IMG/VR virus record: IMGVR_UViG_3300035661_000261
Span: 1 to 29,801 of that record
Direction: 5' to 3' (one strand)
DNA length: 29,801 nt
From: a virus
This document shows, piece by piece, positions 1-29,801 of this stretch; position 1 is the first letter of the stretch, and each line of letters starts with the position of its first letter. Both the position numbers and the translations under genes were made by a program. Under the pieces are notes generated by a model. The model saw nothing but the letters and a program-made list of their open reading frames with translations. It did not search any database and had not been told where the DNA came from.

Positions 1-354
1 CGGGGATACGGGGGCAAGATCAACATGAATGAAGTAGAGGCACTTAAGGCTCGCATCGCAGAGCTTGAGGCGCAAATCGAGGACGCGCGCGTCGATCGCC
101 GCCGTGCCGATCTGTCCGCGCTGTTCGATGCCGTTGGCCGTGACGTTCCGAAGGACGAAAAGCCATATCTGGAAATGAGCGACGCGGCATTTGCAGCCTT
201 CGCCGCCGATCTGAAGGCAGTCGCAAAGCCCGCGCGTGACGCGGCGCTGTTTTCCGCCACCAGCGTTGGCAAAGCCGACGCGGGCAAGCCGGATGACGAT
301 AAGCAGCGCCTGAATGCCCTGCTGTCGGCGGTCGATTCCATCATCAAGTCGTAA
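1..354 (+). CDS. C-terminal end of capsid protease/scaffold protein (partial)
   Basis: The reading frame is open from the first base and stops at 352-354, so the gene is cut by the window edge. An internal ATG at 25 would give a 109-aa product. The visible protein begins with a charged coiled-coil stretch (EVEALKARIAELEAQIED) and is Ala/Asp/Lys-rich with no enzymatic motif, which suits a scaffold. In lambda, the protease gene C contains an in-frame internal start producing the scaffold Nu3 just before D and E; here the same place is occupied directly before D-like and E-like genes. I infer the C-terminal scaffold part of an S49-type protease, possibly also made separately from the ATG at 25. 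The catalytic domain is not in the window, so the assignment rests on position and composition. Confidence 0.6.
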   Translation, partial: RGYGGKINMNEVEALKARIAELEAQIEDARVDRRRADLSALFDAVGRDVPKDEKPYLEMSDAAFAAFAADLKAVAKPARDAALFSATSVGKADAGKPDDDKQRLNALLSAVDSIIKS

Positions 355-366
355 AGGAGCGCAGAA

Positions 367-738
367 ATGCCGATCATGCAAAGCACCGAGGGCCAGTTCC
401 TCAAATACGAAGAAGAACAAGGCTACAGCCGTGACGATGTGATCGTCGCATCCGGCCAAAACATCGCCATCGGCCAAGTGGTCGGGCGCATCACCGCGAG
501 CGGCAAGATCGCCGCCTTCGACCCCGCCGCTGCGGACGGGACGCAGAACGCAATCGGTGTTTCGCTGTCCGCCGTCGATGCGACAGCTGGAGACAAGCCG
601 GGTGTGATCGTGGCCCGTCAAGCCATTGTCGTTGACCGCGACCACTTGGTATGGGGCGGCGCGCCCACCAACGCGCAAAAAGACGCAGCCATCGCTCAAC
701 TCAAGGCGCTGGGCATCCTGGCCCGCGCGACCGTCTAA
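367..738 (+). CDS. Head decoration protein (lambda gpD-like)
   Basis: This 123-aa protein matches the HDPD family (PF02924) in length and layout: an N-terminal strand region (TEGQFLKYEEEQGYSRDDV), the 'GQNIAIGQVVGRIT' strand and a C-terminal 'ARQAIVVDRDHLVWG' segment. In lambda, gpD trimers plug the three-fold positions of the expanded capsid and stabilise it against DNA pressure. AAGGAG at 354-359 lies seven bases before the ATG; a second ATG at 376 is possible. It sits between the scaffold end and the capsid gene, exactly as D lies between Nu3 and E. Confidence 0.9.
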   Translation: MPIMQSTEGQFLKYEEEQGYSRDDVIVASGQNIAIGQVVGRITASGKIAAFDPAAADGTQNAIGVSLSAVDATAGDKPGVIVARQAIVVDRDHLVWGGAPTNAQKDAAIAQLKALGILARATV

Positions 739-750
739 AGGAGGCACCGC

Positions 751-1731
751 ATGTTGCTCAACAACTTCACCAATGCCGAACTGACGGCTGCCATCAACAA
801 GTTCCCGGTTCAGTGGGGCCTGATCGGCCAAATGGGCTTGTTCCCCCAGCGCGGCGTGGCCTCGCGCTCCGTCGTGATCGAGGAAGCCTCCGGCGCGTTG
901 GCCGTGCTGCCCTCGCACGAATGGGGCGGCAACGGCACGACGGCAGGCGCTATCAGCCGCAACACCGTCGCATTCGGCATCAAGCAGACCGTGCATGAGG
1001 ATGTGGTTATGCCGGGCGACGTGCAAGATGTACGCGATTTCGGCGTCGAGGGTATGAACACAGTTGCGTCTGAAGTCGCCCGCCGCTTGCAGCGGATGCG
1101 CGCCAAGCACGACATCACCCTCGAATGGAAGCGCATGGGCGCGCTGAAGGGCCAAGTCACCAATGGCGACGGGTCGGTCATTGCCAACCTGTTCTCGTCC
1201 TTCGGCGTCACCCAGGTGACTGTCGACTTCCTGCTCGGCACGTCTACCACCAGCGTCCTGTCCAAGTGCGCCGACGTTATCAACCAGGTGCAGGACAATC
1301 TCAAGGGCGACACCATGACCGGCGTGACCGCGCTGGTGAGCCCCGAGTTCTACTCGAAGCTGATTGAGCACGACAAGGTGGTTGACGCCTACAAGTACCA
1401 CAGCGAAGCCGCAGCGCGCCTCGGACAAGACATGCGCGGCGGGTTCCAGTTCGGCGGCATCAACTTCGTCGAATACCGTGCATCCGTCAGCGGGAACCGC
1501 TTGATCGCGGCCAACGAAGGCCATGCATTCCCGGTAGGCACGATGGACACCTTCGCCACCTACTTCGCCCCGGCTGACTTCAATGAGACGGTCAACACCA
1601 TCGGCCTGCCGTTCTACGTGAAGCAGTGGGAGCGCGAGGGCGGTCGCGGGATTGTTCTGCACACCCAGTGCAACAGCCTGCCGCTGTGCCATCAACCGTC
1701 GGTTCTGGTCAAACTCACCACCAGCAACTAA
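751..1731 (+). CDS. Major capsid protein (lambda gpE family)
   Basis: This 326-aa protein belongs to the phage major capsid protein E family (PF03864) and has the usual length (lambda E is 341 aa). Typical features are an N-terminal region with 'NNFTNAELTAAINKFP', the 'VHEDVVMPGDVQDVRDFG' segment, a central 'LEWKRMGALKGQV' and a C-terminal 'GTMDTFATYFAPADFNETVNT' block that precedes the 'PFYVKQWE' motif. It forms the HK97-fold capsid shell. AGGAG at 739-743 precedes the ATG. No insertion domain is apparent. The order decoration-capsid-neck genes is that of lambda-like heads. Confidence 0.93.
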   Translation: MLLNNFTNAELTAAINKFPVQWGLIGQMGLFPQRGVASRSVVIEEASGALAVLPSHEWGGNGTTAGAISRNTVAFGIKQTVHEDVVMPGDVQDVRDFGVEGMNTVASEVARRLQRMRAKHDITLEWKRMGALKGQVTNGDGSVIANLFSSFGVTQVTVDFLLGTSTTSVLSKCADVINQVQDNLKGDTMTGVTALVSPEFYSKLIEHDKVVDAYKYHSEAAARLGQDMRGGFQFGGINFVEYRASVSGNRLIAANEGHAFPVGTMDTFATYFAPADFNETVNTIGLPFYVKQWEREGGRGIVLHTQCNSLPLCHQPSVLVKLTTSN

Positions 1732-1734
1732 GCC

Positions 1735-1953
1735 ATGCGCATCATGATCGTGAGGCCGTTCCAAGTGGGAAGCCAGACGCTCAATGCGGGCGTGCTGTGC
1801 GATCCTCCTGAAGCCCTTGCGATCGACTGGATCGCGCAGGGTTATGCGCAGGCTGTGGATCGGGCGTGGCGGGCCACGCCTGCCACGCCAAATCCGGCGC
1901 TGGATGGCATGCTCGACGTGCCGCCATCCAGGGCACGCCGCGCCAAGGGGTAA
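1735..1953 (+). CDS. Small neck-region protein, paralogue of the gene at 3316
   Basis: A 72-aa protein starting three bases after the capsid stop. I do not recognise a named function. Its first 45 residues follow the pattern of the 54-aa product at 3316-3480: a leading strand, a 'P-x-x-x-G' turn, a hydrophobic step ('GVLCDPPEALAIDWIAQGYAQAV' against 'GDLLDVDEPTAQWLIEHGVAEAA'), then a basic or acidic tail. This one ends in Arg/Lys-rich residues (SRARRAKG), the other in Glu/Pro/Lys. In lambda the equivalent place is held by FI, but no homology is evident. Likely a small virion assembly or head-tail joining accessory. Confidence 0.65.
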   Translation: MRIMIVRPFQVGSQTLNAGVLCDPPEALAIDWIAQGYAQAVDRAWRATPATPNPALDGMLDVPPSRARRAKG

Positions 1954-1956
1954 GCA

Positions 1957-2421
1957 ATGCCTATCCTGACGCGCACAGAGTTGGAAACCCGCCTGGGGGC
2001 CGAGACGGTCAAGCAACTGACCGATCTCGAAAACATGGGCGTGGCCAACTCTGCGCGCATCGATGCTGCGCTTGCAGACGCGGAGGCCGAGGTCATGGGC
2101 TATGTGCGAGCCGCAACATCGGATGCCATTCCCGACCCTGCACCGAGCACGCTCAAGCGCCTCGTCGCTATCGTCGCGCACTACAACCTGTGGAACCGTG
2201 CGTGCAAAGAGGACAGCCCGGTATACATCGCATATCGAGACGCAGTGCGCGAATTGCACGGCATTGCGACAGGGAAAGTCGTTCTGTTCGGCTCTACCGA
2301 CGGAGCGGCTGTTCCGCGCGGGGCCGCAGCATGGACGCCCGCGCGGCAGATGACTGACGCAACGCTTGCCAGGATGTTGGCATTCCAGCCAGGAGGTTGC
2401 AATGTTGACAATCACTGTTGA
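1957..2421 (+). CDS. Head-tail connector protein, DUF1320 (Mu gp36-like)
   Basis: The 154-aa product has the layout of DUF1320 (PF07030): an N-terminal helix pair (LTRTELETRLGAETVKQLTD), a helix rich in Ala/Asp (ARIDAALADAEAEVMGYVRA), 'STLKRLVAIVAHYNLW' and a C-terminal portion that is less conserved. Family members are head-completion or adaptor proteins attached to the portal in Mu-like and many siphophages. It overlaps the next gene by 20 bases, suggesting translational coupling. The last residues, after about 140, are cysteine-containing and unlikely to be structurally critical. Confidence 0.8.
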   Translation: MPILTRTELETRLGAETVKQLTDLENMGVANSARIDAALADAEAEVMGYVRAATSDAIPDPAPSTLKRLVAIVAHYNLWNRACKEDSPVYIAYRDAVRELHGIATGKVVLFGSTDGAAVPRGAAAWTPARQMTDATLARMLAFQPGGCNVDNHC

Positions 2422-2884
2422 CGATGCACAAGTCATGGCGGCCCTTGCAAAGCTGCGCTCGCGTGCGGCTGACATGACGCCTGCCATGAAGGACATTGGC
2501 GAGGAACTGGTGTCGCGCATCCTGGACAGTTTCGAGCGCGAGGCGACGCCGTATGGAGAAAAGTGGGCTCCGCTAAAGCCAGCAACCATCCTTGGCCGTG
2601 CGCGTAGGTTCAAGACAGACAAGGCAAAGCAGGCCGCCGTTGACAATCCGCGCATCCTGCAAGACACCGGGTATCTGCGCTCAAGCATCGAGATTCAGAG
2701 TGTCGGCAATGACCATGTGACCGTCTGGTCGCGTGCCGAATATGCCGCCGTGCACCAGTTCGGAAGCACGCGCAAGAACATCCCGGCGCGACCGTTCTTC
2801 CCCGTCCGTGAGGATCGCGCCGATCTTCCGCCAGATTGGCAAGCGGCCATCGTGAACCAAATCAAGCTGCACATGGAGACATGA
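2402..2884 (+). CDS. Tail completion / virion morphogenesis protein (Mu gpG-like)
   Basis: A 160-aa protein of the phage virion morphogenesis family (PF05069). Diagnostic parts are the N-terminal 'MTPAMKDIGEELVSRILDSF' helix, 'P-YGEKWAPLKPAT', 'LQDTGYLRSSIEIQ', 'YAAVHQFGS' and 'IPARPFFPV'. Members connect tail to head or complete the tail tip of the neck (Mu gpG, P2 S). I chose the ATG at 2402 because AGGAGG lies at 2391-2396, whereas the ATG at 2366 would lie deep inside the previous gene without a ribosome site. It is followed three bases later by the gp37-like gene. Confidence 0.85.
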   Translation: MLTITVDDAQVMAALAKLRSRAADMTPAMKDIGEELVSRILDSFEREATPYGEKWAPLKPATILGRARRFKTDKAKQAAVDNPRILQDTGYLRSSIEIQSVGNDHVTVWSRAEYAAVHQFGSTRKNIPARPFFPVREDRADLPPDWQAAIVNQIKLHMET

Positions 2885-2887
2885 CCC

Positions 2888-3319
2888 ATGCTTGAACTCG
2901 AACCGCTCATCCGCCAACGCCTCATAGACACCGTGCCAGCGCTCGCCGGTGTGCACGGCGCGGTATCGCTCGGCGTCGAGGACGTGAGCGGGAAGAAACT
3001 GCCCGCCGCCTTCGTGGTCAGCGACGGGCACAAGGTGCTTGAGGTGACGGCGCAGGGCAAGACAGCGCGCCTAGCCAGCCGATGGCTGGTGGTGGTTGCA
3101 GTGCGCAACGTGCAGCAGGCCGCCCAAGGCGAGGCCGCCCGGGCGGATGCCGCCGATTTGGTGCGAGCCTGCCTGAAATCACTCATGGGATGGCAGCCCG
3201 TGCCCGGATACCAGAGCTTGCAGCCTGTCACCCCGCCAGCTCCGGTCTATGATAGCGGCCTCTTGCTCTACCCGCTGGCCTTCGAGATCGGCGAAGTCAT
3301 CCAGGGAATCGAATCGTGA
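2888..3319 (+). CDS. Tail terminator-like protein (DUF1834 / Mu gp37-like)
   Basis: A 143-aa protein with the pattern of the gp37/DUF1834 and tail-terminator proteins: an N-terminal helix (LEPLIRQRLIDTVPALAGV), a strand region 'LPAAFVVSDG', a helical 'QAAQGEAARADAADLVRACLKSLMGW' and a C-terminal strand 'LLLYPLAFEIGEVI'. Such proteins form the hexameric ring that ends tail polymerisation and joins the head. Its position right after the gpG-like gene and two ORFs before the tail tube supports this. The stop overlaps the GTG start of the next gene by three bases (GTGA). Confidence 0.72.
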   Translation: MLELEPLIRQRLIDTVPALAGVHGAVSLGVEDVSGKKLPAAFVVSDGHKVLEVTAQGKTARLASRWLVVVAVRNVQQAAQGEAARADAADLVRACLKSLMGWQPVPGYQSLQPVTPPAPVYDSGLLLYPLAFEIGEVIQGIES

Positions 3320-3480
3320 TCGTGACCTTGCTCAAACCGCATACCGACGCCGGGGCTGACTACGCGCCCGGCGACCTGCTCGACGTGGACGAACCCACCG
3401 CGCAGTGGCTGATCGAGCACGGCGTGGCCGAAGCCGCACCGGAACCCGAACCAAAGAAACCCACCCGTAAAGGAGATTGA
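3316..3480 (+). CDS. Small protein, second copy of the 1735 family
   Basis: A 54-aa product starting with GTG, overlapping the previous stop (GTGA). It starts 'MIVTLLKPHTDAGADYAPGD' and ends in an acidic/proline/lysine tail (PEPEPKKPTRKGD). The central 'PTAQWLIEHGVAEAA' matches the same part of the 72-aa protein at 1735. An 'AAAGGAG' near the end of the gene serves as ribosome site for the tail tube gene. Function unknown; similar small proteins are commonly found beside tail tube genes in siphophages. Confidence 0.68.
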   Translation: MIVTLLKPHTDAGADYAPGDLLDVDEPTAQWLIEHGVAEAAPEPEPKKPTRKGD

Positions 3481-3482
3481 AC

Positions 3483-4235
3483 ATGGCGTATTTTTCTGGA
3501 CAAGGCCGCGTCTATATTGGACAGCGCGACAGCAACGGCAACCCGCTCGCGTTGCGCTGGCTCGGCAACGTGCCCTCTCTGAAGATTCAACTTAAGACCG
3601 AGACGATGGAGCACAAGGAAGCATACAGCGGCCAGCGCTTCACCGACCTGCAACTCATCAAAAGCAAGGACGGTGAGTTCTCCACCACCGTTGAGGATTT
3701 CAGCCTGGAAAACCTCGAACTGACGCTCTACGGGCAAACCAGCGCGGTCACGGCTGGCACCGTCACGAACGAGGCGCTGCCAACGGGTGCGGTAGCAGGC
3801 GGCATCTACCTGCTCGCGAATCAGTTCGTGTCTGCCGTGACGGTGAAGGACTCGAGCGCGGCCCCGGCAACACTAGTATCCGGCACCGACTATAAGGTGC
3901 ACACCGAGCAGGGCGCGATCGAGCTACTCAATGTGACAGGCTTCACGCAGCCGTTCAAGGTGGACTATAGCTATGGCGCGGCCAAGCGCTTGGCGATGTT
4001 CAAGACGGCGCAGCCTGAGGTATGGCTGCGTTTCGATGGGCTCAACACTGCGGATAGCAACCAGCGAGTCATTGTTGACCTCTACCGCGTGGTACTCAAC
4101 CCGACCAAGGACTTCTCGTTGATCGGCGACGATCTCCAGAAGTTTGAACTCGATGGCCGGGTGTTGGCTGACCTCAGCAAGTCGGACACCGGTCCGCTCG
4201 GCTTGTTTGGCCGGGTGATCCAGGCGAGCGCATAA
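3483..4235 (+). CDS. Major tail tube protein
   Basis: The 250-aa product is beta-strand rich with an N-terminal 'YFSGQGRVYIGQRDSNGNPLALRWLGN' strand pair and 'LKTETMEHKEAYSGQR', a pattern typical of tail tube proteins of Mu/D3112-like and other siphophages. A middle insertion (about residues 85-150, 'GTVTNEALPTGAVAGGIYLL' and following) could be an added immunoglobulin-like or surface domain. It would form stacked hexameric rings around the tape measure. ATG 3483 has AAAGGAG at 3467-3474; the TTG six bases upstream is less likely. No separate tail chaperone gene pair or frameshift slip site is visible before the tape measure. Confidence 0.8.
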   Translation: MAYFSGQGRVYIGQRDSNGNPLALRWLGNVPSLKIQLKTETMEHKEAYSGQRFTDLQLIKSKDGEFSTTVEDFSLENLELTLYGQTSAVTAGTVTNEALPTGAVAGGIYLLANQFVSAVTVKDSSAAPATLVSGTDYKVHTEQGAIELLNVTGFTQPFKVDYSYGAAKRLAMFKTAQPEVWLRFDGLNTADSNQRVIVDLYRVVLNPTKDFSLIGDDLQKFELDGRVLADLSKSDTGPLGLFGRVIQASA

Positions 4236-4262
4236 CGGCTGCGCAGCGGCCTTCAGGTGCAG

Positions 4263-4289
4263 ACGCCGCCGCAACACATGGCGGCGTTT
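4263..4289 (+). terminator. Stem-loop between tail tube and tape measure genes
   Basis: ACGCCGCC (4263-4270) pairs with GGCGGCGT (4280-4287), leaving a 9-base loop. Only three T residues follow, so it is probably a weak or partial terminator that lowers transcription after the highly expressed tube gene, or an mRNA 3'-end stabiliser. It lies in the 92-base gap between the two genes. Confidence 0.45.
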
Positions 4290-4327
4290 GCGCTTCAGAT
4301 GCAGCGATTTGACCAAAGCCAGACCCC

Positions 4328-7300
4328 ATGAGCGACGGGAAAGTAGAGCTTGAGCTTCGGATGGCGACGCAGCAGTTTTCTGCTGCGCTCGAAAAAGCCG
4401 TCTCCGACCTCAAGGCGAAGACCGGCGAGATCAAGGCTGAAGGCGACCAGACCGGGCAGGCGCTCGACCAGGCCTTTCGCGTGCTTGGCATCAAGGGCGT
4501 CCAAGCGGTTGAGGATGAGGTCAAACAGCTACAGGCCGCGCTCAAGACGGTGCGCGAGTCGGCGGATGTGCTGCCTTCGGACAAGGCCGCAGCGGTTGCT
4601 GCCTTCAATGCGCGATTGGCAGAGCTGCGCGGATCGGCATCTGCTGCGGCTCCAGCCGTGCAGGCCGTGGGCCGAGAAACCACAACCGCCTCCGACGCCA
4701 TGTCGGAAGCAGCATCAAAGGCGGCTGCATGGGTGTCCGCAATTGCCGGTATCGGTGCTGCGCTTGACGTTGGTAAGAAGGTTATTGAGACTGGCAGCGA
4801 GTTCCAGACCCTCGGGGTTCGCCTTGAAAACCTGCTGGGCAGCACGCAGAAGGCGACCGAAGCCTTCGACATGATCAAGCGGCTCGCAATTGATACGCCG
4901 TTCGAGGTGACTGCGCTGACCGAGAGCTTCGTCAAGCTCACCGCCTTCGGCATGCAGCCGACCGAGGCGCAAATGCGCGCGCTCTCCGATGTGGCCTCTA
5001 ACCTTGGCGGCGGAACCGAGTCCCTATCGCGCGTGACGCTCGCGCTCGGCCAAGCATGGACAAAGACCAAGCTGGAGGGCCAAGAAATCCTGCAACTCGC
5101 AGAGGCGGGCGTTCCGGTGTGGGACGCGCTGGCGAATGCCACCGGGCGCAGCGTGCCCGAGCTTCAAAAGATGAGCGAGGCCGGCCTGCTGGGCCGCGAT
5201 GTCATCTCCAAGCTGATCGATGAGCTTGGCCGCATGAACGCGGGCGCATCCGACAAACTGATGCGCACCTATGCCGGTGCAGTCAGCAACGCCAAGGATG
5301 CGCTCGCAGAGTTCTTCGACATGGTGTCGCGCTCTGGCGTGCTGGACTTCCTGACAGCGAAGGTTCAGGAACTGCTGGCCGAGTTCGACCGACTGAAGCA
5401 GTCTGGCGCGCTACAGGCCAAGGCCAGGGCCATCGCAGACACCTTCGTGCAGATCGCCACGGGCGTCGAGAGCGCCATGAAAGCTGCGGTGGCGTTCGGC
5501 CCCGTGATGCTCAAGATCGTCGAGGTTGCAGCGGCTCTCAAAGCCGTGAGCATCGCCAGCACGATCTATGAGGCGACGGCGACGATGGTGGGCCTGCGCG
5601 GGGCGGCGACCGGAGCAGCGGCGGCCATGACCGCAACAGCGGCTGAGACGCAGGTTGCCGCGGCAGGCATGGCGACCGCAGCCACGCAGGCTACGGTTCT
5701 CACCGCCATCCTGCGCACGCTGCGCATGGTGTCTGGCGTTGGCCTGGCAATCGGAGTTGCCGAGCTGGTGGGCGAGTTCTTCCGGGCCAAGTCAGCCGCC
5801 GAAGCAGGAGACCGGGCCGTCGCTGCCATGCTCGCAGAAAAGCCCAACACCGGTGCCAAGCGGCAGACCGAAGAGCAAAAGAAGGCGGCAGAGGAAGCGG
5901 CCAAGGCAGCCGTCATGGCCGAGGGCGCAACCCGTGACCTGGTGAAGTCCTTCGACCGCGCGCGCGAGTCTGGTGAGTCGGTAGCCGATGCGCTCAAGAA
6001 AGTACAGCAGGGCCTGGACTTTACCAGCAACGGGCGGCTTGCCAACAGCACCAAGGCGCTTCAGCAATTGCTCGATCAGGGCAAGATCAGCGCCGAGCAA
6101 TTCCGCGAATCCTGGAAAGTAGCTCTCAAAGACGTTGACCTCGCAGAGTTCGCCGTGCGCGCACGTACCGCATTCGATGCGACTAGCGAGGGCGCGAAAC
6201 TCTCGCAGCAGGCCATCGATGCCGGTCTGCGCGAAGCCATCCGCCGCGCCGGTGGCGACTTCGATGTGATTTCTGGCGGCATGGGCAAGGCCGCTCAGCA
6301 AACGGTGCAGGGGGTTGACCTCATCATCGACAACCTGGGCCGCCTAAAGGCGCAAGGCGCGGATGTGTCTGCGGCGCTGAGCTTCGCGTTCAAGAAAGCC
6401 ATCGACACCGCAGACGGCCAGGCCGCGCTTGATGCGCTGCGCGCCCGCATCGAATCCGTGCGCGGCGCACTCGGCAACAAGCTCGCGGACGGCCTGCTCG
6501 ACCAGGCGGCGCAGAAAGCCAGGGAGCTCAAGGCGGCCCTTGACGGCGTGACGCCCGGCATCAACAGCGTGGCAGAGGCCATGAAAACGCTCGGTCTCAA
6601 GAGCCGGGAGGAACTGAGCGCGACCGCCAAGCATGCGCAGGAAGCCTATCAGGTCATCAAGCAAGCCGGGCAGCAGGAAGGCGAGAGCTACGAGGCGTGG
6701 CAGGCCAGGAAGTCCGAGGCCGCGCGCAAGATGGTTGACGCTCTCGTGCAGGCGAATGGCGGAGTGGTGAGTTCGGAAATCCAAGCCAAAGCGGCGGCTG
6801 AGGGGGTGGAGGACGCGTTGAACAAGATCGGCCCTGCTGGCGAGCGCGCCGGGACGCAGGCTGCGGATGGGATGAACAAGCTGACTCAAGCGACGCGCGA
6901 AGCAAATCAGGCGCTTGACGAGCAAGAGCAGCGCAGGAAAAAACTCGAAGGACAGAACGCAGTTGACAACACGCTGATCTATAAGCTGGTGAACAAGCTC
7001 GACTCTGGCACGCTGTCCGAGGCTGATCGCGCCGCCGTGGAGGCGGTCAAGGCCGCCAACGACCAGAACCTACAGCTCACGCGCGACGCATCGCCTGCGC
7101 TGCTTAGCACAGACTTCATGCGCTCGATTCAGCAGCAGCAGGTTCAGGTGCAGCGCATGACTGACTTTCTAGCTGAAAAAGCTCCAGGCGCTCCGGCAAA
7201 AACGCAAGCCGAATCGACAACAACTGCGCAATCTTCTGAGCCACAGCAAACCCGCGTCGCCACCGTGCACCAGGTGCGCATTGATGGCCTGGGGGCCTCT

Positions 7301-7387
7301 CAGTCCGTCATCAACACCGCGAGCGAGTCCGATGCACGCGCGGTTGTTGAGGCGCTGCGCACGGCGTCTCTCCGATCTTCACGTTGA
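4328..7387 (+). CDS. Tail tape measure protein
   Basis: A 1019-aa protein that sets tail length and is ejected during infection. The N-terminal 110 residues are coiled coil (ALEKAVSDLKAKTGEIKAEG). Residues about 150-345 match the tape-measure N-terminal domain (TIGR02675), with 'LLGSTQKATEAFDMIKRLA', 'DTPFEVTALTESFVKL', 'GGGTESLSRVTLALGQAW' and 'ILQLAEAGVPVWDALA'. Hydrophobic segments follow at about 375-420 and 460-500, as expected for membrane-interacting tape measures. The rest is Ala/Glu/Lys-rich helix. By the usual 1.5 angstrom per residue, the tail would be near 150 nm (inference). The ATG has only a weak ribosome site. Confidence 0.93.
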   Translation: MSDGKVELELRMATQQFSAALEKAVSDLKAKTGEIKAEGDQTGQALDQAFRVLGIKGVQAVEDEVKQLQAALKTVRESADVLPSDKAAAVAAFNARLAELRGSASAAAPAVQAVGRETTTASDAMSEAASKAAAWVSAIAGIGAALDVGKKVIETGSEFQTLGVRLENLLGSTQKATEAFDMIKRLAIDTPFEVTALTESFVKLTAFGMQPTEAQMRALSDVASNLGGGTESLSRVTLALGQAWTKTKLEGQEILQLAEAGVPVWDALANATGRSVPELQKMSEAGLLGRDVISKLIDELGRMNAGASDKLMRTYAGAVSNAKDALAEFFDMVSRSGVLDFLTAKVQELLAEFDRLKQSGALQAKARAIADTFVQIATGVESAMKAAVAFGPVMLKIVEVAAALKAVSIASTIYEATATMVGLRGAATGAAAAMTATAAETQVAAAGMATAATQATVLTAILRTLRMVSGVGLAIGVAELVGEFFRAKSAAEAGDRAVAAMLAEKPNTGAKRQTEEQKKAAEEAAKAAVMAEGATRDLVKSFDRARESGESVADALKKVQQGLDFTSNGRLANSTKALQQLLDQGKISAEQFRESWKVALKDVDLAEFAVRARTAFDATSEGAKLSQQAIDAGLREAIRRAGGDFDVISGGMGKAAQQTVQGVDLIIDNLGRLKAQGADVSAALSFAFKKAIDTADGQAALDALRARIESVRGALGNKLADGLLDQAAQKARELKAALDGVTPGINSVAEAMKTLGLKSREELSATAKHAQEAYQVIKQAGQQEGESYEAWQARKSEAARKMVDALVQANGGVVSSEIQAKAAAEGVEDALNKIGPAGERAGTQAADGMNKLTQATREANQALDEQEQRRKKLEGQNAVDNTLIYKLVNKLDSGTLSEADRAAVEAVKAANDQNLQLTRDASPALLSTDFMRSIQQQQVQVQRMTDFLAEKAPGAPAKTQAESTTTAQSSEPQQTRVATVHQVRIDGLGASQSVINTASESDARAVVEALRTASLRSSR

Positions 7388-7389
7388 CC

Positions 7390-7803
7390 ATGATCCTGAA
7401 GAACCTCGCCTCCAATGCGATCGTCACGCTTCCAGACTCGCTGCTGTGGCGTGACGAACACACCTGGCCCGCTGCGGTCAGCAGCACCACATACCTTCTC
7501 AACGGCGCGCTGCTGATCCAGTCCGCAGCGAAGCAGGCAGGGCGGCAAATCACCTTGCAGGCCGATGCCGACATGGCCTGGCTGCTCCGCTCGGATGTGG
7601 ACACGCTGCGCGCTTGGGCGTCAGAGCCAATCACGGTGACCAGCGGGCGATTCCTGCTCACCTTCGCAGACGCACGCAGCTTCACCGTGGCCTTCAGGCA
7701 TGACGAGCGCGGGCTTGAAGCCGAGCCGGTGCTTGGCCTTCCGGCAACCGGCCCGGATGACTGGTATCGAGTGACTTTGAAATTCCTGGAGATTCCTGCA
7801 TGA
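7390..7803 (+). CDS. Tail protein following the tape measure (distal tail-like?)
   Basis: A 137-aa protein starting two bases after the tape measure stop; the alternative TTG at 7384 would overlap that stop. It is mixed alpha/beta with 'LPDSLLWRDEHTWPAAVSST' near the start and 'WYRVTLKFLEIPA' at the end. The ending 'Y-x-V-x-L-x-L-x-E' strand resembles the last strand of short tail-tip ring proteins. Position directly after the tape measure suggests the first ring of the tail tip, analogous to lambda gpM or a distal tail protein, but I cannot name a family from sequence alone. Stop overlaps the next start (ATGA). Confidence 0.6.
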   Translation: MILKNLASNAIVTLPDSLLWRDEHTWPAAVSSTTYLLNGALLIQSAAKQAGRQITLQADADMAWLLRSDVDTLRAWASEPITVTSGRFLLTFADARSFTVAFRHDERGLEAEPVLGLPATGPDDWYRVTLKFLEIPA

Positions 7804-10800
7804 CCATTCTTGAAGGCGATATCAAGCTGCTGGCCAGCAAGGTCATGGACGACGTGCCAGAAGGCGGCGGCGGCCCGTCTGGCACCGTGATTGCCGACGG
7901 AGCGAGCAACGCCATCTTCGCCGACGTGACCGAGCTTGACCGTGCGGGCGGGGCGGTCTCTATCCGGCAGCTTCACGCGGCGGTGCGCACGGCCAACGTT
8001 GACCAGTTCATGGGCGCGAACATCATAGTGGCAGAGCCGCCGAACGACCCGAACGTCTCCGTGACGCTCACGCCATGCGCGCCATTCGCACGGCGCACCG
8101 ACATTGCGCAGGCGATCGAAAACTACCTGATCGCTGGGCCTGTGTGGGGCGGCTACCTGCTGGAAAACCATGTTGCGGGTCAGCGCAGTATCCAAATCTT
8201 TCAGCGCCCCGGCGATCCAACGCCAAACATCGGTCAAACGCTCGTGCTGGTGCAGGACGAAGGCCAGCCATCCGAGCGCAAGCAATATGTGCGCGTCACC
8301 CGCGTGTCATCAGTGGAGCGCACCTTCGTCGGAGATGACGGCAAAGAGTACCGCGCAGCCGTTGTCACCTGTGACATCTCCGACGCGCTGCGCACGGACT
8401 TCACCGGGTCGCCTCCGTCGAAGTACTTCCAGCGGGCGGCGAATGCCACTCTGATCCGCGACACCACCGTAGCAGACGCCGGGAGCTATGTGGGCGCATC
8501 GCCTCTCACGGCGGTAGCGCACATCGGTGACGCGACCGTGACCTGCGCTAGCATCTTCACCCAACTGGTGCCGAGCTCGCAGACAGAGGTTCCGATCACC
8601 GATGTGAAACCGAACGGCGACACGGTGGCCGGCGTGGCCGCAGGCGGCAGCATCACGCGCGCCATCAGCACCGCATGGGACGCGACGCACGCAATCTATC
8701 TCGGCGGCGGCGTGATGCCCGGGAGCCTCTCCATAGCATCCGGCAGCAACACCATCACCGACGCGGCGGGGCGGCTGTATGCGGGTACGACCGAGGTCGG
8801 CTCGATCGACTACGCAAACGGCATCCTCACCGCAATCACCGACCTTGGCGCATCGCACACCGCGACCTATAAGCCCGCCGCCTTCCCGGCCCTGAACATT
8901 CAGACCGCTGGGTTCGAGGTGACCGCAGATACCCGCGCCGGAACCTTCGTGTTCATCCTGAACCCGGTGCCTTCGCCGCAGACGCTCAGCGTGAGCTATA
9001 TGGCTCAAGGCCGATGGTATGTGCTGCGCGAGGACGGTTCCGGCAAGATCAAGGGAATCGACGCTTCATTCGGCTCCGGCACGCTCAACTTCGTGACCGG
9101 CTCCGTGTCGGCGACGCTCGGCGCGCTGCCCGATGTTGGTTCGACCGTGATGCTGACCTGGGGCACGAAAACCACGCAGACCCAGCGCGCTGGCGGCACT
9201 GTCCAGGCCGAGATGGCGTTTGACCTTGCCAACGGCGGCGTTGCCCCCGGCACGCTCACGATCACCTGGACGGACGGAGCGGCGACCAAAACCGCAACCG
9301 ACAACAGCGCGGGACAACTGTCCGGAGACGCCACCGGCACCGTGAGCTACACCTCTGGAAAGGTGGTGTTCGTACCCAACAACATGCCGCCTGCCAGCGC
9401 GACGCTCAATATCAGCTACCAGTGGGGGCCAAAGATTGAGGAAACGTTCGCGCATCCGATCCGCAACGCCAGCGGGCATCTTGAGATCACGCTCGCCAAC
9501 CCGAACGTGCTGCCGAACACGATGGAGGTTGAGTGGAATCTGCTGATCGATGTGAACGCGGTCAATAACGACTATGTTTACACGTCGGTGGACTTTATTC
9601 CTAACCCGTCACCGTACTGGAGAGACCCAACAAAGATCGTGCGCGACACCGGCTCCGGCGCGCTGCAAGGCATTACTGGGTCGACTGTCAACTACTCGGC
9701 TGGAACGCTCGAATGGAATCCTGACCTGACGGTCAATCTACCGATTCCGAACTATGCAAAGACGGTGCTTGGAACCAAGCCTGAATTTGCTTGGACCGGA
9801 ACCATATTGATAAACACCATCCATCAACACCTTGACGGCTTCCGATACGCTCCATGCCCCGCCGTCTACCCGTCAGACGAGTCCGGCTACGTCAAGGTGC
9901 GCTACCGCACCGCATCGGCTGGCAACGCAGCATCTGAGACGCAGACATGGACGCCATACATCGACGTCACGCGAGGCTATGACGAACAGCTTGTTCCCGG
10001 CAGCTTGCTGCTGCAATTCGGCCCGAAGCTGCTGACGGAGCGCGAAGGGCGACTCGATGTGGATATCGACCCGGCCAACGGCTCAGGCACGCAGTGGGGC
10101 TCCGTCAGCTACGCCACCGGGCGCGTCACGCTCACGCAATGGCTCGCAGGACAGGCCAACAGCTTCGGCATCCTGGCGATGCTGACCACGCTGGGCATGA
10201 CGCCGTGCAATGAGATCACCTTCCGCACGCCGATGGCCCCGCTGCGCCCTGGTTCGCTGACGATGCAGTTCCAGTTCGCGGGCAGCGCCACGCTCACCAC
10301 GATCACGGCGGACGCTAGCGGCAACATCGTCTCCGGCTCTGTCAGTGGCAAGGTGGACTACCAGACCGGAACGGTGCGCTTGCTGTTCGGCCAGGAACTG
10401 ACCGTCACGCCCGCGATTCAGGCTGAGGAATGGTTCGTTCCGGAGGCCGTGTATACCGTTGGCGGGGTCGACAAAATCTGGAAGCCCCGCATGGTGCTTG
10501 TGGACACCTTCCGATTCGCCTGCGTGGCCTACAGCTACCTGCCGATTGATGCCAGCATCCTCGGCCTCGACCCGGTTCGGCTGCCGCAGGATGGGCGGGT
10601 GCCGATGTTCCGGGTGGGCGGCTATGTGGTGGTCGGCAATACCGGGCGGGTCGGGCCGGTCACGGTCAGCAACGGGCAGACCATCAACTGCGCGCGCACC
10701 AGGCTCTCGCGGCTGCGGGTGGTGGGGAACAACGGCCTTGTCATCAACACCGGATACACGACCGATCTCGATGCGGGCACCGTCACGTTCACCGACGTGT

Positions 10801-11417
10801 CTGGCTACAGCCAGCCTGTGACCATTGAACACCGCGTCGAGGACATGGTGCGTGTGCGCGATGTGCAGATCAACGGCACGCTGTCGCTCTCGCGGGCGCT
10901 GTCGCATGATTTCCCGGTGCCGGGAAGCTACGTCTCTGGTGCGCTCGTAGCTGGCAACCTCAAGGCTCGCGTGAGCGGCCTATGGGACCAAGAGACCTGG
11001 GACGGCGTGACCTGGGCGGACTACATCGTAGGGTCCGCTGCGACAGCCTCTTACAACGACACCGTGGCACCGGTCGAGGTCACGAATGCCGGGGCCATCA
11101 CCCAGCGCTGGGCGCTTCGCTTCACCAGTTCCAGCACGTTCGACGTGATCGGGGAAAACGTCGGCAACCTCGGCAACTACAGCATCAACGCGGACTGCTC
11201 GCCCATCAACCCGATCAGTGGACAGCCGTATTTCACCATTCGCTCCACCGGCTGGGGCCTGGGCTGGGCCGCTGGCAATGTGCTTCGCATCAACACCGTT
11301 GGCGCGATGTACAGCTACGCGGCAGTTCGCACCGTGCAGCCCAGCGCCGCAGCGGGGACGGATTTCAAGTTCGAGCTACTGGTGCGCGGCGATGTGGACC
11401 GCCCGCCTTCGCCTTAA
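7800..11417 (+). CDS. Large beta-repeat tail protein (1205 aa)
   Basis: The largest gene of the window. N-terminus 'MTILEGDIKLLASKVMDDVP' followed by 'GGGGPSGTVIADGASNAIF' is, as far as I recall, a recurring signature of tail proteins in proteobacterial prophages, but I cannot assign an activity. From about residue 290 to 1010 the protein contains at least six degenerate repeats built on 'G-x-G-x-L-x-G-x-x-G-(T/S)-V-x-Y-x-(T/S)-G-x-(V/L)', e.g. 'GTVSYTSGKVVF', 'GSVSYATGRVTL', 'GKVDYQTGTVRL', each about 60-110 residues apart and flanked by strands. This suggests a string of beta-sandwich domains. It is probably a structural tail-tip or side-fibre component. No enzymatic motif seen. Start overlaps the previous stop. 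Confidence 0.72.
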   Translation: MTILEGDIKLLASKVMDDVPEGGGGPSGTVIADGASNAIFADVTELDRAGGAVSIRQLHAAVRTANVDQFMGANIIVAEPPNDPNVSVTLTPCAPFARRTDIAQAIENYLIAGPVWGGYLLENHVAGQRSIQIFQRPGDPTPNIGQTLVLVQDEGQPSERKQYVRVTRVSSVERTFVGDDGKEYRAAVVTCDISDALRTDFTGSPPSKYFQRAANATLIRDTTVADAGSYVGASPLTAVAHIGDATVTCASIFTQLVPSSQTEVPITDVKPNGDTVAGVAAGGSITRAISTAWDATHAIYLGGGVMPGSLSIASGSNTITDAAGRLYAGTTEVGSIDYANGILTAITDLGASHTATYKPAAFPALNIQTAGFEVTADTRAGTFVFILNPVPSPQTLSVSYMAQGRWYVLREDGSGKIKGIDASFGSGTLNFVTGSVSATLGALPDVGSTVMLTWGTKTTQTQRAGGTVQAEMAFDLANGGVAPGTLTITWTDGAATKTATDNSAGQLSGDATGTVSYTSGKVVFVPNNMPPASATLNISYQWGPKIEETFAHPIRNASGHLEITLANPNVLPNTMEVEWNLLIDVNAVNNDYVYTSVDFIPNPSPYWRDPTKIVRDTGSGALQGITGSTVNYSAGTLEWNPDLTVNLPIPNYAKTVLGTKPEFAWTGTILINTIHQHLDGFRYAPCPAVYPSDESGYVKVRYRTASAGNAASETQTWTPYIDVTRGYDEQLVPGSLLLQFGPKLLTEREGRLDVDIDPANGSGTQWGSVSYATGRVTLTQWLAGQANSFGILAMLTTLGMTPCNEITFRTPMAPLRPGSLTMQFQFAGSATLTTITADASGNIVSGSVSGKVDYQTGTVRLLFGQELTVTPAIQAEEWFVPEAVYTVGGVDKIWKPRMVLVDTFRFACVAYSYLPIDASILGLDPVRLPQDGRVPMFRVGGYVVVGNTGRVGPVTVSNGQTINCARTRLSRLRVVGNNGLVINTGYTTDLDAGTVTFTDVSGYSQPVTIEHRVEDMVRVRDVQINGTLSLSRALSHDFPVPGSYVSGALVAGNLKARVSGLWDQETWDGVTWADYIVGSAATASYNDTVAPVEVTNAGAITQRWALRFTSSSTFDVIGENVGNLGNYSINADCSPINPISGQPYFTIRSTGWGLGWAAGNVLRINTVGAMYSYAAVRTVQPSAAAGTDFKFELLVRGDVDRPPSP

Positions 11418-11426
11418 GGAGTACCC

Positions 11427-12599
11427 ATGACGACAACCGTCAAGAATTTCAATTCCACCATGACCGGAGCACCGGTGCTGACCGGGCAGGCCGGGGCGAT
11501 GAAAACGCTGCTCAAAACCTGCCTGGTGGACGGCTTCGCCTCCGCCTCGGTGCAGGCGCTCAACGTCGCATCGAATGTGGCCACAGCCACCTTCGCCGCG
11601 CCCCATGCCTACACGGTAGGCTCCATCGTGCTTATTGCCGGGGCCACGCCCGCCGCGCTCAACGGAGAAAAGCTCGTCACGGCCACCACGGCCACCACCA
11701 TCAGCTATGCCGCCACTGGTGTGCCAGACGGGGCAGCGACCGGAACCATAACCGCCAAGCTCGCACCGGCTGGCTGGCAGGAACTCTACACTGGAACAAA
11801 CCTCTCGGCGTTCAAGCCCACCGTTCCGGAGGCGACCGGCTGCATTCTGCGAGTGGATGACACCGGCACCAAAAACGGGCGCGTGCGTCTCTATGAGACC
11901 ATGAGCGACATCAACACCGGCACCGGACCAACGCCCACCGATACGCAGGTTTCGGGCGGCCTCTACTGGCCCAAGAGCGCGACGACCGATGCCACGGCGC
12001 GGTCATGGTACTTCGTTGGCGATACGCGTGGCTTCTATCTCGCTGTTGCCCCGAATGGCAGCAGCCGCTTCACCATCCTCTACGCGGGTGACATCGCCAG
12101 CCTCAAAAGCGGCGATGCATATGCGTGTGTCATCACGGGCAACGAGGCAGATCAGACGGCGCTTGCTTCGGGCGCTCCAAACGGCTGCGTCGGATACTCT
12201 GGACGATCAGCGCGGGTCGGCTGCTACATGGTGCGCGACCATCTTGGAGTCGGCCAATCGGTCAGCGCTCAGCGACTAGGCGCGCATCACAACGGCAGCA
12301 CGGCGGACGCCTATGCGGGCACCGCTGGATACAGCCTTGGCACCTACCCGAATGGCGCGAACAATGGCTTGCTGACCGGCTCGCTGGAGCTTTTCAGCAC
12401 CGCGATTCGTGGCGGCTTCCCCGGCCTGCTGCACCCGGTGCAGGATATGACCAGCGCCAACCTAGCAGCCGGTCAAACCGTGCTCGGAACCGACGATTAC
12501 GCAGGCCGAACCCTCATGGCGCTGCGCGTGCGCGCGCCGGGAGACTCGACCAACGCAGGCACGGCGTTCCTCGACCTGACCGGCCCGTGGAGCCGTTGA
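11427..12599 (+). CDS. Tail structural protein (390 aa)
   Basis: A strand-rich protein of 390 aa with AAGGAG at 11416-11421. It opens 'MTTTVKNFNSTMTGAPVLTG', then residues 40-110 form a small beta-domain with a repeated Thr/Ala pattern (ATTATTISYAATG). The central part has 'GLYWPKSATTDATARSWYFV'. The C-terminal half is Gly/Asn-rich with 'GGFPGLLHPVQDM'. No family name is certain. It lies between the beta-repeat protein and the protein with lectin-like domains and, with them, forms a tail-tip gene block. Probably a minor virion protein. Confidence 0.65.
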   Translation: MTTTVKNFNSTMTGAPVLTGQAGAMKTLLKTCLVDGFASASVQALNVASNVATATFAAPHAYTVGSIVLIAGATPAALNGEKLVTATTATTISYAATGVPDGAATGTITAKLAPAGWQELYTGTNLSAFKPTVPEATGCILRVDDTGTKNGRVRLYETMSDINTGTGPTPTDTQVSGGLYWPKSATTDATARSWYFVGDTRGFYLAVAPNGSSRFTILYAGDIASLKSGDAYACVITGNEADQTALASGAPNGCVGYSGRSARVGCYMVRDHLGVGQSVSAQRLGAHHNGSTADAYAGTAGYSLGTYPNGANNGLLTGSLELFSTAIRGGFPGLLHPVQDMTSANLAAGQTVLGTDDYAGRTLMALRVRAPGDSTNAGTAFLDLTGPWSR

Positions 12600-12600
12600 T

Positions 12601-13971
12601 ATGGCCTCTGCGCGGTACTGGCGAATCAACGGCCTGGAAGCCTGGGCCGGGGGCGACCTGGAGGTGTTCGCCTGGAACTGGTACGACGGCTCGAACCGCG
12701 TGGACGCGGCAGCGACCGTAACCAGCAGCCATGCTCCGATTGCAGGAAGCCTATCCGACCTGCAAGGAACATCAACCAGCGCGCGCTGCCGGTTTGCCGC
12801 GTCTGCCGTGCGCAGCGGCGGGTTCTACATTTTGTGGGACTTCGGCGCAGCCGTGACGGATATAACCCCGCGCATCGGCGCGGCTGGACTCGCAGAGTTC
12901 GTGGCCTATGGACGCCTTCAGTATTCAACCGATGGCGTGACATGGTTCACGGATGTGAACTTCGGGCGCGTGCTCTATCCTGGCCTGGAGCAGTTCACGC
13001 CATCAGACCCGATCCTCCGATATGAACCGACATCGAACTGGGACTCGGCATCGACAGGTTCTGCCGTAACCATCAGCGGGCGGAAGGCTACGGTGTGGAG
13101 CGACCCGTCAGGCTACGTGCGAACGGACATCGCCAAGACCAACGGGCGGAGAGTTTTTGGTCTTCGGCTGGATGCAATCACCGCGCCACAGGTCTTCTTC
13201 GGCGGCATGGCAGCGCTGTCAGGTTGGGGCGCGTTCACCGGCGGCAAGCACTGGATTGAGTATGGGTACGACGACAATCTCTACTACTACCCGGACGGAA
13301 CTGCTATCAGTGTCTCAGGCCAACCCGGCGCGCCACAAGCGGCAGGCGACATCATGTACTTCGATGTCAATCTCGACGATGGGACGATGGCGCTGCGGAA
13401 GAACAGCAGCGCATGGTCGAGCCGCGTGAGCCTGCCGAACTTCGTGGTCGGAGCAGATTACGTCATCGACATGCAGGCGCCATCTTCCAGTACCAGTTCG
13501 TGGTCCGCTACCCTGCTCACAACAACCCAAGAACTCGCGGGCGTTGTTCCGTCTGGAGCGTCTGCCTGGGATATCCAAGCCGGTACAAACATCTTCCACG
13601 ATCCGACAGACTCGCGCGGCTCATCGCCATCCCGCGCCATGATCGTATCATCCGCGCCGGTTGACCCGGTGCGCATCGCTGCACCTAACCGCGTGCGCAT
13701 GGCGCGTGATATGGAGTTCGGCGGCATCGGCACGATCTACGGCACCACCAAAATCAAGGGCACGCCCAACACACCGACCAAAGCGCGTGTGCGGCTGCTG
13801 CGTGACCGCGACGGGCTGCTCGCCCGCGAGACCTGGAGCGACCCGGCAACCGGGGCCTATAGCTTCACCGGCATCGACACCGCGCAGATGTTCACCGTGC
13901 TCGCGCAAGACCTCAACGGCGCGTTCCGCCCGGTTGCAGCGAGCCAACTCAAGCCGGAGGAACAGCCATGA
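12601..13971 (+). CDS. Tail protein with putative discoidin-like and SPRY-like domains (456 aa)
   Basis: The N-terminus (YWRINGLEAWAGGDLEVFAW, then a strand-rich region to about 140) resembles the beginning of F5/8-type or discoidin-like beta-sandwiches used for surface binding. Residues about 150-310 ('WSDPSGYVRTDIAKTNGRRV', 'KHWIEYGYDDNLYYYPDG', 'GDIMYFDVNLDDGTMALRKN') resemble SPRY/concanavalin-like domains. The last 75 residues ('PTKARVRLLRDRDGLLARET', 'DPATGAYSFTGID') form a carboxypeptidase-regulatory-like beta domain, common at the C-terminus of phage tail proteins. This domain mix makes it a candidate host-contact protein. Domain names are by eye. The stop overlaps the next ATG. Confidence 0.65.
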   Translation: MASARYWRINGLEAWAGGDLEVFAWNWYDGSNRVDAAATVTSSHAPIAGSLSDLQGTSTSARCRFAASAVRSGGFYILWDFGAAVTDITPRIGAAGLAEFVAYGRLQYSTDGVTWFTDVNFGRVLYPGLEQFTPSDPILRYEPTSNWDSASTGSAVTISGRKATVWSDPSGYVRTDIAKTNGRRVFGLRLDAITAPQVFFGGMAALSGWGAFTGGKHWIEYGYDDNLYYYPDGTAISVSGQPGAPQAAGDIMYFDVNLDDGTMALRKNSSAWSSRVSLPNFVVGADYVIDMQAPSSSTSSWSATLLTTTQELAGVVPSGASAWDIQAGTNIFHDPTDSRGSSPSRAMIVSSAPVDPVRIAAPNRVRMARDMEFGGIGTIYGTTKIKGTPNTPTKARVRLLRDRDGLLARETWSDPATGAYSFTGIDTAQMFTVLAQDLNGAFRPVAASQLKPEEQP

Positions 13972-14390
13972 CATGGAGCGTTTCCACCGCCGTGCTCGAA
14001 GCGCAGCTTGCAGCTACCATCGCTCAAGCCGACAGCGGCCCAGGCAATGCGCGGCTTCAATTCTTCACCAATGCCTATCCAGGCCCAGGCGCACCGGGCC
14101 AAGCTCCGCAGGCTGAGATCATGCTCGCCAAGCCCTGTGCCACCGTCACGGGCGGCGTGCTCTCGTTTGCGCTGGCATCAGAGCCCGGAGGGCTGGTGCT
14201 GACGGCTGGCATTCCGCGCTGGGTGCGCTGGCTGAGCGCATCGGGCGATCGCATCGCAGACGGCACCGTGACCGACGCATCCAGCGGCGGCGATGTGCAG
14301 ATTACAGGCGGCACCACGCCATCGGGCGACAACAGCCCCATGCTGCTCGCGGGCTCCATCATTCAACTGGCATCAAGCGCCCTAACCTGA
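13968..14390 (+). CDS. Small tail protein (140 aa)
   Basis: A 140-aa protein preceded by GGAGG at 13957-13961, overlapping the previous stop by four bases. It has a short N-terminal helix (STAVLEAQLAATIAQADSG) followed by strand-rich sequence ('GGVLSFALASEPGGLVLTAG', 'RWVRWLSASGDRIADG'). Such small proteins sit between domain-rich tail genes in many prophages of this type. It probably belongs to the tail tip. I do not recognise a named family. Confidence 0.6.
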   Translation: MTWSVSTAVLEAQLAATIAQADSGPGNARLQFFTNAYPGPGAPGQAPQAEIMLAKPCATVTGGVLSFALASEPGGLVLTAGIPRWVRWLSASGDRIADGTVTDASSGGDVQITGGTTPSGDNSPMLLAGSIIQLASSALT

Positions 14391-14391
14391 C

Positions 14392-16275
14392 ATGGCGCAG
14401 ACCGACCTCGTTTTTTGGCAGACGCCAGCCACCGGCAACCCGGTAGAGCTGGTGTTTGGCGACGACGGAGCACCGGTCACGCAGACCTACAGCGCCAGCG
14501 CGGTCGGATCAATCAGCGGCCTTGCCGGAACCATTCACGCACGCTGCGGCGTGCGGCTGGCCTGCGCCGGTTCCATCTCAGGCCTTGCGGGCGGCATCAA
14601 CGTCAGCATTGACCTCAACGTCGCCCGCCCGACCGTTGGCCGCACCGTCAGCGTCGCGCAGCACGCGCAGCCGATCTCGATTGCAGAGCGCACCGCAGAC
14701 CAGCAGGCAGCGCCGCTGCGCCCGGGCGTGGTCGGCAAGCAACAGCAATCCGCGTCGCTCAGCGCCAGCACGCAAGACCGTGAACAGCAGACCTTGACGC
14801 TGCGCACGGCGGCATTCTCCGCCTACAGCGAGGCGATGGGGCTCAGCCCCTGGGCACGCGCCGTGCTGTTCGAGGATGCGGGCCGTCTGCGCGCCCGCGC
14901 TGTTGAAGCGGAGCAGCAAGCCGATCGGCTGCGCGATGCCCGCGCCGCCCGCTTCGAGGATGCGCGCCGCCTGCGCCATGACCGCCTCAGCAGATTCGAG
15001 GAGGCGGCCTCGCGCCGCAGCGCCCACCACGGCAGCGCAGGCTACGGCATCCCGTGGCGTCTGCCCAGGGGCGGCAGGTATCAAGAGGCTTGGCCGCCGC
15101 GCCATGGCGTGAGCGCAGCGCCGCAGCCGCCTGCACCACAGCCATGCTACATCCCGGCCATTCCTGCGCATCTGCTGTTCAGCCAGGCGGAAGATGCCAC
15201 GCTGCCCGCGCATCTGCTGTTCATCTGCGACGGCTACACCGATCCCACCGGCCCGGTCGTGGTTCCTGTTCGGAGGGTATATATCGTGCTCAACAACGTC
15301 TCCCTGACCCGCGTCAGCGACAACCTGGACCTACCCGTCACCTCCATTAGCCTGTCTCTCGACATCAACTCATGGACATGGGGCTGGGATGCGCAGATGC
15401 CCGCGAGCGCCGAGGGCCTCGTGTCGCCAACCGCCATGCTCACGCCGGTTGAGCTCGAAGCCAGCGTCAACGGATTCTCGGTGCGCCTGCTCGCGGAAGG
15501 CATCTCACGCGAGCGCCGGTTCGGCGCAGCCACCATCCGCGTGACCGGGCGCGGCAAGAGCGCCCTGCTCGCAGCGCCCTATGCGCCGGTCATCAACTAC
15601 ATGCAGGCATCCGCCTTCACCGCGCAGCAACTCATGGCCGACGTGCTGACCGCCAACGGCGTCGGCATCGGCTGGGGCGTCGATTGGGGACTGACGGATT
15701 GGTCGGTGCCGTCTGGCGTGTTCGCATTCCAAGGCTCATGGATGGACGGCGTGGTCAAGATCGCACAGGCCGCAGGAGGCTACGTGCATCCGCACCCGAC
15801 CGCGCAGACGCTGCGCGTGCGCCCACGCTACCCGCTGCCTCCGTGGCAGTGGGGCACGCTAGCCGCCGATGTGGTGCTGCCTGACGACGCGGTGGAGCAA
15901 GAATCGATCCAGTGGGTAGACCGCTCGCTCTACAACCGCGTGTTCGTGCGGGGCGAGGCACAGGGCATCCTCGGTCAAGTCACCCGTACCGGCACGGCGG
16001 GCGACATGCTCGCGCCGATGGTGGTGGACCCGCTGATCACCCATGCAGACGCTGCACGCCAGCGCGGTATCTCGGTGCTGTCGGACACCGGTAGGAAGCT
16101 CGAACTCAGCCTGCGCCTACCGGTCGCAGCGGACATGGGCGGCCTGCTCGAACCGGGCAAGGTAATCAGCTACCAAGACGGTGCTGCTACACGCAAAGGA
16201 ATTGTCAGATCGGTGAAGGTTGACGCCAGCTTCCCAAACGTCTGGCAAACCATCGGCGTCGAATCCTTCGCATAA
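14392..16275 (+). CDS. Tail-tip hub protein with coiled-coil and repeat-rich N-terminal half (627 aa)
   Basis: Two distinct halves. Residues 1-270 are low complexity: two copies of 'GSISGLAG' (about 41 and 60), then an Arg/Glu/Ala coiled coil with repeated 'F-E-(D/E)-A-x-R-L-R' units (residues 160-215), then a Pro/His-rich linker with two 'PAHLLF' copies. Residues 285-627 resemble the baseplate or tail hub of Mu gp44/lambda J-type hubs: 'LSLDINSWTWGWDAQMPA', 'LLAEGISRERRFGAATIRVT', 'IQWVDRSLYNRVFVRGEAQG', 'LLEPGKVISYQDG'. It likely forms the trimeric hub beneath the tube. The following 74-aa gene fits as its cap protein. The ribosome site is weak. Confidence 0.7.
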   Translation: MAQTDLVFWQTPATGNPVELVFGDDGAPVTQTYSASAVGSISGLAGTIHARCGVRLACAGSISGLAGGINVSIDLNVARPTVGRTVSVAQHAQPISIAERTADQQAAPLRPGVVGKQQQSASLSASTQDREQQTLTLRTAAFSAYSEAMGLSPWARAVLFEDAGRLRARAVEAEQQADRLRDARAARFEDARRLRHDRLSRFEEAASRRSAHHGSAGYGIPWRLPRGGRYQEAWPPRHGVSAAPQPPAPQPCYIPAIPAHLLFSQAEDATLPAHLLFICDGYTDPTGPVVVPVRRVYIVLNNVSLTRVSDNLDLPVTSISLSLDINSWTWGWDAQMPASAEGLVSPTAMLTPVELEASVNGFSVRLLAEGISRERRFGAATIRVTGRGKSALLAAPYAPVINYMQASAFTAQQLMADVLTANGVGIGWGVDWGLTDWSVPSGVFAFQGSWMDGVVKIAQAAGGYVHPHPTAQTLRVRPRYPLPPWQWGTLAADVVLPDDAVEQESIQWVDRSLYNRVFVRGEAQGILGQVTRTGTAGDMLAPMVVDPLITHADAARQRGISVLSDTGRKLELSLRLPVAADMGGLLEPGKVISYQDGAATRKGIVRSVKVDASFPNVWQTIGVESFA

Positions 16276-16285
16276 GGAAACGGAC

Positions 16286-16510
16286 ATGCGCAACCTCTTC
16301 GCTGAACTCCGCGATCTGCTCCGGCATGGCCCGGTGCAGGTGGGAACTGTATCCAGCTACGCCAACGGCCTCGCCACCATTACGCTACCAGGCGGGGGCG
16401 TCATTGTCGCCAAGGCGAGCGCCGCGACCGTCGGGCAGCAGGTGTTCGTGCAAGACGGTGTGGTGCAGGGGCAAGCCGCGAATCTCACACTGGAACAGAT
16501 TGACATCTAA
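16286..16510 (+). CDS. Small beta-barrel tail-tip protein (74 aa)
   Basis: A 74-aa protein with ATAAGGAAA at 16272-16280 before the ATG; an upstream in-frame start at 16220 lies inside the hub gene and is unlikely. The sequence 'VQVGTVSSYANGLATITLPG' followed by 'ASAATVGQQVFVQDGVVQGQ' has the strand-turn pattern of a small OB-like barrel, as seen in the first domain of baseplate spike proteins. It always sits behind the hub gene in phages with this arrangement, as far as I recall. Likely a small tail-tip component. Confidence 0.65.
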   Translation: MRNLFAELRDLLRHGPVQVGTVSSYANGLATITLPGGGVIVAKASAATVGQQVFVQDGVVQGQAANLTLEQIDI

Positions 16511-16512
16511 AC

Positions 16513-16827
16513 ATGAGCGCAGACCAGATTGCATCTCTCGCAAGCGACATTGAGCACATCCGCGAAAACCAGGATGCCATGCGTTCTGCCATTGAGCGCA
16601 TGAGCGAAGCCGTGACCAGGCTTGCCGTCATCGAGGAACGACAGGCATCCGCATCGCAAGCCGTCGAGCGCGTCATGACCGTTGTCGAAAAGATTGATGA
16701 GCGCGTTCGCACTCTCGAAGTGGCGGAGCCGATGCAGGCAAGGACAAGCGACTGGGTGCAGTCCGCGATGGTTGCTTCTGTCAGCGCGGCGGCAATGTTC
16801 ATGGCACACCGGATGGGGCTGTTCTGA
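16513..16827 (+). CDS. XhlA-like membrane protein, possible holin
   Basis: A 104-aa protein with an N-terminal coiled coil (residues 1-75, 'LASDIEHIRENQDAMRSAIE') and one hydrophobic segment near the end (about 82-97, 'WVQSAMVASVSAAAMFMA'). This arrangement is that of XhlA/hemolysin-type proteins that accompany endolysins. The gene lies directly before the endolysin and overlaps its start by one base (TGATG). It is a candidate holin or holin partner, though with only one membrane segment it could instead be an anchor. The ATG follows without a clear ribosome site. Confidence 0.62.
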   Translation: MSADQIASLASDIEHIRENQDAMRSAIERMSEAVTRLAVIEERQASASQAVERVMTVVEKIDERVRTLEVAEPMQARTSDWVQSAMVASVSAAAMFMAHRMGLF

Positions 16828-17315
16828 TGGAACGCATCTCGACGACGAAATGGAAAACCATCGGCGCTACGGCTGCCGTGGTGGCATCAATCGCGTCGTT
16901 CGAGGGATACCGTGACCGCGCCTATGACGATGGCGTTGGCGTGCAGACCGTCGGGTTCGGCACGACTCAGACCGGCTCAGGCAAAGTCAAGCCCGGAGAC
17001 AAAACCGACCCCGTGCGCGCCGTGATTGCCTTGCAGCGCGGAGCGGATCAGCGGGCGCGACAGCTTGCCGAGTGCATCGGAGACGTTCCGCTCTCGAAAG
17101 GCGAGTGGGATGCTTATGTGTCGTGGGCCTACAACGTCGGTACCGGCGCAGCTTGCAATTCGACGCTGGTGAAGAAGCTCAAGCAACACCCGCCGGACTA
17201 CACCGGAGCCTGCCGCGAACTGCTCAAATGGACGCGGGCCGGTGGGCGTGAACTGCCTGGGCTTGTGAACCGCCGCCAGGCCGAATATCAGATGTGCATA
17301 GGGGATGCGCCTTGA
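16827..17315 (+). CDS. SAR-type endolysin (glycoside hydrolase 24 lysozyme)
   Basis: A 162-aa phage lysozyme (PF00959). The catalytic triad of the E-x8-D-x5-T type is visible: Glu26 (in SFEGYRD), Asp35 and Thr41 (VQTVGFGTT). It cleaves the N-acetylmuramic acid/N-acetylglucosamine bond of peptidoglycan. The N-terminal 'TIGATAAVVASIAS' segment is a weakly hydrophobic signal-anchor-release helix rich in Ala/Ser/Gly, which lets the enzyme reach the periplasm through Sec and be freed when the membrane is depolarised. Cysteines near residues 82, 111 and 130 may form disulphides. Start overlaps the XhlA-like stop. Confidence 0.92.
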   Translation: MERISTTKWKTIGATAAVVASIASFEGYRDRAYDDGVGVQTVGFGTTQTGSGKVKPGDKTDPVRAVIALQRGADQRARQLAECIGDVPLSKGEWDAYVSWAYNVGTGAACNSTLVKKLKQHPPDYTGACRELLKWTRAGGRELPGLVNRRQAEYQMCIGDAP

Positions 17316-17824
17316 ACCTAATCAGCATCATCGTTGCCGCCTTTCTGTTCGCGCTCGGGGTAGCTTCTGGCTACGGCATCGAGCGCCGCGCCCGTATAGC
17401 CGAAGTGGCCTCAATCAAGGCAGAAATTAACAAGCGCGAAGCCGCCGCCGCCGAGGAATCACGCCGCCGCATCGAAGCCGCGCAGAAAGCCGCAGACGAA
17501 GCCATCGCAGCGCGCGATGCACGGATGGCAGAACTCGATGCCGTCAACCGGAGATTACGCCATGACCTTCAGACCGCTACCACGGGCCGCCCTTGCTTGT
17601 CTGCTGACGCTCGCGGGCTGCTCCAGCAATCCCCAGCTTTCAGCCTCAAACTGCCCACGGCCACCGTCGGCCATGCTTCAGCCGCTCCCGCCGTTGCCGC
17701 CGATCCCAGCGACAGCACGGACGCAGACGTCGCAGAGTGGATCGTTGACGCAGCCGCGCTCTACGAGCAGTGTCGAGCGCGCATCGATGCGCTGAGGGAT
17801 TGGTCTATGCAGTTGCCGCAATGA
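17312..17824 (+). CDS. Rz: Inner-membrane spanin (Rz-like)
   Basis: A 170-aa i-spanin. A single N-terminal membrane helix (LISIIVAAFLFALGVASGYG) is followed by an Ala/Glu/Arg-rich coiled coil (about 25-85) in the periplasm, and a less ordered C-terminal part. I chose the TTG at 17312 since AGGGGA lies at 17299-17304 at proper spacing and the TTG overlaps the endolysin stop; a GTG at 17294 is the other option. With Rz1 it fuses inner and outer membrane at the final step of lysis. Confidence 0.85.
   Translation: MNLISIIVAAFLFALGVASGYGIERRARIAEVASIKAEINKREAAAAEESRRRIEAAQKAADEAIAARDARMAELDAVNRRLRHDLQTATTGRPCLSADARGLLQQSPAFSLKLPTATVGHASAAPAVAADPSDSTDADVAEWIVDAAALYEQCRARIDALRDWSMQLPQ
17562..17795 (+). 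CDS. Rz1: Outer-membrane spanin lipoprotein (Rz1-like), embedded in Rz
   Basis: A 77-aa o-spanin read in a different frame, lying entirely within the Rz gene. Its N-terminus 'MTFRPLPRAALACLLTLAGC' is a lipoprotein signal with the lipobox L17-A18-G19-C20; the mature part is proline-rich (LQPLPPLPPIPATA), as in lambda Rz1. CGGAG at 17549-17553 precedes the ATG by 8 bases. The lipidated Cys anchors it to the outer membrane, where it binds Rz through the periplasm. A fully embedded Rz1 is the lambda arrangement. Confidence 0.88.
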   Translation: MTFRPLPRAALACLLTLAGCSSNPQLSASNCPRPPSAMLQPLPPLPPIPATARTQTSQSGSLTQPRSTSSVERASMR

Positions 17825-17885
17825 TGTTCATCTAGGCCCACCAAAGACCCACACCATCGGCAAAGCCGCTCCGATGCGTGATTTC

Positions 17886-17906
17886 TGGTGCCGGCTCGAG
17901 GCACCA
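17886..17906. repeat. Inverted repeat 3' of the lysis cassette
   Basis: TGGTGCC (17886-17892) and GGCACCA (17900-17906) are perfect inverted repeats around GGCTCGA. It has no T-tract, and may be an mRNA 3'-end stem or a protein-binding site near the presumed attachment region. It does not fit a tRNA T-arm. Confidence 0.4.
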
Positions 17907-17915
17907 CGAGAATTG

Positions 17916-17943
17916 AGCCGATCCACTGCGGATCGGCTTTTTT
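17916..17943 (+). terminator. Rho-independent terminator of the late operon
   Basis: AGCCGATCC (17916-17924) pairs with GGATCGGCT (17930-17938), leaving a 5-base loop ACTGC, followed by six T residues. A perfect 9-bp stem and U-tract make this a strong terminator, placed right after the spanin genes and before the integrase. The next 140 bases up to the integrase start hold no other gene; TATCAT at 18024-18029 is a possible -10 for the integrase but lacks a good -35. Confidence 0.9.
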
Positions 17944-18085
17944 CTTTTCAGAATCAACCACTTATGCAAGGCGGATAGATCAGCCAGCAACACCAAACCC
18001 GCCCAAACCTTCCCGCAGTGGCGTATCATCGCGGCCCAAAAGTGGCCCAGCGAAAGGCCCAAGCTATTCGGTAGGAGCGGTTGAG

Positions 18086-19084
18086 ATGGCGCGGATTGAG
18101 CGGCGTGGGAAGCGATGGCGCGCGCGTGTGCGTGTGGGCGGTCGGGATTTGTCGGCAAGTTTCGGAACCAAGGCCGAAGCGGCAGCATGGGCCACGGCCC
18201 AAGAGGCTGCGCTTGCGTCTGGCAAAAGCGGGCTGGCCCCTCCCGGTGCGCGGTTTGGCGACCTGCTGCGCCGGTACATTGATGAGGTGCTGCCTGGGCA
18301 TCGAGGCGGCAGGCCAGAGGCGCTGCGCCTTGAGGCTGTCCTTCGGGATGAGATTGCATCGGTTCGCCTGTCTGATCTTGGGCCAGAGCATTTCGCGGCA
18401 TGGCGTGATCGGCGGCTGCTGCGTGTCTCCGGTGCGTCGGTCATCCGTGAGATGACCACGCTGTCAAGCGCGTGCGCCGTTGCCGTGCGGGAGTGGCGAT
18501 GGCTGCCTGAGAATCCGCTGTCGCGTGTTCGCAGGCCCAAAGAGCCAGCGCCGCGCACGCGCATCTACTCAGACGACGAAATAGCCGCCGTGCTGCAAGC
18601 GTGTGGGTATGAGCCGGATAAACAGCACCTGACGCAACTCGCCCGCGTGGGAGCTGCGGTCATTTGGTCCGTGGAGACGGCCATGCGGGCTGGTGAGATC
18701 GTGGGCCTGACGTGGGCCGACGTTGACCTACAGCGCCGCGTCGCGCATCTTGCGATGACGAAGAACGGCTCAGCCCGCGATGTGCCTCTGTCCACGCGCG
18801 CGCTTGCGTTGCTGGGCCAACTGCGCGGCACACCAGGATGCGAGGCGCTGGTGTTCGGTATCCGTAATTCAGCGAGCCTAGATGCGCTGTGGCTCAAGGC
18901 ACGCGACCGCGCGATGCTCAATGACGCCCACTTCCACGACCTGCGAGCGACGGCGCTCACGCGCATGGCGAAGAAGCTGTCCGTGCTGGAACTTGCGAAG
19001 GTGAGCGGGCACCGAGACCTGCGCATCCTCTCGGCGGTGTATTACCGAGAGGATGCGGCGAACTTGGCTGACAAGCTCGGGTAG
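18086..19084 (+). CDS. int: Tyrosine-type phage integrase
   Basis: A 332-aa site-specific recombinase. N-terminal 45 residues are an arm-type DNA-binding domain (ARIERRGKRWRARVRVGG), followed by a SAM-like core-binding domain (about 55-150) and the catalytic domain. Catalytic residues visible: Arg201 (AMRAGEIVGLTW), Lys226 (TKNGSARDVPL), His284/Arg287 (HFHDLRATALT), His309 (SGHRDLRIL) and Tyr319 or 320 (VYYRED). It catalyses integration and excision between attP and a host attB. ATG 18086 has TAGGAG at 18072-18077; an in-frame extension upstream would translate through the terminator. Read in the same direction as the late genes but after their terminator, so it needs its own promoter. Convergent with the antirepressor gene, 13 bases away. 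Confidence 0.95.
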   Translation: MARIERRGKRWRARVRVGGRDLSASFGTKAEAAAWATAQEAALASGKSGLAPPGARFGDLLRRYIDEVLPGHRGGRPEALRLEAVLRDEIASVRLSDLGPEHFAAWRDRRLLRVSGASVIREMTTLSSACAVAVREWRWLPENPLSRVRRPKEPAPRTRIYSDDEIAAVLQACGYEPDKQHLTQLARVGAAVIWSVETAMRAGEIVGLTWADVDLQRRVAHLAMTKNGSARDVPLSTRALALLGQLRGTPGCEALVFGIRNSASLDALWLKARDRAMLNDAHFHDLRATALTRMAKKLSVLELAKVSGHRDLRILSAVYYREDAANLADKLG

Positions 19085-19097
19085 CAGCCAAAGCCCC

Positions 19098-19850
19098 TCA
19101 CGCGGTGGCGTGCCGCATGAAGGTGGCTTGGCTCTGGAGGCGCTTTTGAATGTACGCCAAGCCTTTCCCGGTCACCAAGGTTCGTGTGTAGGTGTGGCTC
19201 TCACCGCGCTCGTCGTTGTATTGCCTCTCGACCACGCGGAAGTACCCTGCGTCTAGGTGGTGCTGGTAGGGCAGGTTGTTGTGCATCAGCAAGCCCTCGT
19301 CGCGCAGGAACTTGAACAGGCGGTTCGGCCCGGTGCCGAGCACCTTGGCAACTTCCTGAATGCTCTGGCAGTTGATGGCTTCTGCCACCGCGTCATGGAA
19401 CTTCGCCTTGGGGGCTTGCTCCTGCACCTTGGCTTCGAGCGCCATCACCCTCTCGGTGTAGGCCAGCAGCGCATTGCGCAGCTTGGCCGGGTCGGACAGC
19501 GCCGTGGAGATGTCGATCACGTTGGCATTGGCCCGACGCTCGCACTCGATGAAGTACAGCCGGGCTTGCTTGCCACGCTCGTTGCGCTCGACCATCGCAA
19601 GCTCTTTTGCCATGTCGAGGCTGATAGCGTACTCCTTTGAAGATCGCCCCTGACCCTTTTCCCCGAAATTGGGGAGAAGGTACGCAACGTAGTCATGGTT
19701 CTCGATGAAGCCGTACTGGGCAATGCGATCCTTGATCCACGTCGAGAAGTCCTTGCCAACCTCGAGGAAGGCGTGCAGGTCGCGTGCGTTGACGGTATGG
19801 ACGGTGCTGTCGCCGATCTGGCGCTCTGCCACTTGGATGAGTTCGTTCAT
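19098..19850 (-). CDS. AntA/AntB antirepressor with KilAC domain
   Basis: A 250-aa protein. The N-terminal AntA/AntB domain (PF08346, about residues 13-90) shows 'VNARDLHAFLEVGKDFSTWI', 'YGFIENHDYV' and 'YAISLDMAKELAMVERNERG'. The C-terminal KilAC/ANT domain (PF03374, about 130-245) shows 'AEAINCQSIQEVAKVLG', 'NRLFKFLRDEGLLM' and 'LVTGKGLAYIQK'. Such proteins bind and inactivate phage repressors to trigger lytic growth; P1 Ant is the classical case. ATG 19850 is chosen because GAGGAG lies 8 bases upstream, within the end of the preceding gene; the GTG at 19859 has no room for a ribosome site. It is the last gene of the leftward operon, and likely controlled through the upstream RNA (see 20646-20762). 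Confidence 0.9.
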   Translation of the reverse strand: MNELIQVAERQIGDSTVHTVNARDLHAFLEVGKDFSTWIKDRIAQYGFIENHDYVAYLLPNFGEKGQGRSSKEYAISLDMAKELAMVERNERGKQARLYFIECERRANANVIDISTALSDPAKLRNALLAYTERVMALEAKVQEQAPKAKFHDAVAEAINCQSIQEVAKVLGTGPNRLFKFLRDEGLLMHNNLPYQHHLDAGYFRVVERQYNDERGESHTYTRTLVTGKGLAYIQKRLQSQATFMRHATA

Positions 19851-19855
19851 GGCGC

Positions 19856-20395
19856 TCACTCCTCGTCGTCGGACAGGGAGGCGATGTACGCCACATGGTC
19901 GAATCCAAGACCTGCGTTAGCGCGGCGCACCAGGTCTTGTTCGGTGATCCGGTCGAGGTTGGAACCGAGATGCTTGGCGGAGACCGCCAGCCACCGCGAT
20001 ACCGTGTTGAAGAAACCGCAATACTGGCCCCGGAACGCATCGAAGGTTTCGCTCCACTCGCTGCATGTGGAGCGATCAGCCATCGCCTTGCCGCCCTCTT
20101 GCTCGAAGCGGATCATGAAGGACTCGACGATGCCGGTCAGCCAATAGACAGGGAAGTCAACCTTCTCTTCACGCAGGAACTTCAGGAAGGACAGCGCCAT
20201 CGCCTCGCCAGTCTCGTAGCCACCGAGGTAACCGCCAGAGGCAGGGACGTTCCAGCAGGGCGAAGCGGACTCGGTGCGCCGGCCGGCCACGAACGGCAGG
20301 CGACGGAAACCGGATTTGCCACGGGTCTTGCGCTTGATTGGGTTGGGAGATTTGCCGACGAATGCGGCGGGGAGATGGGTAACAACAGCAGCCAT
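19856..20395 (-). CDS. Unknown protein preceding the antirepressor (179 aa)
   Basis: A 179-aa protein with AGGAGG at 20401-20406 and a 5-base spacer to ATG. N-terminal 50 residues are basic ('KRKTRGKSGFRRLPFVAGRR'), the centre has 'GGYLGGYETGEAMALSFLKF' and 'VYWLTGIVESFMIRFE', and the C-terminus is acidic (SLSDDEE). I do not recognise the family. Its stop region holds the ribosome site of the antirepressor, so the two are translationally linked. By position it corresponds to the icd gene that precedes ant in P1, though no sequence similarity is claimed. The leader before it carries a complementary segment that could hide its ribosome site. Confidence 0.7.
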   Translation of the reverse strand: MAAVVTHLPAAFVGKSPNPIKRKTRGKSGFRRLPFVAGRRTESASPCWNVPASGGYLGGYETGEAMALSFLKFLREEKVDFPVYWLTGIVESFMIRFEQEGGKAMADRSTCSEWSETFDAFRGQYCGFFNTVSRWLAVSAKHLGSNLDRITEQDLVRRANAGLGFDHVAYIASLSDDEE

Positions 20396-20423
20396 GATGG
20401 CCTCCTGATAGATCGTTCAAATT

Positions 20424-20444
20424 CGCCTCCTGTTAAGAGAGGCG
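20424..20444 (-). promoter_or_regulatory. Hairpin masking an upstream Shine-Dalgarno-like AGGAGG
   Basis: Read on the minus strand, CGCCTC (20444-20439) pairs with GAGGCG (20429-20424) with a 9-base loop; the 3' arm includes part of an AGGAGG (20431-20426). A second, unmasked AGGAGG 25 bases further down serves the 179-aa gene. The first could be a decoy or serve a very short TTG-initiated leader peptide at 20420. Confidence 0.45.
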
Positions 20445-20574
20445 GCCGGGCGCTTGAACACCGCTATCAGACGGCCCACAGTTTTCCCCCGAAGGGTCTT
20501 GTATGGCTGTGGACACCCGGCCATAAGCTGACATTGGACCGTGTGCACGGGACAATGAAGAAACCTATGGACGC

Positions 20575-20602
20575 AAAAAAACCGCAGAACTGTCGGGTGC
20601 GG
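20575..20602 (-). terminator. Terminator after the C4-like RNA / dUTPase
   Basis: On the minus strand CCGCA (20602-20598) pairs with TGCGG (20586-20582), with an 11-base loop, followed by seven T residues (20581-20575). It lies between the structured RNA and the antirepressor leader, so transcripts from the dUTPase side would end here unless read through. Segment A of the leader repeats is just upstream. Confidence 0.7.
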
Positions 20603-20645
20603 AAGCCGCTGATAGAAGGTGTGTTCAAGCACCTGTGGCGGACTC

Positions 20646-20762
20646 TAGCACCGAGATGGCGGGCTGTCAACCACCGTGCGCGAGAACCGCACGGTCGGTC
20701 CGTTGCCTATGGCTGGAGGCTCTGTGCATGGTCAACGGAGCGTTTCTCATGAGCCGGTGCTA
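20646..20762 (-). ncRNA. C4-like antisense immunity RNA (structured core)
   Basis: A closed structure on the minus strand. The outer helix pairs TAGCACCG (20762-20755) with CGGTGCTA (20653-20646). Inside lie two hairpins: TCCGTTG (20739-20733) with CAACGGA (20705-20699), and ACCGTGCG (20695-20688) with CGCACGGT (20680-20673). The large loop of the first contains GCCTCC (20720-20715), complementary to the GGAGGC ribosome site, and AGCCAT complementary to the ATGGCT start of the 179-aa gene 300 bases downstream. P1/P7 C4 and P4 CI are short RNAs of this kind, produced from the leader of the antirepressor (or replication) operon on the same strand and acting on its translation or termination. 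Position upstream of AntA/AntB, structure, and anti-ribosome-site loop agree. A dedicated promoter is not clear; it may be processed from the dUTPase transcript. Sequence match to Rfam C4 is not verified. Confidence 0.68.
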
Positions 20763-21193
20763 CCGAACCCTCCACCCCCGCGCGCCGTCTCCGTCAATTC
20801 GTCCGCTTCCTCGAACTCAAGCCTAGGGACTTCGCAGATAAACGCTTGCGCGATCCTGTCGCCGGGCTTGATAAGCATCGGCTCGTTGTAGACAAATCTC
20901 CAGCGTCGCAGCAGCACCTTCACCTCGCCTCGGTAGTCGGAATCAATGACACCAGGAAACGCCTCGACGCTGTGAGTGAATGCCAGCCCGCTTCGAGGCG
21001 CGATGCGCATCATGTACCCTGGCGGAATCTCAAACGCCAATCCGGTTCCTACAACAAGCTGGCAACCAGGATGTAAAACACCTTCGTCGATACCGGTAAC
21101 CGTCGCCGCATACAGGTCGAAACACGCAGCCCCTTCGGTCGCATAGACCGGCATCCTGGCCTCCGGGTGCGTCCGTTTCACCTTGATCTTCAT
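20747..21193 (-). CDS. dut: dUTP diphosphatase
   Basis: A 148-aa trimeric dUTPase (PF00692) hydrolysing dUTP to dUMP and pyrophosphate, keeping uracil out of phage DNA. All five motifs are visible: I 'GAACFDLYA', II 'APRSGLAF', III 'GVIDSDYRGEV', IV 'GDRIAQAFI', V 'RGGGGFGSTGS' with the C-terminal Arg/Gly arm. GGAAGGAG precedes the ATG by 6 bases. The 3' end overlaps the start of the structured RNA region, so the two probably share a transcript. Confidence 0.95.
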   Translation of the reverse strand: MKIKVKRTHPEARMPVYATEGAACFDLYAATVTGIDEGVLHPGCQLVVGTGLAFEIPPGYMMRIAPRSGLAFTHSVEAFPGVIDSDYRGEVKVLLRRWRFVYNEPMLIKPGDRIAQAFICEVPRLEFEEADELTETARGGGGFGSTGS

Positions 21194-21244
21194 GCTAACT
21201 CCTTCCGTCGCCTAAGGCGCATCACGCCGCCATGTTGATCTTCG

Positions 21245-21826
21245 TCATTGTGAATGCGCTTTCATTTTCTTCGCATTGGGAGCAACTGTCTTGATGGCGT
21301 CAGCCGAACAAATGTTATCAGTTGCCCACTTGCAAGCTGATTGCCATGCCTCCCATAGCCTTTGCAATTCATCATCCGAATATATGATTACGTTCCCATC
21401 ATCGTTCGCAACGTACCTATTAAGAAAAGACGGATCAGCGTCTATAGCTAATTTTGTTTTTACCCAAGCCACAAATTGTGTGTGCTCTGGACCTCGAATA
21501 GCAATTTCCGCGTTCACGTCAGTACGATAAGAGCATCTAAAGCAATCTACGCAGTATGCGCAGGCGACGCAATCGGTGCATCGAAGGCATTCGAAGCATC
21601 CTGTACAGTTGTTGCATCGAGAGCAATCAATGCAGCCAGTGCAGCCAATGCAAGAATCGCAACTGGTGCACCCGATGCAATCCGAGCATCCCGAGCAATC
21701 AACGCAGTCAATGCATCCTGTGCATCCGTCATCATCAAGTTCCTTGCATCGTGCGTCGGCTTCCTCTTGGCTTTTGGTGCTATATGACCTGTTCCCTCTT
21801 GGTGAAACCTCAGACACGTATCGCAT
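21245..21826 (-). CDS. Protein with 22 cysteines at exact three-residue spacing
   Basis: A 193-aa protein. Residues 1-34 are polar. Residues 35-98 have a cysteine at every third position, C35 to C98, 22 in a row without a break, with variable small or acidic residues between (for example CTGCIDCVDCSGCSDC). Residues 99-193 form a mixed region ('RGPEHTQFVAWVKTKLAID', 'DDELQRLWEAWQSACKWATD'). A uniform C-x2-C repeat can form a polyproline-like or solenoid rod with cysteines on one face, suited to metal clusters or disulphide stacking. No named family recognised. GAGGGA lies 7 bases before the ATG. It lies in the early leftward operon between a small ORF and dUTPase. Confidence 0.82.
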   Translation of the reverse strand: MRYVSEVSPRGNRSYSTKSQEEADARCKELDDDGCTGCIDCVDCSGCSDCIGCTSCDSCIGCTGCIDCSRCNNCTGCFECLRCTDCVACAYCVDCFRCSYRTDVNAEIAIRGPEHTQFVAWVKTKLAIDADPSFLNRYVANDDGNVIIYSDDELQRLWEAWQSACKWATDNICSADAIKTVAPNAKKMKAHSQ

Positions 21827-21905
21827 GATTCAATCCCTCATTGGTTGCTGGCGTCATCAATACCGTGTTGCAAGACAGCTTACGTCGTCTGCTGTAATCC
21901 ATCAT
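21810..21905 (-). CDS. Possible 31-aa small protein
   Basis: A short frame (MMDYSRRRKLSCNTVLMTPA and so on) beginning with two ATG codons, preceded by AAGGAG with 7-base spacing. It fills most of the gap between the 92-aa gene and the Cys-rich gene and overlaps the latter's start by 17 bases. The good ribosome site is the only support; it could instead be a leader that couples translation of the Cys-rich protein. Confidence 0.35.
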   Translation of the reverse strand: MMDYSRRRKLSCNTVLMTPATNEGLNHAIRV

Positions 21906-21940
21906 TTCTCGCTCCTTCTGTCAAAAATCGCCGTTCCAGA

Positions 21941-22219
21941 TCATTCAGGCTCGCCGCACAAGACCGTGACGCCGTAGGTTTCAACCCCATACCGGTTGGG
22001 CTTCGCAACCACGTACCCATCGGCCTTGAGCCTGTTCAGCGCCCGCGTGACAGAACGAGTCCAATGCCCGCCGTCAGGGTCAATCTCGCGCAGATGGTCG
22101 ATCAGTTCGCGCGCGCTCCAGTACCCGCCTTCCTCGCGCAGCATAAGCCAGATAGCGCGCCTGCGGTCGCGTGCTTCCATTTCCACGCAATTCCGTTCGA
22201 TTGCCTCTGACGCGCTCAT
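21941..22219 (-). CDS. Small winged-helix-like protein (92 aa)
   Basis: A 92-aa protein with a basic helix (SEAIERNCVEMEARDRRRAI), a helix-turn-helix-like part ('GGYWSARELIDHLREIDPDG', 'TRSVTRALNRLKADGYVV') and a wing-like tail 'KPNRYGVETYGVTVL'. This is the pattern of a small winged-helix DNA-binding protein. GGAGG lies seven bases before the ATG, inside the upstream gene, whose stop overlaps this start region. Likely an early regulatory protein. No specific family assigned. Confidence 0.7.
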   Translation of the reverse strand: MSASEAIERNCVEMEARDRRRAIWLMLREEGGYWSARELIDHLREIDPDGGHWTRSVTRALNRLKADGYVVAKPNRYGVETYGVTVLCGEPE

Positions 22220-22737
22220 TTCCCAACCTCCACACGATACACATGCTGACGCTGCATCCGCCGCGCAACCTCGCGCAGCGCAAGTTCCATCTGCCTGGGC
22301 GTCGAGTTGGCGACAAGCTGATCGTGAATATCAAGCATCGTTGCCAGCGTCTGAAGCTCCGGGCCTGTGGCGACCATACGCCCTGTGCAAACGCTGCGCG
22401 CCTTGATGCGCATCAGTGCTTCCTGGGATTCCTGCACGACTGGAACCAGGAAGTCCGCTTCGCTTTGGCTATTCCCGTCTCGCTTGGCTACCTTGTCGAT
22501 ATGTTCCGCGCGCACGAGGCAGACATTGGCGATGATGGCGAGCGTGTCGAAGTCCCCGGCTTCGTCGCTGGCCTTGCCGGTGCGTAGCGCCTCGTACACC
22601 ATATGCCCAGGCAGTTGCAGCTTGGTCTGCTCCGCCTCGTCGAACGGAAGGCTTCCAACGAGTGCGCGCAGCGGCGCGGTTGGAGATGCCTCCCAGCGGC
22701 GTTTCTGCGGGCGATTCTTTGTCCGTCCGGCCATCAT
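22216..22737 (-). CDS. Conserved-looking early phage protein, unknown function (173 aa)
   Basis: A 173-aa protein starting with two adjacent ATG codons that overlap the stop of the DUF3310 gene. The first 20 residues are basic (GRTKNRPQKRRWE), followed by helical sequence throughout ('GDFDTLAIIANVCLVRAEHI', 'LQTLATMLDIHDQLVANST', 'QMELALREVARRMQRQ'). An in-frame extension up to 22974 would run through DUF3310 out of frame and is rejected. No enzymatic motif. Tight overlap on both sides shows that it belongs to the leftward operon. Confidence 0.72.
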   Translation of the reverse strand: MMAGRTKNRPQKRRWEASPTAPLRALVGSLPFDEAEQTKLQLPGHMVYEALRTGKASDEAGDFDTLAIIANVCLVRAEHIDKVAKRDGNSQSEADFLVPVVQESQEALMRIKARSVCTGRMVATGPELQTLATMLDIHDQLVANSTPRQMELALREVARRMQRQHVYRVEVGK

Positions 22738-23000
22738 GTGCCCCCGTCCTGTTTCAGGCTCACCAGCTTTTCCAGGTAGTGCATGGCCTTTTGCAAGTCT
22801 TGCAGTGCGTCTCCCTTGCGCCCCGCTCGGGCCAGATACTTGATAGCGTTGCCGCGAAGGAAGCCCTCGAATTCCGCAGCGCTCATCCATGACTGCATCG
22901 CTGCCCACGGCTGAACGGAAAGCGACTTGTAGTGGTCTCCGCCGATCTGGTATGCGTCGGCAGGTCTCCCGCATACGTCAAACCGTTCGCGCTCATTCAT
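22734..23000 (-). CDS. DUF3310 protein
   Basis: An 88-aa protein matching DUF3310 (PF11753): 'IGGDHYKSLSVQPWAAMQSW', 'FEGFLRGNAIKYLARAGRKG' and 'DLQKAMHYLEKLV' are the family's signatures. The domain is common in phage early regions and has been annotated as a nucleotide-kinase-like or SaV-like protein, but its biochemical role is not established. It overlaps the genes on both sides by a few bases. Confidence 0.9.
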   Translation of the reverse strand: MNERERFDVCGRPADAYQIGGDHYKSLSVQPWAAMQSWMSAAEFEGFLRGNAIKYLARAGRKGDALQDLQKAMHYLEKLVSLKQDGGT

Positions 23001-23401
23001 TCAATCACCTCCACACGTCCGTCCTTGTGATACAGCCGATTACCAATCCTGCTCGGCATCGAAAACCAGGCCAGCCGTGATTGAGGCAGGCCCGGAATCG
23101 GTCGCAGGTCCGATCCGTCGTAGACCTCTCCGATCGATGCGTTGACCAACGTGCGCGATTTGGCAACATCTGCGCTTTCCTTCGGGACCGATGCACGTCT
23201 CGTTGAAACCGTATAGCGCCCACCTGCGCCTTTGGTCATAGAAATCAGGCCAAAACCGCACAGTGCGCGCAGTTCTTCCCTGACGATCTCAAGTTTGCCT
23301 CCTGAAGCTTCAGCGACCTGCTTGACCGTCACGTCGCCGCCCATGCGATCAACGAACGCGATGCAGCGGCGCTGGAGTTCAGTGAGTTCCCCACGGCTCA
23401 T
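22997..23401 (-). CDS. Winged-helix-like protein (134 aa)
   Basis: A 134-aa protein. Residues 5-70 suggest a winged helix: 'LTELQRRCIAFVDRMGG', 'VTVKQVAEASGGKLEIVREE', 'LRALCGFGLISMTKGAGGRY'. The C-terminal half ('RLAWFSMPSRIGNRLYHKDG') is not recognised. The start overlaps the RecT stop by four bases. A role in early gene control or together with the recombination genes is possible; this is inference from position. Confidence 0.7.
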   Translation of the reverse strand: MSRGELTELQRRCIAFVDRMGGDVTVKQVAEASGGKLEIVREELRALCGFGLISMTKGAGGRYTVSTRRASVPKESADVAKSRTLVNASIGEVYDGSDLRPIPGLPQSRLAWFSMPSRIGNRLYHKDGRVEVIE

Positions 23402-24297
23402 GGTTGCTTGTCCTCATCTGCCTCAAACTCCGCAGTCCAGTCGTCATGCTGTGAAGTCGGAGCGCTTGCGCTCTGCGCCTCTGGCACCGGCGCGTCCACA
23501 TGCTGCTGCTCGAGAACTTCCCCGGTCTCAGCATCAACCGTCATCACGTTGTCCTGCGGAATCCCGATCTCGGCGTGCTCGTCGGCCTCGATTGCCGTTG
23601 CAAGCTCAACGCTGATTGGCAGCCACTTGAACAGGCGGCGTGTCACGGTCTTGAGCGCCATCGCCTCGAAGTGCGTCACCCACGGACCGCTAGACCCGGC
23701 GCGGGACTGCGCTCGAACTGCCTCGACCTCGCGGCGGCTCATGACATCGAACTGAACCCCGCCGTCCTTGAGCTTGGCGACCGAGTACACGAAGCGCAGC
23801 TTGTCAGGCTGCACCCTGTTAGGGTTGTCGAAGTCGGGGATGTGGTGAAGGTTGCTATCGAGCCCAAGCGACACCTCGAACGCGTCCCCTTCGTACACCG
23901 GGCGGGCCTCGATGCTCACGATCTGCCCGCTGCGGCGGGCCAGGTCGATCATGCCGCGATAGCCGACGATGAACTGGACTTCTGTGCGCCCGGCCTTGCG
24001 GTTCTCGAAAGGGATCAGGTACGCATGCCCGAGCGGGCCACCCGGCTCCAGCCCAAGCTGAGCGCATGTCATGAGCGCCCCGAGGAAGCTGGTTTGGTCG
24101 CAGCGTGCGAGCGCCGGGTTCTTCCGCACCTCGGTCAAGGCCACGCGTGCGAGGCGCTCGGCGGTGACGTGCTTGGGAAGCGCAAGCTGCATCTGCGCCT
24201 TGATCTTCGGGTCGGTCAGCAATGCGGCGATGTCGTTGGCTGGCTTGCGAGCGGCGGGAGCTTGGCCCGTGACTGCGGCTTTGAGGGTAGTTGCCAT
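23398..24297 (-). CDS. recT: RecT single-strand annealing protein
   Basis: A 299-aa member of the RecT family (PF03837). Visible family segments: 'ITDP' equivalent 'LLTDPKIKAQMQLALPKHVT', 'ALTEVRKNPALARCD', 'SFLGALMTCAQLGLEPGGPL', 'AYLIPF', 'VQFIVGYRGMIDLARRSG' and 'WVTHFEAMALKTVTRRLFKW'. The tail after residue 240 is acidic and disordered. It anneals complementary single strands exposed by the exonuclease. AAGGAG lies at the end of the exonuclease gene, so both are made together. Confidence 0.95.
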   Translation of the reverse strand: MATTLKAAVTGQAPAARKPANDIAALLTDPKIKAQMQLALPKHVTAERLARVALTEVRKNPALARCDQTSFLGALMTCAQLGLEPGGPLGHAYLIPFENRKAGRTEVQFIVGYRGMIDLARRSGQIVSIEARPVYEGDAFEVSLGLDSNLHHIPDFDNPNRVQPDKLRFVYSVAKLKDGGVQFDVMSRREVEAVRAQSRAGSSGPWVTHFEAMALKTVTRRLFKWLPISVELATAIEADEHAEIGIPQDNVMTVDAETGEVLEQQHVDAPVPEAQSASAPTSQHDDWTAEFEADEDKQP

Positions 24298-24298
24298 G

Positions 24299-25417
24299 TC
24301 AAATCTCCTTCAGGATGAACCGGCGCGAGCCGGGTGTTTCGGTGGTGTGTGCTGCGATAATGTCAGCAGGAGCTTTCAGCGCTTCTGCGACTTCTTTCCA
24401 ATCTATGCGGCGGATCTTCTTTGATGCTCTCCAGGTCACAAGCAGCTTTCCGTTGAGCATGAGAGCGGATCGCTCTCCGAGTGCGCGTTTAATCTTGTCG
24501 GCAGCGTTTTGAAAATCAACATCGGCCTGCTCCATGCGGGCCTTGGCAATGCGCGCTGCGTTGTATGCAGCGAGCAGGTTATCAGTGGCCTCGACGAACT
24601 CTCCGTTGTCAGACGGGAACAACCGCTCCACGTCTTTTGCCTTGGCAGGCTCGGGCGGCTTGCGCGTCAGTACGTGCTTGTGCCAAAACTCGTGAGCACG
24701 CTCCAGCATCGCGGCGATGGTCTCGTCGTCCGCATAAATGCGCCGGATCACCATACGCTGGCCACCGATCAGGGCGGCAACGTCGCACCACGGCTGGCCC
24801 GTGATTGCCATGTACCACATGACTTGTGCCTGGTAGTGGACAGGCACGGCGTCCTCGTCGCCATCGCGGCCCCACTCGCTCGCCTTGAACATGCTGGCGG
24901 TCTTGACCTCGAGAATCCCATCCGCGCCCAGCAGCGTGCCTCCGTCCTCAGCCACGCGAACACGACTCCCTGGCGAGACGATGGCGCGGTCGATATTCCC
25001 GATTGCCCACTCATGCTCAGGGTGGCGAAGGATGCGGTTGACGCGCTGCACCGAGCGTTCTGTGCGCTCGTAGTACTCGTGGGCCACCACATCCTCCAGC
25101 AGCATTCCCCAGCGCACGGCCTCAGCGTTGCAAATATCGTCTTCGGTCGTTTGGCCGGTCTTGACGAACCACACATCGACAGCCGTTTTCCAGGGCGACA
25201 GGCCAAGGATTGCCGCGATGTCGGAGCCGCCGATTCCGCTGCGGCGCTTGGATAGCCATTCGTCGCGGGCGTCGGTCGTGATATAGCTGTGCGCGCTCGG
25301 TGCTTCAGCATCGGCGACTTGAGTCAATGTCGCCTCATGGACTTGATCTGTTGCAATCCGTTGGCCTTCGGCGAACGCCCGCAGGCAGTTTGAAAAAACA
25401 GGGTGAATGTTGTTCAC
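24299..25417 (-). CDS. YqaJ-type recombination exonuclease
   Basis: A 372-aa nuclease of the YqaJ family (PF09588), the exonuclease partner of RecT. Motifs: 'RRSGIGGSDIAAILGLSPWK' (residues about 57-76), 'EAVRWGMLLEDVVAHEYYE', 'GNIDRAI' and 'GADGILEVKTAS' with the D-x-E-x-K active site, then 'VHYQAQVMWYMAITG'. It would resect double-strand ends 5' to 3'. The GTG at 25417 is preceded by AAAGGGA. The N-terminal 40 residues lie before the conserved domain and are variable. The gene pair works like lambda exo/bet in recombination and concatemer formation. Confidence 0.93.
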   Translation of the reverse strand: MNNIHPVFSNCLRAFAEGQRIATDQVHEATLTQVADAEAPSAHSYITTDARDEWLSKRRSGIGGSDIAAILGLSPWKTAVDVWFVKTGQTTEDDICNAEAVRWGMLLEDVVAHEYYERTERSVQRVNRILRHPEHEWAIGNIDRAIVSPGSRVRVAEDGGTLLGADGILEVKTASMFKASEWGRDGDEDAVPVHYQAQVMWYMAITGQPWCDVAALIGGQRMVIRRIYADDETIAAMLERAHEFWHKHVLTRKPPEPAKAKDVERLFPSDNGEFVEATDNLLAAYNAARIAKARMEQADVDFQNAADKIKRALGERSALMLNGKLLVTWRASKKIRRIDWKEVAEALKAPADIIAAHTTETPGSRRFILKEI

Positions 25418-25429
25418 GGTTGTTCCCTT

Positions 25430-25666
25430 TCATGAAAATACAGATTCGATCTCTTCTTCCAGGCGCTCACGCTCGCGGCTGTTGATCTTCTTTTCGAGCC
25501 ACGGCGCTGGGCGGCAACGGCGGTCAAGTACGTGGTACTCGATGTCAGGAGGTGACGGCGGACGCCAGAAGTCAGCATCGCCACCAGTGCATCCAATGTC
25601 AGCGGGCGCGAAGTAGGTCACGCGCACCACGCACGGGATGCCTGCCACGCGGGTTTCTATGTCCAT
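25430..25666 (-). CDS. Small early protein (78 aa)
   Basis: A 78-aa protein whose ATG overlaps the previous stop (TGATG). The sequence 'GIPCVVRVTYFAPADIGCTG' and 'WRPPSPPDIEYHVLDRRCRP' followed by a charged helix (SRERERLEEEIESVF) is a pattern I recall from other phage early regions without a known function. Two or three cysteines could bind metal. Lies directly before the exonuclease gene. Confidence 0.7.
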   Translation of the reverse strand: MDIETRVAGIPCVVRVTYFAPADIGCTGGDADFWRPPSPPDIEYHVLDRRCRPAPWLEKKINSRERERLEEEIESVFS

Positions 25667-25884
25667 CACAGCCACCCTGCTGCAATGAGTGCGAGGACAA
25701 CGACCAGCATTGCCAGCATGAAGACAGTCATGCGATCCTCAGTGAGAATCTCGCTCCGACCGGTGTCTTGACTTAGCAGCGCATCCTGGATGCTGATGGC
25801 GTCGCTGTCCATGTCCGGGCGCTGGCGTTTCTGGTATGCAGACCCGATCTTCAGGCCTGTCTTTGTGGTGTATGGTGGTTCCAT
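25666..25884 (-). CDS. Small single-pass membrane protein (72 aa)
   Basis: A 72-aa protein, polar for the first 50 residues and ending in a hydrophobic helix (MTVFMLAMLVVVLALIAAGW). AAGGAG lies 6 bases before the ATG. It is the first gene of the leftward early operon, below the promoter at 25930-25959. A C-terminal anchor on a small early protein could point to superinfection exclusion or host takeover, but this is speculation; no family recognised. Confidence 0.65.
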   Translation of the reverse strand: MEPPYTTKTGLKIGSAYQKRQRPDMDSDAISIQDALLSQDTGRSEILTEDRMTVFMLAMLVVVLALIAAGWL

Positions 25885-25920
25885 TACTTGCTCCTTCGTT
25901 ACGCGGCTTCATCGTGCTGC

Positions 25921-25970
25921 GTTGACTGAAGTATACACCAATAGGCACAGAAAAGTCTATTCCAGTCAAC
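25921..25970. promoter_or_regulatory. Inverted-repeat operator candidate around the leftward promoter
   Basis: Perfect 8-bp inverted repeat GTTGACTG ... CAGTCAAC 34 bases apart, enclosing both promoter boxes. AAGTATAC (25929-25936) also recurs in inverted form as GTATACTT at 26043-26050, next to the rightward gene. These are the only symmetric elements in the 172-base divergent control region 25885-26056. Confidence 0.5.
25930..25959 (-). promoter_or_regulatory. Leftward early promoter
   Basis: On the minus strand TAGACT (-35, 25959-25954), an 18-base spacer and TATACT (-10, 25935-25930), about 45 bases before the first gene of the leftward operon. GTTGACTG (25921-25928) and CAGTCAAC (25963-25970) are perfect inverted repeats that bracket it, and AATAG/CTATT is a smaller inverted pair inside, a likely operator arrangement. 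Confidence 0.62.
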
Positions 25971-26043
25971 AAAGTTGTAACGGTGTGTATCTGTAGCAGG
26001 CGGCGGCGACCGGATCGTGTCGGCCAATCACATGACGCGCACG

Positions 26044-26049
26044 TATACT
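26044..26049 (+). promoter_or_regulatory. -10 element of a possible leaderless rightward promoter
   Basis: TATACT lies only 7 bases before the ATG at 26057, so transcription would start at or next to the ATG and the mRNA would be leaderless; no Shine-Dalgarno is present. No good -35 is visible at 16-18 bases, so an activator or extended recognition would be needed. Confidence 0.4.
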
Positions 26050-26056
26050 TGAGTCC

Positions 26057-26272
26057 ATGAACTACCGACTTGATACCACCACCGACGAACAGATCGTGAC
26101 CAGTGCGCTCGCACGCTGCGGCGGCAACGCCCGCGCGCTTGCCCGTGTGCTCAATGTGAAGCCCATGCGCGTGTACAAGTGGATCGAGCGCCGACGCTTG
26201 GCCGTGCCTTGGCGCTTGTACCTGTCTGCTGTGCTTGCCGACCCGGCATGGCCGCCGAAGGACAAGCTCTAG
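26057..26272 (+). CDS. Small HTH protein, Cro-like (71 aa)
   Basis: A 71-aa protein with a helix-turn-helix: 'DEQIVTSALARCGGNARALA' then 'RVLNVKPMRVYKWIERRRLA', and a short tail 'VPWRLYLSAVLADP'. This resembles Fis-like/YdaS-like or Cro-like small regulators that often open the rightward early operon. It is divergent from the leftward operon across the control region, where Cro sits in lambda. No Shine-Dalgarno; see the -10 at 26044. No cI-like repressor gene stands beside it, which is unusual. Confidence 0.75.
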   Translation: MNYRLDTTTDEQIVTSALARCGGNARALARVLNVKPMRVYKWIERRRLAVPWRLYLSAVLADPAWPPKDKL

Positions 26273-26290
26273 AAAAAATCAGGAATTCCC

Positions 26291-26320
26291 ACCTATTCCC
26301 AAGCAACTCTGACCTATTCC
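26291..26320. repeat. Direct repeat ACCTATTCC, 21 bp period
   Basis: ACCTATTCC occurs at 26291-26299 and again at 26312-26320, two helical turns apart; a related TCTATTCC lies at 25956-25963 in the control region. The spacing suggests a site for a protein binding one face of DNA. The rest of the 115-base gap 26273-26387 shows no gene. Confidence 0.4.
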
Positions 26321-26387
26321 GTCTGTTCGAGGGAAGGTAGGGCCGTGGCGGCATCTCGGTGTGCAGTCGTGGGCGGCATATCTGGCG

Positions 26388-26771
26388 TCATGCCATGCCT
26401 TCTTGCACCGCCTTGAGCGAAGCATTTAGCGTCGTCCAGTCCGCGTCGTCATCAAGGGTCAAGTCGAGTTCACGGCTCTCGCCAGTCTTCAGGTGCAGCG
26501 CTTGGTAATGCGCTTTCATGGCGGGGAGCGTGATTTCCAGGGACACATCCCACGCGCCCAGCGTCCATTCGGCCTGCACGCCGCCATCGGCGGTGGGATA
26601 GAGATAAGGTAGCGGCAAATCGGGCGCGTAGTGCTCGTCAAAAGCATGCGCTAGGCGTAACAAAGCGGCGCGTTCCGGCGCCCGCCCCTGGCCATCCAGC
26701 CAGCCGTCACGCAGCTTGGCCAGTTCTTCCAGGCGGGTTTCGATGTCCATCTGGTTCAATGTCGTTGCCAC
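26388..26771 (-). CDS. Accessory ('moron') protein of unknown function (127 aa)
   Basis: A 127-aa soluble protein with 'LRDGWLDGQGRAPERAALLR', 'PDLPLPYLYPTADGGVQAEW' and 'DVSLEITLPAMKAHYQAL'. I recall similar stand-alone proteins with a 'GWLDGxG ... P-x-P-x-x-YP-T-x-x-GG-x-Q-x-EW' core in bacterial chromosomes and cyanobacteria, function unknown. It starts with GTG, with GGGAG 6 bases before. It is opposite to all its neighbours in the rightward operon and is served by its own promoter (26977-27004), so it behaves like an independently expressed cargo gene, possibly active in the prophage state. Confidence 0.72.
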   Translation of the reverse strand: MATTLNQMDIETRLEELAKLRDGWLDGQGRAPERAALLRLAHAFDEHYAPDLPLPYLYPTADGGVQAEWTLGAWDVSLEITLPAMKAHYQALHLKTGESRELDLTLDDDADWTTLNASLKAVQEGMA

Positions 26772-26815
26772 GATGCGCTCCCGGCCAGTCCCTGCGCCGC
26801 AAGAACCCGGCGCAC

Positions 26816-26870
26816 AAAAAAGTAACCCGCCTGTTTGAGGATGCGCTCGCGCGCATAGCCTTGGCGGGTT
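26816..26870 (-). terminator. Second, branched stem-loop in the moron leader
   Basis: AACCCGCC (26824-26831) pairs with GGCGGGTT (26863-26870), enclosing an inner hairpin ATGCGC/GCGCAT (26841-26846 and 26851-26856). On the minus strand six T residues follow (26821-26816). The plus strand also ends in TTTTATT, so it may act in both directions. It lies between the upstream terminator and the moron gene, which must therefore be read through two terminator-like structures. Confidence 0.55.
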
Positions 26871-26890
26871 TTATTGCTCGCATTGTACAG

Positions 26891-26970
26891 CAAAAAAATC
26901 CCCGCGCTTGGCGGGGATAAGCTGCTGGGGGAGACAGCAAGGAAGGAGGGGAGACGCACCCGATGGGTGT
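26891..26970 (-). ncRNA. Candidate small RNA, three hairpins with C/U-rich seed (about 80 nt)
   Basis: A transcript from the promoter at 26977-27004 would run from about 26970 to the T-tract at 26892. Hairpin 1: CACCC/GGGTG (26969-26965 with 26961-26957). Then an unpaired pyrimidine stretch CTCCCCTCCTTCCT (about 26953-26940). Hairpin 2: TGCTG/CAGCA (26939-26935 with 26927-26923) with loop TCTCCCC. Hairpin 3 is the terminator. C/U-rich loops of this kind in known bacterial small RNAs pair with Shine-Dalgarno sequences. It may be a free regulatory RNA or a leader attenuator for the 127-aa gene. No match to a named family is claimed. Confidence 0.5.
26892..26918 (-). terminator. Strong terminator of a candidate small RNA
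   Basis: ATCCCCGC (minus strand 26918-26911) pairs with GCGGGGAT (26905-26898), loop of 5, followed by a run of T residues to 26892. It ends a short transcript starting near 26970. Confidence 0.75.
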
Positions 26971-26976
26971 GCTGAC

Positions 26977-27004
26977 ATTATACCGTCGGCACGGCGCGGG
27001 TCAA
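26977..27004 (-). promoter_or_regulatory. Strong sigma70-type promoter, leftward
   Basis: On the minus strand TTGACC (27004-26999), 16 bases, TATAAT (26982-26977). It is the best promoter match I found in the window, and lies in a 405-base stretch without recognised genes (26772-27176). It would drive the small RNA and, after readthrough, the 127-aa gene. Confidence 0.72.
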
Positions 27005-27120
27005 GCTCACCTGCCGCGAGCAAAGACGACGGCCGCTGATTCGCTACGCTCAGCGACCGAGACCTCGGTAGGTTTGCACCAGGCGCGGAGTCTACTGCGT
27101 GCGGCTCAGCTACGCTGCTT

Positions 27121-27144
27121 ACATCTCAAGTTTTGATGTATGAT
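27121..27144 (+). promoter_or_regulatory. Operator-like palindrome and -10 of the replication operon
   Basis: ACATCTCAAGTTTTGATGT (27121-27139) fits the dyad ACATCNNAANTTNNGATGT. TATGAT (27139-27144) overlaps its end and lies 32 bases before the HTH gene start; the -35 is poor. A repressor bound to the palindrome would block this promoter. Confidence 0.5.
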
Positions 27145-27176
27145 GTTGCCACCGCAACCGCAACGTAGGAGGTGAC

Positions 27177-27416
27177 ATGCAGCAAGCTCAAACCGACGCA
27201 CTGCGCCGGGCAATCGAGGTCGCCGGTGGGCTGACCAAGCTCTCCGCACTCATCGGGTGCTCGAACCAGCGAGTCTGGAACTGGACCGCAGCCGGACGCG
27301 CTCCCGTGAAGATGTGCCCAAGAATCGAGATGGCCACCGGCGTGCCGTGCGAAGAACTGCGCCCGGACATCAACTGGAGCTACATGCGGAAGCGGCTCCA
27401 AGGCGGTTCGCAATGA
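27177..27416 (+). CDS. YdaS/Cro-like HTH protein (79 aa)
   Basis: A 79-aa protein with AGGAGGTGA at 27167-27175, a very strong ribosome site. 'LRRAIEVAGGLTKLSALIGC' and 'SNQRVWNWTAAGRAPVKMCP' form the helix-turn-helix of the YdaS family (Cro-like, PF15943), followed by 'RIEMATGVPCEELRPDINW', the typical YdaS tail. In lambdoid phages such proteins sit just before the replication genes, in the place of Cro or CII. It probably controls the rightward operon; its gene overlaps the next start (ATGA). Confidence 0.88.
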   Translation: MQQAQTDALRRAIEVAGGLTKLSALIGCSNQRVWNWTAAGRAPVKMCPRIEMATGVPCEELRPDINWSYMRKRLQGGSQ

Positions 27417-28282
27417 ACTACTACCCCTTCCACATCGGGGACTACGTCAGCGCGACCCGGCATCTAAGCTGGGAAGAGGATGCCGCCTTCCGCCGCCTGC
27501 TGGACGTGTACTACCTGACGGAAAAGCCGCTCCCGGCAGAGCTGCGCTCCGTGTGCCGCCTTGTCATGGCGCAGACTGAATCTCAGCGCGAAGCAGTACG
27601 TGTGGTGCTTGAAGAGTTCTTCGCGCTTACCGACGACGGGTGGGTGAACAAGCGCGCGGACGAAGAAATCCAGGCGATGCTCGACAAGCAACAGAAGCAG
27701 CGCGAGAAAGCGAACCGGCGTTGGGATATGCAGCGCTCGGCGCTCGGCAATGCCGCACCAGGCAATGCCGCACCAGGCAATGCCACGGCATCGCCGGATG
27801 ATGCCGTGGCATCAAAATCGCATGCCGTGGCAATGCCACCAACACCAACACCAACACCAACACCAACACCAACACCAACACCAGAAGATAAGCGCACGCA
27901 GAGCGTGCGCAATGGCGCGCGCGTTGCGCGCATCGCCGGTTGTCCGCCCGACGTTGATCCGCAGACCTTCGCCGACTGGCTGGAGGTCCGCAAGGCCAAG
28001 CGAGCAGGGCCGGTCACGCAAACCGTGCTCGACAGCATGAGGCGCGAGGCGGACAAGGCCGTGGTCAGCCTACAGGACGCGATAGCGCACTGCTGCCTTG
28101 CGGGCTGGCAGGGCTTCAGGGCGGACTGGTACACGTCGGCAAATCAGACCGGCGGGCAGCAGGCGGCAGGACAGCGGCCGTTTTTCAACAAGCAGATCGC
28201 GCTCGAAGAGGAAAACCGGCGCGTCGGCCAAGAGTGGCTGGAGCAGATGAGGCAGCGAGAGGCGCAAGGAGGAAACGAATGA
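27413..28282 (+). CDS. DUF1376 replication-type protein with repeat-rich linker (289 aa)
   Basis: N-terminal DUF1376 domain (PF07120, residues about 1-95): 'MNYYPFHIGDYVSATRHLSW', 'EEDAAFRRLLDVYYLTEKPL', 'DGWVNKRADEEI'. This domain is typical of phage replisome organisers (YdaU type). Residues about 110-160 are a low-complexity linker: three 'GNA(A/T)' units with 'APG' between them, then Thr-Pro repeated seven times. The C-terminal 120 residues contain 'DPQTFADWLEVRKAKRAGPV' and 'AIAHCCLAGWQGFRADWY', a helical part common in replication-initiation proteins. Lambda O is built alike, with the replication origin inside its linker-coding region. ATG 27413 overlaps the previous stop. Confidence 0.88.
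   Translation: MNYYPFHIGDYVSATRHLSWEEDAAFRRLLDVYYLTEKPLPAELRSVCRLVMAQTESQREAVRVVLEEFFALTDDGWVNKRADEEIQAMLDKQQKQREKANRRWDMQRSALGNAAPGNAAPGNATASPDDAVASKSHAVAMPPTPTPTPTPTPTPTPEDKRTQSVRNGARVARIAGCPPDVDPQTFADWLEVRKAKRAGPVTQTVLDSMRREADKAVVSLQDAIAHCCLAGWQGFRADWYTSANQTGGQQAAGQRPFFNKQIALEEENRRVGQEWLEQMRQREAQGGNE
27746..27882. repeat. Dyad and hexamer repeat cluster, candidate replication origin
   Basis: Inside the DUF1376 gene. GGCAATGCC occurs four times (27746, 27761, 27776, 27829), the first three at a 15-bp period. TGCCACGGCA (27781-27790) and two TGCCGTGGCA (27802-27811 and 27823-27832) are further dyads of the same half-sites. They are followed by seven perfect AACACC hexamers (27841-27882), a strand-asymmetric tract. 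Iterons inside an initiator gene are the lambda-ori pattern; origin function is inferred. Confidence 0.55.
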
Positions 28283-28923
28283 GACCCGAAGACAGAGACC
28301 AGTTCATGCAGCTGTTGACCGACGCGATGGCTTACTACGGCACGACCGCAAGCCCATACGTGCTGTCCGTCTGGTGGGCAGCATGCGAGCGGTACACGAT
28401 GGAGCAGGTCAGCCAAGCTCTCACGCGGCACGCGATGAACCCAGACACGGGACGGTTCGCGCCGAAGGTCGCGGACATCGTGCGTCTGCTGGAAGGCACG
28501 ACCGAGGATAAGGCGGCTCTCGCTTGGGGCAAGGCGCTCGAAGCAGCGCAGCGCGTCGGGGCGTACTCCGACATTGTGTTCGACGATCCGGCGATCCATG
28601 CGGCCATCGAAGACCTTGGCGGGTGGCCGAAGTTTTGCCGGGTCGAGACGAAGGACTTGTCCTACCTGCAACACCGGTTCTGCGAGTCGTACCGGGCGTA
28701 TGCAGCGCGCGGCTCGTTCGAGTACCCACGCAAGCTCGGGGGCGACCGAAGCTCGGACGACGTGTACCGCATGCGCGGGTTGGAGCCCCCGAAGCCGTGC
28801 GTGGTCGGGGACAAGGCGGCGGCTCGCATGGTGTACAAACACGGCTCGGCAGGCGGCAAGACGCCATCGATTGCGGACCTTGGGCGGATCGTCTCCGAAC
28901 GCATCGGTGGCCATGCATCATGA
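28279..28923 (+). CDS. DUF6475-like replication-associated protein (214 aa)
   Basis: A 214-aa protein. The N-terminal 'FMQLLTDAMAYYGTTASPYV', 'VWWAACERYTMEQVSQALTR' and 'GRFAPKVADIVRLLEG' form a helical domain found after DUF1376 genes in many phages; as far as I recall it is DUF6475 or a close relative. Residues 95-160 include 'DDPAIHAAIEDLGGWPKFCR' and 'LQHRFCESYRAYAARG'. In position it is like lambda P, the helicase loader. AAGGAGG lies 6 bases before the ATG. The start overlaps the previous stop and the stop overlaps a further ATG. Confidence 0.78.
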   Translation: MRPEDRDQFMQLLTDAMAYYGTTASPYVLSVWWAACERYTMEQVSQALTRHAMNPDTGRFAPKVADIVRLLEGTTEDKAALAWGKALEAAQRVGAYSDIVFDDPAIHAAIEDLGGWPKFCRVETKDLSYLQHRFCESYRAYAARGSFEYPRKLGGDRSSDDVYRMRGLEPPKPCVVGDKAAARMVYKHGSAGGKTPSIADLGRIVSERIGGHAS

Positions 28924-29123
28924 CGCGGCAGGCGAAAAATCGGCCCCACAAGACGCGATCAGGTCATGACGCTGCCCGTGTATCAACCATGCCAAAAAAA
29001 TCGCTCTACGGGCCTGTAAACGTGTCAGAATGGCATTTATGGAGTGCGAAGGATGCAAGCGAGAGAAAACGGCGCGGCTGTCGGATGGCCGCATGGTGTG
29101 TACGTGGTGCTGGGCGTGGCTGA
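28920..29123 (+). CDS. Possible small basic protein (67 aa)
   Basis: A frame starting ATGA on the previous stop, very basic ('MTRQAKNRPHKTRSGHDAAR', later 'KDASERKRRGCRMAAWCVRG'). Its last third overlaps the zinc-finger gene in another frame. Coupling by ATGA is the only support, and a second start (MPKKSLYGPVNVSEWHLW) lies at 28989. It covers an otherwise empty 110-base gap, so a short gene here is likely, but its true 3' end in overlap is doubtful. Confidence 0.4.
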   Translation: MTRQAKNRPHKTRSGHDAARVSTMPKKSLYGPVNVSEWHLWSAKDASERKRRGCRMAAWCVRGAGRG

Positions 29124-29290
29124 TCGAGTGCGAGGCGCGCTATCTGCTGGCGATGCCGTTGGAGGCCAGACGCGAGGCGCTTGCTGCGCGGGAGAAATTG
29201 CGAGGCCAGGTCGAAGAACTGAAGGCCGCGATGCAGCGGCTGCACGCGCAAAGGCGATCCTCGATGCAGTCAAGGGCGGGGCGGAGGTGA
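29039..29290 (+). CDS. Small zinc-finger protein (83 aa)
   Basis: The product has C-x2-C-x15-C-x2-C (CEGC at residues 3-6, CTWC at 22-25) with 'KREKTARLSDGRMVCTWCWA', then 'ECEARYLLAMPLEARREALA' and a coiled coil. This pattern (zinc ribbon, then ECEAR-x-LL-x-(M/L)PL-x-x-RR) recurs in phage ninX-like regions, as far as I recall, function unknown. ATG 29030 three codons upstream is an alternative; neither has a good ribosome site. It ends in TGATG with the next short frame. Confidence 0.72.
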   Translation: MECEGCKREKTARLSDGRMVCTWCWAWLIECEARYLLAMPLEARREALAAREKLRGQVEELKAAMQRLHAQRRSSMQSRAGRR

Positions 29291-29337
29291 TGCCAGGTCA
29301 GATCCGATGGGCGCTCAGGCAGACGGGCGATCTATGA
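29290..29337 (+). CDS. Possible 15-aa leader or mini-gene
   Basis: MPGQIRWALRQTGDL, starting on the zinc-finger stop (TGATG) and ending on the RusA start (ATGA). It likely only keeps ribosomes moving to rusA, which lacks its own ribosome site. Could be a decayed gene. Confidence 0.25.
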   Translation: MPGQIRWALRQTGDL

Positions 29338-29729
29338 AGGCATGGCCGATGATCGTCTCGCTCCCGTGGCCACCACGGTTCACCAGCCCGAACGCCCGAG
29401 CGCATTGGGCCACAGTTCACCGAGCACGGTCACGGTATCGGGCTGACGCGCGCATCTTGGCGGTGGCTGACGGGGCGCGTGATTTTGCGAAGGATCTGCC
29501 TGAAGGCGCTCCGCTGCGCGTCACTCTGCGCATATACCCACCGGACAAGCGCAGGCGTGATTGGGACAACATCATCGCGTCTCTCAAGTCCGGGCTTGAC
29601 GGGATCTCGGATGCGCTTGGCATTGATGATTCGCGCTTCCGGCTCTCGATTGAGATGCTTCCGGAGGTGGTGAATGGCGGGCGCGTCGATGTCGTGGTTG
29701 ACGCAGACGGCCCGGGTTCTGTCATTTGA
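29334..29729 (+). CDS. rusA: RusA-type Holliday junction resolvase
   Basis: A 131-aa protein of the RusA family (PF05866): 'VSLPWPPRFTSPNARAHW' at the start, 'ILAVADGARDFAK' and 'LRVTLRIYPPDKRRRDWDNI' followed by 'IASLKSGLDGISDALGIDDS'. Acidic residues D76, D78 and D98 or D99 fit the metal site. In E. coli RusA, as I recall, a lysine lies three residues after the D-x-D-N motif; here that place is Ala82 and the nearest lysine is Lys85. It would resolve junctions made by the RecT/YqaJ system. The start overlaps the previous frame (ATGA); an ATG at 29349 is possible. Confidence 0.9.
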   Translation: MKAWPMIVSLPWPPRFTSPNARAHWATVHRARSRYRADARILAVADGARDFAKDLPEGAPLRVTLRIYPPDKRRRDWDNIIASLKSGLDGISDALGIDDSRFRLSIEMLPEVVNGGRVDVVVDADGPGSVI

Positions 29730-29787
29730 TCCGTCGCCGGGAATCGCGGGCCACGTCTACAATTGGCAGCATGGACAAGGTGTTGAT

Positions 29788-29801
29788 ATGCCAAGACTGA
29801 C
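29788..29801 (+). CDS. Start of next rightward gene (partial)
   Basis: ATGCCAAGACTGAC at the window end, with AAGGTG 6 bases upstream, reads MPRL and continues outside. Too short to identify; an antiterminator or terminase small subunit would be expected here. A rival frame at 29771 stops after nine codons. Confidence 0.35.

Follow-up and report, generated by a model that had tools for sequence, protein, structure and literature searches.

The minus strand at 20670-20395 of the window, by which we mean the whole 29,801-nt stretch analysed here (IMG/VR virus record IMGVR_UViG_3300035661_000261), very probably holds the promoter and leader of an operon comprising a 179-aa gene and an antirepressor gene, with a C4/CI-type autoregulatory antisense system. 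Our best reading of the sequence is that a leader-derived antisense RNA, a structurally distinct variant of C4/CI, would keep the antirepressor operon off. At the level of sequence comparison, the leader architecture, the RNA fold, the two cognate targets and the guide-target coevolution are established; from these we infer promoter use, release of the RNA by processing, a ribosome block and an effect on termination.

The first gene of the operon (19856-20395, on the minus strand, as are all leader features below) encodes a 179-aa protein (phrog_12849) with relatives in Pseudomonas phages, and the antirepressor gene (19098-19859) encodes AntA/AntB and KilAC domains (PF08346, PF03374). The earlier note had placed an antirepressor operon on this strand, and the AntA and KilAC domains confirmed it. 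The predicted leader start is a sigma-70-like promoter, TTGACA-N17-TAGAGT with an extended -10 (20642-20670; 10/12 matches), which was the best of the region and has a promoter-like counterpart at the same place in related leaders. It is followed by a leader hairpin, GGTG-CTTGAACA-CACC (20618-20633), with target b1 (GCTTGAACAC, 20621-20630) mostly in its loop, and by target a1 (CTATCAG, 20609-20615). Downstream of a1 lies a terminator-like CCGCA-N11-TGCGG-T7 (20575-20602), which was absent from a simple terminator scan because its loop is 11 nt and the scan takes loops of 3-8. Its 5' arm is able to pair with the GCGG after a1, and the alternative hairpin GCGG-CTT-CCGC (20599-20609) competes for that arm.

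The predicted antisense RNA itself is an sRNA-Xcc1 element (20436-20522), composed of an outer stem enclosing hairpin 1 (20476-20512) and hairpin 2 (20461-20474). Guide a' (UCUGAUAG, 20464-20471) occupies the loop of hairpin 2 and guide b' (GUGUUCAAGC, 20452-20461) the linker from hairpin 2 to the outer 3' arm. A further hairpin, CCTC-TCTTAACAG-GAGG (20426-20442), lies 3' of the RNA and is conserved in the subfamily; in relatives it reads CCTCTCTGAACAGGAGG, its loop often repeats a b-type TGAACA, and it may serve as a further b-like site, the third, or as a signal for 3' processing. The sequence before the 179-aa gene, TTGAAC-GAT-CTATCAG-GAGG, comprises target b2 (TTGAAC, 20415-20420) and target a2 (CTATCAG, 20405-20411), which runs into the Shine-Dalgarno GGAGG (20401-20405), with the ATG at 20395. 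On the other side of the leader lies the dUTPase gene (20747-21193) and, upstream of it, a gene (21245-21826, minus strand) for a 193-aa protein with about 20 cysteine triplet repeats (CxxCxxC...) and a match to phrog_15341.

Both target sites are complementary to the guides of the element. Upstream, b1 pairs with b' over 10 nt and a1 with a' over 7 nt (duplex -36.4 kcal/mol); downstream, b2 and a2 pair with b' and a' over 6 and 7 nt, ending at the Shine-Dalgarno sequence (duplex -19.7 kcal/mol). CTATCAG occurred in both flanks in 0.005% of shuffling trials. The whole leader folded more stably than its shuffles (z -4.6) because b1-a1 pairs with a'-b' of the Xcc1 element.

The element matched RF02221 over its full length (positions 1-87) with 76.7 bits, against a curated cut-off of 53. 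The C4 model (RF01695) gave no match at E <= 10 within 20350-20900, isrK (RF01394) and c4-a1b1 (RF03163) gave none in the window at the same threshold, and RF02221 matched neither P1 nor P4. RF01695 and RF02221 thus fail in both directions, and the element is not a member of RF01695. It nevertheless has the C4 architecture, with the outer stem enclosing hairpins 1 and 2, a' in loop 2 and b' in the linker; the C4 layout, with a1b1 upstream and a2b2 at the next ribosome-binding site, both cognate and covarying with a'; and the C4 context, the leader of an antirepressor operon. From layout, guide display and coevolution, the element would appear to work like C4/CI despite the mutual mismatch of the two models. 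The claim of the earlier note that the RNA is structurally distinct from Rfam C4 is therefore well supported, but for the RNA at 20436-20522.

Coevolution was examined in homologues found by the hairpin-1 motif ATACAANACCCNNNNGGGGAA, with which viral and genome collections yielded at least some 240 stretches. The matches listed represent 229 distinct sites, 202 of them with flanks and an outer stem and 187 parsed for hairpin 2 and linker; they include 164 unique guide pairs and 143 different a' loops. A cognate match was defined as an exact complement to a' of >=6 nt in the element's own flank. Among the matches listed, such a complement was present upstream in 139/164 cognate cases (85%) vs 6.2% of non-cognate ones, and downstream in 119/164 (73%) vs 3.4%; about a quarter of these loci had no downstream match of >=6 nt, some of which belong to a chromosomal Xanthomonadales class (see below) or are probably other RNAs. 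A replicate set of 30 loci was found with the Rfam model instead of the motif among 398 sampled genomes of the phylum; an RF02221 match was present in 58 of these genomes and exceeded the cut-off in 40. Here the a' complement was present upstream in 25/30 loci (non-cognate 9.0%) and downstream in 17/30 (non-cognate 5.7%).

Shared ancestry was controlled with 63 disjoint nearest-neighbour pairs having scaffolds >=75% identical and different a' loops. The own loop matched the own flank better than the neighbour's in 114 comparisons upstream (7 ties, 5 worse) and in 100 downstream (24 ties, 2 worse). We also aligned 12 leaders of the window's subfamily independently of complementarity. In this alignment a1:a' was paired in 72/72 cells (100%) with 32 double changes, compared with 29-44% paired and 2-4 double changes when the partner was slid by 1-3 columns; a':a2 was 91.7% paired with 23 double changes (0-4 when slid), a2 being missing from two rows because these end short of it. 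In the alignment of the sRNA-Xcc1 element itself, both hairpins and an outer stem of 9 bp were recovered, and 9/22 pairs carried double changes. All 12 leaders kept the order promoter, b1 hairpin, a1, terminator, RNA and b2-a2-Shine-Dalgarno.

A search with the 179-aa protein gave three loci among viral contigs, two of them 100% identical over the matched part and one 52% identical and without Xcc1; none was found among genome contigs, and DNA blastn of the locus against phages found none. Several viral contigs (L078, L081, L096, L104, L106, L144, L178), a marine/cyanophage-like group, carry an ATACAA hairpin in an element that ends in CCATCGGAATCCCGG and has no cognate targets, so we did not accept the ATACAA motif as sufficient by itself; L081 scored 54.3 bits for RF02221. 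The CCATCGGAATCCCGG-ending elements are possibly a different RNA of similar fold.

In the mechanism that we propose, the promoter at 20670-20642 would start a transcript carrying b1-a1, the terminator-like hairpin, sRNA-Xcc1 and b2-a2 joined to the Shine-Dalgarno sequence. Transcripts that read through would be processed down to ~80-88 nt, a step modelled on C4/CI and on the mapped 88-nt sRNA-Xcc1 of Xanthomonas. Acting in trans on b2-a2, the a' loop and b' linker would base-pair there and keep ribosomes from entering the 179-aa gene; through polarity this block would reach the coupled antirepressor gene as well. The guides would also pair with b1-a1, freeing the terminator arm from GCGG-CTT-CCGC and favouring early termination. 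The model for the upstream target is P4, in which pairing of CI RNA with seqA and seqC causes transcription termination (PMC4825925). The termination step, which rests on predicted folding, is the weakest part of the mechanism; the terminator hairpin was absent from the minimum free energy (MFE) structure of several leaders, the window's included, and the MFE folds of the leaders differ. In a lysogen, the antirepressor would be kept off, and incoming phages of this type would meet an immunity whose specificity lies in the a' loop.

The known systems were compared with the same tools. P1 gave an Rfam C4 match of 68.8 bits, and P4 one of 74.9 bits in the CI region. The complement search returned TTGACAG and GTTAGTG upstream and TTGACAG...GTTAGTGA before the downstream ATG in P1, GTGAGAA and TTCACAGG upstream and GTGAGAA...TTCACAGGAGG before the ATG in P4, and the equivalent a/b targets of C4 in phiAH14b; the order b2-a2 before the start codon is alike in the window and in the C4 loci of P1, P4 and phiAH14b. 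Like C4 of P1/P7 (RF01695), the window's element would be an RNA of ~80-87 nt in the leader of an antirepressor operon, with an outer stem, a hairpin 1, a hairpin 2 with the a' loop, and a b' linker, and its targets are placed as in P1, a1b1 lying upstream and a2b2 immediately ahead of the start codon. The variable a' is the specificity determinant in C4 (PMC5320573) and would likewise be so here. Unlike C4, whose corresponding stem is simple, Xcc1 has a conserved AUACAAnACCC-N4-GGGGAA internal-loop motif in hairpin 1. RNase P is reported to cleave C4 at GGW (PMC5320573), and the 5' end of Xcc1 lies at AUGG, as in the RF01695 consensus.

The window resembles P4 CI in having a single guide RNA with one upstream target and one over the next Shine-Dalgarno sequence, a layout that we checked in P4; CI differs in being an Rfam C4 match that controls the P4 replication genes, with no antirepressor. 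IsrK and STnc1160 of Salmonella Gifsy-1, which have been likened to the P4 CI system (PMC4825925), likewise form a terminator-bearing, seqA-like leader sRNA followed by a processed ~80-nt RNA before antirepressor genes, but they belong with the C4/isrK models, which miss the window. In phiAH14b, and in some P. aeruginosa phages where the 179-aa gene has a relative, the RNA present is C4 and not Xcc1, so the window has a related operon with another RNA class. Among five Pseudomonas phages with such a relative (L005-L009; whole records W03-W07), 3/5 have Rfam C4; the whole records of JBD68 and Ostro gave neither a C4 nor an Xcc1 match.

The earlier note had proposed a C4/CI-like RNA in this leader, but at 20646-20762 on the minus strand, with an outer helix closing two hairpins and with GCCTCC and AGCCAT in one loop as guides against the ribosome site and start of the 179-aa gene. 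It identified the kind of system correctly and the RNA and guide sequences wrongly. The complementary arms that it described can be read in the sequence: TAGCACCG (20755-20762) with CGGTGCTA (20646-20653) for the outer helix, and TCCGTTG/CAACGGA and ACCGTGCG/CGCACGGT for the hairpins. The 117 nt are somewhat stable (MFE -45.8 kcal/mol, z = -2.2; 3/200 shuffles equally good), and the MFE fold retains the outer helix together with the hairpin of 8 bp; it lacks the 7-bp one, in the loop of which GCCTCC and AGCCAT were to lie. The window contains GCCTCC 24 times, close to the 23.3 copies expected by chance, so its match to the Shine-Dalgarno sequence carries no weight. The 5' outer arm sits in the dUTPase gene, whose 3' end the structure overlaps, and the 3' outer arm sits in the spacer of the promoter at 20670-20642, so a transcript from this best promoter would exclude the fold. 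The Rfam C4 model gave no match to it, and the only two other copies of the locus found were both 100% identical over the matched protein, leaving no varying homologue. The overlaps, the lack of a C4 match and the invariant copies leave this structure unsupported, and we rejected it as a C4-type antisense RNA. That it acts as one by pairing through GCCTCC/AGCCAT is very unlikely, the more so as a complete C4-type system is present downstream, its element starting 124 nt beyond the end of the segment.

Two other explanations keep the sRNA-Xcc1 element and change its role. It might act only in cis, pairing with b1-a1 within the leader to set read-through or exposure of the Shine-Dalgarno sequence, and no free RNA would be made. 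The MFE of the whole leader does pair b1-a1 with a'-b', and intramolecular pairing would yield the same covariation; yet a single guide serves two competing targets, as it does in C4/CI with their released RNA, a self-closed element displaying its guides in loops suits a free antisense RNA, and sRNA-Xcc1 of Xanthomonas is seen as a distinct band of ~100 nt, its ends having been mapped to an 88-nt RNA (PMC2996969). We consider a purely cis role improbable. The literature on sRNA-Xcc1 suggests instead a general trans-acting sRNA with many host targets, whose place before the operon would be incidental, and published computational predictions name numerous host genes as targets. Targets spread over the host give no reason to expect that a' coevolves with its own leader, as it does with two sites there in most loci sampled, which counts against this explanation and makes it extremely unlikely. 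The reading that we prefer remains a leader-derived antisense RNA acting on its own operon.

The RNA precedes several kinds of genes. Among the first downstream genes, representatives of the two largest clusters carry Bro-N/P22_AR_C and AntA/KilAC (the window's cluster), and a third cluster is the XAC0095 family. Within the window's subfamily, the RNA precedes the 179-aa/AntA operon, Bro-N genes (L270, L296), Rha (L089) and SymE (PF08845) in Xanthomonas arboricola (L256) and Lysobacter (L274). In the latter two (L256:1787-2212, L274:648-1099), Xcc1 lies directly before the SymE toxin gene and both a1 and a2 match a'; this layout predicts that sRNA-Xcc1 would repress symE translation.

A chromosomal Xanthomonadales class of Xcc1 (L213, L215, L222, L275, L282, L297 and others; L354-L366) has the promoter, b1 hairpin, a1 and terminator upstream and no clear b2-a2 downstream, so the downstream target is not universal; the gene after it is often of the XAC0095 family. 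An X. hortorum genome has nine parsed Xcc1 copies, all with distinct a' loops, eight of which match upstream; a test for cross-talk gave a match in 11/72 cross comparisons among the parsed copies. The strict core was found in 9/13 copies of this genome and, with the same script, in 1/10 of a second genome.

Published work presents sRNA-Xcc1 as a trans-acting sRNA that is carried by integrons and controlled by HrpG/HrpX, and notes it upstream of symE, where its mode of regulation was called unclear (PMC2996969, PMC12444791). With symE it is reported in the most widespread Xanthomonas integron cassette, for which a "divergent regulatory mechanism" was noted (PMC12444791). Neither of these papers links it to C4/CI, and in the open literature naming sRNA-Xcc1 the word antirepressor is absent and C4 antisense RNA is co-named once, as table entries. 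C4, isrK and Xcc1 are listed side by side for one Xylella genome (PMC12189769). Within this open literature we found no publication placing sRNA-Xcc1 in the C4/CI kind.

We regard it as likely that sRNA-Xcc1 as an entire family forms a second class of C4/CI-type antisense RNA, distinct in structure and widespread in Proteobacteria, whose hypervariable a' loop provides a specificity code that the element's own leader matches. The module would keep AntA, Bro-N and Rha off in prophages, would have been domesticated for symE in Xanthomonas, and would include an upstream-target-only chromosomal class before XAC0095-family genes. So far, sRNA-Xcc1 has been treated as a virulence-linked trans-acting sRNA with many computed targets; covariation indicates that its primary targets would be the two sites in its own leader. 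An orphan sRNA family would thereby become an immunity/autoregulation module of the P1 C4 and P4 CI kind, with a concrete and testable function, and its position before symE in Xanthomonas cassettes would be explained. If this is true, reading the a' loop would predict the immunity groups of phages whose repressor is unknown, and the specificity of antirepressor control and prophage immunity could be read from sequence.
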